From positions 1-49,811 of the forward strand of contig JANQNN010000039.1 of NCBI GenBank assembly GCA_028279545.1: a stretch of DNA of 49,811 nt. The letters are read 5' to 3'. This DNA comes from Nitrosopumilaceae archaeon (GTDB taxonomy: Archaea > Thermoproteota > Nitrososphaeria > Nitrososphaerales > Nitrosopumilaceae). Shown here piece by piece: positions 1-49,811 of the stretch; within the stretch, counting starts at the first letter, position 1, and every line of letters starts with the position of its first letter. The position numbers and the translations under genes were made by a program. The notes under the pieces are model-generated. The model was not told the DNA's origin and did no database searches. It worked only from the letters and a program-made list of their open reading frames with translations.

Positions 1-1
1 T

Positions 2-244
2 CTATACTATTCATTCTCACCAACAATTGCAGATATGGAAAGAGAAAATCCTGTATTCCAAGAAGCAGTTAGATTGTTTATCACTCCAATGATTTCAACA
101 TTGTCAATAATGACACTTGCTGAAAATGGAAATGAACCACAAGTTATTGGATTAGGAATTTCCATTCTGACTTTGAATTTGGGCTTATACCTTGCAGCAC
201 CTGCAACCATTGGATTTGTTGCCCACAAACATTTTAAGAGATAA
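2..244 (+). CDS. C-terminal part of a CFI-box-type membrane protein (5' truncated)
   Basis: The frame is open from the first base of the window to a TAA at 242-244, so the gene begins outside the window; the internal ATG at 35 need not be its start. The visible 80 residues begin YYSFSPTIAD and then run through two hydrophobic stretches (LFITPMISTLSIMTLAE and VIGLGISILTLNLGLYLAAP) to a short basic tail (HKHFKR). This arrangement matches my memory of the C-terminal region of thaumarchaeal proteins with a CFI-box-CTERM motif, in which a CFIATAAYG-type cysteine motif precedes a YY..SP.IAD segment and a membrane anchor. The cysteine motif itself would lie upstream and cannot be seen. Function is unknown; a surface or membrane-anchored role is inferred from the hydrophobic tail. 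Confidence 0.6.
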   Translation, partial: LYYSFSPTIADMERENPVFQEAVRLFITPMISTLSIMTLAENGNEPQVIGLGISILTLNLGLYLAAPATIGFVAHKHFKR

Positions 245-300
245 TAGGACTTTTCAAAAAACCCTTTTTTGGAGGGAATAAAATTGGTCGTTTTTTGAAG

Positions 301-378
301 CTATTCTTCATCTAAAATGGTCCAAGCTAATCCCATGAGTTGTTCCCAAGCAGGAGCAGATTCAGTACTATTTGACAT
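301..378 (-). CDS. possible 25-residue small protein
   Basis: An ATG at 376-378 opens a 25-codon frame ending in TAG. The peptide is acidic and amphipathic (MSNSTESAPAWEQL at the start, DEE at the end) with two tryptophans. A TATA-like element lies about 25 nt upstream of the ATG, which is the spacing of a leaderless archaeal transcript. No family is recognised. It is too short for composition to decide whether it is coding, so the promoter is the main support. Confidence 0.4.
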   Translation of the reverse strand: MSNSTESAPAWEQLMGLAWTILDEE

Positions 379-395
379 ATAATCTCTTTACAAAA

Positions 396-407
396 TTTAT
401 TTAAAAC
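396..407 (-). promoter_or_regulatory. TATA-like element before the 25-residue ORF
   Basis: On the minus strand this reads GGTTTTAAATAA. Its TTTTAAA core is centred about 25 nt upstream of the ATG at 378, so transcription would begin at or next to the start codon. Confidence 0.45.
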
Positions 408-517
408 CTTCACGAACAATTCATTCATAGAATTTGTCAGTGATAAAATTAGGACTTTATAATATTAAAAATTAAATTTTTTAGGCTTTCTAAAATTTTT
501 AAAATAGATGTTTATCT

Positions 518-874
518 TTATGCAGTGGAACCTACGTTTTCAAGATGCATAACTGTTGAAGGTTTTTCTTGTATGGAAGTTATTCCAAATTTTTCTAATT
601 TTTCCTTTAAATTCTCGTCTTGGGAACGTCTACTGATTACAGTAATTTTTTTAATTTCTGATGATTTTTCTTTTTTCAAATCTTCAAGAAATTGAATGCC
701 ACTGTAGTCAGGCATACACATGTCAAGTAAAATTAAATCATAATCATTCTTTGCCACAAGATTGAGTCCTTCCCTTCCCCCGTTGACGCTAGTTACAGAA
801 TCTCCTTGAGATTCTAGTAAATCAGTATACAAATCACAGATTATTTTTGAATCATCAATGACTAGAACTTTCAT
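518..874 (-). CDS. stand-alone CheY-like response regulator receiver protein
   Basis: The 118 residues form one receiver domain with no output domain. The acidic pair is D7-D8, the phosphoacceptor is D51 within LILLDMCMP, the conserved Ser/Thr is S81 in VISRR, and the conserved lysine is K104 before P105. The protein would accept phosphate from a histidine kinase and act through protein contacts. No kinase gene is adjacent: the divergent neighbour is the trp operon. A TATA-like element at 893-904 lies 20-30 nt upstream of the ATG. Domain identity is certain, but the pathway it serves cannot be read from this window. Confidence 0.9.
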   Translation of the reverse strand: MKVLVIDDSKIICDLYTDLLESQGDSVTSVNGGREGLNLVAKNDYDLILLDMCMPDYSGIQFLEDLKKEKSSEIKKITVISRRSQDENLKEKLEKFGITSIQEKPSTVMHLENVGSTA

Positions 875-892
875 CGATTTTTTTTATCATTA

Positions 893-904
893 TTTTATTT
901 ATAG
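893..904 (-). promoter_or_regulatory. TATA box of the response regulator gene
   Basis: On the minus strand the sequence is CTATAAATAAAA, centred about 24 nt upstream of the ATG at 874, which fits a leaderless mRNA. Confidence 0.6.
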
Positions 905-1064
905 TCAGTTATCTGTTAGAAATCCTCCAGACAGAATAAAACTTGTTTTAGGCGTGAAATTATTGCTAAAAACCTCTAAAACAAAAAACAGGACCAAATG
1001 TAAAATGATAGAAAACTTTTCTGAAATTCAAAAAAGCTACTCTAAAGCCAAAAAAAATTAAGGG

Positions 1065-1072
1065 TTTAAATA
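1065..1072 (+). promoter_or_regulatory. TATA box of the trp operon
   Basis: TTTAAATA lies about 30 nt upstream of the GTG at 1099 but only 12 nt upstream of the in-frame TTG at 1081. Transcription would therefore begin near 1094, which excludes the TTG and supports GTG 1099 as the trpE start. Confidence 0.6.
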
Positions 1073-1098
1073 ATAAACGATTGGAGTTTGGGTTATGG

Positions 1099-2451
1099 GT
1101 GGATACTTTTGGAAATACTCCTACGCAAATTGTACCTTTAGATTTAACTGATAATCAATTTCAAATTTATAATAAAATATCAAGAAATTATTCTCACTCT
1201 TTTCTCTTTGAGTCTTTAACCGGGCCAGAAATTTTAGCTGAAACCTCTGTAATGGGTTTTGATCCACAAATTATTTTCAAGGGATATTCAGACAGAGTTG
1301 AGATAATTAAAAAAGATAAACCCATTCAAATTATTGAAACAAACGAACCATTCAAAGAATTAAAGAAATTATTAAAAAAATCAAATAATAGAGAATATCG
1401 ATTTTTAGGTGGAGCCGTAGGTCAAATTAATTATGATGCAATTAGATTAGTGGAAAAAATTCCCAATAGTCATAATGCTCCTGAACCTTTAATGGAATTT
1501 GGAGTTTATGATGACGGTTTATTATATGATAATTTACACAAAAAATTATTTTATTTTTACACTGATGAAAATAGATTTAATGATTTCAAGATTTCAGACA
1601 ATGTTTTTGAGTCCTTTGAAGCAACAAAGGCAATTCCAAACATGGATGAAGAATATTTTTCAAAAATTGTCAATAAAGCAAAACAATACATCTATGATGG
1701 AGATGTTTTCCAAGTGGTTTTATCAAGGAAATTTGAATTCGATTCCCAAGGTGACACCCTTACACTTTACAAAGCCCTAAGAAATCTTAATCCTTCCCCT
1801 TACATGTATCATTTGAAACAAAATGATAAAGATCTTGTCGGAGCTTCTCCTGAAATGTTGGTAAGAATCACCAACGATAAAGTCGAAACATTCCCCATAG
1901 CAGGGACTCGAAAAATCACTGAAGATGAAGCTGAAAACCAAAGGCTTTCTGAAGAACTACTTCAGGATGAAAAAGAGATTGCCGAACATACTATGCTTGT
2001 GGATTTGGGTAGAAATGATATTGGCAAAGTATGCAAATATGGAACCGTACATCCTGAGTCTTTAATGAAAATAAAAAAGTTTAGTCATGTTCAACATATT
2101 GTTACCCATGTTGTTGGAAATTTAGATCCCGACAAAGATATGTTTGATGCTTTTCAAGCAGTTTTTCCCGCGGGAACCGTTTCAGGTGCACCAAAAGTAA
2201 GAGCAATGGAGATAATTGATGAGTTAGAGCCAGAAGCAAGAGGCCCATATGCCGGGGCAGTAGGTTATTTTTCTTATAATGGATGCTGTGATTTTGCTAT
2301 TGCAATTAGAAGTATTTTCATTAAAGGGAATAAAGGGTTTATTCAATCTGGAGCAGGAATTGTTTCGGATTCAATTCCCGAAAATGAATTCAATGAAACA
2401 GAACACAAGGCTGGTGCAATGCTTCAGGCATTAAAGGAGGCATCAAAATGA
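1099..2451 (+). CDS. trpE: anthranilate synthase component I
   Basis: This is the chorismate-binding subunit, which with TrpG makes anthranilate from chorismate and glutamine. It has about 450 residues. An FLFES motif near residue 40 corresponds to the LLES-type feedback site of tryptophan-sensitive enzymes. The catalytic domain carries [29 protein letters not shown] and [19 protein letters not shown], typical of chorismate-utilising enzymes. The reading frame could begin at TTG 1081, but the TATA box at 1065-1072 places the transcript start after it, so GTG 1099 is preferred. It is the first gene of a six-gene operon and overlaps trpG by ATGA. Confidence 0.95.
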
Positions 2452-3041
2452 ATTTTCTAATTATCGATAATTATGATTCATTTGTATACAATATTGCACA
2501 ATATCTTGGAGAACTAGGAGTAGATTGTCAAGTTGTTCGAAATGATAAGATAACAATCGAAGAAATAAAACAAAAAAATTATGATGGCATAATAATATCT
2601 CCCGGCCCTGGAACCCCCGAGGAGGAAAAATATTTTGGAATATGTAGCAATGTTATAAAAAATATTGGAAGTAAAATTCCAATATTAGGAATTTGTTTAG
2701 GGCACCAAGGAATAATTTCTTCATTTGGAGGAAAAGTTACAAATGCTGGTTGCGTAAGGCACGGAAAAACTAGTTTAGTTAATCACACCAATTCAGAATT
2801 GTTCAAAGATGTAAAAAACCCTTTTAGAGCAACTAGATATCATTCATTAGTTGGAGATAAAACTATAATTCCAGACGTTTTGGAAGTTACTGCTTCTGCA
2901 GAAGACGATGGAGAAATAATGGCAATAAAACATAAAGAATATCTTATTGAAGGTGTACAATTTCATCCCGAATCGATAATGACTGAAGAAGGGAAAAAAA
3001 TTTTGGGAAATTTCATAAAACAGGTAAGAGAACGAAAATGA
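2448..3041 (+). CDS. trpG: anthranilate synthase component II, glutamine amidotransferase
   Basis: The 197-residue class I glutamine amidotransferase supplies ammonia to TrpE. The family opening LIIDNYDSFVYN, the oxyanion segment SPGPGTP near residue 51, the nucleophile C83 in GICLGHQ, and H173 and E175 in FHPES complete the triad. Length is normal for a stand-alone TrpG or PabA. The related PabA folate enzyme cannot be excluded by motif alone, but the position between trpE and trpD settles the role. It overlaps trpE and trpD by four bases each (ATGA), so the genes are translationally coupled. Confidence 0.95.
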   Translation: MNFLIIDNYDSFVYNIAQYLGELGVDCQVVRNDKITIEEIKQKNYDGIIISPGPGTPEEEKYFGICSNVIKNIGSKIPILGICLGHQGIISSFGGKVTNAGCVRHGKTSLVNHTNSELFKDVKNPFRATRYHSLVGDKTIIPDVLEVTASAEDDGEIMAIKHKEYLIEGVQFHPESIMTEEGKKILGNFIKQVRERK

Positions 3042-4084
3042 TTCAAGAAATTAATAGAAAATTAAAAGAAAAATCCAATCTTTCATATGAACAAATTTCT
3101 GAAACTATGACAGAAATTTTATCAGGAAATACTACTGACTTAGAAAATAAAGTATTTCTTTCTAGTTTAACTGAAAAGGGAGAAACAGACGATGAATTGT
3201 TAGGAATGTTAGAAACGATGAACAAGTTTTCTCTCAAGGTTTCAACCAAAAATAACGAAAATCTAATTGATATGTGTGGCACCGGAGGAGATTATCTTCA
3301 AACTTTTAACATTTCAACAACTGCATCTTTTGTAGTAGCAGCTGCAGGAGGCGTTGTGGCAAAACACGGAAACCGGTCAAGTTCAGGAGTATCTGGAAGT
3401 GCAGATATTTTCGAATATTTCGGATATGATTTAAACCAAAGTCCATCTCAAATCTCAAACATTATTGAAAAACACAGAATTGGTTTCATGTTTGCTCAAA
3501 AATTTCATCCTGCGATGAAATTTGTTTCGGCTGCTCGAAAACAAATAGGCAAAAGAACTGCCTTTAATCTTCTAGGACCCTTATCCAATCCTGCAGGAGT
3601 AAAAAATCAATTAATTGGAGTTTTTTCGTTAGAATTTCTTGAAAGATTACCTCTAATAATGAAAAGAAAAGGTGTAGAAAATATCATGACTGTCCGTTCT
3701 AATGATGGAATGGATGAGTTTTCCACAAGTTCAACGAACCAAATTTGTATTTTAAAAAATGATAAAATTTTAATGAACGTAATTGATCCGGAGATTCTTG
3801 GACTTCATAGATCCTCATTGAATGAAATCCAGATAAAAACAAAAGAAGATGCAATCAAATCTTTTGTGAGTGTTTTGAATAATACTGCAAATCAAGCAAT
3901 GATTGAAACTACTGCATTAAACGCAGCAGGTGGATTGATTGTTGCAAATATCGCAAAAAATTTTGAGGATGGAATTGAAATTGCATTAAAGACAATTAAA
4001 GATGGTAAAGCTTTTGCTTTGTTTGAAAATTTTGTTAGAGATACTGGCGACATTTCAAAATTAAAGGAGATTGTTAATGGCTAA
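3038..4084 (+). CDS. trpD: anthranilate phosphoribosyltransferase
   Basis: TrpD joins anthranilate to PRPP to make phosphoribosyl-anthranilate. At 348 residues it has the usual length. The N-terminal helical domain is followed by the PRPP-binding DMCGTGGD motif (GTGGD at 81-85) and the KHGNRSSS motif (109-116). FHPAMKFVSAARKQIGKRT follows further on. The start overlaps the trpG stop (ATGA) and the end overlaps the trpC start by eight bases. Confidence 0.95.
   Translation: MIQEINRKLKEKSNLSYEQISETMTEILSGNTTDLENKVFLSSLTEKGETDDELLGMLETMNKFSLKVSTKNNENLIDMCGTGGDYLQTFNISTTASFVVAAAGGVVAKHGNRSSSGVSGSADIFEYFGYDLNQSPSQISNIIEKHRIGFMFAQKFHPAMKFVSAARKQIGKRTAFNLLGPLSNPAGVKNQLIGVFSLEFLERLPLIMKRKGVENIMTVRSNDGMDEFSTSSTNQICILKNDKILMNVIDPEILGLHRSSLNEIQIKTKEDAIKSFVSVLNNTANQAMIETTALNAAGGLIVANIAKNFEDGIEIALKTIKDGKAFALFENFVRDTGDISKLKEIVNG
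4066..4069 (+). promoter_or_regulatory. ribosome binding site deciding the trpC start
   Basis: GGAG inside the end of trpD stands seven bases before the ATG at 4077. It favours that ATG over the upstream in-frame TTG at 4071. Confidence 0.5.
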
Positions 4085-4853
4085 AAATATTTTAAAAAAA
4101 TTGGTAAATAATTCTCAAATGGCAATTGATGATGGAATTTATGATGTAGATTGTAATTTAGAAAAATCATCTAAGGATTTTTTACAAATAATTAAAACAA
4201 ATCCACATGCAACTCTTCTAACGGAGATAAAATTTTCATCACCTTCCCTTGGAAAGATTCGAACGACAGGTGACCCAGTAAACATTGCAAAAAAAATGAT
4301 TAACGGTGGTTCAAAGGCTCTTTCTATTTTAACCCAACCTCATTTGTTTAATGGTTCACCTCAAATCTTTATGAAAGTTAGAAAAGAAGTGAATGTCCCC
4401 CTATTGATGAAAGATATTATTGTAGATGAAATTCAAATCGAGACTGCAAACAAAATGGGAGCAGACTATATTTTACTTATTCAATCACTTTTTGACAAGG
4501 GATATCTTAGCGAAATTGAAAAATTCATTGGTTTTGCGCATAAGAAAGATTTACAGGTTTTATTAGAAGTGCACACAAAAAGTGAATTTGAAAATGCATT
4601 AAAAACTAATGCAGATTTAATTGGTATTAACAATAGAAATTTAGATACGTTAGAAATTGATTTGAAAACCACCGAAATTATTTTACAAAAATTTGATAAA
4701 AATAGACCTATTTTATCTGAAAGTGGAATTGAGACCCCTGAGGATATCAAATATTTAAAAAAATGTGGTGCTGATGCATTTTTAATTGGCTCAAGCATTA
4801 TGAAGAGTAATAATATTGAAGAACACGTGCAAAAATTGGTGAATGCATATTGA
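4077..4853 (+). CDS. trpC: indole-3-glycerol-phosphate synthase
   Basis: TrpC closes the indole ring of carboxyphenylamino-deoxyribulose phosphate. The 258-residue (beta/alpha)8 barrel shows the family's catalytic segments in order: [45 protein letters not shown] and [11 protein letters not shown], with the lysine and glutamate residues expected for catalysis and the phosphate site near the end (FLIGSSIM). No TrpF domain is fused to it, and no separate trpF follows. The GGAG at 4066-4069 selects the ATG at 4077. The stop overlaps the TTG start of trpB. Confidence 0.95.
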
Positions 4854-6040
4854 GATACCCTAAAAATGGAAAATTTGGAGACTTTGGCGGAAGCTATATT
4901 CCGGAAACTTTAGTCCCAGCAGTACAAGAGTTAGAAGAAAATTATCTAAAATTTAAAAACGATAAAAAATTCAAAATGGAATTAGATTATTTTCTTAAAG
5001 AATATGCAGGTAGACCCACACCACTTTATTTTGCAAAAAATTTAACTGAGAAAATAGGTGGAGCAAAAATTTTCCTAAAAAGAGAAGACTTGCTTCATGG
5101 AGGTGCACACAAAATCAATAATACTCTAGGTCAAGCTTTGCTTGCAAAAAAAATGAACAAAAAAAGGATCATAGCCGAAACAGGGGCAGGTCAACATGGT
5201 GTTGCAACTGCTATGGCCTGTGCAGCATTAGGGCTTCAGGCTGAGGTATACATGGGATACAAAGATACCATCAGACAAAAACTCAATGTTTTTAGAATGA
5301 ATATGTTGGGAGCAAAAGTTCATCCTGTAAGATCTGGTTCAAAAACTCTAAAAGATGCAATTAATGAAGCAATTCGAGATTGGATAACAAATGTAGAGAA
5401 TACTTACTATCTTCTTGGTTCAGCAGTTGGACCTCATCCTTATCCAATAATGGTTAGAGACTTTCAAAGCGTAATTGGTAGAGAAATTAAATCTCAAATG
5501 AAAAAATTACAAAATAAAAACCCTGATTGTGTTATTGCCTGTGTTGGTGGGGGTTCAAACGCGATTGGAACATTTTATCCCTTGGTTGACACTAATACAG
5601 AAATTATTGGAGTTGAAGCTGCAGGTAAAGGACTAAAATCTGGATTTCATTCAGCCACTCTATCAGCTGGAAAAAAGGGGGTTTTACATGGAATGATGAC
5701 GTATCTACTGCAAGATAAAGAAGGTCAAATCACTGAAACCCATAGTATTTCAGCTGGGCTTGATTATCCAGGAGTTGGACCTGAACACTCCTATCTAAAG
5801 GATAACAAAAGAGTAAGTTATCGTTCCGCAACTGATTCTGAGGTAATCGATGCATTTTTACTATTAACAAGAACCGAGGGAATTATCCCAGCATTAGAAT
5901 CTGCTCATGCTATTGCCGAAGCAATAAAAGTTGCTCGAAGAAATAAAAAATCAGATTCAGTTGTTGTTACCTTATCAGGAAGAGGAGACAAAGACGTAGA
6001 AGAAGTACAAAACTATTTGGAAAAAAATGTCAAGAATTAA
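4850..6040 (+). CDS. trpB: tryptophan synthase beta subunit
   Basis: TrpB condenses indole with serine using PLP. The 396 residues begin with the family's [18 protein letters not shown]-binding K88 lies in GGAHKINNT, the catalytic glutamate is E110 in AETGAGQHG, and the phosphate loop is GGGSNAIG near residue 234. It is of the TrpB1 type that pairs with TrpA, which is encoded immediately downstream. The TTG start at 4850-4852 overlaps the TGA of trpC; conservation right from [10 protein letters not shown] supports it. The 3' end overlaps trpA by 14 bases. Confidence 0.95.
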
Positions 6041-6830
6041 AAAAAAATTTTCAGAGTTAGACACAAAAAACGAAAAAGCATTAATAGCTTACATTATGGC
6101 TGGATATCCAAATGAACGAGCAACTTTATCCGCAGTAAAGGGTTTGATTAAAGGAGGAGCTGACATAATTGAATTAGGGTTTCCTTTTTCCGATCCTTTA
6201 GCCGACGGCCCTGTAATTCAGAATGCTAGTACTATATCCTTAAAAAAAGGAACAAAAATTACAAAATTTTTTGAGCTGGTTAAAAAAATTAGAAGTTTTT
6301 CTGACATCCCACTTGTTTTAATGACTTATACCAATATTTTGTTTAATCAAGGATATTCAAAATTCATTTCAGATGCAACTAGAGCGGGAATTGATGGCTT
6401 TATTCTACCTGATATGTCAGTTGAGGATTCTGAAGAATATTTGAATGCAGCAAAAGGAAAAACAGATACAATTTTTTTGGTTTCACCAAATACTGAAAAA
6501 GACCGGGTTAAAAAAATTATAAACTCTACTTCTGGATTTTTGTATCTTGTTGCAGTATATGGTACAACAGGAGTAAAAACTGAAATAAAAAATTATACTC
6601 TAAAAGCAATAAAAAATATAAAAAATCACACAAAGGGAACAATTCCTGTCGGGGTGGGATTTGGTGTGTCAAAACCTTCGGATGTAAAAAAATACATTTC
6701 AGTTGGCGCCGATGCGGTAATTGTAGGAAGTGCATTTTTAAAAATAATTGAAAAAACACCTCCCAATCAAATTGAAAAAAAAATTGCGTCATTTACAAAA
6801 TCATTAAAAAAACAAACTCTGGTAAATTAA
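6027..6830 (+). CDS. trpA: tryptophan synthase alpha subunit
   Basis: TrpA cleaves indole-3-glycerol phosphate and channels indole to TrpB. The 267-residue barrel has catalytic E49 ([11 protein letters not shown]) and D60 ([11 protein letters not shown]), and the phosphate-binding segments GVGFGVSKP and IVGSAFLK towards the C-terminus. It is the last gene of the operon, overlapping trpB. After the stop there are about 120 bases without a gene before pyrG; I see no clear terminator hairpin there. Confidence 0.95.
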
Positions 6831-6950
6831 ACCTCCAAAAAAATGCTTCACAAGTTTTCTCCAATATCTAGAAAAATCAAAAAACAAATCTAACTTCAAA
6901 ATTAATCTGATCGGCAAAACATACAAAAGTCGGGTCATTTTTTCATATAT

Positions 6951-8549
6951 GTGCAGACAAAGTTCATTTTCGTAACAGGGGGGGTTATGTCAGGCCTAGG
7001 AAAGGGAGTTATGACCTCATCAGTTGCAAAATTATTACAATTAGCCAATCAAAAAGTATCTTGTGTAAAAATTGATCCCTACTTGAATTTTGATGCTGGG
7101 ACAATGAATCCTGTAGCACATGGGGAAGTTTTTGTCACCGAAGATGGCGGGGAATGTGATATGGATATTGGAAATTATGAGCGTTTTTTAAATCAAAATA
7201 TTCCAAAAAATCACAATATTACTACAGCTCAAGTTTATTCCTCAGTTATTGAATCAGAAAGAAAAGGTGAGTATTTAGGAGCATGTGTTCAAATTATTCC
7301 TCATATTACTGATGAAATAAAAAATAGAATTAGAACAATTGCAAAAGATGAAAATTTGGATTTTTTGGTTGTAGAATGCGGTGGAACTGTTGGCGATATT
7401 GAATCACTTCCATTTTTAGAAGCTCTTAGACAAATGAGAGTAGAAGAAGGACCTAAAAATGTCCTTTTTGTACATGTTACTCTTGCACCTTCTTTGGATG
7501 TTGTTGGTGAGCAAAAAACAAAACCAACTCAACATAGTGTACAAGAATTACGAAGAATAGGTATCCAACCTGACTTTTTGGCTGTAAGATGCACTCAACC
7601 CTTGGAGGAAAAAACCAAGAAAAAAATTGCATTATTTACAAATGTAACTTCAGAAGATGTTCTTTCTTGTCATGATGCTAAAACCATTTTTGAAGTACCT
7701 CAAATTCTATATGACCAAGGTATTTTGGATTTTATTTTTACAAAATTTGGCAAAGTTGGAATGGTAAATGCCTCTGCAAATTGGGATGATTGGAATCGGA
7801 TAGCTGAATCCATGGTTAATCATAAAGACCAAAAAATAAAAATTGCCATGGTAGGAAAATATGTTACTTTAGCAGATAGTTATGTTAGCGTAAACCAGGC
7901 ACTAAAGCACGCAGGAGCCAAACTTGGGAAATCTGTGATTATTGACTGGATTGATTCAGAATCTATTAATGATTATAACCAACTTTCAGATTTTGATGGC
8001 ATTCTTGTTCCTGGAGGATTTGGCACAAGAGGCTCAGAAGGAATAATAAAAACTGCAAATTTTGCAAGAGAAAACAACATCCCATATCTTGGAATTTGTT
8101 TTGGATTTCAACTAGCAGCAATTGCATTCGGACGAGAAATTTTAAAATTAGAAGACGCAAATTCAACTGAAATTAAAAAAGATGCAAAAAACCCCGTTGT
8201 AGATTTACTTCCAGAGCAAAAGAAAATATCAGATATGGGTGGGTCCTTAAGACTTGGAGGGCATCAAATTACAATAAAACCAAATACTATATCTCAAGTA
8301 ATTTACGAGTCAAATTCAATTAAAAAAAGACATCGACATCGTTATGAAATAAATTCCAATTACATTGAAGAATTTGAAAAAAATGGAATGATCTTTTCTG
8401 CAGAAAGTGATGATGGAAAGAGAATGGAAATTTTAGAAATACCTAGTCATAAATTCTATTTGGGAGTACAATTTCACCCAGAATTTAATAGCAGACCAGG
8501 ATTTCCTGAAAAAGCTTTTCTTTCTTTTATAGAGGCAGCTTCAAAATAG
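6951..8549 (+). CDS. pyrG: CTP synthase
   Basis: PyrG makes CTP from UTP, ATP and glutamine. The 532 residues contain an N-terminal synthetase domain with the nucleotide loop [11 protein letters not shown] (9-19) and [12 protein letters not shown] (141-152). A C-terminal glutamine amidotransferase domain follows, with nucleophile C383 in GICFGFQ and H509 and E511 in FHPEF. Length is typical. The start is GTG 6951; the ATG two bases earlier is in another frame. The gene converges on the NAD kinase gene with a single base between the two stop codons, so the 3' ends of the two transcripts must overlap. Confidence 0.97.
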
Positions 8550-8550
8550 T

Positions 8551-9561
8551 TTATTCAATTTTAGAAATTTCATAAATTTTTTGTCGCGCATCTCTTACAG
8601 AAACTTTCTTTTTTACATAGCCTTTATCTAATAAATGACTAAGAGCTAACCGAACAGTTCTGTCTGGCAACAGAGTTTTATTTGATAGATCCTTTTGGGT
8701 TAACGCTCCTTCATACTCCAAAGTTTTTAAAAGTAATTTAGAACTTGGAGGCATACTCAATAATTCTTCTGCCAAATGTGCTTTTTTTGCCAAAGCGGAA
8801 ATCGCAGTAGAATCTTTTTTGAGACGAATAATTTTTGCTGGGGGAAGAAATTGGGTGCATTCTACTATTTTGTTAACTTTGTATCTTTCAAGACCATCTA
8901 AAACCACTTCACAGTGCAAACGTGCAGAAATATCATCTATTTCAATTGAACTCTGGTTAGAAACAATTATTGGCCGTCTATTCACGTTCAATGAGTTTAC
9001 TGAAATTATTTCAAAAACCTCTGAATCCTCGAAAATAACCGGGCCTCCCGCAGACATTGAATAGGCAGAAGAACCAATTGGTGTGGAAATAATTATTCCA
9101 TCACTACTATCATGCCACACCTCTTCACCATTTAGACTAAGTGTATGCTCCATTAACATTGCACTTTTTGAGGGAAAAATTGCAACGTCATTTAAAACTG
9201 GAAATACATTTTTTCCATCAATTTTTACTCCTAATCGTGGGATTTCCTCAATTGAATAATTTTGTTTTTTTAATCTATTAACATATGATGAGAATTCTTT
9301 AAGGTCAATTTGAGCTAAAAAACCGCCATATTCACCTTCATTAATTCCTAAAACAGGTGAAGTAGAATCAAATTCCCTGTGAAAATAATTTCTAATCCCT
9401 TTATCTCCTCCTAGAACTATAATGCAATCAAATTCTTTTTTTTTTGACTTTGGTGTTATGATAAAGGGTTTGATATTTTTCTCAACAAGTATTTTTTTAA
9501 TTATTTTTTGAGATGAGGTTGAACCTGATCCGTAAATTCCAATCTGCACAGAGGACTTCAT
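8551..9561 (-). CDS. NAD kinase with a C-terminal winged-helix domain
   Basis: Residues 1-250 are an ATP-NAD kinase domain, which phosphorylates NAD to NADP. The motifs are VLGGDKGIRNYF (50-60), LNDVAIF (123-129) and DGIIISTPIGSSAYSMSAGG (154-173). The usual GGDGT motif reads GGDKG here, so the glycine after the catalytic aspartate is a lysine. Residues about 265-334 form a winged helix-turn-helix of MarR/ArsR type (SSKLLLKTLEYEGALTQKDL, then RTVRLALSHLLDKGYV) that ordinary NAD kinases lack. The fusion suggests a kinase that also binds nucleic acid or senses a ligand; this is inference. It follows the PfkB-like gene after 25 bases on the same strand. Confidence 0.88.
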   Translation of the reverse strand: MKSSVQIGIYGSGSTSSQKIIKKILVEKNIKPFIITPKSKKKEFDCIIVLGGDKGIRNYFHREFDSTSPVLGINEGEYGGFLAQIDLKEFSSYVNRLKKQNYSIEEIPRLGVKIDGKNVFPVLNDVAIFPSKSAMLMEHTLSLNGEEVWHDSSDGIIISTPIGSSAYSMSAGGPVIFEDSEVFEIISVNSLNVNRRPIIVSNQSSIEIDDISARLHCEVVLDGLERYKVNKIVECTQFLPPAKIIRLKKDSTAISALAKKAHLAEELLSMPPSSKLLLKTLEYEGALTQKDLSNKTLLPDRTVRLALSHLLDKGYVKKKVSVRDARQKIYEISKIE

Positions 9562-9586
9562 ATTTACATGTAATAAAAGGATAAAG

Positions 9587-10459
9587 CTAAATGGACCTGT
9601 ATTTTATTAAATTGTAAAAATACGAGGCATTATTTTCTATAGTTCTCTTTTTGGGTATTTTCAAAAGACCCACATTTTTTGAATCAAGAGCCGCTTGAGC
9701 CGCTCCTCCTGCAAAGCATAAAGCCCAAAGAAAATCATTTTCTTTTATCATGGTGCAGCAAAAGGATGAACAAAAAATGTCACCTATTCCTGTGGTATCA
9801 TAAATTTTTTTATTAGGTAGTGAAATGGAGTAAATTCTATTTTTTGTCAACATTGAGATTTCAGTTTTGTTGGTAAAGATAACATGTTCTACGCCTTTTT
9901 TTTGTAGCAGTCCTAATGCACTATCATTTGAAGTTCCAACTAATTGCAAGGCTTCTTCTGGATTTACTTTAATTGCATTTACATTTGACAATTCAAGGTT
10001 TGTTTTTTCTAAAAAAATTTCTTTTTTAGGATTTACTCTTCTTAAAAATCCCTGAGGATCTAAAAATAAAAATTTAGAATCTTTTTTTATTTTTTGAAAG
10101 TTTTCTTCTGAAATTTCGTGAAAAATTGGACTTACTAAAAAAGCATCAGCATTTATCTTTACATAATCAATTGGTTCACATTGGTGTTCTAATGTTAAAT
10201 TTCTATCAGAACCTTGTATAGTAATAGAAAATTTTGTTGTGTTTTTTTCACTTAGAGCATTTTCAAAATTTATTTTATTTTTAGAAAGATATTGTTGGTA
10301 TGGAAAGTCAGGACCAAATTTGGTTACAAGTTCAACATCGAAATTAAAATTTTTTGCAGTTATTCCCCCATAACATGCAGCTCCTCCAATTTGTTCAAAT
10401 TCTGAATCTTCAATTGAGATCTTATCAATTGCACAATGGGAAAATACACTGATTTTCAA
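9587..10459 (-). CDS. PfkB-family carbohydrate/nucleoside kinase
   Basis: The 290 residues match the ribokinase/PfkB fold. An N-terminal IGGAACYGGITAKNF segment corresponds to the substrate-binding GGxxxN-type region, and DTTGIGDIFCSSF near residue 220 is the DTxGAGD signature with the catalytic aspartate. The substrate cannot be read from sequence: sugars, nucleosides and cofactor precursors are all possible. The start is TTG 10457-10459, with no in-frame ATG upstream. It lies 25 bases before the NAD kinase gene and 15 bases after a 38-residue zinc-ribbon gene, so the three probably form one transcript. Confidence 0.85.
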   Translation of the reverse strand: MKISVFSHCAIDKISIEDSEFEQIGGAACYGGITAKNFNFDVELVTKFGPDFPYQQYLSKNKINFENALSEKNTTKFSITIQGSDRNLTLEHQCEPIDYVKINADAFLVSPIFHEISEENFQKIKKDSKFLFLDPQGFLRRVNPKKEIFLEKTNLELSNVNAIKVNPEEALQLVGTSNDSALGLLQKKGVEHVIFTNKTEISMLTKNRIYSISLPNKKIYDTTGIGDIFCSSFCCTMIKENDFLWALCFAGGAAQAALDSKNVGLLKIPKKRTIENNASYFYNLIKYRSI

Positions 10460-10474
10460 TATTTGAAATGGAAA

Positions 10475-10591
10475 TTATGATGATTTAGTTTTTTGCATTC
10501 TTTTTTCTAAACAGCTTTTACAAATTATTTCGCCCTTAGAAACTAGTAAATCTACGTTTGAGGTATAGCAATTATGACATAGTCCTTTCAT
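10475..10591 (-). CDS. 38-residue Cys4 zinc-ribbon protein
   Basis: An ATG at 10589-10591 opens a frame of 38 codons ending in TAA. It has a CHNC pair near residue 5 and a CKSC pair near residue 24, with a lysine-rich tail. The paired knuckles and their spacing are those of a rubredoxin-like zinc ribbon. Gene symbol and function are unknown. It precedes the PfkB-like kinase by 15 bases on the same strand and may be co-transcribed with it. Confidence 0.65.
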   Translation of the reverse strand: MKGLCHNCYTSNVDLLVSKGEIICKSCLEKRMQKTKSS

Positions 10592-10941
10592 TTCCAAACA
10601 AAATGTAATAATTTTTCACAAATTAAAACTTATGAGATTTTATCCAAAAATATATCTGAATTTACAAGCTTTGTCAATATTATTTCAAAATTAATCCAAA
10701 TTGATTGGTGAATAAATTGAATTTCTCCCGTTTTTTTGAAACAAAATATTATTTTTAATTTTAAAATTGAATTTGGAATTATTTAATAAAAAAATATTTT
10801 GCAAAGATTTAACCAATAAAATTTAAAATTTCATTTTGTCATAAAATTTTAAGACAATTTTACCACAAAAGAAAATTTTGTGTTTTTTTTTCTACGCAAG
10901 CTTTAAGATTAATGTTCAAGTCGATTTATTGAAATTAAACA
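10592..10941. other. 350-bp AT-rich divergent intergenic region
   Basis: It separates the minus-strand zinc-ribbon/kinase operon from the plus-strand secreted protein. It is almost entirely A and T with runs of both. A CTTTAAGA element near 10901-10908 stands about 35 bases before the ATG at 10942 and may serve the secreted protein. I see no RNA gene or convincing ORF. Confidence 0.5.
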
Positions 10942-12507
10942 ATGAGTACTTTAAAAAATAAAAATTTTCAAATGTTTACAATTGTTTTTGCCACAATTCT
11001 TGTTTTAACTTTTTCTTTTGGGGGAATTATTCATGCTGCAGATTTTGAGAATACAAATTCTGGCACAAACAGAAACCCTCCAATTATCACTTCTCTTTCA
11101 GAAGGAGGACGAGTAATTTGGATGCAACTTGGTGAAATTGCCCCAAGTTTTGATATAATTATTGATGGGGTAAATACAACTACACAATACAGAACATCAT
11201 CATTAATACAAACAGTTGAAGGGGGAACATGTTTCATTATTCAAGCAATATATGATGATGAGCTATTGAATTCAAACGAAGTGTGTTTTGATCCTGAACC
11301 AACAACGGAGTCAGAACCAACAACTGAGTCAGAACCAACAACTAAGCCTGAACAAACAACTGAATCTGAACCAGCACCTGAATCTGAGATTAAATTTATT
11401 CCAGTAAGAGAGCCCCCTGTAATAACATCAATAACAGAAGGAAAACAAATTTCTTGGATGCAAGAAGGTGAAATTGCAGAAAGTTTTGATATTATTGTTG
11501 ATGGTGAGGACACAGATGTGCAATATAGGACTTCATCGTTTACACAAAAAGTAGAAAGTGGAAATTGTTTTATTGTACAAGCTGTATATGATGATGAACT
11601 ATTGAATTCAAATGAAGTGTGTTTTGACCCGGAACCAGAACAAAACTTACTTCTTAATCCATGTCCTCCAGGTAAAACTCTAATTGCCGTGTTTCCTTTT
11701 TGCGTAACTGAACCAGGGTTAGAAGAAATTGAATCTCCTCAAAATGAATTTGATAGATTCGGAATAATTCACTTGTATCCAACAGAGGGACGAATTTTTG
11801 AAAGTCATTGGGATGAAGGGGGTCCCAGAACACTTCATTTCCAAGATAGAGATCCTATTGACAGCGAATTGGTTATTCAGGGTCGAAATCCAGAGGTGGT
11901 AATTGATGGAAAAGGAATTGCAACAATGCAGGGTGAAATTAAAGGTCATGTAGCCAATCCAAGAATACATGTTTTTGATGAAGAACGAGAAAAAACTTGG
12001 GAAAATACCGAAATTACGGTTTATTTAAAGAGAGGACATGAATTCCAACCATTATCCTATGCAGGATTAAATCTTAATTCAAGAAGCGAACACCAAGATG
12101 CACACCTTGACCCAGAAAATGGGCAATCTTACAGTGGGCGTTTTACCTATTTTGGTAAAACCGAATTTGTAAAAGAAGTTATTCACGGAGGTCTTTATGC
12201 AAATGCAGATACCCAACGGTATTCGTGGAATACTTCAAATGGACAAATGCCATTTAACCAGTGGGTAGGTATAAAATTAATCACATATGACTTACCAAAT
12301 GGCAATGTAAAATTGGAATTGTACATGGATTTAACTGATGGATTAGAAGGTGGAGACTGGAAAAAGACCAATGAATTTATCGATGATGGCAATTGGGAAG
12401 GTAGAATTTTTGAAGATCCTGCAACCTCCGTTTGGATAAAAAATGATGGATTGGGAGCTGCAAAATACAAGAATTTTAGTGTTAGAGAAATTATTCCACC
12501 ACAATAA
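10942..12507 (+). CDS. secreted protein with two tandem repeats and a jelly-roll-like C-terminal domain
   Basis: The 521-residue protein has a signal peptide (hydrophobic 10-30, likely cleavage after HAA at 31-33). Two repeats of about 75 residues follow, at 46-120 and 158-232. Both read PP.ITS..EG then ..W.Q.GEIA.SFDII.DG, and both close with YDDELLNSNEVCFDPEP, each carrying a cysteine pair (about 97/115 and 209/227). Between them lies an acidic Thr-Glu-Pro linker (TTESEP units, 121-149). Residues about 270-521 look like the concanavalin-type domain common in secreted thaumarchaeal proteins (NQWVGIKLITYDLPNGNVKL near 445). A role in binding surface carbohydrate is inferred from that fold only. 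Confidence 0.75.
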   Translation: MSTLKNKNFQMFTIVFATILVLTFSFGGIIHAADFENTNSGTNRNPPIITSLSEGGRVIWMQLGEIAPSFDIIIDGVNTTTQYRTSSLIQTVEGGTCFIIQAIYDDELLNSNEVCFDPEPTTESEPTTESEPTTKPEQTTESEPAPESEIKFIPVREPPVITSITEGKQISWMQEGEIAESFDIIVDGEDTDVQYRTSSFTQKVESGNCFIVQAVYDDELLNSNEVCFDPEPEQNLLLNPCPPGKTLIAVFPFCVTEPGLEEIESPQNEFDRFGIIHLYPTEGRIFESHWDEGGPRTLHFQDRDPIDSELVIQGRNPEVVIDGKGIATMQGEIKGHVANPRIHVFDEEREKTWENTEITVYLKRGHEFQPLSYAGLNLNSRSEHQDAHLDPENGQSYSGRFTYFGKTEFVKEVIHGGLYANADTQRYSWNTSNGQMPFNQWVGIKLITYDLPNGNVKLELYMDLTDGLEGGDWKKTNEFIDDGNWEGRIFEDPATSVWIKNDGLGAAKYKNFSVREIIPPQ

Positions 12508-12619
12508 ATTATTAGAAATTAAAGCTTAATCAAAAATTTTTTTAATGTAAGTTTTCTTTTTCAATTATCAAAAAATAAATTTCGCTAGATACATTAAACC
12601 AATATCTTATTACACATCA

Positions 12620-13537
12620 TTGGTAAAATCAATTAATTTTGTAGTATTAGGAAAACAAGATATCGCGTCTGACTTTGGTAAAAAAGGAACTGTAACTGAT
12701 ATTTCTCTTTTTGACCGTAAAGAGTCAGGAATCATTAAAACTTGGGTGACTCCAAATGGATTTCCAGAAAAAATCCAGCCATTAATACAAGCCATTAATT
12801 TAGCTGAATATGTAATTTTTTTTGTAGATGTCCTTGACCGTTTTACTGGGGAACAAATAATTGCCTTAGATTATTTGAAAAAAGAAAAAGGTGTTTTAGT
12901 TCATTCCTTTGAAGTAGACGAATCAAAATTAAATTCAATGATAAAGGGAACGGTAATTGAAAATTACGTAAAGGTTAGTCCTGATGAATTAAAAAAAACC
13001 ATAGATGAAATTGAGCCTATCATAGATGAAGGAACTCCAGAAATTATTGTAGATCACTGTTTTGATGTTAAAGGAGTAGGAACTGTAATTTTAGGTAAAA
13101 TTACTCGGGGAAAAATCAATCAGTATGATAACCTCACCTTATTTCCACATGAGAAAGAAGTTTTGATAAAATCAATACAAATGCATGATGATCCAGTGGA
13201 AGAATCAATTTGCCCCGCTAGAGTGGGCCTTGCAATAAAGGGAGTAAAACCTGATGAAGTTGAACGAGGAAACATAATGTGCCCAAAAGATGAAGTACAA
13301 GTCAATTCAAATTTAGAATTAGATTTTACAAAAAGCCCTTATTTCAAGGGAGATTTAGAAAAGGGGCAGATGTGTTTGGTAGGAGTTGGATTGCAAATTA
13401 AAGCTGCAAAATTTTCTTCAATAAATCCGCTTAAACTAGATTTTGATAAACCAATTGCTTATCATGTAGGGGGTATTGCTTTAATTTTAAAGCCAGAATC
13501 TTCTTTACGAATTCTTGGATTTGGCGTGATTAAATAG
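12620..13537 (+). CDS. aSelBL-like EF-Tu/SelB-family protein with a degenerate GTPase domain
   Basis: The 305 residues align with a translational GTPase of the EF-Tu/SelB type: an N-terminal G-like domain (to about 125) followed by beta-barrel domain 2 (DHCFDVKGVGTVILGKITRG, about 144-163) and a further barrel. The P-loop GxxxxGK[ST] is absent. VVLGKQDIASDFGKKGT stands in its place, and no NKxD is visible, so it probably does not hydrolyse GTP. This fits the archaeal SelB-like (SelBL) family, known for eroded GTP sites. The start is TTG 12620. Its substrate or RNA partner is unknown, and no selenocysteine genes are in this window. Confidence 0.75.
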   Translation: MVKSINFVVLGKQDIASDFGKKGTVTDISLFDRKESGIIKTWVTPNGFPEKIQPLIQAINLAEYVIFFVDVLDRFTGEQIIALDYLKKEKGVLVHSFEVDESKLNSMIKGTVIENYVKVSPDELKKTIDEIEPIIDEGTPEIIVDHCFDVKGVGTVILGKITRGKINQYDNLTLFPHEKEVLIKSIQMHDDPVEESICPARVGLAIKGVKPDEVERGNIMCPKDEVQVNSNLELDFTKSPYFKGDLEKGQMCLVGVGLQIKAAKFSSINPLKLDFDKPIAYHVGGIALILKPESSLRILGFGVIK

Positions 13538-13571
13538 ACTGGTTTAATTAAATCTAAAATCTCTTTAAAGT

Positions 13572-14102
13572 ATGCGTGGAATGATGATGGGTCGTTTCCA
13601 ACCTTTTCATTTAGGTCATCTGGATTTGGTTCAACAAATTCTACAAGAATGTGATGAGGTTATAATTACTGTTACTAGTTCCCAATTTAATTATCTAAAA
13701 AAAGATCCATTCACTGCTGGAGAAAGAATAGAAATGATTAGAAATTCAATCAAAGAATCCAATCTTGATTTAGCTAAATGTATTATCCTTCCAATTGAAA
13801 ATCAATTTAATATTGCCACTTGGGCATCTTACCTAAAATCCATGTTACCACATTTTGATAGGGTGTATAGTGGAAACATCTATGTGCAAATGTTATTAAA
13901 AAATTCTCAAATTGAAGTGGTTCCTCCAAAATTTTTAGAAAAAGAAAAGTATAATGCAACTCAAATACGGTCCAAAATTATTTTAAATGAAGATTGGGAA
14001 TATCTTGTTCCTCACGCAGTTTCAGAATTTATTAAAAAAATTAATGGGAAAAATAGAATAGAAATTATAAACACTTCTGATACTAAACCAACTGAATACT
14101 AA
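13572..14102 (+). CDS. nadM: nicotinamide-nucleotide adenylyltransferase
   Basis: The enzyme joins nicotinamide mononucleotide and ATP to NAD. The 176 residues open with GRFQPFHLGH (7-16), containing the HxGH nucleotidyltransferase motif, and the second motif YNATQIRSKI near 127-136 fits the archaeal NadM family. Length is normal for it. The stop codon overlaps the start of a 39-residue zinc-ribbon gene (TAATG). An NAD kinase gene lies about 4 kb upstream on the other strand, so both late steps of NADP synthesis are in this region. Confidence 0.92.
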   Translation: MRGMMMGRFQPFHLGHLDLVQQILQECDEVIITVTSSQFNYLKKDPFTAGERIEMIRNSIKESNLDLAKCIILPIENQFNIATWASYLKSMLPHFDRVYSGNIYVQMLLKNSQIEVVPPKFLEKEKYNATQIRSKIILNEDWEYLVPHAVSEFIKKINGKNRIEIINTSDTKPTEY

Positions 14103-14221
14103 TGAAACCTCAAAGATCTTGCCCAATTTGCCCAGAATGTGGCTCAAAAAAATTTACGAGATTAGAAAAAAATTCAATAAAATTAAAATGTCGAGTTTGT
14201 GAAAACATAATTGTTCTATAA
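14102..14221 (+). CDS. 39-residue zinc-ribbon protein coupled to nadM
   Basis: The ATG at 14102 shares a base with the nadM stop. The frame has 39 codons and ends in TAA. Cysteines form C7-P-I-C10, C13 in PECGS, and C30-R-V-C33, followed by a hydrophobic IIVL tail. The overlap with nadM makes coupled translation likely. Function is unknown; such ribbons commonly bind nucleic acid or act as subunits. Confidence 0.6.
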   Translation: MKPQRSCPICPECGSKKFTRLEKNSIKLKCRVCENIIVL

Positions 14222-14279
14222 GATTTTTTAAGTTTTTTTATTCACAATTTTTAAAAAAAAAATTTTCCTCAAATGAAAC

Positions 14280-14384
14280 TTAGTATAGGAATAACCGTCT
14301 TGAGTGAACTTCGATGCATTCTTGCGAACAAAAACTTGAATTTTTAGGTATAAAATCGGTTTTACAATTTCTACATTTTGGCAT
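14280..14384 (-). CDS. 34-residue Cys4 small protein
   Basis: An ATG at 14382-14384 gives 34 codons ending in TAA. The arrangement is C4-R-N-C7, then C19-SQE-C23, then a basic-aromatic end (HSRRLFLY). The second cluster is CxxxC rather than CxxC, reminiscent of MYM/TRASH-like or treble-clef knuckles. No family is assigned. The paired cysteines argue against a chance ORF. Confidence 0.5.
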   Translation of the reverse strand: MPKCRNCKTDFIPKNSSFCSQECIEVHSRRLFLY

Positions 14385-14544
14385 GGAATTGATTTAGGCT
14401 TTTGATTATTAGAAATAAGTATGTAATAAGAAATTCATACAAAAAGAAAATTTATTTTATTAAAAAATATGCAAATGAAATTGGTTTATTTTATTCAGAA
14501 TTTAATAATTACAACCTTTTTGATTGAATCAAAAAATATTAAAA

Positions 14545-14682
14545 TTATTTTTTTAACTTTTTACAAAGGGGGCAAATCAAATCATCGTTGATTTCGGATA
14601 ATGCAATCCTTAACCCTTCTTTTTGGCAATTTGGACAATCAAGAAGACTTGTTTCTTCCATGAAAAAAACCATTTTACCCAT
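14545..14682 (-). CDS. 45-residue zinc-ribbon protein
   Basis: The frame from ATG 14680-14682 has 45 codons. It carries C16-P-N-C19 and C37-P-L-C40 and ends in KKLKK, a plain zinc-ribbon layout. A TTTTAAAA element at about 14692-14699 lies too close to the first ATG but 22 bases from the in-frame ATG at 14671-14673. The true protein may therefore be 42 residues starting MVFFMEE. Function is unknown. Confidence 0.6.
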   Translation of the reverse strand: MGKMVFFMEETSLLDCPNCQKEGLRIALSEINDDLICPLCKKLKK

Positions 14683-14807
14683 GATTTATGTTTTTTAAAA
14701 TAGCTAGGCTCAAACTCATCAATTTATCATTTTTTTGCAATTCTAGTTTTAACGCCATTTTCTTTAGCATTTCAATATCTTGTGTTGGTTAATATTTGCA
14801 ATAAATC

Positions 14808-14811
14808 GAGG
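14808..14811 (+). promoter_or_regulatory. ribosome binding site of ilvC
   Basis: GAGG stands six bases before the ATG at 14818 and supports that start over the earlier in-frame TTG at 14782. Confidence 0.55.
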
Positions 14812-14817
14812 AAAAAT

Positions 14818-15813
14818 ATGGCAAAAACATGGAAAGATAACCAAATTAGTTTGGATCCAATACAAAATCAAACAATTGCAGTAATTGGCTATGGAATTCA
14901 AGGTGATGCCCAAGCCAATAACATGAAAGACTCTGGCCTAAATGTTGTAGTGGGACTTAGAGAAGGAAAAAGTTGGAACAAGGCTGTTGAAGATGGCCAT
15001 AAAGTTCTTTCAGTAAGTGAAGCCTGCAAACAAGCAGACATTATTCATATTTTGATACCTGATATGCTTCAATCTCAAGTTTACAAAAATGAAATTGAAC
15101 CAAATCTTTCCGAAGGAAATGCCCTCTCGTTTTCACATGCAGCTGCCATTCATTGGAATTGGATTAATGCTCCTGATAATGTGGATATTATTATGGTTGC
15201 ACCTAAAGGCCCGGGTTCTAAAGTACGAGAGACTTTCTTAGAAAATTTTGGAACACCAGCTATTGTTGCAGTCCACAAAGATTTTACTGGTAATGCTTGG
15301 GATCGAACTCTTGGAATTGGCAAGTCCATAGGAAGTGCACGAGCTGGACTGATTCAGACAACTTTCAAAGAAGAAGTTGAAACAGATTGGTTTGGTGAGC
15401 AAGCAGATTTGTGTGGGGGTTCTGCTTCAATGGTTAAAATTGCTTTTGAAACCTTAGTAGAGGCAGGGTATCAACCAGAAATAGCATACTTTGAGGTCTT
15501 ACATGAATTAAAGTTGATTGTAGATATGATTCAAAGATATGGAATTAATGGAATGTGGCGACGAGTGAGCGAAACTGCAAGATATGGAGGTTTAACACGA
15601 GGCCCAATGGTTATGACAAATGAAACTAAAGACCATATGAAAAAGGTTCTTGAAATGATTCAAGATGGAACCTTTAACCAAGAATGGGTAAATGAGTATC
15701 AAAAAAGTGGCCAAGAGTCTTTTGTAAAATATATGAAAGAAACAGAGGAACATCAAATAGAAAAAGTCGGAAAAGAAATGCGAAAAATGATGTGGCCTGA
15801 TTCTACCGAATAA
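14818..15813 (+). CDS. ilvC: ketol-acid reductoisomerase
   Basis: IlvC carries out the second common step of valine, leucine and isoleucine synthesis. The 331-residue class I enzyme has a Rossmann loop VIGYGIQGDAQA (22-33) with LREGKSW after the second strand, then the knotted helical domain with FGEQADLCGG and FEVLHELKLIVDMI holding the metal-binding acidic residues. The frame is open from TTG 14782, but conservation begins near MAKTWKD and a GAGG precedes ATG 14818. No other ilv gene adjoins it. It converges on the mutase small-subunit gene with two bases between stop codons. Confidence 0.95.
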   Translation: MAKTWKDNQISLDPIQNQTIAVIGYGIQGDAQANNMKDSGLNVVVGLREGKSWNKAVEDGHKVLSVSEACKQADIIHILIPDMLQSQVYKNEIEPNLSEGNALSFSHAAAIHWNWINAPDNVDIIMVAPKGPGSKVRETFLENFGTPAIVAVHKDFTGNAWDRTLGIGKSIGSARAGLIQTTFKEEVETDWFGEQADLCGGSASMVKIAFETLVEAGYQPEIAYFEVLHELKLIVDMIQRYGINGMWRRVSETARYGGLTRGPMVMTNETKDHMKKVLEMIQDGTFNQEWVNEYQKSGQESFVKYMKETEEHQIEKVGKEMRKMMWPDSTE

Positions 15814-15815
15814 TC

Positions 15816-16250
15816 TTAGATTTTTCTTAGCTTTGAAACTCCTAGTGTTATATGATCAATAATTGTTGGTAACGGGGTTCCTGGTCCAAATACATGATCT
15901 ACTCCGCTTTTTATCAAATCTTTATGATCAACATCAGGAATAACTCCTCCCCCAACTATTAGCACGTCTTTTATCCCCTTCTTTTTTATTGCTTTAACTA
16001 CTCGAGGAAAAAGGGTTCCATGTGCTCCGTTGAGCAGACTCATAGCAATAGCATCAACATCTTCATCTTCCGCTATTTGGGCTACTCTTTCAGGCGTTGC
16101 AAACAATCCTGAATAAATTACTTCCATACCTGCATCCCTAAAGGCACGACAAAGAACAAGTGCACCTCTATCATGTCCATCTAGGCCAAGTTTAGCAACA
16201 AGAATTTTGATGCTTCTTGAGGCAGTTTTTTGTTTCATGCTGATTATCAT
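15816..16250 (-). CDS. methylmalonyl-CoA mutase, B12-binding subunit
   Basis: The 144 residues are a stand-alone cobalamin-binding domain. LGLDGHDRGA (21-30) contains the DxHxxG motif with the cobalt-ligating H26. A SLLNGAH segment corresponds to the usual SSLAGGH, and GGGVIP lies near 100. Together with the large subunit encoded at 20737-22335 it interconverts methylmalonyl-CoA and succinyl-CoA, a step of the thaumarchaeal 3-hydroxypropionate/4-hydroxybutyrate cycle. The gene is on the opposite strand about 4.5 kb from its partner. A TCAAATAAAC element about 24 bases upstream supports the ATG at 16250. Confidence 0.92.
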   Translation of the reverse strand: MIISMKQKTASRSIKILVAKLGLDGHDRGALVLCRAFRDAGMEVIYSGLFATPERVAQIAEDEDVDAIAMSLLNGAHGTLFPRVVKAIKKKGIKDVLIVGGGVIPDVDHKDLIKSGVDHVFGPGTPLPTIIDHITLGVSKLRKI

Positions 16251-16469
16251 TATCTAGTAAAGCATTCATGTTTATTTGATTTTCGTCTATAAAGCAAAAT
16301 TTCAATTTTTCAGAATTTTTTGAAAATAATGTTAAAAATTTTGCAATTTTTTATTTTTTACTTCATATTGAAAAACCCCATAAAATAATGATTTTTTGAT
16401 AGTAATTTTAAAAATTAAAAACTACCAACAGTTTATTTACAGTACAAATTTAACCAAAATAAGATAGAA

Positions 16470-16787
16470 ATGCCATTTGAACAGGAGAGGGAAATGTTTA
16501 CTGTAACGTGTGCTGATTGCAACACTGAATGCCAAGTACCCTTTAAGCCAAAAGAAGATAGGCCCGTTTATTGCAATGAATGCTTTCCAAATCATAAACC
16601 TGCCTTTACTAAAGGGGGACCTAGGTTTGGAAGAAGGTCCAGATTTGGAAGAGGCTCAAGAGATGGAAGACCAAGAGAAATGTTTCCTGCGACTTGTGGC
16701 GATTGTGGCAATGAATGCAAAGTACCCTTTAAGCCTAAAGAAGACAGACCCGTTTATTGTAACGAATGCTTTCCAAACCACAAATAA
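16470..16787 (+). CDS. zinc-ribbon protein made of two CxxC...CxxC repeats and an Arg/Gly linker
   Basis: The 105-residue protein consists of two nearly identical 37-residue units (7-43 and 69-105). Each has CxDC, a third cysteine (C21/C83), then VPFKPKEDRPVYCNECFPNH, which is the CXXC-20-CXXC zinc-binding pattern. The linker (44-68) is rich in arginine and glycine (RFGRRSRFGRGSRDGR) like RGG boxes that bind nucleic acid. Ligands are C14, C17, C35, C38 and C76, C79, C97, C100. An RNA-binding or chaperone-like role is inferred from the composition. Confidence 0.8.
   Translation: MPFEQEREMFTVTCADCNTECQVPFKPKEDRPVYCNECFPNHKPAFTKGGPRFGRRSRFGRGSRDGRPREMFPATCGDCGNECKVPFKPKEDRPVYCNECFPNHK
16488..16784 (+). 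repeat. two 111-bp coding repeats
   Basis: Bases 16488-16598 and 16674-16784 encode the two 37-residue zinc-binding units. They remain recognisable at DNA level (both contain GTACCCTTTAAGCC and CCCGTTTATTG), which points to a fairly recent internal duplication. Confidence 0.75.
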
Positions 16788-16836
16788 TTTTACTCGTTTT
16801 AAAAAAAGATACTTAAACCCTATCAAATTTAATTGA

Positions 16837-19338
16837 ATGATGTCGATTAATTCTATAAATTACCAACTTGTTTTTGAACCTAATTTTAAACGATTTTCTT
16901 TTTCAGGAAAAGAAAAGATAATGGCTAATTTTACTGACCATGTAACCACTATCTCTTTAAACTGCGCTGAAATCCAAATTAAATCATGTCAAATAAAAAT
17001 TAAAGAAAAAATTATTTTATCAAGTTTTAAAATAGATGAAAAAAAAGAAGAACTTAACATTAAACTCAATGAAAAAATTAAAGGTCAAATCTCAATTTTT
17101 ATTGAATTTCAAGGAAATCTAAATGACCGTTTATTGGGTTTTTATCGTAGTGAATATAAACAAAAAGGAAAAACAAAATACCTTGCTACCTCTCAATTTG
17201 AGGCAGCAGATGCTAGAAGAGCTTTTCCATGTTGGGATAATCCTGAATCTAAAGCAACTTTTGATATTTCAATTATAACTGACGTTAAATTATCTGCAAT
17301 CTCCAACATGCCGGTAAAAACTAAATCTAGAATTGGTACAAAGACAATTTATAAATTTGAAAAAACACCAATCATGTCAACGTATTTGGTTTATCTTGGA
17401 GTCGGTGAATTTGAATACTTGACAAGTAAAATAAACAAAATTCAAGTCCGCGTAATAACAACCAAAGGAAACAAATCAAAAGGAAAGTTTGCTTTAGACC
17501 TTGCAAAAAATTTACTTGTTTCTTACGAAAAATATTTTGGAATTAAATATCCCTTACCTAAACTAGATTTGATTGCAGTTCCGGATTTTGCTGCAGGAGC
17601 CATGGAAAATTGGGGTGCAATAACTTTCAGAGAAACTATATTACTCTATGATCCAAAAACATCATCTACAAAGACTAAACAATTCATCGCTGAGGTAATT
17701 TCCCATGAAATTGCTCATCAATGGTTTGGTAATCTTGTTACAATGAAATGGTGGAATGACCTTTGGCTAAATGAAAGCTTTGCGACTTTTATGGCTACAA
17801 AATTCGTTGATAAATTTTATCCAGAATGGGATTTGTGGAATCAATTTGTTGAGGACTCGATGAATGCAGCAATGGGGCTTGATTCTCTTAAAACAACTCA
17901 TCCAATTGATGTAACAGTAAACTCCCCATCAGAAATTCGAGAAATTTTTGACGCAATTTCATATGACAAAGGAGGATGCATTTTACGAATGTTAGAAGAT
18001 TATGTGGGAGAACCCAATTTTAGGAAAGGTTTAATGAATTATCTAAAGAAATTCAAGTACAAAAATGCTAAGGGACAAGATTTATGGAAGGCAATTGAAA
18101 AAGCGTCCAAGTTACCTGTTACCTCAATGGTAAATAGCTGGCTAAACCAATCTGGATTTCCTCTAGTAGAAATTAATCAAGACGGTAATAGTTTACACCT
18201 TAAACAAAATCGCTACTTATTAGAACAAAGTAACAAATCTCTTGAAGGTCTTTGGCATATTCCTCTTACAATAGATTTTGGTGATAAAAAAATTAAAAAA
18301 TTATTTTCTAAAAGATCAACTAAATTCAAAATCCCCAAATCTATAGGATTTGTAATTAACGCTGGAAGAAAAGGATTCTACCGAGTAAAATATGATGAAG
18401 GAATTTTACTTGATCAAAAAATGCTAGTGGATCAAAAAAAAATTAATGGGATTGACAGATGGGCCATACAAAATGATTTGTTTTCGTTATGCGTTTCTGG
18501 AAGAGAACAAGTGAGAAATTATCTTGATTTTTCAGATGCATATTATGACGAGGATAGTTACCTTGCATCAATTAATGTAGCACATAATTTAGCATCACTT
18601 TATTTTCGCTCGGTTAATGAGCCTTTTAATGAGGAGATTAAAGGTTACACGATTAACTATTTTAAAAAAATTCTATCTGCTTTGGGTTGGGAGGTAAAAA
18701 AGTTTGAAAAACATACTGATGCGTTACTTCGCTCTTTTGTGATAACTACCTTGGGAAAAATGAATGATAATGGTGTTGCCAGGGAAGCTAAAAAAAGGTA
18801 TGAAAAATTCCTAAAAAATCCCAAATCTCTTTCACCTGATTTGATAGAGCCCGTTTGTTCTACAGTTGCCTGGAATGGTGGTTTGAAAATTCAAAATGAA
18901 CTTTTTAAATTATATAAAAACGCAAAAACTATGGAAGAAAAACTTCGTTTTCTTGGGGCATTATATGGATTCAAGGATCAAAAATTACTTAAAAAATCTT
19001 TGGACTTTTCTCAAACATCCCAAGTTCGATCCCAAAATATGCAACTCCCAATTATGAAAGTAGCTGCCAATCCAAATGGAAAAGAAATTTTGTGGCCTTG
19101 GCTTAAAAAGAATTGGACAAAAATGAATAAAAAAGTTGGTCATGGTAATCCTTTATTCAACAGAATCGTAGCAAGCATATCTCTAGTAGCTGATGATTCT
19201 ATGGAAAAAGAAATCAAAGAATTTTTCAAAAAACATCCAACTCCTGGAACAGAAAGAACTCAAGCTCAAACTTTGGAAAGAATAAGGATAAACTCAAAGT
19301 TTCTAAGGTCCATGAAAAAAGAATTTAGAGATGGCTAA
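16837..19338 (+). CDS. M1-family aminopeptidase (tricorn-interacting-factor type)
   Basis: The 833-residue zinc metallopeptidase removes N-terminal residues from peptides, probably in the cytoplasm after the proteasome, since no signal peptide is visible. The exopeptidase motif GAMENWGAI lies at 254-262 and the zinc site is H290-E-I-A-H294 with E313 (HEIAHQWFGNL then NESFA). An ERAP1-type helical C-terminal domain follows. Length and layout fit the archaeal F2/F3 enzymes. A TACTTAAAC element about 22 bases upstream suggests a leaderless mRNA. It overlaps the next gene by eight bases. Confidence 0.93.
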   Translation: MMSINSINYQLVFEPNFKRFSFSGKEKIMANFTDHVTTISLNCAEIQIKSCQIKIKEKIILSSFKIDEKKEELNIKLNEKIKGQISIFIEFQGNLNDRLLGFYRSEYKQKGKTKYLATSQFEAADARRAFPCWDNPESKATFDISIITDVKLSAISNMPVKTKSRIGTKTIYKFEKTPIMSTYLVYLGVGEFEYLTSKINKIQVRVITTKGNKSKGKFALDLAKNLLVSYEKYFGIKYPLPKLDLIAVPDFAAGAMENWGAITFRETILLYDPKTSSTKTKQFIAEVISHEIAHQWFGNLVTMKWWNDLWLNESFATFMATKFVDKFYPEWDLWNQFVEDSMNAAMGLDSLKTTHPIDVTVNSPSEIREIFDAISYDKGGCILRMLEDYVGEPNFRKGLMNYLKKFKYKNAKGQDLWKAIEKASKLPVTSMVNSWLNQSGFPLVEINQDGNSLHLKQNRYLLEQSNKSLEGLWHIPLTIDFGDKKIKKLFSKRSTKFKIPKSIGFVINAGRKGFYRVKYDEGILLDQKMLVDQKKINGIDRWAIQNDLFSLCVSGREQVRNYLDFSDAYYDEDSYLASINVAHNLASLYFRSVNEPFNEEIKGYTINYFKKILSALGWEVKKFEKHTDALLRSFVITTLGKMNDNGVAREAKKRYEKFLKNPKSLSPDLIEPVCSTVAWNGGLKIQNELFKLYKNAKTMEEKLRFLGALYGFKDQKLLKKSLDFSQTSQVRSQNMQLPIMKVAANPNGKEILWPWLKKNWTKMNKKVGHGNPLFNRIVASISLVADDSMEKEIKEFFKKHPTPGTERTQAQTLERIRINSKFLRSMKKEFRDG

Positions 19339-19771
19339 AAAATTAGGAGCACCAATCATGCTTGGTGTAGTTACAGTTTTGGCAATTTTGTTTTTAACGG
19401 ATACGGGAAATGATGAAAAAGAAGTCTTAAAATCTACTTTTTCTGTTGAAGCTGTGTATTTTAATACAACAAATAGTAATGAAATTGAAAACTCTAGTAA
19501 TTTTATCCAAATTACTTTTAAAGACAATTCTAAAAAATCTAATGCCATAGTTTTAGAAGTTTTAGGTATGGAAGAATCCTTTCAAAAAACTTTTGTAGAT
19601 ACATCAGAATTTGTAGAAAAAATTCCCTTCTCAAATCCTCCAAAATATGGTTGGGAAATTCATCCAGTAACTTTTCTTATTGATCATGAAGAATTGGGAA
19701 AAGTTTCTCTGAAGACTGAAATCCGTCCTTTGGGAGAAGCTAAGGTGCCCATAATATATGGAAATCCCTAA
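19331..19771 (+). CDS. membrane-anchored hypothetical protein
   Basis: The 146 residues have one N-terminal hydrophobic segment (GAPIMLGVVTVLAILFLT, 6-23) and then a hydrophilic, probably beta-rich, extracytoplasmic portion without cysteines or recognisable motifs. The N-terminus could be an uncleaved anchor or a signal peptide. It overlaps the aminopeptidase gene and precedes meaB by 43 bases. I do not recognise the family; placement next to the peptidase may be incidental. Confidence 0.7.
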   Translation: MAKKLGAPIMLGVVTVLAILFLTDTGNDEKEVLKSTFSVEAVYFNTTNSNEIENSSNFIQITFKDNSKKSNAIVLEVLGMEESFQKTFVDTSEFVEKIPFSNPPKYGWEIHPVTFLIDHEELGKVSLKTEIRPLGEAKVPIIYGNP

Positions 19772-19814
19772 CCAACACACAAGAATTTATTGTAGTTCTG
19801 AAATTTAATTTTTA

Positions 19815-20732
19815 ATGGATTTACTTTCTGATTTAAAAAAAGGTAAACGTGGGGCCATTGCCAAGGCCATAACAATGATTGAAAATGATCAAAATGAAGC
19901 AAGAAACCTTTTAAAAAAAATTTTTAAAAAAACTGGCAAATCAATTGTAATTGGAATTACAGGACCTGCAGGTGCAGGAAAAAGTTCTTTGATAAATAAA
20001 ACCTCAGTCGCATTAAAAAAATTACATACAAAACCTGCAGTTTTGGCTATTGATCCAACAAGTCACGTCACAGGGGGAGCAATTTTAGGAGATAGAGTTA
20101 GAATGAGCGAATCAACGGATTCGGGAACATACATTCGTAGTATTGCCTCAAGGGGTGCTAAAGGAGCAGTTTCAAGATCACTTAGAAATAGTATTAGAAT
20201 TTTAGAATATGCTGGATTTAACCCAATTATTATTGAAAGCGTAGGTGCTGGACAAACCGAAGTAGAAATTTCAAACATTGCAGACATTACTGTGGTAGTT
20301 TTTAATCCAAATACTGGGGATAGCATCCAAACTATAAAAGCCGGCCTAACAGAAATTGGTGATATTTATCTTGTAAACAAGAGTGATTTGGATGGAACCA
20401 ATCAACTTTTTGATGCAGTGCGAGATTTTATTGGAGAATCTGAAAAAAACCCAATTATATTAAAAACCTCAGTAAAGAAGAATACTGGAATAGGCCCATT
20501 CGCAAAAACCCTTAAAAACATGATGCTTGAGAAGGGAAAAATCAAAAAGAAAAAGGAGGGTGAGAGGTTAGAAGTGGAACTCAAGGATATTGTTTTAAAT
20601 AACTTAAGCCAACGAATGGGTGAATTGCTAGAATCTGATAAAACATTTTCAAAATACCTAAAAAGACTCCTGGCAAAAGATATTGATCCCTTCGAAGCAG
20701 CAGATAAAATTTCAAAATCTTTGATAAAGTGA
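19815..20732 (+). CDS. meaB: methylmalonyl-CoA mutase-associated GTPase MeaB
   Basis: MeaB is a G3E-family GTPase that loads and protects the B12 cofactor of methylmalonyl-CoA mutase. The 305 residues carry the Walker A loop GPAGAGKSS (50-58), DPTSHVTGGAILGDRVRM (76-93), ESVGAGQTEVEI, and the base-recognition NKSD near 188. These are the standard features of the ArgK/MeaB family. Four bases separate it from the mutase large-subunit gene downstream, so the two are co-transcribed, which confirms the assignment. Confidence 0.93.
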   Translation: MDLLSDLKKGKRGAIAKAITMIENDQNEARNLLKKIFKKTGKSIVIGITGPAGAGKSSLINKTSVALKKLHTKPAVLAIDPTSHVTGGAILGDRVRMSESTDSGTYIRSIASRGAKGAVSRSLRNSIRILEYAGFNPIIIESVGAGQTEVEISNIADITVVVFNPNTGDSIQTIKAGLTEIGDIYLVNKSDLDGTNQLFDAVRDFIGESEKNPIILKTSVKKNTGIGPFAKTLKNMMLEKGKIKKKKEGERLEVELKDIVLNNLSQRMGELLESDKTFSKYLKRLLAKDIDPFEAADKISKSLIK

Positions 20733-20736
20733 TAAA

Positions 20737-22335
20737 ATGGCGAAAAAATTACCCAAACCAAAAAAAGTTGAAAAAAAGATTTTTACTGACTCCAATTTTG
20801 TCGTAAAGCGTATTTATCAAAAATCTTCCAAGAAGAGACCTAGTGAGGATTCTGGAAAATATCCTTACACTAGAGGCATTCATCCGGGAATGTTTAGGGA
20901 AAGATTTTGGACAATGCGACAATATTCTGGATTTGGTGATGCCAAGCTTACAAATGAGAGATTCAAATTCATGCTTGACAAGGGGCAAACCGGTCTAAGT
21001 ATGGCTTTTGATTTACCTACACAAATTGGGCATGACCCTGATTCTTCCCCTGCAGAAGGAGAAGTTGGAAAAGTTGGAGTTTCTATTGCTTCACTTAACG
21101 ATATGATGACTGCTTTTAACGGCATTCCACTTGGAAAAGTAAGTTCTTCAATGACAATCAATTCCACTGCATCAACATTACTTTCTTATTATATTGTGGT
21201 GGGAGAATCTCAAGGTTTTAAAAGTAAAGAACTCCGAGGAACCACCCAAAATGATATTTTAAAAGAATACATTGCCAGAAATACCTACATCTATCCCCCT
21301 CAACCCTCAATGCGATTAATTGGAGATATGATTAGTTTTTGTGCAGATAATGTTCCACAATGGTATCCTGTCTCTATTTCAGGTTACCATATGAGAGAAG
21401 CAGGTTGTACTGCAACCCAAGAGGTGGCTTTTACCCTAGCAAATGCCATTGAATATATTCAAACATGCATTGATCGAGGATTAAAAATTGATGATTTTGC
21501 TCCACGACTTTCTTTCTTTTTTTGTTGCACTATTGAATTCTTTGAGGAGGTTGCCAAATTTAGAGTGGCAAGAAAAGTTTATGCTAAAATTCTAAAAGAG
21601 ATGTTTCATGCTAAAAATCCAAAATCTATGCAATTAAAATTTCACACCCAAACAAGTGGTGAGTCCTTAACTGCTCAGCAGCCAGATAATAACATTATTC
21701 GTGTTGCCATTCAAACTATGGCCGCCGTTATGGGAGGTACTCAATCACTTCATACAAATTCCCGTGATGAAGCTCTTGCACTTCCTACTCAAGAGTCTGC
21801 AAAAATTGCTCTTAGGACTCAACAAATTGTAGCCCATGAAAGTGGTGTAACAAAAACTGCCGACCCCATGGCTGGTTCATATTATTTAGAAGAACTTTGT
21901 GATCAAATTGAAGATGGGGTTTGGAAATATTTGAAAAAAATTAAAAAATTAGGAGGATCTGTAAAAGCAATTGAAAAAGGATTTTTCCAATCCGAAATAA
22001 GGCAAAATGCTTATCGTCTAAAAAAAGAGACTGATGAAGGAGATAGGATATTGGTAGGAGTAAACAAATATTTTGAAAAAGAAGAACAACCCGAACTTTT
22101 AAGAGTCGACGATAGAATTGAAATTCAACAGAAAAAAGCTCTCAAAAAGTTACGAGCATCAAGAGATAATAAAAAGTTAGAAAAAGCATTATCTGGATTA
22201 AAGAGTGCAGCAGATACTGATGAAAATCTAATGCCATACATTATCACCGCAGCAAGGGCAAAAGCCACCACGGGAGAAATTAGTAATACTTTCAGAGAAG
22301 TATTTGGTCAATATAGGCCGAAAGAAATTTTTTAG
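20737..22335 (+). CDS. methylmalonyl-CoA mutase, large (catalytic) subunit
   Basis: The 532-residue TIM-barrel subunit contains RFWTMRQYSGFGDA near 60, FDLPTQIGHDPDS near 92, and FHTQTSGESLTAQQPDNN near 304, as expected for acyl-CoA mutases that bind CoA and perform radical rearrangement. It lacks the B12 domain, which is a separate gene at 15816-16250, the split arrangement typical of archaea. The TMRQYSGFG segment fits a methylmalonyl-CoA rather than a hydroxyisobutyryl-CoA enzyme, though I cannot check specificity residues fully. Cycle assignment rests on the inferred lineage and on the epimerase gene at 34979. Confidence 0.93.
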   Translation: MAKKLPKPKKVEKKIFTDSNFVVKRIYQKSSKKRPSEDSGKYPYTRGIHPGMFRERFWTMRQYSGFGDAKLTNERFKFMLDKGQTGLSMAFDLPTQIGHDPDSSPAEGEVGKVGVSIASLNDMMTAFNGIPLGKVSSSMTINSTASTLLSYYIVVGESQGFKSKELRGTTQNDILKEYIARNTYIYPPQPSMRLIGDMISFCADNVPQWYPVSISGYHMREAGCTATQEVAFTLANAIEYIQTCIDRGLKIDDFAPRLSFFFCCTIEFFEEVAKFRVARKVYAKILKEMFHAKNPKSMQLKFHTQTSGESLTAQQPDNNIIRVAIQTMAAVMGGTQSLHTNSRDEALALPTQESAKIALRTQQIVAHESGVTKTADPMAGSYYLEELCDQIEDGVWKYLKKIKKLGGSVKAIEKGFFQSEIRQNAYRLKKETDEGDRILVGVNKYFEKEEQPELLRVDDRIEIQQKKALKKLRASRDNKKLEKALSGLKSAADTDENLMPYIITAARAKATTGEISNTFREVFGQYRPKEIF

Positions 22336-22357
22336 TCATTATTTAATCAAAAAAATT

Positions 22358-23821
22358 TTATGGTGTCCATAGTGCAGGAGAGGAAGAAACTTGTTTAAAA
22401 TCATTCAACCTTATTTCATTTGAGCATTTTTTCATATTTTTATTGATTAAACAATCGCTTAAGGCTTCATTGAATAATTGTTCTTGCTTAATTTTAAAAG
22501 CAGTTTCTTTTTCAATTAGTCTATTTGGATTTGAACCCATCAAGTAAAATTTTTGTTCAGTAGTTTCAATATCTAAAAGCTCATCAGAAAACAAAGCCTT
22601 TTTGACAGTTAAAACATCCTTCAAAAACCATTGCTTCTCAAATCCACCTACATCATGAGTAATTACTATCATATCCGCATTTTCAAATTCTTTTATTACT
22701 TTAAATTGAATGGATAAAACCTTCGCTGAAGATCCCCAATGTGCCATAATTGAATTAACCTCCTTTAAGTGGTCACTGTTATTGACAAGTTGTTTTTGTC
22801 CAGGAATATCAATTATTTTTATGGGTGCCCGTTCTGTTTTTAAAGATGAAGTACCTTCAGGAAAAATTAGCACTTCAATTCCTGCAGGAGGTAATTTCCC
22901 TTCTTGTTTAGGAATTTCAATTGTTAAATTAACAGTTTCACCTAGAGTTAGAATTTTTTTATTATAATTCCCATCCAATTTGATAGATTCTGAATTTGAA
23001 ACCTTAGCAAATCCATTTGGATATGCTTTTACAATATTTAGTACTTCATCTGTATCTATGTGATTATATGTCATGTTATAACCCATTATTCCAGGAGCTT
23101 TTCTCAAGTCCCCATCAGTAGGATTTGGGTGATTCAAACTTAAAGAGTGGCCAATTTCGTGTAATGTCACCCTCTTAATTGTATCCAAATCATATTGCTC
23201 ATGTTTTGTATTTTTAATAATGGCTTGAAATTCTTCAAGAGTTATGTTTTCCCAAAATTTTTCATTATTTTGTGACATTTCTCGAAGGGTTTTTTGATAA
23301 TTATCCGTGTAAATTGTCACATTTGCAACGGGAGTTTGTGGATGACTAAATCCTGCAACACCCGTTAATTGAAAGAATGCAGGATCTGGTGTATCAAAGA
23401 AATTCACATAACCATCACAAATTGATTCATTTTTTGGAAAAATATGCATAGTCATATCCCAAACTTCTGAGTTTTTAGTTACCTCAACTATTCTATCATG
23501 CCATGTTTTTAGGGCTTCAATTGCAATGTCGTTAAATTTTGGATTCTGATCATTTTTTGTTACACAATAATCTACTCTTGTATCATTAAACACAAGTAAT
23601 CTATTTCCAGTATATTTTTGGAAATCCATATATTCATTTTTTTCATTTGTATGATTGTTATGAGCAAAAGCTTTTTGTTCAGAAAGATTTTCATTTGTAT
23701 GATTGTTATGAGCAAAAGCTTTTTGTTCAGAAAGATTTCCAAATGATAATAAAAACAATGTTAAAATTATTGGTAACAAACTAATTTTTATTCCATTTTG
23801 AATTTTCTTGAATTTATTCAA
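22358..23821 (-). CDS. secreted matrixin-like zinc metalloprotease
   Basis: The 487-residue protein has a signal peptide (hydrophobic 13-28). The zinc motif H221-E-I-G-H225-x5-H231 (LHEIGHSLSLNHPNP) is followed by the Met-turn-like GIMGYN at 244-249, as in matrixins. Upstream, FNDIAIEALKTW resembles the start of the catalytic domain. The C-terminal half (about 270-487) is probably beta-rich with no motif I recognise. Residues 29-44 and 45-60 are an exact repeat (NLSEQKAFAHNNHTNE), which duplicates the AFA cleavage-like site. The start is TTG; no in-frame ATG was found near it. It probably acts outside the cell. Confidence 0.82.
   Translation of the reverse strand: MNKFKKIQNGIKISLLPIILTLFLLSFGNLSEQKAFAHNNHTNENLSEQKAFAHNNHTNEKNEYMDFQKYTGNRLLVFNDTRVDYCVTKNDQNPKFNDIAIEALKTWHDRIVEVTKNSEVWDMTMHIFPKNESICDGYVNFFDTPDPAFFQLTGVAGFSHPQTPVANVTIYTDNYQKTLREMSQNNEKFWENITLEEFQAIIKNTKHEQYDLDTIKRVTLHEIGHSLSLNHPNPTDGDLRKAPGIMGYNMTYNHIDTDEVLNIVKAYPNGFAKVSNSESIKLDGNYNKKILTLGETVNLTIEIPKQEGKLPPAGIEVLIFPEGTSSLKTERAPIKIIDIPGQKQLVNNSDHLKEVNSIMAHWGSSAKVLSIQFKVIKEFENADMIVITHDVGGFEKQWFLKDVLTVKKALFSDELLDIETTEQKFYLMGSNPNRLIEKETAFKIKQEQLFNEALSDCLINKNMKKCSNEIRLNDFKQVSSSPALWTP
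23642..23737 (-). repeat. perfect 48-bp tandem duplication in the protease signal region
   Basis: Bases 23642-23689 and 23690-23737 are identical. Each unit encodes 16 residues including the AFA motif. Identity at every base suggests a very recent, possibly still variable, duplication. Confidence 0.9.
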
Positions 23822-23846
23822 TTAAAAATTTTGAAATAAAAATAGT

Positions 23847-23854
23847 GTTAAACT
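23847..23854 (-). promoter_or_regulatory. TATA-like element of the protease gene
   Basis: The minus strand reads AGTTTAAC, about 29 bases upstream of the TTG start at 23821. Confidence 0.4.
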
Positions 23855-23857
23855 AAC

Positions 23858-23879
23858 GTGTGTACCTTGTCGGACACAC
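23858..23879. promoter_or_regulatory. GC-rich inverted repeat upstream of the protease TATA element
   Basis: GTGTGT (23858-23863) and ACACAC (23874-23879) are perfect inverted copies around a 10-base loop, and within them TGTC-G-GACA is a second palindrome. It lies just upstream of the TATA-like element on the protease side, where archaeal activators bind. A regulator site is inferred. Confidence 0.35.
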
Positions 23880-24104
23880 AAAAAATTTGAAAAATTTTTA
23901 AAAAAATAAAAAATAAAAAATTTAAAAAATTTTTTAAAAAGTTTTTTAAAATTTAAGTATTTTTTTGCTGTCAAAAATTTTTAATACCCTAAATTCATAT
24001 TTACTTAAAATATTAGAAATAATTGGAACAAAAAATTATGACGATTAAAATTTAGTAATAAATTTTCAAAAATAGTGTAACAAATTTTGATAACAGGAAA
24101 TTGG

Positions 24105-24112
24105 TCATATAA
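24105..24112 (+). promoter_or_regulatory. TATA-like element inside the large gap
   Basis: CATATAAG stands about 31 bases before the ATG at 24140 and directly upstream of a perfect palindrome at 24122-24138. It is a good candidate promoter without an annotated gene. Confidence 0.4.
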
Positions 24113-24121
24113 GAACAGAGA

Positions 24122-24138
24122 TGTAATTTAAAATTACA
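24122..24138. promoter_or_regulatory. 17-bp palindrome, possible operator
   Basis: TGTAATTT-A-AAATTACA is a perfect inverted repeat with a single central base. It sits between a TATA-like element and the expected transcription start, the place where a repressor would block transcription. Confidence 0.4.
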
Positions 24139-24139
24139 C

Positions 24140-24253
24140 ATGTTTATGATTTTTAGAATTCAAATTATTTGTAAAAAATATTACATACATTCTAAACCCG
24201 TAAAATCTTTTGAAAATAGGCATAATTTAGCCAAGAAAAAACGGAGAAAATGA
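24140..24253 (+). CDS. possible 37-residue basic peptide
   Basis: An ATG at 24140 opens 37 codons ending in TGA. The product starts with a hydrophobic stretch (MFMIFRIQIIC) and ends in a very basic cluster (AKKKRRK). The spacing from the TATA-like element fits a leaderless message. Short frames of this size arise by chance in AT-rich DNA, so confidence is low. Confidence 0.25.
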   Translation: MFMIFRIQIICKKYYIHSKPVKSFENRHNLAKKKRRK

Positions 24254-24477
24254 AGATTTTTAAGATTATAAAAAAATTTTATTTGTTTTTACCAATACAT
24301 AGAAGGAAATTTTAAAAAACTGGGTATTTTTTCTCTTCAATTCTAGAAATTTGAATAAGGGCACTTTTTCATAGATCTCCATAGTTGCTATTAGAAACCT
24401 TGCTTAATTCTAATTTATCCGATTTAATGATTTTCAACCTAAAAATTTTTTAGATCTATTATCTATGTAGTTAGAAA

Positions 24478-24485
24478 ACTATATC
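24478..24485 (+). promoter_or_regulatory. TATA-like element of the parvulin gene
   Basis: ACTATATC is centred about 27 bases before the ATG at 24509, which fits leaderless transcription. Confidence 0.45.
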
Positions 24486-24508
24486 ATGGAAAAAATTATT
24501 TAAAAATC

Positions 24509-24784
24509 ATGCAAAAAATAAAGTGTTCTCATATTCTTGTTTCTAAACAAAGTGAAGCTTTGGCAATATTGGCTCGAATTAAAACTGGTGAAAAATTTGG
24601 GAAACTTGCAAGAGAACATTCTATAGACTCTGGTAGCGCGAAAAGAGATGGAAATCTTGGATATTTTTCAAAAGGAAAAATGGTTAAACCATTTGAAGAT
24701 GCGGCGTTTAAATTACAAATTGGTCAAATATCTGAACCAGTAAAATCTGATTTTGGGTATCACTTAATTAAAAGACTAGGATAA
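24509..24784 (+). CDS. single-domain parvulin peptidyl-prolyl isomerase
   Basis: The 91 residues form one parvulin domain. It begins with KCSHILVSK, continues with REHSIDSGSAKRDGNLGYF (35-53) and KMVKPFEDAAFKL, and ends with the conserved FGYHLIKRLG. It has no signal peptide and no extra domain. This is the minimal cytoplasmic type known from Nitrosopumilus and Cenarchaeum, whose structures have been studied. Many lysines and arginines could give a positive surface patch. It speeds cis-trans isomerisation at proline bonds. The downstream 90-residue gene follows after three bases and is probably co-transcribed. Confidence 0.93.
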   Translation: MQKIKCSHILVSKQSEALAILARIKTGEKFGKLAREHSIDSGSAKRDGNLGYFSKGKMVKPFEDAAFKLQIGQISEPVKSDFGYHLIKRLG

Positions 24785-24787
24785 ATT

Positions 24788-25060
24788 ATGACTCTAACGG
24801 AAAAAATTCTTGATGAAATTCTAAATTATTTAGACAATTCAATTTCCAATTTGGCAAAACTTTCTGTAAATTCGCCTGAATTTCAACAAGATTTAAAATC
24901 ACTAAATCATTTTCTTTCTAGTCAGTATGAAATAAGATTAGAAAACCTACTTCAAAAAAAGAATATTGACATTCACCATTTAGAATCTGGAATAAAAAAT
25001 AAGATAATTCAAAGAAAACAAAAACAAATTGAACTTATCATAAATGAAATTCAAAACTAG
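24788..25060 (+). CDS. helical hypothetical protein downstream of parvulin
   Basis: The 90 residues are predicted helical from composition, with many leucines, isoleucines, glutamines and lysines, no cysteine and no membrane segment. The final third (IKNKIIQRKQKQIELIINEI) looks like a coiled coil. It starts three bases after the parvulin stop, so the two share a transcript. Its TAG overlaps the stop codon of the convergent helicase gene within the palindrome CTAG. No family is recognised. Confidence 0.65.
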   Translation: MTLTEKILDEILNYLDNSISNLAKLSVNSPEFQQDLKSLNHFLSSQYEIRLENLLQKKNIDIHHLESGIKNKIIQRKQKQIELIINEIQN

Positions 25061-26556
25061 ATAAAAGCATCTAGCCCATTTTTTTTATTATTATTTTTTT
25101 GTAACGTTTGAGATATTTTTTCTCCCATAAATTTTGCAGTATTCATTTTTCTTTTACCTATCCAATAATATCTTTCATCTATGGTATCTTTAGTTATCAA
25201 CACAGTTAAGTTTCCTGAATTTTTTCTACCAGTTCTTCCTCTTCTTTGAATAAAACGAATTGAACTGGGAATATTATCATAAAAAATAACTTGATTTACT
25301 TCAGAAATGTCTAATCCTTCTTCCCCTACTCTTGTTGCAACAAGAACTTGGTATTCTCCATCTCTAAATTTTTGAACAGTTTCTATCTGTTTTTTTTGTT
25401 TTAATCCAGTTTCTCCTGACTTTCCAATTAAAATCCCTGATTTAATCCCCATTTGATTTAGGTTTTTGAAAATAACATCTACTGAATCTCTGTAGCTTGA
25501 GAAAATCAGAGCCTTACCAGGCACGGATTTGAGAATTTCTTCAAGTTTTTGTATTTTTGGGTGCTCTATTCCTTTTAGCTCTGCTTCTTTTGCCAAATGA
25601 ACAGCTTTTGTAAAATTTGGGTCTACCTCAAACAATTCTTTAATGCCCACTCCTTTTTTTGATTGGGTTCGTTTACAAAATTTCAAGAACGTGGTAATGC
25701 CATGAGCCTCTAACATTGTTAAGGCATAATGAATTCGAATAGCAGTAAAAAGTGGCTTGGCACATCGCTTATTGTGGTGAAGTACGAATTGTCTAGCTCT
25801 AAGCAAAGCAGATAAGGATTGTTGACCATTTAACTGAAGTCCATATTTTTTCATTGTATCGTAGCGTTCATCCAAAGAGTCTTTCAAAAGTTGTTGAATT
25901 ATTTTCATTTCAGGTGTTAATTCTACATTAACCCATTTGGTATCGGTTTCTTGAGTGTACGGTTTAACATCAGAACTATTTTCATTTCTTTCTGCAACTG
26001 ATGAAATGTTTAATCTAGTAATAATCTCAGTTGCTTTTTCTTTCTCACTTGGTAAGGTAGCTGTCATTCCAAGGATTCTAACATCCAAATTTGTAAATTT
26101 TTCTGCTATTGTTGAATATGCATAATCTCCAATAGTTCGATGAGCTTCATCAAATATTATTAAACCAAATTGAGTAGGATCAACAATTTGCCTTTCTAAA
26201 TCATTTCTAGTAATCTCTGGAGTTGCGCAGATAATGCTATTCATCCACAGTTTTGTTCTTTTTTGAACAGTATCTTCTCCAGTAATAATTGAAATGTCTT
26301 CAATTGTAAGGTTTTGTTTTAAAAATTCAAAATGTTGGTTTACAAGAACTCTTGTTGGAGCTAAAAAAAGAATTCCTTTTCCCTTAGAAAGATATTCTGA
26401 AATTACCTGTAAAGCTATTGTTGTTTTGCCCAAACCGGTGGGTAATACTATCATGCAATTCTCAGTTATAGCTTGTTCTGCAAGATTTACTTGATAATCT
26501 CTTTTCTCAATAGAATTTTTCTTTATGTATTTTTTTTCGATATGAACTAATGTCAT
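25057..26556 (-). CDS. Hef-type SF2 helicase without a nuclease domain
   Basis: This is the helicase half of the archaeal Hef/FANCM family, which remodels stalled forks and branched DNA. From the ATG at 26556 it has 499 residues. In the longer frame (GTG 26622) the motifs are Walker A PTGLGKTT (61-68), DEAH (158-161), TAT (187-189) and the motif VI arginines QRRGRTGR near 466. The XPF-type nuclease and HhH domains of euryarchaeal Hef are absent; the protein ends KKNGLDAFI, which resembles a PCNA-binding peptide. Family homology begins near HIEKKYI, so ATG 26556 is preferred, though GTG 26622 with a TTTTAGAT element upstream is also possible. It converges on the gene before it with overlapping stops. 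Confidence 0.88.
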   Translation of the reverse strand: MTLVHIEKKYIKKNSIEKRDYQVNLAEQAITENCMIVLPTGLGKTTIALQVISEYLSKGKGILFLAPTRVLVNQHFEFLKQNLTIEDISIITGEDTVQKRTKLWMNSIICATPEITRNDLERQIVDPTQFGLIIFDEAHRTIGDYAYSTIAEKFTNLDVRILGMTATLPSEKEKATEIITRLNISSVAERNENSSDVKPYTQETDTKWVNVELTPEMKIIQQLLKDSLDERYDTMKKYGLQLNGQQSLSALLRARQFVLHHNKRCAKPLFTAIRIHYALTMLEAHGITTFLKFCKRTQSKKGVGIKELFEVDPNFTKAVHLAKEAELKGIEHPKIQKLEEILKSVPGKALIFSSYRDSVDVIFKNLNQMGIKSGILIGKSGETGLKQKKQIETVQKFRDGEYQVLVATRVGEEGLDISEVNQVIFYDNIPSSIRFIQRRGRTGRKNSGNLTVLITKDTIDERYYWIGKRKMNTAKFMGEKISQTLQKNNNKKNGLDAFI

Positions 26557-26622
26557 TTTATATAATTTTGAATTATTGGGTATTGATTTTATGTTTTCGT
26601 GTAGTAAAGTATTCACAAACAC

Positions 26623-26928
26623 ATACCTTCTTTTTTCTATTAATCTAAAATTCGTGCGTGTTGGTATGAGTTACATTATCTATGAGGCCCCAAATGAAAG
26701 TTTCCTTTACAGACTAACCTAAAAAATGCACGTGACCAATATTGTCTAAAAACAATTCTCTTCTTTTACTATACAGGCGTAAAAAGCGCATTTTATGAGA
26801 CCTTTTTTTCTTAAATCTAGCCAAAAAAGGTCAAATTAAGATAAAAAGAGGTTGTTAAAATTTATCAAATTTTTTTGAAAAACAAAATCAAATTTCCTCA
26901 TTTTAAATATAAAAAAAGAAAAAAATAA
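26623..26928. other. 306-bp intergenic region with a perfect inverted repeat
   Basis: It lies between the helicase and a 62-residue basic protein, both on the minus strand. The only structure seen is the inverted repeat at 26799-26832. No gene or known RNA is recognised. Confidence 0.45.
26799..26832. terminator. inverted repeat with A/T tracts, possible terminator or hairpin
   Basis: GACCTTTTTT (26799-26808) and AAAAAAGGTC (26823-26832) are perfect inverted copies around 14 bases. It lies about 100 bases past the end of the minus-strand basic-protein gene's start-distal side only if read upstream, so it is not an obvious terminator for either neighbour. A hairpin in an unannotated transcript or a protein site is equally possible. 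Confidence 0.3.
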
Positions 26929-27117
26929 TCAGTCTAACTTTTTCTTTAGTTTGTTTATTAATGCAGTTTCCTCTCTGAGATGTTTTTTTAATAATCGTTC
27001 ATGAGCTTTTTTATGTACACTATATGCTTTGTTTAAACTAGACTTTCTTTTTGCTCTTTTTATGGAAGCTTGAAATTTTTTGTGAATTGCATTAACTTCG
27101 GCGGTATAGCTTGCCAT
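26929..27117 (-). CDS. 62-residue basic helical protein
   Basis: The protein is rich in lysine, arginine and alanine and has no cysteine or hydrophobic segment. Stretches such as IKRAKRKSSLNKAYSVHKKA and ETALINKLKKKL suggest two amphipathic helices, possibly a helical hairpin. Small basic helical proteins often bind nucleic acid, which is only an inference here. A CTTTAATG element (27138-27145 on the opposite strand) centred about 25 bases upstream of the ATG supports a real, leaderless gene. Confidence 0.65.
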   Translation of the reverse strand: MASYTAEVNAIHKKFQASIKRAKRKSSLNKAYSVHKKAHERLLKKHLREETALINKLKKKLD

Positions 27118-27259
27118 AACTTAGTAAATTTGAGCCTCATTAAAGAACATTGTGTAGAAAATAACCTTAAAAAAAAAGATCGCAAAAATATGAAAAAAAG
27201 ATAATATGCATTTTTAAAATTTAACTAATTCATATATTGCTTAACCATTTTCTTCAAGT

Positions 27260-27787
27260 ATGAGTAAATCTTTTGCAAGACCAGATTGGGATGAATATTT
27301 TATGCTTCAAGCTGAACTTGCCAAGCTCCGTTCAAATTGTTTGACTAGAAAAGTAGGCGCTGTAATTGTACGAAATCACAGACAGCTAGCTACAGGCTAT
27401 AACGGAACTCCTCCCGGAATAAAAAATTGTTTTGATGGTGGTTGTAAAAGATGTCAATTGAGAATGGAAGGGAAAATTGAACCCGGAGTATCCTTGGATA
27501 GGTGTCTTTGCAATCATGCTGAGGCAAATGCTATAATGCATTGTGCAATTTTGGGAATTGAGGCAGGAATTGAAGGAGCTGTTTTGTATACTACTTTTGT
27601 TCCTTGTTTAGAATGTACCAAAATGGCAATAACTATTGGAATTAAAAAATTTGTTTGTTTGGATTCTTATCCTGAAACTGATTTTGAATTATTAAAAGAA
27701 GCAGGAGTGGAAGTAGTCCAATTAAAAAAAGACACAATACAAAATTGGGCACAAGAATTGGTAAAACAATATGATAATTTTTCTTAA
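27260..27787 (+). CDS. dCMP deaminase-family protein
   Basis: The 175-residue zinc enzyme belongs to the deoxycytidylate deaminase family, which produces dUMP for thymidylate synthesis. The zinc ligands are H86 in NHAEAN, with catalytic E88, and C116 and C119 in VPCLEC. A cysteine-rich insert (CFDGGCKRCQ, 57-66; CLC near 82-84) precedes the active site and could hold a second zinc, as in the related dCMP deaminases. A GCTTAACC element lies about 17 bases upstream of the ATG. PolB follows eight bases after the stop, so the two are co-transcribed. Confidence 0.88.
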   Translation: MSKSFARPDWDEYFMLQAELAKLRSNCLTRKVGAVIVRNHRQLATGYNGTPPGIKNCFDGGCKRCQLRMEGKIEPGVSLDRCLCNHAEANAIMHCAILGIEAGIEGAVLYTTFVPCLECTKMAITIGIKKFVCLDSYPETDFELLKEAGVEVVQLKKDTIQNWAQELVKQYDNFS

Positions 27788-27795
27788 GTGATAAT

Positions 27796-30351
27796 ATGTC
27801 AATTGAAGAAGAAACAGAAAAAATTTTATCAATGCCCCCCTCTATGCTGGTTTCTGCAGCCTATGATAACATTAAAAGATCTGCAATTTTAAAATTCTAT
27901 GAACCAAAATCTCAAAAATTGTTTTTGTGGGAAGATGAAACTAATCATAAACCTTATTGTTATTCTAAATTAAGTTCCGAAGAACTAGATTTTCTTAAAG
28001 AAAGAGAAGATATACTAAAAATTGAAAAAACAAACCGTCAAGATCTAATTAATGATAATACAATTCAAGTTTCAAAAATCCTTGTTTCAGATCCACTTGC
28101 AATTGGGGGCACAACTGGTGAAAAAAGTGTTAGAAACATAATTGAAACATGGGAATCTGACATTAAATATTACGAGACATATTTGTATGACCGAGGCTTG
28201 ATTGTTGGAAAATATTATGAAATTGCCGATGGAAAAATAGCACCACATAATTTAGAAATTTCAGATGAAGTAAAAATAGCTTTGAAGAGTCTGCTTTGGG
28301 ATAAAGTTGACAGTGAAAACATGGTAGACTCTAAGGAATTTAAGGAATGCATTACTGATTGGGCAGATTTACTAAACCAACCTATCCCAAAAATAAAACG
28401 ATTAAGTGTTGATATTGAAGTTGAAGCTGAAATAGGTAGAATTCCAGATCCAAAAATTGCTGAAAAAAGGGTAACAGCAATTGGATTTAAGGGAACTGAT
28501 GGTTTTGACAAAATTTTTGTTTTGAGAACAGAAGATACAGAAGAAGGAAAAAATGAATTAGATGAAAACATTGAGGTTGTATTTTATGAAAAAGATCAAG
28601 AAAAACAAATGATTTTAGATGGATTTAAAATTATGAAAGATTTTCCATTTGTTCTTACGTATAATGGTGATGAATTTGATTTACCATATCTTTACAACAG
28701 GGCAGAAAGACTTGGGATTAAAAAAAATGAAAATCCTCTATACATGATGAGAGATTCTGCTACTTTAAAACATGGAGTACATTTGGATTTGTATCGAACT
28801 CTTTCAAATCGTTCTTTTCAAATTTATGCATTTAGTCAGTCGTATACTGATTTTAGATTAAACAGTGTGTCAAAAGCTCTCTTGGGCAAAGAAAAAATTG
28901 ATTATGGAATTGAGCTAGGTGATCTTAACCTATACCAAACAGCCAATTATTGTTATAATGATGCTCTGATTACCTACGAACTTACAAGCTTTAATCATGA
29001 TCTTTTAATGAATTTACTCGTAATTATTGCCCGAATAGGTCGAATGCCAATTGATGATATAGCTAGGCTTGGTGTGTCCCAGTGGATTCGAAGTCTCTTA
29101 TATTATGAACATAGACAGAGAAATGCTTTAATTCCAAAAAGAGACGACTTGCAAAAACGTTCTGAGGGAGTAATTTCTGAAGCCGTAATTAAGGATAAAA
29201 AATATCGAGGTGGTTTGGTTATTGATCCCAAAGAAGGAATCCATTTTGATGTTGTTGTAATGGATTTTGCTAGTCTATATCCAAGCATAATTAAGGTAAA
29301 AAATCTATCATATGAAACTGTAAGATGCTCACATGAAGAGTGTAAAAAAAACCCAGTTCCTCAAACTAATCACTGGACATGTACAAAAAGAAATGGACTA
29401 ACTTCGATAATAATTGGTTCTCTACGAGACTTGAGAGTAAATTACTACAAAAGTTTATCAAAAAAAGATACTTTGACTCAAGAACAAAGACAACAATACA
29501 CAGTTGTCAGTCAAGCACTTAAGGTTATTTTAAACGCAAGTTATGGTGTAATGGGAGCTGAAATCTTTCCATTATATTTTCTACCTGCAGCCGAAGCTAC
29601 TACTGCTATAGGAAGATACACAATTCTTGAAACTATTAAAAAATGTGAAAGTATGGGAATCGAAGTTCTTTATGGAGATACAGATTCAATTTTTATCAAG
29701 AATCCATCAGATGAACAAATAAAAAAAGTAATAGATCAAGCAAAGACTGATCATGGTGTAGATTTAGAAATTGATAAAATATATCGATATTGTGTCTTGA
29801 GTAGTAGAAAAAAAAATTATTTGGGAGTTACAAAAAGTGGAAAGGTAGACGTAAAGGGATTAACTGGGAAAAAATCACACACGCCAGAATTTATTAAAAA
29901 ATTGTTTAACGAATTACTTGATATTTTATCTGAAGTAAAAACCATTGATGATTTTGAACGAGCCAAATTAGAAATCTCAACAACTATTGCAACCTGTGCA
30001 AAAAAAGTTCAAGATAAAGAAATTCCATTAAAGGATTTAACTTTCAATGTTATGGTTAGTAAACCTCCTTCTGAATATGTAAAAACAATACCCCAGCACA
30101 TAAGAGCTGCAAAACAATTAGAATCAATCAGAGAAATAAAAAAAGGAGATAAAATTTCTTTTGTAAAAATTTTGAACAAACCTGGCGTTAGGCCAATCGA
30201 ATTAGCAAAAAAAGAAGAGATTGACTCTAAAAAATATATGGAATTTATGGAATCAACCTTAGACCAGATAACTTCCTCAATGGATATGGATTTTGATACT
30301 ATTCTTGGAAAACCAAAACAAACTGGTTTAGACGAATTTTTTTGGAGCTGA
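27796..30351 (+). CDS. family B DNA polymerase
   Basis: This replicative polymerase has 851 residues. Its 3'-5' exonuclease is intact: exo I D206-I-E208, exo II Y289-N-G-D-E-F-D295, and exo III Y385-C-Y-N-D389. The polymerase has motif A D490-FASLYPSI, motif B K576-VILNASYG, and motif C Y626-G-D-T-D-S. A small cysteine group (C511, C516, C529) sits just after motif A. The last residues, QTGLDEFF (842-849), form a PCNA-interacting peptide. The usual archaeal PolB length and all catalytic residues are present. It is the second gene of an operon with the dCMP deaminase before it and a SemiSWEET gene after it. Confidence 0.96.
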   Translation: MSIEEETEKILSMPPSMLVSAAYDNIKRSAILKFYEPKSQKLFLWEDETNHKPYCYSKLSSEELDFLKEREDILKIEKTNRQDLINDNTIQVSKILVSDPLAIGGTTGEKSVRNIIETWESDIKYYETYLYDRGLIVGKYYEIADGKIAPHNLEISDEVKIALKSLLWDKVDSENMVDSKEFKECITDWADLLNQPIPKIKRLSVDIEVEAEIGRIPDPKIAEKRVTAIGFKGTDGFDKIFVLRTEDTEEGKNELDENIEVVFYEKDQEKQMILDGFKIMKDFPFVLTYNGDEFDLPYLYNRAERLGIKKNENPLYMMRDSATLKHGVHLDLYRTLSNRSFQIYAFSQSYTDFRLNSVSKALLGKEKIDYGIELGDLNLYQTANYCYNDALITYELTSFNHDLLMNLLVIIARIGRMPIDDIARLGVSQWIRSLLYYEHRQRNALIPKRDDLQKRSEGVISEAVIKDKKYRGGLVIDPKEGIHFDVVVMDFASLYPSIIKVKNLSYETVRCSHEECKKNPVPQTNHWTCTKRNGLTSIIIGSLRDLRVNYYKSLSKKDTLTQEQRQQYTVVSQALKVILNASYGVMGAEIFPLYFLPAAEATTAIGRYTILETIKKCESMGIEVLYGDTDSIFIKNPSDEQIKKVIDQAKTDHGVDLEIDKIYRYCVLSSRKKNYLGVTKSGKVDVKGLTGKKSHTPEFIKKLFNELLDILSEVKTIDDFERAKLEISTTIATCAKKVQDKEIPLKDLTFNVMVSKPPSEYVKTIPQHIRAAKQLESIREIKKGDKISFVKILNKPGVRPIELAKKEEIDSKKYMEFMESTLDQITSSMDMDFDTILGKPKQTGLDEFFWS

Positions 30352-30360
30352 CAAAATAAA

Positions 30361-30648
30361 TTGGAAGTTGATAGTACCTTTCTTACAATTTTAGGAACAT
30401 TGGCAGGAATTTTAATCCTATCTGGTTGGGCTGAGCAAATAATTAAGGGCTATAAAACCAAAAGTCTCAAAGACGTATCAAAATACTTAATGATACTAAT
30501 TTCTGCAGGAGCTGCCCTTTGGCTTCTTTATGGAATAATTGTAGATGATATTTTTATTATTGGGACAAACCTTGCAGCAATAGCTTTAATGATAACTGTA
30601 TTAGTTATGAAAAAACGATATGAGAGACCGGTAAAAAACGATTTTTAA
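30361..30648 (+). CDS. SemiSWEET-type transporter
   Basis: The 95-residue membrane protein has three predicted helices in the MtN3/SWEET pattern. Helix one is LGTLAGILILSGWAEQ, with the PQ-loop-like position at W-A-E-Q (23-26), helix two is YLMILISAGAALWLLYG, and helix three is IIGTNLAAIALMITVLVM. Such proteins work as dimers to carry sugars or related small molecules across the membrane. The substrate is unknown. The start is TTG, nine bases after the polB stop, so it is probably part of the same transcript, an odd partner for replication genes. A TATA element for the next gene lies past its stop. Confidence 0.85.
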   Translation: MEVDSTFLTILGTLAGILILSGWAEQIIKGYKTKSLKDVSKYLMILISAGAALWLLYGIIVDDIFIIGTNLAAIALMITVLVMKKRYERPVKNDF

Positions 30649-30655
30649 TCAAGGG

Positions 30656-30664
30656 TTAAATATA
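30656..30664 (+). promoter_or_regulatory. TATA box of tpiA
   Basis: TTAAATATA is centred 25 bases before the ATG at 30685, as for a leaderless mRNA. Confidence 0.6.
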
Positions 30665-30684
30665 AAAAAAATTTTCAAAAAATA

Positions 30685-31341
30685 ATGTTCATAATTAATT
30701 GTAAAAACTATGAAGAAATTTCTGGAGATAAAATTATAAAATTTGTAAAAATAGTGGAAAGAATTTCAAAAAAACATAAAATAAAAATTGCAGTAGCACC
30801 TCCCCAACACCTAATTGGATTAGTTGCAAAAAGTTCTATACCAATTTTAGCACAACATGTTGATACTTCAAAAATTGGAAGCACAACAGGATTTATAGTT
30901 CCTGAACTTTTAAAGAAATCAAAAATAAAAGGCTCTTTAATTAATCATAGCGAGCATCGAATTCCAAATAAAAAAATTGTTCAACTTGTTTCAAAATTAC
31001 ATGACTTAAACATGATTTCTGTTTTATGTGTGAAAAATGTAAGTGAAGTAAAAAAGTATGTAAAATTAAACCCTGATTTTATTGCAATAGAGCCACCTGA
31101 ATTAATTGGATCGGGCAAGGCAGTTTCAAAAGAAAAACCTGATTTAATTATTAAAGCAGCCACTGCAGTAAAAAACGAAAACAATAAAACAAAACTTCTA
31201 TGTGGAGCTGGAATTATTTCAGGAGAAGATGTATCTAAAGCATCAGAACTTGGTGCTAAAGGAATTTTAGTTGCAAGTGGAATAATAAAAGCAAAAAACT
31301 GGAAGAAAATTATAAATGATTTTGCAAAATCAATGTCGTGA
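30685..31341 (+). CDS. tpiA: triosephosphate isomerase
   Basis: TpiA interconverts dihydroxyacetone phosphate and glyceraldehyde 3-phosphate in gluconeogenesis. At 218 residues it has the short archaeal length. N5 and K7 lie in INCKNY, catalytic H88 in INHSEHR, catalytic E136 in AIEPPELIGSG, and the phosphate loop in GAGIISGED near 172 and VASG near 205. All catalytic residues are present. It has its own TATA box at 30656-30664, and lies near pyruvate phosphate dikinase, which fits a sugar-making direction. Confidence 0.95.
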   Translation: MFIINCKNYEEISGDKIIKFVKIVERISKKHKIKIAVAPPQHLIGLVAKSSIPILAQHVDTSKIGSTTGFIVPELLKKSKIKGSLINHSEHRIPNKKIVQLVSKLHDLNMISVLCVKNVSEVKKYVKLNPDFIAIEPPELIGSGKAVSKEKPDLIIKAATAVKNENNKTKLLCGAGIISGEDVSKASELGAKGILVASGIIKAKNWKKIINDFAKSMS

Positions 31342-31420
31342 TTTTTTAAATTAATTGAATTTTTATAAACTAATACTTGACGTAATTTCAATAAAACAAT
31401 TAAAATGAATTATAATTTTT

Positions 31421-31525
31421 ATGGAAATTATGAGAAATAGAATCATTTGTAAAGAATGTAAAATTGAACTAGAAACCAGATCTGAAAGAAGTATTCAGAA
31501 ATGTGATGATTGTCAATTAGCTTAG
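31421..31525 (+). CDS. 34-residue Cys4 zinc-ribbon protein
   Basis: The frame from ATG 31421 has 34 codons; an in-frame ATG at 31430 could shorten it by three. It contains a CKEC pair near residue 10 and a CDDC pair near 28 and ends just after the second pair. A TCAATAAAAC element about 28 bases upstream supports the first ATG. No function is known. The remaining bases of the gap (31526-31697) hold only the ppdK promoter. Confidence 0.6.
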   Translation: MEIMRNRIICKECKIELETRSERSIQKCDDCQLA

Positions 31526-31659
31526 TGAATTATTAAAATTCATGAGTAAATTGGCATTATCATGAAATATTTCTATAACTATAGGCAATTTACAAAAAAA
31601 GATAGCAAACAGACCAAATTTTTCTGATTTCTAAATTAACCTCTATTTTCGCTAAAAAC

Positions 31660-31681
31660 TTAAACTGGCAACTTAGTTTAA
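31660..31681. promoter_or_regulatory. inverted repeat overlapping the ppdK TATA box
   Basis: TTAAACT (31660-31666) and AGTTTAA (31675-31681) are perfect inverted copies eight bases apart. The right arm covers the first bases of the TATA box, so a bound protein would compete with the transcription machinery. Possible operator. Confidence 0.35.
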
Positions 31682-31684
31682 ATT
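31677..31684 (+). promoter_or_regulatory. TATA box of ppdK
   Basis: TTTAAATT is about 38 bases before the ATG at 31719 and only about 17 before the in-frame TTG at 31698. This favours the ATG with a short leader. Confidence 0.5.
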
Positions 31685-31718
31685 CCTCTAATTTCGATTG
31701 GTTTACCTAGACAAGACA

Positions 31719-34373
31719 ATGAAACAAGTTTATTTTTATGATGAGGGAGATGGGAAAAACAAAAAACTCCTAGGTGGAAAAGGTGCTGGTTTGTGCGAGA
31801 TGACCAGACTGAAACTTCCAGTTCCCCCAGGTTTTGTAATTACTACTGAAGTTTGTAAAAATTACTATGAAAATAACAAAAAATTACCAAAATCCTTGAT
31901 TTCTGAAATTAAAAAAAATATATCGAAAATTGAAAAAAAGACCGGAAAAAAATGGAACTCTGAATCAAATCCTCTCTTAGTTTCAGTTAGATCCGGAGCT
32001 GCTATTTCAATGCCCGGAATGATGGATACAATATTGAATTTAGGTCTTAATGATAGAACTGTAGAAGGTCTTGCAAAAAAAAGCAACAATTCACAATTTG
32101 CCTGGGATTCGTATAGGCGTTTTATTCAATTATTTGGAAAAGTTGTTTTTGGGGTAGATGATAAAAATTTTGATAATGTTTTAAACAAAGCCAAAAAAAA
32201 TCAAGGTGTAACTGAGGATAGTGCGTTAAACGTAAAATCATTAAAGTCTATTGTTTCTGAATACAAAAGTATTTGTGAAAAATTCACACGAAAAAAATTT
32301 CCCACAGATCCTTATGACCAACTTGAGTTAGCAATAAAAGCAGTTTTTGGAAGTTGGATGGGAGAAAGAGCTATCGTATACCGAGAAAAAAACAATATCA
32401 CTAAAGACATTGCAGATGGAACTGCCGTCAATGTAGTGTCTATGGCATTTGGAAATATGGGAAACGATAGTGCAACTGGAGTGGTATTTACAAGAAATCC
32501 AGGCGATGGAACAAAAAAAATTTACGGAGAATATTTAACTAATGCACAAGGTGAAGATGTAGTTGCAGGTGTTAGAACAGGAAAACAAGTACAAGAACTA
32601 AAAAAAGAAATGCCTAACTCATTTAATCAATTAAAAAATACATGTGAAAAATTAGAAAAACACTACAAGGAACCTCAAGATATTGAATTTACAATTGAAC
32701 AAGGAAAATTTTACCTTTTACAAACAAGAAACGCAAAAATGAATGCAGTAGGTATGATTAAAACTTCGGTAGATATGGTAAACGAAAAATTAATTGGTAA
32801 AAATAGAGCTTTAGTGCGTCTCCAAGCTGAACAACTAGAACAGCTTCTTCATAAAACACTTGACCCAAAAACAATCAAAAACTATAATTCCCTAGTAAAA
32901 GGAATAGCTGCTTCTCCAGGAGCTGCAAGCGGAATTGCTGTATTTGATGTAAAAAGAGCAACAGAGATGGGAGAAAGTGGCACTAAAGTAATCCTAATTC
33001 GAGAAGAAACAAAGCCCGAAGACGTTCCTGCTTTTTTTGAATCAGTTGGAATTTTAACAAGTAGAGGAGGAAAAACATCCCATGCAGCAGTAGTTGCAAG
33101 AGGGATGGGAAAACCTTGTGTTGTGGGATGTTCTGAAATGAAAATTGATAACGATAATCAAATTGCTACGGTAGGAAGTAAAAACTTCAAAGAAGGAGAC
33201 ATTATAACCATTGATGGCAGCAGCGGAAAAGTTTACCTTGGAGAAATTCCAGTAATAGAACCAAAAATGACCCAAGACTTTAAGACTATTTTGGATTGGG
33301 CCCAAAAAGCCAAAAAAATCGGTATTAGGGGAAATGCTGATACTCCAGAAGGAGCAAAACTTGCAAGACAATATGGGGGAAAAGGAATAGGACTTTGTAG
33401 AACTGAAAGAATGTTCAATGGCCGAGACAGAATTGGCTTATTTGTAGATATGATAATGGCAAAGACAATTGAGGAGAGAAAAAAGGTACTAAAAAAATTA
33501 GGAGCATTGCAAAAAAGTGATTTTATCAAAATTTTAAAAGAAATGGAAGGTTATCAGGTTACAATTCGACTATTAGATCCTCCACTACATGAATTTTTAC
33601 CAAATCCCGAAGAACTTGCTGAAAAAATCCACAGGTTGGAAGATAAGAATTCTAAAAAAGAATTAGACGATTTAAGAGTCGTCTTTAACAGAGCCAGAGA
33701 TTTAGCAGAAATAAATCCAATGATGGGTCATAGAGGTGTTAGAGTTGGAGTAACCTATCCAGAAATCTACGAAATGCAAATCCGTGCTGTTTTTGAAGCA
33801 GCAGCATTTTTAGCCAAAAGAAAAGTCAATGCACACCCTCAAATTATGATTCCTCAGGTTAGCAGTATTGAAGAATTAAATCATATCAAGGAAATTTACG
33901 ATGAAATTAAAAAAGAAATTGAAAAAAAATACAGTATGAAAATAAAAATTAATTTTGGCACAATGATTGAAGTAGTTCGTGCAGCTCTTACAGCAAATGA
34001 ACTTGCAGATACAGCAGAATTTTTTAGTTTTGGAACAAATGATTTGACTCAAGCAACGTTTAGTTTTAGCAGAGAAGATGCCGAAGGAAAATTCCTTCCT
34101 GAGTATCTAGAAAAAGAATTACTTGAGCGTAATCCATTTCAATCAATTGATGTAAATGGTGTAGGTAGTCTCATGGAAATAGGAATCTCCAAAGGTAGAA
34201 AATTACGTCCTCAAATGGAGATTGGAATTTGTGGAGAACATGGAGGTGATCCAAGTTCTATTAAGTTCTGCCATGGTGCAAATTTGAGCTATGTTAGCGC
34301 TTCTCCACATCGAATTCCAATAGCCATAGTTGCTGCTGCTCAGGCAGCAATTGAACAACCAAAATCAAGATAG
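31719..34373 (+). CDS. ppdK: pyruvate, phosphate dikinase
   Basis: The enzyme converts pyruvate, ATP and phosphate to phosphoenolpyruvate, feeding gluconeogenesis. From ATG 31719 the protein has 884 residues. An N-terminal ATP-grasp domain (LLGGKGAGLCEM near 17-28, SVRSGAAISMPGMMDT near 90) is followed by the swivelling phosphohistidine domain with H455 in GGKTSHAAVVARGMG. A C-terminal PEP/pyruvate barrel carries the GLCRTERMF motif and the catalytic cysteine in GEHGGDPSSIKFC. All three domains are complete. The frame extends to TTG 31698, but the TATA position argues against that start. An XRE-CBS regulator lies directly downstream. Confidence 0.95.
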   Translation: MKQVYFYDEGDGKNKKLLGGKGAGLCEMTRLKLPVPPGFVITTEVCKNYYENNKKLPKSLISEIKKNISKIEKKTGKKWNSESNPLLVSVRSGAAISMPGMMDTILNLGLNDRTVEGLAKKSNNSQFAWDSYRRFIQLFGKVVFGVDDKNFDNVLNKAKKNQGVTEDSALNVKSLKSIVSEYKSICEKFTRKKFPTDPYDQLELAIKAVFGSWMGERAIVYREKNNITKDIADGTAVNVVSMAFGNMGNDSATGVVFTRNPGDGTKKIYGEYLTNAQGEDVVAGVRTGKQVQELKKEMPNSFNQLKNTCEKLEKHYKEPQDIEFTIEQGKFYLLQTRNAKMNAVGMIKTSVDMVNEKLIGKNRALVRLQAEQLEQLLHKTLDPKTIKNYNSLVKGIAASPGAASGIAVFDVKRATEMGESGTKVILIREETKPEDVPAFFESVGILTSRGGKTSHAAVVARGMGKPCVVGCSEMKIDNDNQIATVGSKNFKEGDIITIDGSSGKVYLGEIPVIEPKMTQDFKTILDWAQKAKKIGIRGNADTPEGAKLARQYGGKGIGLCRTERMFNGRDRIGLFVDMIMAKTIEERKKVLKKLGALQKSDFIKILKEMEGYQVTIRLLDPPLHEFLPNPEELAEKIHRLEDKNSKKELDDLRVVFNRARDLAEINPMMGHRGVRVGVTYPEIYEMQIRAVFEAAAFLAKRKVNAHPQIMIPQVSSIEELNHIKEIYDEIKKEIEKKYSMKIKINFGTMIEVVRAALTANELADTAEFFSFGTNDLTQATFSFSREDAEGKFLPEYLEKELLERNPFQSIDVNGVGSLMEIGISKGRKLRPQMEIGICGEHGGDPSSIKFCHGANLSYVSASPHRIPIAIVAAAQAAIEQPKSR

Positions 34374-34383
34374 TCATACCTAC

Positions 34384-34391
34384 ATTTTAAA
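34384..34391 (+). promoter_or_regulatory. TATA box of the XRE-CBS gene
   Basis: ATTTTAAA is centred 28 bases before the ATG at 34416, but only eight before the in-frame TTG at 34395. It therefore selects the ATG. Confidence 0.55.
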
Positions 34392-34415
34392 TTCTTGAGG
34401 AAAACAAAAAAGAGT

Positions 34416-34973
34416 ATGTTACCAAGAGTAGATTCAATTAAACAGATGAGACTTAAAATCGGAATTACTCAAAAAAAACTTGCTTCATTAACTGGAGTTA
34501 GTACCTCTATGATAAATCAAATTGAATCAGGAAGAAGTCAGCCAAGTTATAATACAGCTAAAAAAATTTTTGAAGTTTTAGGGGATATGGAAGGAAAATC
34601 ATCAACTTACAAAGCTGGTGATTTTTGTAGTAAGGATATTGTAAAACTAAAGCCTTCTAATACTCTTCATGAAGCTATAAAAAAAATGCATGAACTCTCT
34701 ATTAGTCAAATTCCAGTATTTGAAAAAGATGAATTGGTTGGAATGATTTCTGAAGAAGGAATTGTAAAACATATAGCCGATATTGGAGAGACTGAATTAA
34801 AAAACACAAAAATTTTTGATGCTATGGATTCTGTTCCACCTATCGTTGATTTTGATACCCCAGCAAATGTTTTAGTTCCTTTGATTAGATACTCAAAATG
34901 CATTTTAGTTTCAAAAAAATCAAAAATAATGGGAATAATTACCGCATCAGATACTCTGAAAATGATGGAATAG
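34416..34973 (+). CDS. XRE-type HTH regulator with two CBS domains
   Basis: The 185 residues combine an N-terminal Cro/CI-like helix-turn-helix (GITQKKLASLTGVSTSMINQ, about 16-35) with a pair of CBS domains (about 65-120 and 125-185; the first contains ISQIPVFEKDELVGMISEEG). CBS pairs usually bind adenine nucleotides such as AMP, ATP or SAM. The protein is therefore likely a transcription regulator that reads energy or metabolite state; this is inference from domains. It has its own TATA box and follows ppdK by 42 bases, so ppdK is an obvious candidate target. It converges with the epimerase gene five bases apart. Confidence 0.88.
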   Translation: MLPRVDSIKQMRLKIGITQKKLASLTGVSTSMINQIESGRSQPSYNTAKKIFEVLGDMEGKSSTYKAGDFCSKDIVKLKPSNTLHEAIKKMHELSISQIPVFEKDELVGMISEEGIVKHIADIGETELKNTKIFDAMDSVPPIVDFDTPANVLVPLIRYSKCILVSKKSKIMGIITASDTLKMME

Positions 34974-34978
34974 AATTT

Positions 34979-35374
34979 CTATTTTGGATGAGAACAAAGT
35001 TCGGCCAAAACACCATCTAGTGATTTTGGATGGATAAAAGTAACTTTAGTTCCAGCAGATCCTGGACGAATTTTTCCCAGAAATTGAATGCCGCAATTTT
35101 CCATTCTTGATACCTCTCCATCTATATTGTCAGTTTCCAAAGCCATGTGATGGAGACCTTGCCCTTTTTTTTCTAAAAATTTTTTAATTGGACTATTTTC
35201 ATTTGTGGGCTGCATTAATTCTATTCTTCCATTTTCTAAATGAATTATGGCTACTTTGACCCCTTCAGTTTCGACAGTTTCAAACTCAACATTGTTAATT
35301 CCCAAAGCCTCTTGATAGGTTTTGGCAGATTCTTCTACATCATTAACTGCAATTGCAATGTGATCAATTTTCAT
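34979..35374 (-). CDS. mce: methylmalonyl-CoA epimerase
   Basis: The enzyme interconverts the (S) and (R) forms of methylmalonyl-CoA ahead of the mutase. The 131 residues form a single VOC/glyoxalase module pair. DHIAIAVND at the start holds the first histidine ligand, GLHHMALE near 85 the second, and LAEL near the end a glutamate ligand. Length fits the family. The frame could begin at GTG 35381-35383, but the ATG at 35374 gives the usual MKIDHIAIA start. It lies some 13 kb from the mutase genes; other VOC enzymes look similar, so the assignment also leans on the pathway. Confidence 0.88.
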   Translation of the reverse strand: MKIDHIAIAVNDVEESAKTYQEALGINNVEFETVETEGVKVAIIHLENGRIELMQPTNENSPIKKFLEKKGQGLHHMALETDNIDGEVSRMENCGIQFLGKIRPGSAGTKVTFIHPKSLDGVLAELCSHPK

Positions 35375-35445
35375 ATATCTCACTTATTATGTGACTTTAT
35401 TTTTATTTATTTTTTATTTGTGTATTTGGAAAGTTTGAAAATTAA

Positions 35446-37617
35446 TTGGTAGAAATTAGACGTTTAATTAATATACGATTATTATTGAGGAAAATCGTGC
35501 AAGCGACCCTCTTCTTAGTATTTACCTTAGGTCTTGCAAGTCTCTTAATTTTAGGTTCCTTTGGGACCAGTTATGCCCAAACAATAGAAACGGTGGATGT
35601 TGTTGAAAATAAAGTAGTCACCTTAATTGGTGAAGGTTTTGATCCTGATGCAGAAGACCTTACTTATTTCTGGGAGCAGCTTGATGGTGAGCCTGTTGAA
35701 CTATCATCGAATATGGCAAAAACTCCGCAATTTATGGCCCCTGAAGTTGAAAATGGAACTATTAAGGCTCTAACCTTTCAACTCACTGTAACTGACCCAT
35801 CTGGGGCTGAAAGTTCAGACATTGTTGAAATTATTGTCAACCCAGTTAATCATTTACCAGTTGTGAATGCAGGTCGTGATCAAATAATTTTTCCATCAAT
35901 TAATGTAATAACTTTAGTTGGAAGTGCAGTGGACCCTGATGATGATGAATTAACATATTCTTGGACACAAACAAGTGGACCTCAAATAAGCTTGGGTAAT
36001 ACTGATTTAAGATATCTTACAATTATTTCTCCATCTATTGACTTTACAGACTTTACTCCAATGACTTTCGAATTTACAGTAGATGACGGATTTGGAGGAG
36101 TTGTTAGTGATTCAGCTACAGTTTATCCTTACAATCCACTATTACAAAATCGATTAATCTCAATTGATGCAGGTCCTATTCAAACAATAAGAGAAGGACA
36201 ATCAGTTACAATGGATGTAACTGGTGAAACCTCCAATGGAGCTCCAATAAGATATTCTTGGGCTCAATTAATTGGCCCCTCTGTTTCGTTAAGCACGTAT
36301 GTAGGGGATGAGGTCATGTTTGTAGCTCCTGAAATTGGTGATGTTAGTTCAGAATTATTATCATTTCAAGTAACTGGTTACTCCGAAGGAAATGGTTGGG
36401 CTTCTGATATTGCAATGGTTAAGGTTCTTCCCTACAACGGACCTCCTACAGCTGATGCAGGACCAGACCAAGTAGTAAGTCAAAATGTATTTGTAAATCT
36501 AGTTGGTAGCGGAACAGATCCGGAGGGAACAAAACTGAAGTTTCAATGGTCTAAAGTTTCTGGTATTGATGTGATATTATATCAAAGATCCACCGATGAG
36601 GTATATTTCGTATCTCCATATATTGAAGGAACTTCTGAAGACCTTGTCTTCCAGCTAAAGGTAACTGATGCAGATGGTAATTTTGATACTGATGAAGTTA
36701 CCGTAACAGTATCTAAACAAAACCATCCTCCAAATGCAAACGCTGGACCAGATAGAAAGATTTTCAGTGAATCTGACACTGTAATAACTGGAATAGGTGT
36801 GGATCCCGATGGTGACGAAATTACCTATAATTGGAAACAGGTTTCTGGAGATTTAATAGAATTCGATGAAACTCAGGCTATTATTTCCTTTAAAGCCCCA
36901 TATGTTGCACCTGGAGACACCAAACGTATTATTTTACAATTCAAGGTAACTGATACCCAGGACCAAAGTGATACAGATAGATTAACTCTCATTATTGTTC
37001 CAGAAAATAACAAGCCATCGGTTGATGCAGGACCTGATCAAACTCTTAATGAAAATACGGTTGGAAGTGTATTTTGTACTGCCTTTGATATAGAAGGTGA
37101 TGAACTTATTTTCAATTGGACCTCATCTGATAGTGAATTGGTAGTTCACAATCCATCAAACCCAGGCACAACTTTCACATCACCTAATGTAGTTGAATCA
37201 ATGCAAGTTGAATTGACTTGTAACGTGTCTGATGGTTCATTAACTGCCTCTGACAGCCTGATTGTTACGGTTCAAAATACCTTAACCTTGCCAATTATTG
37301 CTAATGCAGGACCTGACCAAATAGTAAATGAAAATGTTGGCGTAACATTAGATGGAAGCAATAGCCTTGACCCAGAAAATCAAGAAATATCTTACCTATG
37401 GACTCAAATCTCCGGTGAGAGCATTGTAATTGATTCTGAGACCAGCAACGTTGCATCCTTTATGAGCCCAACTGTTGCAAACAATGAAGTCAAAGTATTA
37501 GAATTTGAGCTAAAGGTATTTGATAACTATGGAAGAGAATCAGTTGATACTGTAATTATCACAGTAGATCCTGTTAACGCACCACCAACAGCCGATGCTA
37601 CCGCCATTCAAGAATAG
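35446..37617 (+). CDS. secreted protein with seven PKD/Ig-like repeats
   Basis: The protein has 723 residues if the TTG at 35446 is used. A GTG at 35497 after GAGG (35487-35490) is an alternative giving a shorter signal peptide. The signal region ends near SYAQ (42-45). Seven repeats of about 90 residues follow (46-133, 138-228, 238-328, 334-424, 430-520, 524-610, 617-709), most with AGPDQ at the start and a DP[DE]G.....Y.W.Q.SG core. The end, PPTADATAIQE, looks like the first residues of an eighth repeat followed by the stop. Such domains act as spacers or adhesion modules on the cell surface; no catalytic domain is present. Confidence 0.82.
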   Translation: MVEIRRLINIRLLLRKIVQATLFLVFTLGLASLLILGSFGTSYAQTIETVDVVENKVVTLIGEGFDPDAEDLTYFWEQLDGEPVELSSNMAKTPQFMAPEVENGTIKALTFQLTVTDPSGAESSDIVEIIVNPVNHLPVVNAGRDQIIFPSINVITLVGSAVDPDDDELTYSWTQTSGPQISLGNTDLRYLTIISPSIDFTDFTPMTFEFTVDDGFGGVVSDSATVYPYNPLLQNRLISIDAGPIQTIREGQSVTMDVTGETSNGAPIRYSWAQLIGPSVSLSTYVGDEVMFVAPEIGDVSSELLSFQVTGYSEGNGWASDIAMVKVLPYNGPPTADAGPDQVVSQNVFVNLVGSGTDPEGTKLKFQWSKVSGIDVILYQRSTDEVYFVSPYIEGTSEDLVFQLKVTDADGNFDTDEVTVTVSKQNHPPNANAGPDRKIFSESDTVITGIGVDPDGDEITYNWKQVSGDLIEFDETQAIISFKAPYVAPGDTKRIILQFKVTDTQDQSDTDRLTLIIVPENNKPSVDAGPDQTLNENTVGSVFCTAFDIEGDELIFNWTSSDSELVVHNPSNPGTTFTSPNVVESMQVELTCNVSDGSLTASDSLIVTVQNTLTLPIIANAGPDQIVNENVGVTLDGSNSLDPENQEISYLWTQISGESIVIDSETSNVASFMSPTVANNEVKVLEFELKVFDNYGRESVDTVIITVDPVNAPPTADATAIQE

Positions 37618-37761
37618 CCATTCAGATTTAAAAAATACATCTAAGTGTTAATCAAATAATAAAAATAGTTACATTTCTTTATTGGAAAATTTGTTTTATT
37701 TTTGTCAGAGTTTGGTAAAACAAGTTGATAAAAACAACAAACAAGTGGTCGAATATAATTT

Positions 37762-39432
37762 ATGTATTCCCAAATAAAAAATACCTCATTGCAAGGTACT
37801 AGTATAATTGTGGGACTAATTGCAATTTTTGTTTTGGGACTCTTTGAGGTAAATGAGGTTTTGGGCGAAGTAATATTTGATGAAAACTTTGATGGTGGAA
37901 TTTCAGGATGGTCTCAAAATTTAGAATTGTCAGACACGACCAATATAGGTGCAACCTTTGATCCTTGCCCTGGAACTTCACAGACCCTGCCATCTATACC
38001 CAACGAACCTTCTCCAAGTTCTCCCAATTGGGGATTTGTCCAAGCAACGATTGTTGGCGGTGATGGTACCCCTGTAAACGTTGTATGTGAAAAAAGCTTT
38101 ACTGTAGTAGAAACTGGTGCTTATTCGCTAAAGGCAATTTTAGGGGCAACTGATTGTGATGGATGTGTTATCTCATCAAATTTGTACATTGATGAGGTTT
38201 TTGCATTTGGAGTAAATGGTGAGGGGCCCACCCCTCCATTTTCGCAAACCAATATTCATCCAGAAGCTCAATCCCAATTTCTTTCAGCTGGTGCACATAC
38301 CCTGCAAATTGAGATGGCAACAACAACTGATTCAGGTGGACCATTTAGAGCAAGTTTCGACAATATTAAAATTAAAAAAGAAACTCCCATTGAATTTATT
38401 TTAGAAGTTAATCCTGCAATTTCATTAACAAGCGTTGCAGATGTTACAATTGATTCATCGGAAAACGTTTTTGCTTTAGCGTCGGATAAAGTTAAAAAAA
38501 TATCTCCCACTGGAATTTTACTCTTGGAGTTTGGCGAACAAGGTTCAGGTGATGGACAGTTTATTAATTCACAAGGAATCTCCTTAGATTCAATCGGAAA
38601 CATCTATGTTGCAGATTCTAGCAACCACAGAATTCAAAAGTTTGATTCTACAGGAACATATGTTTCTCAATTTGGAACTGAAGGTTCAGGTGATGGACAG
38701 TTTAATTTTCCTCGAGGAATAATTCTGGATGAATCTGGAAACATCTATGTAGCTGATGGGAGTAATCACAGAATTCAAAAGTTTGATTCTAGTGGCACAT
38801 ATGTTTCTCAATTTGGAACACAAGGTTCAGGTGATGGCCAATTTAATAGTCCCGCAGGGATTGCAATTGATGAAGAAGGAAATATTTTCGTTGCTGATAT
38901 TGGAAACCACAGAATTCAAAAGTTTGATTCTAGTGGCACATATGTTTCTCAATTTGGAACACAAGGCTCTGAAGATGGCGAGCTTGATTTTCCGCAGGGA
39001 GTGACTTTTGATTCATTAGGAAACATCTATGTTGCAGATTCTGTTAATAACCGAGTTCAAAAGTTCAACTCTAATGGTACATACGTATCACAATTTGGAA
39101 CACAGGGTTCAGGTGATGGTCAGTTTACTAGTCCCCAAAGACTTGCCTTAGATAGCAGGGATAACATCTATGTTGCAGATACTTTTAATGACCGTATTCA
39201 AAAGTTTGGTATACCTTGTAATATTCCAGGAGTTGGGGACATGACAATAATTTTGGATTGTATCTTGGTTGCAAATGAAACCGCCCCGGAAAGTGTTTTT
39301 GTTCAAGAAGGGGCATTACTAACTATTCCAAACGGATTAACATTAAGTATTCCTTCAGGAAATAAAATTACCGTTGAACAGGGAAGTGGAGTTTTAATAA
39401 AAGATGGGGGAACTCTTGAAGTAATTTCATAA
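37762..39432 (+). CDS. secreted NHL-repeat beta-propeller protein
   Basis: The 556-residue protein has an N-terminal hydrophobic segment (SIIVGLIAIFVLGLF, 14-28) serving as signal peptide or anchor. Residues 36-205 may form a beta-sandwich (FDENFDGGISGWSQN opening). Five NHL repeats of 47 residues span about 258-485, with cores such as GNIYVADSSNHRIQKFDS and GSGDGQFN, preceded by a degenerate unit. The end (about 486-556) is a repetitive beta region (LTIPNGLTLSIPSGNKITVE). NHL propellers bind proteins or ligands. A TTGATAAAAAC element about 30 bases upstream may be its promoter. Function and partner are unknown. Confidence 0.82.
   Translation: MYSQIKNTSLQGTSIIVGLIAIFVLGLFEVNEVLGEVIFDENFDGGISGWSQNLELSDTTNIGATFDPCPGTSQTLPSIPNEPSPSSPNWGFVQATIVGGDGTPVNVVCEKSFTVVETGAYSLKAILGATDCDGCVISSNLYIDEVFAFGVNGEGPTPPFSQTNIHPEAQSQFLSAGAHTLQIEMATTTDSGGPFRASFDNIKIKKETPIEFILEVNPAISLTSVADVTIDSSENVFALASDKVKKISPTGILLLEFGEQGSGDGQFINSQGISLDSIGNIYVADSSNHRIQKFDSTGTYVSQFGTEGSGDGQFNFPRGIILDESGNIYVADGSNHRIQKFDSSGTYVSQFGTQGSGDGQFNSPAGIAIDEEGNIFVADIGNHRIQKFDSSGTYVSQFGTQGSEDGELDFPQGVTFDSLGNIYVADSVNNRVQKFNSNGTYVSQFGTQGSGDGQFTSPQRLALDSRDNIYVADTFNDRIQKFGIPCNIPGVGDMTIILDCILVANETAPESVFVQEGALLTIPNGLTLSIPSGNKITVEQGSGVLIKDGGTLEVIS
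38542..39223 (+). repeat. 141-bp tandem coding repeats (NHL units)
   Basis: GGTTCAGGTGATGG recurs at 141-bp spacing, with most of the unit conserved at DNA level (for example ATTCAAAAGTTTGATTCTA). Five units are visible; the fourth is the most divergent (GGCTCTGAAGATGGC). Confidence 0.85.
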
Positions 39433-39506
39433 TTAATTTAATAATAATTTATTAAAAAATAATTTCTAAATTAAATTCATTTACCTTACTTATTCAATTA
39501 TTAATT

Positions 39507-39788
39507 TTAGTTATTAAATATCCTCTCTCTGATTTGTGGAATATTTTCATAAACTATATTTCTAATTTTTAATTGATCTTCTTCAGTAGGTGCTTCTTTT
39601 TGTGAACTTAAAATTGCTCCTCCTATTCCAAGAGCCATACCAATAACCATTCCATATACAAATTCTTGCGGATTTTCAACCTTGAAGGTTTCTTTATTTT
39701 CTTTTATTTCTTCTATATAAGCTGGAATTGTTAAAACGGCTCCGTTAATGGTTTGTTCAATTATCGTTTTTAATTCATCGTCATTCAT
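39507..39788 (-). CDS. small conserved-looking protein with one hydrophobic segment
   Basis: The 93 residues have an acidic N-terminal half (DDELKTIIEQTING; EEIKENKETFKVE), one Gly-rich hydrophobic stretch (FVYGMVIGMALGIGGAILS, 43-61) and a charged C-terminal helix. The middle segment could be a membrane helix or a buried helix. Family and function are not recognised. It is divergently arranged with the DUF2203 gene across 71 AT-rich bases containing both promoters. Confidence 0.65.
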   Translation of the reverse strand: MNDDELKTIIEQTINGAVLTIPAYIEEIKENKETFKVENPQEFVYGMVIGMALGIGGAILSSQKEAPTEEDQLKIRNIVYENIPQIRERIFNN

Positions 39789-39859
39789 AATAAAAAATTT
39801 AAATTATTATTAATAAATCTGCACCTAAGATTTTTAATCTTCAAAATAATGGACTATAC

Positions 39860-40258
39860 ATGAATTATTTTACCCTAAATGAAGCAAATCAAATTTTACC
39901 TGAGGTTATTAAAAAATTTGAACTTGCCTTGGCAAAAAAGAGGGAAGTTTCTAAATTAGAACACCATTTACAGATGATTTTAAGCACAAAAAACAACTTT
40001 GAAGAATATGTTCCAATGAAACAAAAGCTCAATTCTGCAATTACGCAATTTTATGAAGCCTCAGAACAATTAGAAAAAACCGGAGTTATGATAAAAAGTA
40101 TTGATCAAGGTCTTCTTGATTTTCCATCAAAACGATTTGATGAGGATGTTTGGTTATGCTGGAAACATGGCGAAACAGAAATAAAGTTTTGGCATGAAAA
40201 AGATTCTGGTTATATGGGCAGAAAACCCATCGAAGTCAGTGATGAATCTTTAGTTTAG
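39860..40258 (+). CDS. DUF2203-family protein
   Basis: The 132 residues match the DUF2203 pattern. The N-terminal FTLNEANQILPEV segment is followed by a long helical hairpin and the conserved end, with GLLDFPSKR near 104, VWLCWKHGE near 117, FWHEKDSGYMGRKP near the C-terminus. The family is widespread in archaea and bacteria, of unknown function. Conserved cysteine and histidines near the end (WLCWKHGE, FWHE) could bind metal. It converges with the TrmB-type regulator across six bases. Confidence 0.85.
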   Translation: MNYFTLNEANQILPEVIKKFELALAKKREVSKLEHHLQMILSTKNNFEEYVPMKQKLNSAITQFYEASEQLEKTGVMIKSIDQGLLDFPSKRFDEDVWLCWKHGETEIKFWHEKDSGYMGRKPIEVSDESLV

Positions 40259-40264
40259 ATAAAT

Positions 40265-41095
40265 CTATTTTTTCTTTTCTTTTTTAGAATTAATTTTATC
40301 TAATGGTTTTGCAGATTTCCACAAAAGTTGACACAAGTTGTCTAGATTCTTTATCATGTCTTTTGCATTTGTGGATAAAGAAAAATCAAGTTCAGAGTTT
40401 GAGGATGTTTGATTTGAATCAGACATTATCATCTGTTTATCTTTTTGTACCACTATTCTTCCTTTTGATGGAAGTTTACACATTTTAGTTTCTGTTGCAT
40501 CAAATCTTTTAACAAAAGAAATCATTTCAGGATCTTCAACTTCTACTAATAATCTTACCTTTCCGCCATTTTTTTCACAGACCTTAATTTTTTCAGGAAT
40601 TATACTGTGATACATTTTTGAAATGTCTTCTAGAGTTGTTGCGATGTATACAGTTCCAGAGGATTTTTCAATTAATTGACCAATGTCGGAGTAGATATTG
40701 GTTCTTCCTTGAACAATTTTTAGAGTTGGTATACTTGTTCCAAGATTGGTAGCAATTTCACTATTTATTTTATCAACAATTGCTTCCCCCGATTGTTTAA
40801 TTTTCTTTAGTTCAGATTCTTTTCTTTCCAAAGCAATTTTTAATGCTTGTTGAGGTTCTACTGCAATACATAATTTTGGACTTGATAAAGTAGTTGAAAT
40901 AATATTTCTATCAACCAACTTATCTACAGTTCTATACATTCGTGCTCTATCAATATTGAGATCTTTTGCTAAAGCACTTGCAGTAATTGGACCTGTTCTT
41001 AAAAGACTCAAATAGATTTTAGATTCCAAATCTTCAAGATCTAATGTCCCTTTTAATTCAACGGCAAGTTTTTCAACTTGTTCTTGGGCTGACAT
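40265..41095 (-). CDS. TrmB-family transcriptional regulator
   Basis: The 276 residues begin with a winged helix-turn-helix of TrmB type (SKIYLSLLRTGPITASALAK, then DRARMYRTVDKLVDRNII). A coiled-coil spacer (about 85-125) and a C-terminal TrmB-like domain of PLD-like fold (GRTNIYSDIGQLIEKSSGTV onwards) follow. It ends in a lysine-rich tail. TrmB regulators respond to sugars or other metabolites; the ligand here is unknown. The ATG at 41093-41095 overlaps the stop of a 35-codon ORF upstream and is preceded by GGAGGT. The pilus genes end 220 bases upstream, and it may regulate them. Confidence 0.85.
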   Translation of the reverse strand: MSAQEQVEKLAVELKGTLDLEDLESKIYLSLLRTGPITASALAKDLNIDRARMYRTVDKLVDRNIISTTLSSPKLCIAVEPQQALKIALERKESELKKIKQSGEAIVDKINSEIATNLGTSIPTLKIVQGRTNIYSDIGQLIEKSSGTVYIATTLEDISKMYHSIIPEKIKVCEKNGGKVRLLVEVEDPEMISFVKRFDATETKMCKLPSKGRIVVQKDKQMIMSDSNQTSSNSELDFSLSTNAKDMIKNLDNLCQLLWKSAKPLDKINSKKEKKK

Positions 41096-41202
41096 CAATT
41101 TTTTTTACCTCCAATTGATTCATTATGATTTTCTGAAAAAAGATACATTTCGTCAATCTTACTTTGGATTGTTTTTATGTTCCGTGCTGTCATTTTTGTC
41201 AT
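41095..41202 (-). CDS. possible 35-residue protein coupled to the TrmB gene
   Basis: The frame from ATG 41200-41202 has 35 codons. Its TGA overlaps the ATG of the TrmB gene, and the TrmB ribosome binding site lies inside it, which supports translational coupling. A CTAAATTTTA element lies 24 bases before the in-frame ATG at 41191-41193, the likelier start. The product is helical-looking and charged (TIQSKIDEMYLFSENHNE) with no recognised family. Confidence 0.4.
   Translation of the reverse strand: MTKMTARNIKTIQSKIDEMYLFSENHNESIGGKKN
41107..41112 (-). promoter_or_regulatory. ribosome binding site of the TrmB gene
   Basis: GGAGGT on the minus strand, eleven bases before the ATG at 41095. It is one of the few strong Shine-Dalgarno sites here, as expected for a non-first gene in a transcript. 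Confidence 0.5.
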
Positions 41203-41317
41203 GATTTACAGAATAAAATTTAGAACAAAAGGATCTGTGTGTAATTTTTAATTACGAACAAAATTCTAGGAATAATTAAAAATATCACTGATTTTGGACT
41301 TGGGAGTATTTAAAGGC

Positions 41318-42280
41318 CTAAATTACATTGAAAGAAATTACTGCAATTACAATCATAGCAACCACATGTTTTATTCCAGCTACGTAGGATCCCGCACCAA
41401 TTTTTCCTGCAGCCAAACCTCCAAAAACAGCTTCTATTATAGCCATATTAAACAAAGCAGTTTCCATCAAACCAATGTCCATATTTGTGAGAGATGAGAA
41501 TAATCCTCCTTCAGGTGCTCCTCCAGTGGCAATCATGCTTTCTTGAACTTTTTCAATTTCTGTGAAAAAGCTAGTTACCAATAAAACTGAAACTGCTAAA
41601 AATACCACATAAGAGATGTAAATTGTATAGGTATAAGGTGCTAGTTGAGATTTTCTATTTTTTTCAATATTTTGCATTTCGGTAACATGTTTTTGAATCA
41701 TCTCTAAATTTGCATCAATATCTCCACCAATTTTAATAGCCATTTCTAAAAGTAATGTAACTCGTCTTGAAATTTTTGTATTGGTTGAATTTGCAAAATG
41801 TTCTAGGGCTTCATTCATTGGCATTCCCCAGCTAATGTTTGCTCTGAGATTTTTTAATGGATTACTTAGTGCACCAAGATTTCTATTTGCAGTTTCCTCA
41901 AGAGCTTTTATTAAATTGGAACCACTCTGAACTGAACTCAATAATGCCAAAAGAAAAACTGGCATGTGCTTATCTACACTATCTTTGCGTTGAACCTCTT
42001 TTAATTGGTATAATGTAAGTGGAACTATTCCTGCAATCACTCCAAAAATTAAACCAACTTCCTTAACTGATTCAGATACTGATCCTAATAGTTGTGAAAT
42101 TCCGATTACAATAATTGCTCCAGCAATTGAAACTAAAACTAGTCTAAAGACGGTATTATTAAAAATTGATTTATTAGGAGTTAGTCCCTTCATAGATTTT
42201 TCATTTATTTTTTTAGGATCAATAATTTTCCTTTTAGATAATTTTCTTTCTATTTTTTTTGATTTATTTTCAAGTGCCAT
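41318..42280 (-). CDS. type II/IV pilus platform protein, second copy (T2SSF, TadC-like)
   Basis: The 320 residues (from ATG 42280) contain an N-terminal basic stretch, paired membrane helices (VFRLVLVSIAGAIIVIGISQ; VGLIFGVIAGIVPLTLY), a cytoplasmic helical T2SSF domain (KALEETANRNLGALSNPLKN; GDIDANLEMIQKH) and a C-terminal membrane region (YTIYISYVVFLAVSVLLV). Archaellum FlaJ-type proteins carry two such domains in one chain. Here they are two genes, as in Tad systems. The start at 42280 has AGAGGT (42287-42292) six bases upstream and lies just past the stop of the first platform gene. It is the last gene of a three-gene minus-strand operon. Confidence 0.85.
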   Translation of the reverse strand: MALENKSKKIERKLSKRKIIDPKKINEKSMKGLTPNKSIFNNTVFRLVLVSIAGAIIVIGISQLLGSVSESVKEVGLIFGVIAGIVPLTLYQLKEVQRKDSVDKHMPVFLLALLSSVQSGSNLIKALEETANRNLGALSNPLKNLRANISWGMPMNEALEHFANSTNTKISRRVTLLLEMAIKIGGDIDANLEMIQKHVTEMQNIEKNRKSQLAPYTYTIYISYVVFLAVSVLLVTSFFTEIEKVQESMIATGGAPEGGLFSSLTNMDIGLMETALFNMAIIEAVFGGLAAGKIGAGSYVAGIKHVVAMIVIAVISFNVI

Positions 42281-42284
42281 TGTT

Positions 42285-43202
42285 TTACCTCTTTGGTACC
42301 ATACCATCCATCATAATTAACATCATTACTCCACATAATGGTATAATTGCAAAAGTTAGAATGTTGATCAAAGTTACCAAATCAAATCCTCCTAAACTTG
42401 GACTCATTATTCCCATAATTGATAACATTATTACTGCAAGCAATGGGAATACGATTAAAAGAATTGTGTAAATTTCTGCCACCGCTCCAAGTGAATCGGA
42501 GCTTCTTGCCATTAGTTGTTTTTTTTCTTCTAATTGCACCTTTGCTGTGGCATTAAAGTACTCTTTTAAATCCCCTCCTGCTTGGGCGGTATTTATTGCT
42601 CCTTCTAATAATTCTGAATAGGGACCTGTGGGTGTTCTTTGAATAAGGTCGTTAATCGCAGTAATCAAGTCCATTCCCATAATATCCAAATTTCTTACAA
42701 TAAGCCGTGCATCCTTCACCATTTCTTCGTCAGAATCTTCTTTGGCTATGGCTTTGAATATCCCCTCTAAAGTTAATCCACTGGTAGCTAGGGTTGACAT
42801 GTATCCAATAAAATGTGGGATTTCCTCCATTAGTTTTGAGGATCTGGTCTTTACTCGGAATGAGGGAACCATAAAAAGAATACCAAAAGTCATAGCTCCA
42901 AAGCCTAAAGCAGTGCCGAGAGGAATAATGTATTCAATTGTTGGCGGTTGAAAATCCACAATCAATGAAACTGGAATTCCAATAATTGCTCCCATAATGG
43001 TTGATAGCATGGTGAAAAAAACCATACTTGAAATATACACCTCATACGGAATTGGCATCATTGATTCTTTGATGGCTTTTTCTAATTGGTTGAACTTAGG
43101 ATAAAGAAATTTGCATCGTTGACCAAGTAATTTGTAAGCGTAAATCTGAATTTTACTAGCTTTTTTTGTTTCTATTTTTTTTCTTTTTTGAGAAACACTC
43201 AT
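42285..43202 (-). CDS. type II/IV pilus platform protein, first copy (T2SSF, TadB-like)
   Basis: The 305 residues have a basic N-terminus, two membrane helices (about 55-80, VFFTMLSTIMGAIIGIPVSL; about 90-112, TALGFGAMTFGILFMV), a cytoplasmic T2SSF domain (FIGYMSTLATSGLTLEGIFK, then MGMDLITAINDLIQRTPTGP), and two C-terminal helices (IYTILLIVFPLLAVIMLSIM; LVTLINILTFAIIPLCGVMM). It would sit in the membrane as half of the pilus assembly platform beside the ATPase. The ATG follows the ATPase stop directly, so translation is coupled. Confidence 0.87.
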   Translation of the reverse strand: MSVSQKRKKIETKKASKIQIYAYKLLGQRCKFLYPKFNQLEKAIKESMMPIPYEVYISSMVFFTMLSTIMGAIIGIPVSLIVDFQPPTIEYIIPLGTALGFGAMTFGILFMVPSFRVKTRSSKLMEEIPHFIGYMSTLATSGLTLEGIFKAIAKEDSDEEMVKDARLIVRNLDIMGMDLITAINDLIQRTPTGPYSELLEGAINTAQAGGDLKEYFNATAKVQLEEKKQLMARSSDSLGAVAEIYTILLIVFPLLAVIMLSIMGIMSPSLGGFDLVTLINILTFAIIPLCGVMMLIMMDGMVPKR

Positions 43203-43203
43203 G

Positions 43204-44910
43204 TTAAACCATTACCCTCTTTCTTTCATAGAATCTTTCAGGATCTTCATAATACTCCATGATTATTTCGCTAACCTTTTTGTGCTCTCTAATGTCTTTT
43301 TTAACCATCCATTCTAAGGCAACTCTTCTTTTTGTTAATTCATAATCAATTTTTTCTTGTGTATCGCCATCTCTTTCTTTTATTTTTTCAAACACAACAC
43401 TTTTTCCACTAAAATCATGTTTGTCTGTTTTTGGATTCCATTTGAATACAGTGTTTGTTTTTAGTTGCCCCGTTTTTTCATCAACACCATCTATTTCCGC
43501 AATTTGAATTATTCTTCGAGCAGATTTATTTCCAATTCGAATTTTTAGTTGAAGAGAAACTAAATCTAGACTGTTTGCAATCAAAGTCTTTGGCACATCC
43601 ATGGGTGCAGATACCAATCTAGTCAATGTGGCATCTATCGAATCAGCGTGAATTGATGAAAAACCACCATGACCTGTAGCCATTGCCTGAAATAATGTAT
43701 AGGCTTCCTTTCCTCTAGTTTCTCCAACGATTATAATATCAGGTCTTTGTCTTAATGCCGCTCTTAGTAAATCAAATTGATTAATTTCACCTATCTGAGT
43801 ATCTGTAAAAGTTTGTCTTGATACTGCAGGAACCCAATTTTCATGAGGAAGATTCAACTCTTGAGTATCTTCGATACTAACTACTTTTTGACCAGGTTTA
43901 ATAAAGGTCGATAAAGCATTCAAAGCTGTAGTTTTTCCACTTGCAGTTCCTCCGGCAATTAGCATTGTTGATTTTTTTTCTGCTAAAAACCACAAAAAGG
44001 CTGCAATGTCTATAGAGCAAGTTCCAAATTTGATTAAGTCAATTATGGTAATTGGATCTGCTCTAAATCTTCTTATGGTAAAGGTACTTCCTCTTTTGGT
44101 AATTTCCTGCCCTAGAGTAAGATTAATTCTGCTTCCATCTGGTAAAGTTGCATCGACTATTGGGTCTGCCATTGACACATGTTTTCCACAAATATATGCC
44201 AGTTTTCTTGTAAAATTATTCAGATCTTCCTCATTTTGATAAATAATATTTGTTGGAATTGACTCGAGTTCTCTATGCCAAACATATAATGGAATATTTG
44301 TTCCATCACAACTGATTTCCTCAATCATGTGATCTCGCATAAGGGGTTCTATTTTTCCAAGGTGAACAAAATCTCGTATCGCATAATATTTTATTCTTGC
44401 AATATTTTTTGTAGGAATTTTGAGACGATATGTCTTTATCATTTTATCAATTTTCCTCCCAAGTCTAATTCGAGCTTCTTCTTTGGATTTAATGGAATTC
44501 ATAGAAACTGAGAGCTCAGTCATGAGTAGTTTTTTTATTATTTCTAATGCCTTTGCATCTCTTTCAGAAAGAATTGGTTCTATTACTTGATATCTAATCC
44601 CCCCTCGTGCTGTAGGATCTTTAATTAAGCCGGCTCTAACATCATGCATATCAAAGTCGATTTTTGATAATGTCATAAATTGAGGAATAGATTGTGGTTT
44701 TGGTTTGGAATCTAATTCATTAATATTATTTATTTTTGAGTTATTTTTTGTTTTTACATCTTTTTTGGGTGATTGAGAAAATTTAGGAGTTTTTGGTAAT
44801 TTAGGTAATTTAGGTAAATTTGGTATATTTTGTAATTTTTTTTTAAAAATTGTCAGGTTCAAATTGTTAAAATTTAAGCACTGATTGTGTTTTAACGGTT
44901 GTTCGTTCAA
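43204..44910 (-). CDS. type II/IV secretion ATPase (TadA/VirB11-like) of the pilus system
   Basis: The 568-residue ATPase powers pilin assembly. An N-terminal region unlike the family core (about 20-75) is rich in Pro-Lys (NLPKLPKLPKTPKF). The catalytic core has Walker A GGTASGKTT (320-328), the Asp box EDTQELNLP (347-355), Walker B DIIIVGE (391-397), and the His box TGHGGFSSIHAD near 412-423. Before it comes a CpaF-type N-terminal domain (MRDHMIEEISCDGTNIPLYV). The start is TTG 44908-44910 inside a palindrome, with a TTCAAAAGT element about 28 bases upstream. It heads the minus-strand operon of the pilus locus. Confidence 0.9.
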   Translation of the reverse strand: MNEQPLKHNQCLNFNNLNLTIFKKKLQNIPNLPKLPKLPKTPKFSQSPKKDVKTKNNSKINNINELDSKPKPQSIPQFMTLSKIDFDMHDVRAGLIKDPTARGGIRYQVIEPILSERDAKALEIIKKLLMTELSVSMNSIKSKEEARIRLGRKIDKMIKTYRLKIPTKNIARIKYYAIRDFVHLGKIEPLMRDHMIEEISCDGTNIPLYVWHRELESIPTNIIYQNEEDLNNFTRKLAYICGKHVSMADPIVDATLPDGSRINLTLGQEITKRGSTFTIRRFRADPITIIDLIKFGTCSIDIAAFLWFLAEKKSTMLIAGGTASGKTTALNALSTFIKPGQKVVSIEDTQELNLPHENWVPAVSRQTFTDTQIGEINQFDLLRAALRQRPDIIIVGETRGKEAYTLFQAMATGHGGFSSIHADSIDATLTRLVSAPMDVPKTLIANSLDLVSLQLKIRIGNKSARRIIQIAEIDGVDEKTGQLKTNTVFKWNPKTDKHDFSGKSVVFEKIKERDGDTQEKIDYELTKRRVALEWMVKKDIREHKKVSEIIMEYYEDPERFYERKRVMV

Positions 44911-44919
44911 TTGAACAAC
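44898..44919. promoter_or_regulatory. nested palindrome over the ATPase start codon
   Basis: GTTCAATTGAAC (44905-44916) is a perfect 12-bp palindrome. Outside it, GTTGTTC (44898-44904) and GAACAAC (44913-44919) are inverted copies as well. It covers the TTG start of the ATPase gene in the divergent promoter region, where transcription is expected to begin; possible operator. Confidence 0.4.
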
Positions 44920-44981
44920 ATCCTTCTTTTACTTTTGAAACGGCCCAAAAAAATCAATGACTTTTGTATTGGAATGGCATT

Positions 44982-44986
44982 TAGGA
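44982..44986 (+). promoter_or_regulatory. ribosome binding site of the TackOD1-like gene
   Basis: AGGAG stands eleven bases before the ATG at 44998. The message is thus likely to have a short leader, unlike many leaderless genes here. Confidence 0.45.
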
Positions 44987-44997
44987 GCTAATTTGTA

Positions 44998-46221
44998 ATG
45001 TTAGATAAATTAAAGAAAAAAAAATTAGATAAGTTGGCCTTTCAGCCTAAATCTATTTCAAAAAAGAATCTTTCTGAATTTATTAAAGAGCCTGCCAAGG
45101 GCATCGAAAAAGACAACAAAATTCAAATCGCAAAAAAAACCCAATCGATAGTAGAAGAACCAATTGGTCAAATAAATGAAAAAGAAAATGAACCAATTAA
45201 TTCAGACTCTTTAGAATCTCTAAAAGATCCCAAAAATTTAATGAGTAGTGTTGAAGTTGACAAGTCTCAACACCTCTTTTTTGAAATTGAAAAAATCCCT
45301 GAAAAAACTATAAAGCCTATAATTGATTTTAATGAAAATTCCATTTCATACCCAATTTTAACCAAAATTGGGAAAGAGCCTAATGACGTTCAATTTCTTG
45401 ACGGACTTGTAACTGATGGAATTTTAAGGAAAAAAATTCATGAGAAATTAATAATATGTCCTCATCATCGTGATGAATTTTCTTCCTCGGTAAAATTGTA
45501 TTGCCCAAAATGCAATTCTGTAAATGTAAAAAAACTAAATTTATTTGAACATGTAAAGTGTGGATTTATTACAGAAAATTCCAATTATGACTTTTCAAAT
45601 CCCGAAAATTCAAAGTGCCCATCTTGTAAAAGAGATATTGTTGATTTTAAAAAAGAAATTAAAATACCTGCAATGTGGCACCAATGTGCAGAATGTAACG
45701 AAAAATTTGATAATGCAATAATCAAAATGTTTTGTAGACGTCATGAACATGATTTTGATATTAATTCTGGTCATTTTGTAACCACATATTCCTATCAAGT
45801 AATTGATCAAGATGATCCTATCTCAGCTGTTGATGGGCAAACTAGAGATGACTTGATTTCCTTGTTTAAGGATTTAGATTTTTCAGCAGAATTTAAAGCG
45901 CTAATTAAAGGCAAAAGCGGAAATCATCACAAGGTTCCTATTTTTGCAAAAAATAATTCCAATAGAAATTCAATTGCTGTCTTTTTTGATTATGGCCCAA
46001 AGAAAATATCAAAATCCGATATCAATTCACTTTTGATTCCTACATTAGATATTGGTCCAAATTATAGCCTATTAATTTCATCCAAAGGAGCAACTGAAGA
46101 GGTAAGATCTATTGCAAAACAATATGGAATAGAAATTATTTCAGATTCTAACCCTTCAAACATTATTGAAAAAGTAGATGAATTCATTACAAACCGATTT
46201 TCTCAAGCAGGTGAAAATTAG
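44998..46221 (+). CDS. TackOD1-like metal-binding protein with a C-terminal Mrr-like domain
   Basis: The 407 residues have a charged, probably disordered N-terminus (1-125), then a domain of cysteine and histidine ligands (about 130-265): C154, C169/C172, H185/C188, C207/C210, H228/C230/C233, C246/H249. The order CP..., then HVKCG, then CPSC, then HQCAEC resembles the thaumarchaeal output domain 1 (TackOD1). Residues about 285-385 (SLLISSKGATEEVRSIAKQY) look like the Mrr/restriction-endonuclease-like fold, with no catalytic motif that I can see. It is the first plus-strand gene of the pilus locus and overlaps the first pilin gene by one base. It may regulate or adapt the pilus machinery; this is inference. 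Confidence 0.65.
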   Translation: MLDKLKKKKLDKLAFQPKSISKKNLSEFIKEPAKGIEKDNKIQIAKKTQSIVEEPIGQINEKENEPINSDSLESLKDPKNLMSSVEVDKSQHLFFEIEKIPEKTIKPIIDFNENSISYPILTKIGKEPNDVQFLDGLVTDGILRKKIHEKLIICPHHRDEFSSSVKLYCPKCNSVNVKKLNLFEHVKCGFITENSNYDFSNPENSKCPSCKRDIVDFKKEIKIPAMWHQCAECNEKFDNAIIKMFCRRHEHDFDINSGHFVTTYSYQVIDQDDPISAVDGQTRDDLISLFKDLDFSAEFKALIKGKSGNHHKVPIFAKNNSNRNSIAVFFDYGPKKISKSDINSLLIPTLDIGPNYSLLISSKGATEEVRSIAKQYGIEIISDSNPSNIIEKVDEFITNRFSQAGEN

Positions 46222-46733
46222 TGAAAAATAATTTTAAAAAAATTTCATCCAAATCTCGGAGAGGCATTAGTAATATCATTGGAAGTATTTTGGTTCTAGC
46301 CTTGGTTGCATCTATTGGTTCAGTGATTTTATTTCAAGGACTAAATCAAATAAACGCATTTTCTTATGATTTATCAAATTTTGATAATACCAAAAATCTT
46401 GCATTGCAAGAGGATTTATTATTTGAAAATATTAGATTTGATCCAAATACCAATCACCTACTTTTGCATATCGGCAATATTGGCACAACTGAAACAACCA
46501 TTACCAGTATAACTGCAGTAAAGATTGATACTCAAGAATTAATACTTGATTGGGACGAGGTTGATTCTATAGTACAAATTGAAGATTATGTATTTTTAAA
46601 TCAAACCGCAAATCTTTCACAAACTCCCTTTATCTGGAATTCAACTGAATATTCAAATTCTGATTATAAAATTTCCTTAACTACTGCAAAAGGAAATTTC
46701 TTTTCAACTATTGCGAGGCCATTTAACACTTAG
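46221..46733 (+). CDS. pilin-like protein 1 (class III signal peptide)
   Basis: The 170 residues start with a basic leader ending SRRG (12-15) and then ISNIIGSILVLALVASIGSV, the class III signal pattern cut by the archaeal prepilin peptidase after the glycine. The rest is probably beta-rich, with the segment LLLHIGNIGTTETTITSI. The GTG start overlaps the TackOD1-like stop. No prepilin peptidase gene is in the window. Function as minor or major subunit is undecided. Confidence 0.8.
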   Translation: MKNNFKKISSKSRRGISNIIGSILVLALVASIGSVILFQGLNQINAFSYDLSNFDNTKNLALQEDLLFENIRFDPNTNHLLLHIGNIGTTETTITSITAVKIDTQELILDWDEVDSIVQIEDYVFLNQTANLSQTPFIWNSTEYSNSDYKISLTTAKGNFFSTIARPFNT

Positions 46734-46739
46734 ATTGTC

Positions 46740-47432
46740 ATGAACCAAAAAAAAATATTCCGTAATTTGTCAAAATACGAACTCCGAAAAAGACGAGGAG
46801 TTTCAGAAATAATTGGTTCAATTATGTTAGTTGCTATTACAGTTGTTGGCGCAGCAGTTTTAACAACTTTTTTGAGTGATTCTTTTGCTGAAGGAGGATT
46901 AACATCAGCTTCCAATGAAAGAGTAGGGGCAGTTACAGTAAATTTGATGGGATATGATTCTCGTGATTCCACTAATTTAATGAATTTAGCAAATTTGGAC
47001 AATCAGTTTGATGGAAAACTATGCGGTAATTGTACAAATGTAAATCCTAACAAAATACCTGAGGACGGAGGTTCTGAATTTCTTGTAATGCAAATTCAAA
47101 ATAAAGGTATTAATTCACTATTTTTAAGAAATGTATTTCTAAATAATGTTGATCATGTTTGGGACCCAAACACATCTGGAGTTGCTCTTGATGCGGAGTT
47201 TACAGATAATTCAGGAAAATATCCCCGCGATGGAATGTTTTCGGTTATTTCTCTTTCAAATCCCCCAATTCAAAATGTTGATAATCAAATTCAAAGTGGC
47301 CAAATTGTAAATCTATTAGTCAAACTTGGAGTAAATGAGGATATAGACCTTAACAAGAGTATTAGAGTACTTTTGAATGTTGGAGAAATGTCCAACGTTG
47401 ATTTTGTTATTGAAAGCGGGGATGCTAGATGA
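46740..47432 (+). CDS. pilin-like protein 2 (class III signal peptide)
   Basis: The 230-residue protein carries a longer leader ending RKRRG (16-20) followed by VSEIIGSIMLVAITVVGAAV. The remainder has two cysteines (CGNC, about 98-101) and beta-like segments (FLVMQIQNKGINSLFLRNVF). It starts six bases after pilin 1 and ends with an ATGA overlap into pilin 3, so the genes are coupled. It is larger than a typical archaeal pilin, and the CGNC pair is unusual. Confidence 0.8.
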   Translation: MNQKKIFRNLSKYELRKRRGVSEIIGSIMLVAITVVGAAVLTTFLSDSFAEGGLTSASNERVGAVTVNLMGYDSRDSTNLMNLANLDNQFDGKLCGNCTNVNPNKIPEDGGSEFLVMQIQNKGINSLFLRNVFLNNVDHVWDPNTSGVALDAEFTDNSGKYPRDGMFSVISLSNPPIQNVDNQIQSGQIVNLLVKLGVNEDIDLNKSIRVLLNVGEMSNVDFVIESGDAR

Positions 47433-49252
47433 ATTTTTATGATTTCCAATACTTTTCAAAAAAAAGACGTGGAATTTCCTCAATTGTTGGAGCTCTGCTT
47501 TTTACAATTTTAATGGTGGCGACATTTACTGTATTTGGTCAATTTTTAGATGCTCAAATTGATATTGTTGATACTCAAAAAGAAGTTTCTGACATTGGAT
47601 TAAAAAAACTAAATGAAGAATTTTCTGTTTCAGCACATACTGATGCAAGTAATGAATTAACTCTTTGGGTGCATAATTCAGGACAAAATCCTGTTGAAAT
47701 TTCTACGGTTTGGATAATGAACAAAACAATGCCTGACCAACCTACAAAAAGAATTTCAATCGATGCTAAAGACTCTTTTATTCCAAATGGAGTAGACAGT
47801 ACTAAGAATATTTTAGCTTCTCAAGATTTGTACTTGAATCCTGATTCTTATGATTTTAAAGTCATTTCATCTTTAGGAACATTGGAATATGTTAATGATC
47901 TTATCGTAGAAGGTGGGGTTTCAGGGGAATTTTTGAGAAATGAATTAGTTGCAATTCCTCCAGATGTGCTATCCGGACAAAACATGACCCTGGCCATGTT
48001 TGTTACCAATGTGTCACAATTACCCCTTGCTTCTGTATCTCCATTCTACAATCCTCCTCTAACAAATTATCCATCAAATATTGATGAAATTACTCTAACA
48101 ACTCCAAGTTTGTACGATATAGATCCTTACGAAACTGTTCTATTCAAGTGGCAAGCGCAAATTTCAGGCACAAATGGAACAAGTATGAATTTTACAAATT
48201 ATGCAACAGGGATGGAACCTGTTTCAACCTTGGACATTCAAAGTAACATTAGTAGCGAATTTGTAACCATTCATGAAAATCCAGACCAATTTGATGATCT
48301 TGATGATATAATTCTAAATCGTGAGTTATTTACAAAACCAGAATTCTTTTTTGTTATACCCGCACCTTTTGGTGATTCTTCTGATAAGGGGTTATGGGGG
48401 ATAAATGTCGCCAATCCCACAGGGGTGGATATGTACGTAAACAAGGTTGTAATTAGTTTGTTTAGTCCCAATGATCAATTTACTGATGATGTAGACAAAA
48501 TTTTTGCTGAAGGGGCTTGTAATCCCACAACAGTTGCACCAACTCCATCAAATTGGAGTTGTCCAGTTGAAAATCAATTAGTTTGGCAAAATCTATCCAC
48601 ACCCATTAAAATTGATCCAAAATCAGCATATTCATTTTTAGCCCTTGTTGAACCTGGAGATTTATCCACTGGTACTTTTGACTTGGATTCAATAATGGTT
48701 GATGGGTTTGTATCTTCTGATATTGGTTCTTTTGGAAAAACTGGATATCATTCTTCAATGCAATGGAATAATGCTACTGACTTTCCACTTGCAAATGTCT
48801 TTTTGACAACTGATAAGGATGATGCTGTAAACCCTGCCAAAATGCGTTCAATAATAACAGGAATTACCTCTGATACTGTTCAAACTTTTAATGTTGTCTT
48901 AGCGGATTTGGATACTGATAGTGCAAATTACATTGAACCATCAGGGACAAATACCAAATTAGTGATTGATGTTCCTCCAAATTGGGAAGATGTAACGATT
49001 CTTAGTGCCCCGGGTTTTTCAACCAGCTCTGTTTCACACGGCGATGGTTCTGTACAAATAATTGGTGATCTTACTACTATAATCCACGGTGATGGTACAC
49101 GTAAATCGAGAGTTCTTGAATTTTCAGCAAAAGCTCCTATTGTAACTGATGAAAAAATGTATGTTTTGCGTGTTTATGCTCCAGGTATAGTTGAGGCTCC
49201 ACAATTTGCCATGGGACCCACTGCAGAAATAATCCTTCAAGTGGTGCCTTAA
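47429..49252 (+). CDS. large pilin-like adhesin (class III signal peptide)
   Basis: The 607 residues begin with KKRRG (11-15), then ISSIVGALLFTILMVATFTV, as in a pilin, but continue as a long extracellular region of several probable beta-sandwich domains (for example TLWVHNSGQNPVEISTVWI near 80, and VFLTTDKDDAVN near 460). The size suggests a tip adhesin or surface protein rather than a shaft subunit. Residues 70-140 align closely with the next gene, so the two are paralogues. It is co-transcribed with the other pilins. Confidence 0.8.
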   Translation: MNFYDFQYFSKKRRGISSIVGALLFTILMVATFTVFGQFLDAQIDIVDTQKEVSDIGLKKLNEEFSVSAHTDASNELTLWVHNSGQNPVEISTVWIMNKTMPDQPTKRISIDAKDSFIPNGVDSTKNILASQDLYLNPDSYDFKVISSLGTLEYVNDLIVEGGVSGEFLRNELVAIPPDVLSGQNMTLAMFVTNVSQLPLASVSPFYNPPLTNYPSNIDEITLTTPSLYDIDPYETVLFKWQAQISGTNGTSMNFTNYATGMEPVSTLDIQSNISSEFVTIHENPDQFDDLDDIILNRELFTKPEFFFVIPAPFGDSSDKGLWGINVANPTGVDMYVNKVVISLFSPNDQFTDDVDKIFAEGACNPTTVAPTPSNWSCPVENQLVWQNLSTPIKIDPKSAYSFLALVEPGDLSTGTFDLDSIMVDGFVSSDIGSFGKTGYHSSMQWNNATDFPLANVFLTTDKDDAVNPAKMRSIITGITSDTVQTFNVVLADLDTDSANYIEPSGTNTKLVIDVPPNWEDVTILSAPGFSTSSVSHGDGSVQIIGDLTTIIHGDGTRKSRVLEFSAKAPIVTDEKMYVLRVYAPGIVEAPQFAMGPTAEIILQVVP

Positions 49253-49270
49253 TCTTTAGGTAAGGGGAAA

Positions 49271-49811
49271 ATGATTCTAAGAAATAAACGACATAATAAA
49301 AAACGACGTGGAATTGCCACAATAATTGGGGCACTAATTTTTACCGCACTCATGGTTACTGCTTTTTCTGTTTTATCTCCCACATTAAATGCTCAATCAA
49401 ATATTGCTGAAACTGGAAAATTGATGTTTGATACCGAAGTAAAAAAACAAAAAGAAAAGTTCACCATGGTTTCATCGATAGACGAAAATAGCAATTTAAA
49501 AATTGACATTCATAATACTGGTCAAAACCCACTTGAGATTCCAACTGTTTGGATTACCAATAACACATTAACAGATAACCCATCAAAACGAATCTCAATA
49601 GAATCGCCTCATTCTATTATTCCAAGTGGAGCAAGTTCAAATATTTTATCTTCAAAAAATTTGTACATGCATCCTGGCCCTGTTCTTGGGGGAACCACAC
49701 CAATTATTTCTACAATTGAATTTGATAATTCAAATAATAACGATGGCTCCTTATGCAGTTCTAGTTCATGTGCAATTGATCTTACTGTAGCCTCTGGAAC
49801 AAATCGTATGA
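49271..49811 (+). CDS. pilin-like protein 4, 3' end beyond the window
   Basis: The frame from ATG 49271 runs open to the last base (180 codons). The leader ends KKRRG (10-14) and is followed by IATIIGALIFTALMVTAFSV. Residues from about 70 on (DIHNTGQNPLEIPTVWI) are a clear paralogue of pilin-like protein 3. A GGGG run precedes the ATG by three bases. The gene is truncated by the window; its real length is unknown but is probably similarly large. Confidence 0.85.
   Translation, partial: MILRNKRHNKKRRGIATIIGALIFTALMVTAFSVLSPTLNAQSNIAETGKLMFDTEVKKQKEKFTMVSSIDENSNLKIDIHNTGQNPLEIPTVWITNNTLTDNPSKRISIESPHSIIPSGASSNILSSKNLYMHPGPVLGGTTPIISTIEFDNSNNNDGSLCSSSSCAIDLTVASGTNRM

Follow-up and report, generated by a model that had tools for sequence, protein, structure and literature searches.

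The window analysed here, a stretch of 49,811 nt on contig JANQNN010000039.1 of a Nitrosopumilaceae archaeon to which all positions refer, carries at 8551–9561 on the minus strand (ATG at 9561) a gene for a 336-aa protein that joins an NAD-kinase-like fold to a winged helix (hereafter the fused protein), as delineated from the ORF, Pfam, the family alignment and a structure model; the plus strand over the same interval has stops throughout. The NAD kinase N-terminal domain (residues 37–101; 9259–9453, minus strand) was matched by PF01513 (E 2.8e-7) and the C-terminal domain, NAD_kinase_C (residues 123–231; 8869–9195, minus strand), by PF20143 (E 6e-21), both above their cut-offs, which identifies an NAD kinase fold. 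The family alignment places the NE/D short motif, here Asn124-Asp125, at 9187–9192 and the conserved region II with its lead-in (residues 149–174, WHDSSDG..TPIGSSAYSMSAGGP) at 9040–9117, both on the minus strand, their roles following the motif definitions in a section of PMC8553519 that names GGDG, NE/D and region II as the defining motifs of NAD kinases. The GGDG(T/N/S) motif of NAD kinase (EC 2.7.1.23) is absent, and residues 51–55 (9397–9411, minus strand) read GGDKG, with lysine replacing the glycine after the catalytic Asp53, as claimed in the initial annotation. The full-length model shows an NAD kinase fold and a separate winged helix at a mean pLDDT of 80.1, and superimposes on 7qvs, the Pseudomonas aeruginosa NAD kinase with NADP, with a Z of 26.6 and an rmsd of 3.2 over 261 residues.

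The MarR-type winged helix occupies residues 270–332 (8566–8754, minus strand), and several lines of evidence bear out its earlier recognition: MarR_2 matched residues 270–327 (E 1.8e-5, 25.2 bits, just below the 27-bit cut-off), the pLDDT exceeds 88 across most of residues 272–332 in the full-length model, and the tail modelled alone reached 87.9, with MarR-family structures, some of them operator-bound (8ylg, 5h3r, 5hlg), as the best Foldseek rows. It is also the best conserved segment of the protein, with a mean of 0.65; the two kinase halves score 0.44 and 0.60, and values elsewhere are lower. That it might be an ordinary C-terminal element of NAD kinases was ruled out, as canonical paralogues end before it, and no second copy of the winged helix was found in the source genome at E up to 1. 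The likeness to MarR-family proteins lies in the fold of this segment, whereas MarR's own dimerisation helices, a feature of that family, have no counterpart in the fused protein, so that the kinase fold would have to provide the dimer contact.

Directly upstream of the fused gene, across a gap of 25 bp, lies a PfkB-family kinase gene on the same strand (9587–10459, minus strand; PF00294, E 1.7e-12) with no NCBIfam match, and downstream lies a convergent gene identified by eye as CTP synthase (6951–8549). Among the 77 fused loci that were clustered, the PfkB arrangement recurs in 17, all from ammonia oxidisers, and was seen in no other lineage; the CTP synthase gene adjoins the fused gene in 19 loci, likewise from ammonia oxidisers. 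The PfkB kinase, a regular companion of the fused gene in these organisms, may act in NAD or nucleoside salvage. Elsewhere in the window, trpD, trpC, trpB and trpA (3038–6830, assigned by eye) precede the CTP synthase gene, and 10942–12507 encodes a protein predicted to be secreted, in which a linker of Thr-Glu-Ser-Glu-Pro repeats joins two near-repeats of some 75 residues.

The lysine at position 54 recurs across the family. At the level of the order, 120 homologues have a letter at this position, which is Lys in 86 and Arg in 29, whereas all 17 canonical paralogues have Gly. At the level of the phylum, the 81 scorable fused proteins have Arg (48), Lys (20), Ser (6), Gly (5), Asn (1) and Asp (1), as against Gly in 30/30 canonical proteins, and GGDGT was observed in 0/81 fused proteins and in all 30 canonical paralogues of the alignment. 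Judged from these alignments, Lys or Arg at position 54 is more than a chance substitution. In the same 81 proteins Gly51 and Asp53 are invariant, and among 82 fused family members the NE/D motif retains its Asn in 82/82 and Glu or Asp in 82/82; Asn124, Asp151, Asp154, Gly155, Gly163, Ser164 and Asp222 are invariant and Tyr167 is found in 81/82. In M. tuberculosis Ppnk, Asp85, Asn159, Glu160, Thr200 and Tyr202 are reported as vital in a section of PMC8553519, and in this analysis they map by motif spacing onto Asp53, Asn124, Asp125, Ser165 and Tyr167. With these residues kept and GGDGT lost, the NAD side of the site is retained and the donor side changed. In the canonical NAD kinases of this class, region II mostly reads Gly-His (His in 19/30) where other NAD kinases have Ala-Tyr; the Tyr of Ala-Tyr is nevertheless reported as vital in M. 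tuberculosis.

Fused proteins whose sequence extends as far as the winged helix were recovered from 25 numbered families of the phylum Thermoproteota (15 among the matches listed in the phylum sample, 7 more from the order search and 3 more from a further search), while many other families of the phylum sample lack them. In a maximum-likelihood tree restricted to the kinase domain, one branch with a support of 100/99 separated 82 fused from 30 canonical proteins; the protein of the window is no isolated oddity and belongs to a separate clade running through the phylum. The source genome encodes a second NAD kinase of 279 aa that has GGDGT and no winged helix. In the order search 161/201 genomes gave a match, mostly two each (one fused and one canonical), and in the phylum sample 293/300 genomes matched the NAD kinase profile, with at least one further match in 38/38 single-contig genomes that carry a fused protein (rows counted by hand; the motif of the second kinase was read in the 30 aligned canonical sequences). 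The fused gene is therefore not needed for making NADP in these carriers. The family models in use name the fused proteins NAD kinase, every match falling below its cut-off, and as a statement of activity this label is probably wrong. Six near-complete genomes from two families of the order gave no NAD kinase match even with the profile at 1e-10; the enzyme may be absent from them or may have diverged strongly.

The initial annotation had proposed that the kinase either moonlights as a regulator or uses a changed phosphoryl donor, and a bifunctional protein of this kind would combine regulation with genuine NAD kinase activity on a different phosphoryl donor or acceptor (polyphosphate, NADH). 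Such a protein would account for the retention of the catalytic Asp, NE/D and region II in all or nearly all members, including the residues matching those reported as vital in Ppnk (PMC8553519), and for the Asn or Ser that most order-level members have at residue 152, the position matching Ppnk Arg187 by motif spacing; the invariance of Asp53, which a pure sensor does not strictly need, also counts against a sensor without catalysis. Set against it are the Lys or Arg in place of the GGDG glycine in 68/81 proteins and the absence of GGDGT from 81/81, where 124/127 archaeal NAD kinases have GGDGT according to the review PMC8553519, and the second NAD kinase match in every single-contig carrier. 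We regard the bifunctional enzyme as improbable: of the moonlighting claim the regulatory part is strongly supported, and the kinase part has become the less likely one.

Evidence for regulation comes from the gene neighbourhoods. nadA is found in 14/77 and nadC in 15/77 fused loci. Most of these genes lie upstream of the fused gene and are read from the other strand, and the median distance of nadA is 101 bp. Groups of nadA, aspartate dehydrogenase and nadC genes are divergent from the fused gene in six loci (L193 among them, whose three nad genes were confirmed by Pfam) and the nad genes are co-directional and downstream in three (L214, L215 and L220); in the source genome they lie on another contig than the fused gene. 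nadA was matched in 22/45 chosen carrier genomes (two of the matches being short fragments) and in none of the other 23, and across the phylum the co-occurrence of the fused gene with nadA was not significant (22/45 vs 17/45 genomes, p 0.40). One genome without the fused gene has three nadA genes. In several genomes lacking nadA the fused gene faces an MFS gene, and the best family of 5/5 such neighbours tested was TIGR00895, aromatic acid/H+ symport, below its cut-off; for one of the five (L216), the nadA match of the genome contains a stop. The TIGR00895 family includes the NiaP-type nicotinate importers. In four loci of family f42 the fused gene is divergent from a transporter of the amino-acid-permease type rather than MFS; nadA is missing from 4/4 f42 genomes tested, and this transporter is possibly a niacin-related importer.

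A palindrome, GGCAA-N3-TTGCC, was first spotted by reading the upstream regions of fused genes. A hand-made motif, GGCAANNNTTGCC, gave a mixed result on 20 unseen fused upstreams (4/20 at p<0.05; Fisher 0.03), the four comprising 3/3 from family f29 and one f50 locus, with upstreams of f45, f42, f32, f33 and f52 not reaching p 0.05. An unsupervised palindrome search was then used in its place on 78 fused upstreams, which formed 37 clusters and excluded the window's family. It returned GGCAATAATTGCC with a score of 32.1, whereas the best of 24 shuffled sets reached 28.9. Outside the window's family, a GGCAATAATTGCC site was present before nadA in 10/12 carriers in which nadA is unlinked to the fused gene (on another contig or far away; shuffle p<0.05, Fisher 1.6e-11), mostly 104–131 bp ahead of the NadA domain, the exceptions being L299 and L305, whereas a site preceded nadA in 0/19 loci of 17 genomes where no fused gene was found (Mann-Whitney 3.7e-6; 10/12 vs 0/19, Fisher exact 1.5e-6).

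In the window's own family, four upstream regions were examined, nadA only after a genome-wide pattern search had pointed there; the strict pattern otherwise falls mostly inside coding sequence. The site lies upstream of nadA in 23/23 genomes with a verified fused gene, in 21/23 at the lowest possible p of 0.003, a count that leaves out G552, G553 and G554, which have the site as well and are not verified as carriers. The site of the source genome, GGCAAAAATTGTC, lies 77 bp before the nadA ATG, right behind nadB. No clear enrichment was seen in this family before nadB (4/26 at p<0.05), nadC (3/23) or pfkB; another conserved block before nadB, GACTANAATTAATTA, was set aside as TATA-like in look and not shared with nadC. 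In the combined comparison, the site was found in 33/35 cases with and 2/22 without a verified fused gene (Fisher exact 4e-11, a value that overstates independence, as the species are related). In the reverse direction, a matrix built from the nadA sites of the window's family recovered 22/78 fused upstreams in 10/37 clusters (Fisher 1e-6), a test not fully independent, since the first matrix had already picked up these sites; no cis site precedes the fused gene in several families (f32, f45). The restriction of cis sites to 22/78 upstreams counts against the proposed regulator, as do the mixed result of the hand-made motif, the two unlinked nadA genes that have no site and the lack of sites before nadB, nadC and pfkB in the window's family.

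The palindrome thus tracks the fused gene, and its binding by the fused protein is a prediction from this pattern. Binding by some other regulator, with the fused protein an enzyme merely near NAD genes, would agree with two genomes, G290 (93% complete) and G552 (77%), that carry the site and in which the fused gene was not detected, while a third, G292, lacks both. This reading seems very unlikely to us: the site follows the fused gene outside the window's family in the comparison given above, no part of the protein is better conserved than the winged helix, and the association of the fused gene with nad genes persists whether they are divergent from it or co-directional. By neighbourhood, palindrome and Pfam matches, the fused gene displays the linkage and upstream sites of a regulator of NAD biosynthesis, and the earlier suggestion that a kinase-winged-helix protein would contact DNA and regulate is strongly supported by the neighbourhood and the predicted operator.

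The promoters of ammonia oxidisers bear on the sign of control. TTTAAA occurs once within 75 bp of the operator in 30/32 nadA promoters from four families of the order and is absent from the other 2, at a distance from the operator of 41 bp (3 promoters), 42 bp (20), 43 bp (6) or 44 bp (1), while most bases between them are poorly conserved and the start codon lies at a variable distance (-2 to 37) from the TATA box. Spacing as strict as this, close to four helical turns, is suggestive of contact with the basal machinery and so leans to activation. In L193 the site is, by eye, much nearer the nadA TATA box, so the 41–44 bp geometry is not general. The fixed site upstream of the TATA box tips the balance slightly towards activation of nadA over repression.

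Taken together, the fused protein is probably a transcription factor derived from NAD kinase that controls NAD supply through GGCAA-N3-TTGCC, its likely target being nadA, the gene with which NAD synthesis begins. The fusion, the motif loss, the separate clade and the gene linkage are read directly from the sequences, as are the cis and trans occurrences of the palindrome, its absence without the gene and the fixed TATA distance in ammonia oxidisers. In the proposed mechanism the kinase fold, which has lost the phosphate-donor signature GGDGT, would keep the NAD pocket, and the C-terminal winged helix would bind the palindrome as a dimer before nadA (with nadB and nadC in many lineages) or, in lineages that lack de novo synthesis, before a putative niacin importer. 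In true NAD kinases the substrate pocket lies at a subunit contact; the NAD site takes in two residues of the neighbouring subunit according to a passage in PMC8553519. NAD(P)(H) in the old substrate pocket could change the spacing of the two winged helices, and Lys or Arg in place of Gly might block ATP or hold the 2'-phosphate of NADP(H). The kept NAD-site residues suggest a response to NAD or a precursor, and the proposed ligand, the direction of control and the presumed loss of catalysis are likewise conditional.

The pocket might also sense something other than NAD(P)(H), for example quinolinate, nicotinate mononucleotide or whatever the adjacent PfkB kinase produces. In ammonia oxidisers the PfkB gene is indeed constantly present upstream; conservation, however, centres on residues of the NAD site, and the partner is not seen in the other clustered lineages, which makes this alternative unlikely, if less so than those weighed above. 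Returning to NAD(P)(H) as the signal, the parts may be joined in a single tentative reading, to which we give somewhat less than an even chance: factors made from NAD kinase occur throughout the phylum, the ATP loop with Gly changed to Lys or Arg serves as an NADP(H) sensor, the ligand at the kinase subunit contact sets the pair of winged helices, and, in ammonia oxidisers, the free form activates nadA from the palindrome, which there lies upstream of the TATA box by four helical turns.

Compared with canonical NAD kinases (7qvs, 1u0r, 1suw), the fused protein shares the fold, the catalytic Asp, NE/D and region II, and differs in lacking GGDGT, in the Lys or Arg for glycine, in the added winged helix and in forming a separate clade beside a canonical paralogue. 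The bifunctional NADP phosphatase/NAD kinase (MJ0917; NCBIfam PRK14076) is another archaeal NAD kinase fusion, with a phosphatase partner and the kinase motif intact as GGDGT (as given in a portion of PMC8553519). NrtR proteins are described in a section of PMC10311068 as Nudix-related regulators of NAD metabolism in bacteria, and the same paper found that none of the four S. acidocaldarius Nudix proteins has an HTH. The fused protein resembles NrtR in combining an enzyme-derived sensor domain with a C-terminal DNA-binding domain and in the control of NAD genes, and differs from the bacterial, Nudix-based NrtR in having NAD kinase as its sensor; its N-terminal domains are NAD kinase by Pfam and not Nudix-like. 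NiaR and NadR are bacterial NAD/niacin repressors controlling nad genes and niacin uptake; the predicted targets are alike, and the sensor domains are unrelated. No archaeal member of NiaR or NadR was met in the open-licence papers searched, and no paper on a fusion of NAD kinase with a winged helix or on an archaeal NAD regulator was found in the open-licence literature, in which archaeal control of NAD supply appears to be undescribed.

What the present analysis provides across Thermoproteota, the ammonia oxidisers included, is a protein family together with a predicted operator and predicted targets, with which the control of NAD supply in archaea becomes directly testable. If the proposed role is true, an essential enzyme family has given rise to a gene switch, a sensor of vitamin level built from an enzyme, and the fused protein would be the first regulator of NAD supply described in archaea.

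Follow-up and report, generated by a model that had tools for sequence, protein, structure and literature searches.

One gene of the window (the whole stretch of 49,811 nucleotides that was analysed, from a Nitrosopumilaceae archaeon) encodes a protein that, judging from its domains and its gene neighbourhood, probably controls or helps to assemble cell-surface machines, while DNA cutting or defence is an unlikely role. In marine ammonia-oxidising archaea its gene regularly accompanies the motor of one pilus type, and relatives elsewhere neighbour pilus motors or sugar-polymer synthases. The protein joins the zinc-binding domain TackOD1 to a C-terminal domain (CTD) of nuclease-like fold that does not carry the catalytic triad, and its gene is placed directly upstream of pilins and head-to-head with a pilus ATPase-TadC1-TadC2-TrmB set (Table 1). 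The genome holding the window (1.92 Mb, 57 contigs) is near Nitrosopumilus, MAGs of this genus providing the nearest named homologues of the protein in a search with an alignment of closer homologues.

The link between TackOD1 and pili is already known: double-zinc-ribbon proteins of arCOG06883 were listed in thaumarchaeal type IV pilus (T4P) loci (Makarova et al., 2016; PMC4858521), and the domain was later named, its T4P link cited and its function called obscure (Galperin et al., 2018; PMC5847659). These articles describe the domain in stand-alone, REC- and REC-wHTH- forms, and ammonia-oxidising archaea are reported to have four pilus types with functions still to be elucidated (PMC7554672). 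The window protein shares with TackOD1/arCOG06883 the zinc-binding domain and the pilus-locus association, being encoded with T4P ATPase, TadC and pilins, and adds a pseudo-nuclease CTD, found in the non-REC members sampled, and an association of the family with GT2 glycosyltransferases. In the passages of the two articles that were consulted, TackOD1 is connected neither with a nuclease-like domain at the C-terminus nor with glycosyltransferases, and both features appear undescribed. The first-pass annotation had considered the combination of domains and pilus locus to be without known role, which holds for the function and not for the pilus link. New here are the co-occurrence with a cognate ATPase, the phylum-wide presence of the CTD with pilus proximity, REC paralogues that adjoin GT2 genes and lack the CTD, and a unique promoter dyad.

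Table 1. Position of the gene, its domains and the neighbouring pilus genes in the window.
Feature	Coordinates	Strand	Remarks
TrmB-family regulator	40265..41098	-	Candidate dedicated transcription factor; in most f1 loci the motor operon ends with it
Pilus platform protein TadC2 (T2SSF)	41318..42307	-	Pfam
Pilus platform protein TadC1 (T2SSF)	42285..43202	-	Pfam
Type IV pilus assembly ATPase (T2SSE)	43204..44910	-	Pfam E=1e-41
21-bp dyad TTGTTCGTTCAATTGAACAAC	44899..44919	.	Candidate operator; divergent ATPase/TackOD1 promoter
TackOD1-pseudo-nuclease gene	44998..46221	+	407 aa, from the ATG at 44998 to the end of the stop at 46221
N-terminus, residues 1-85	44998..45252	+	Low-complexity, presumably disordered; two short recurring motifs
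TackOD1 first part, residues 97-152	45286..45453	+	Winged-helix-like element order H-E-E-H-H-E in model
TackOD1 zinc-ribbon part, residues 153-268	45454..45801	+	12 conserved ligands
CTD, residues 282-403	45841..46206	+	Predicted restriction-endonuclease-like (Mrr/AF1548) domain without catalytic triad
Pilin 1	46221..46733	+	Class III signal RRGISNIIGS; start overlaps TackOD1-gene stop by 1 nt
Pilin 2 (Pilin_N PF07790)	46740..47432	+	Pfam
Large pilin-like protein 3	47429..49252	+	RRGISSIVGA
Further pilin-3-like protein	49271..49811	+	Cut by contig end

Domain composition of the protein

The N-terminus looks low-complexity and presumably disordered, as the first-pass annotation had it. Its two recurring motifs in homologues are an M-F-basic start and an [IL][ST]S[FI][FL]K-like element, represented by LSEFIK (residues 25-30) in the window protein; the N-terminal motif is matched by 14 of 27 homologues against a mean of 0.5 in shuffled sequences, and none of 2000 shuffles equalled this number, a statistic that ignores relatedness.

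TackOD1 (PF18551) covers residues 97-268 (Pfam E=6e-22, 78.5 bits against a cut-off of 32). The ligands C154, H157, C169, C172, H185, C188, C207, C210, C230, C233, C246 and H251 are invariant in ten diverse homologues, which bears out the earlier recognition of about a dozen Cys/His ligands in TackOD1 order. About 11 conserved metal ligands in CXXC/HXXC order are expected of the domain, and the twelve are consistent with three predicted zinc sites. TackOD1 alone gave no PDB match below E=0.05 in Foldseek, and the zinc-ribbon and RING matches of PDB profile searches were set aside as generic cysteine-pattern matches. Winged helices and zinc ribbons are both common in DNA-binding proteins. No REC domain match was found in the window protein by Pfam, which sets it apart from the REC-TackOD1 response regulators.

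Residues 86-407 were modelled with AlphaFold2 from a 27-row alignment; mean pLDDT was 85.6 (mostly 80-90 in the CTD) and the pTM was only 0.49, so the mutual placement of the domains is uncertain. The predicted order of elements in the CTD is alpha-beta-beta-beta-alpha-beta-alpha-beta-alpha, and its best PDB match by fold is the Mrr-like PD-(D/E)xK protein AF1548 (1y88; E=1.7e-6), followed by NucS/EndoMS (Foldseek). AF1548 is also the top PDB match by sequence for a CTD-only profile (E=0.002). The Pfam family Mrr_cat (PF04471), with no match in the window protein itself, is recognised in three of 14 proteins of the family (best E=6e-5); the L068 protein stays just under the cut-off of 21 bits (20.5 bits, E=5.6e-4) and the PadR fusion of L093 reaches 21.2 bits. 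As predicted from the Foldseek rank of AF1548, the CTD profile match and the Mrr_cat matches, the CTD is an REase-like core fold of the Mrr-like type, in agreement with what had first been proposed.

AF1548 retains the active-site D and ExK (EID...IECK), whereas P, F and D align to its D, E and K in the window protein. None of 90 family CTDs carries the catalytic D...(E/D/Q)xK triad (D + [E/D/Q] + K); the first reading of the gene, which saw no catalytic motif, is thus correct, and a nuclease was rejected for this reason. Residues G305, S307, G308, H311, D351 and Y376 are conserved at 81-100% in the same 90 CTDs, which argues that the domain is not decaying; they may form either a scaffold surface or a ligand pocket. 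Among the weaker Foldseek matches of the model is the N-terminal domain of RPB5 (E about 0.03), a non-catalytic REase-like fold used as a scaffold; RPB5 is a subunit of RNA polymerase, a context unrelated to that of the pilus protein. As the Mrr fold is common in defence, a defence device was also considered; it is scarcely credible and was rejected, since there is no PADLOC match, the catalytic residues are lacking and throughout the family the gene stays in one place within a core surface-structure locus.

The CTD occurs in other settings as well. It is fused to a PadR winged helix (L093:3566-4330), it forms stand-alone proteins of about 130-170 aa (L070:928-1320; L094-L098), and a second, weak match is located in a 209-aa ORF of the same genome as the window (G000:C26:82793-82972(-), L131).

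Linkage to the pilus motor and the shared promoter

The TackOD1 gene runs into pilin 1 with an overlap of one base between stop and start codon (TAGTG); a GTG start of pilin 1 is plausible, in keeping with the direct junction to the first pilin noted in the first-pass annotation. Upstream of the pilus locus, positions 37762-39432(+) encode a protein with several NHL-like repeats (GSGDGQF..P.GI..D..GNIYVAD...HRIQKF).

The window protein and its cognate pilus ATPase were searched for in 151 genomes. In the family of the window (f1), where the gene is divergent from the ATPase, each of the 29 genomes encoding the complete protein also has the cognate ATPase class (at least 61% identity). This ATPase, or part of it, is present in another six f1 genomes that gave no full-length protein match: a clear beginning of the matching gene follows TadC2 at a contig end in L133, a likely beginning is located at a contig end in L134, contigs of G054, G066 and G079 end on the side where the TackOD1 gene would be, and the sixth genome is G028. 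The L137 contig, which ends on the relevant side, still holds the dyad beside the ATPase. There are three pilus ATPases per genome, and no TackOD1-CTD gene lies near those of a second class (about 41% identity; L138, L141), which indicates that the protein belongs to one pilus type.

Beyond f1, 40 loci outside the order of the window were sampled from other families of the phylum, about one per family. They were picked by a TackOD1-CTD profile match, so that the presence of the CTD in 40 of 40 was partly favoured; pilus proximity was no criterion, and 21 of the 40 have an ATPase or TadC gene within six genes, where about 2% would be expected for a random gene with three ATPases per genome (an estimate). 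In several families the gene comes last, after ATPase-TadC1-TadC2 (L065, L067-L070, L074-L080 except L079), and the L073 homologue (G143:C3:905928-906728) lies in the same locus as TadC1/ATPase. The linkage therefore survives rearrangement, from divergent in f1 to last gene of the motor set elsewhere, and is stronger than the first-pass annotation had proposed. In family f4 the protein (L079, L087) does not adjoin the cognate ATPase (L144, L145). Some of the 40 loci are near GT2 glycosyltransferases, TackOD1-CTD being beside GT2 in L203, L208 and L218, and in others (for example L200, L210, L216, L221 and L228) neither a pilus nor a GT2 gene was recognised in the vicinity. KaiC-like ATPases and prepilin peptidases (L082 by Pfam; L223 and L227 by single-sequence profile) are also among the neighbours in other families.

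These neighbours, and the first place of the gene in the f1 pilin operon with its 1-nt overlap in the window, would suit an assembly factor or chaperone for pilins or an adhesin, not a regulator. Such a role seems rather improbable, given that other families place the gene with ATPase/TadC rather than with pilins, that there is no pilin substrate for the relatives encoded beside GT2 synthases, and that pilins have signal peptides and a membrane location whereas the TackOD1-CTD protein looks cytosolic.

The dyad between the two divergent genes has a single match in the 1.92 Mb genome, even a looser version being expected only 0.02 times in the window; many f1 relatives have it in the corresponding position, and about 2 Mb of other loci gave no further match. 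In L046 (G088:C1), a roughly 2-kb, three-ORF insertion (7328-9223) between the ATPase and TackOD1 genes is bordered by two identical copies of the dyad, one on either side. The dyad is likely the operator of a dedicated regulator. TrmB, conserved in most of these loci, is the obvious candidate to bind it, a tentative assignment given that the dyad persists in g3 genomes (L058, L059), where no TrmB ortholog is closely linked.

Control of transcription of the locus by the window protein itself is the main competing explanation: its winged helix and zinc ribbons would bind the divergent promoter, and the pseudo-nuclease would sense a ligand or dimerise. In its favour are the divergent orientation of the two genes, whose promoters flank a unique conserved dyad, the PadR wHTH-CTD fusion of L093, which suggests that the CTD can serve a transcription regulator, and the published REC-wHTH-TackOD1 architecture (PMC5847659). 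It is nevertheless considered unlikely, since most f1 loci already have a TrmB-family regulator and the dyad is confined to f1 while the protein is phylum-wide and often non-divergent. The helix-2/helix-3 region is also net acidic in f1 homologues (about -2 to -6; +1 in the window protein), an argument of little weight, as the REC-type paralogues also lack a clearly basic charge and the types separate only weakly.

REC-TackOD1 paralogues and GT2 synthases

The genome of the window encodes one REC-wHTH-TackOD1 protein (C49:8709-9119), which adjoins a GT2 membrane glycosyltransferase. Forty further loci were sampled by shorter TackOD1 matches, most of them REC-type by similarity to this paralogue, and GT2 was found within two genes in 22 of them, three of the 22 (L182, L187 and L188) encoding TackOD1-CTD proteins without REC. 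About one locus in 40 would be expected by chance given 11 GT2 genes per genome (an estimate), and the loci are related by descent, so that these counts are not independent trials. The REC-TackOD1 paralogues are without the CTD, and no protein with both REC and CTD was found in the samples; the two domains are therefore read as alternative input modules on one output domain. A polysaccharide deacetylase neighbours GT2/REC-TackOD1 in both cases scanned.

Other features of these loci were also observed. REC-TackOD1 response regulators are located beside GT2 in L002/L140 and L152-L191, some of them with a polysaccharide deacetylase, where two-component control of an exopolysaccharide is possible. 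Other REC-TackOD1 genes, in L155 (5777-7603) and the similar loci L152 and L159, have CheY-like REC genes and a PIN-T2SSE-KH ATPase beside them, the Pfam assignment having been made for L155 alone.

The pairing of relatives with polysaccharide synthases bears on DNA handling, in which the protein would be part of a DNA-uptake or exchange pilus with its nuclease-like domain binding DNA. This would accord with the REase-like fold joined to zinc ribbons and with archaeal Ups-type pili, which mediate DNA exchange (cited in PMC7554672). It is very improbable in view of this pairing, of the triad being absent in 90 of 90 CTDs, and of the loci, in which no recurring DNA-processing gene was seen (most neighbours being unannotated). 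Of the roles initially entertained, regulator and assembly factor are thus favoured, while defence and nuclease-based DNA handling are disfavoured by the evidence given above.

Proposed role in the control of surface structures

The best explanation, with about an even chance of being right, is an accessory or regulatory subunit in the cytosol that has no enzymatic activity and works through protein contacts with the pilus motor; motor docking, the direction of control and the role of each domain are drawn from genomics. The soluble, zinc-stabilised subunit would serve one archaeal type IV pilus, its TackOD1 part docking on the cytoplasmic face of the motor and platform (ATPase-TadC1-TadC2) and its flexible N-terminus offering short docking peptides. 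The CTD would be an input or dimerisation module, in the place that REC has in the paralogues. Against this explanation count the TackOD1-CTD loci where neither a pilus nor a GT2 gene was recognised, the separation from the cognate ATPase in f4, the elements of TackOD1 that recall DNA-binding proteins and the failure of TackOD1 to give a confident structural match. The neighbourhood alone fits a motor-binding subunit and a co-regulated factor alike; since the output domain is common to pilus motors and GT2 synthases, control at the protein level fits better than control at a promoter.

More tentatively, and with some doubt, TackOD1 may be a control module that archaea use broadly on their cell-surface machines, a functional counterpart of bacterial PilZ-type control that acts on pilus motors and BcsA-like polysaccharide synthases. 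Its switch would be either phosphorylation (REC) or a ligand domain of the pseudo-nuclease type, whose conserved pocket would have been repurposed. The likeness proposed to PilZ-type adaptors and FimX is one of role only, a control module common to T4P ATPases and BcsA-type synthases, and a sequence relation is not claimed; an interaction of FimX with a pilus ATPase has been reported (PMC5595344). The alternation of REC and pseudo-nuclease, together with its recurrence beside pilus motors as well as membrane glycosyltransferases, provides TackOD1 with a testable role in the protein-level control of archaeal surface structures, parallel to that of bacterial c-di-GMP effectors. If true, such control would explain the presence of a nuclease-like fold in a pilus locus without invoking DNA.
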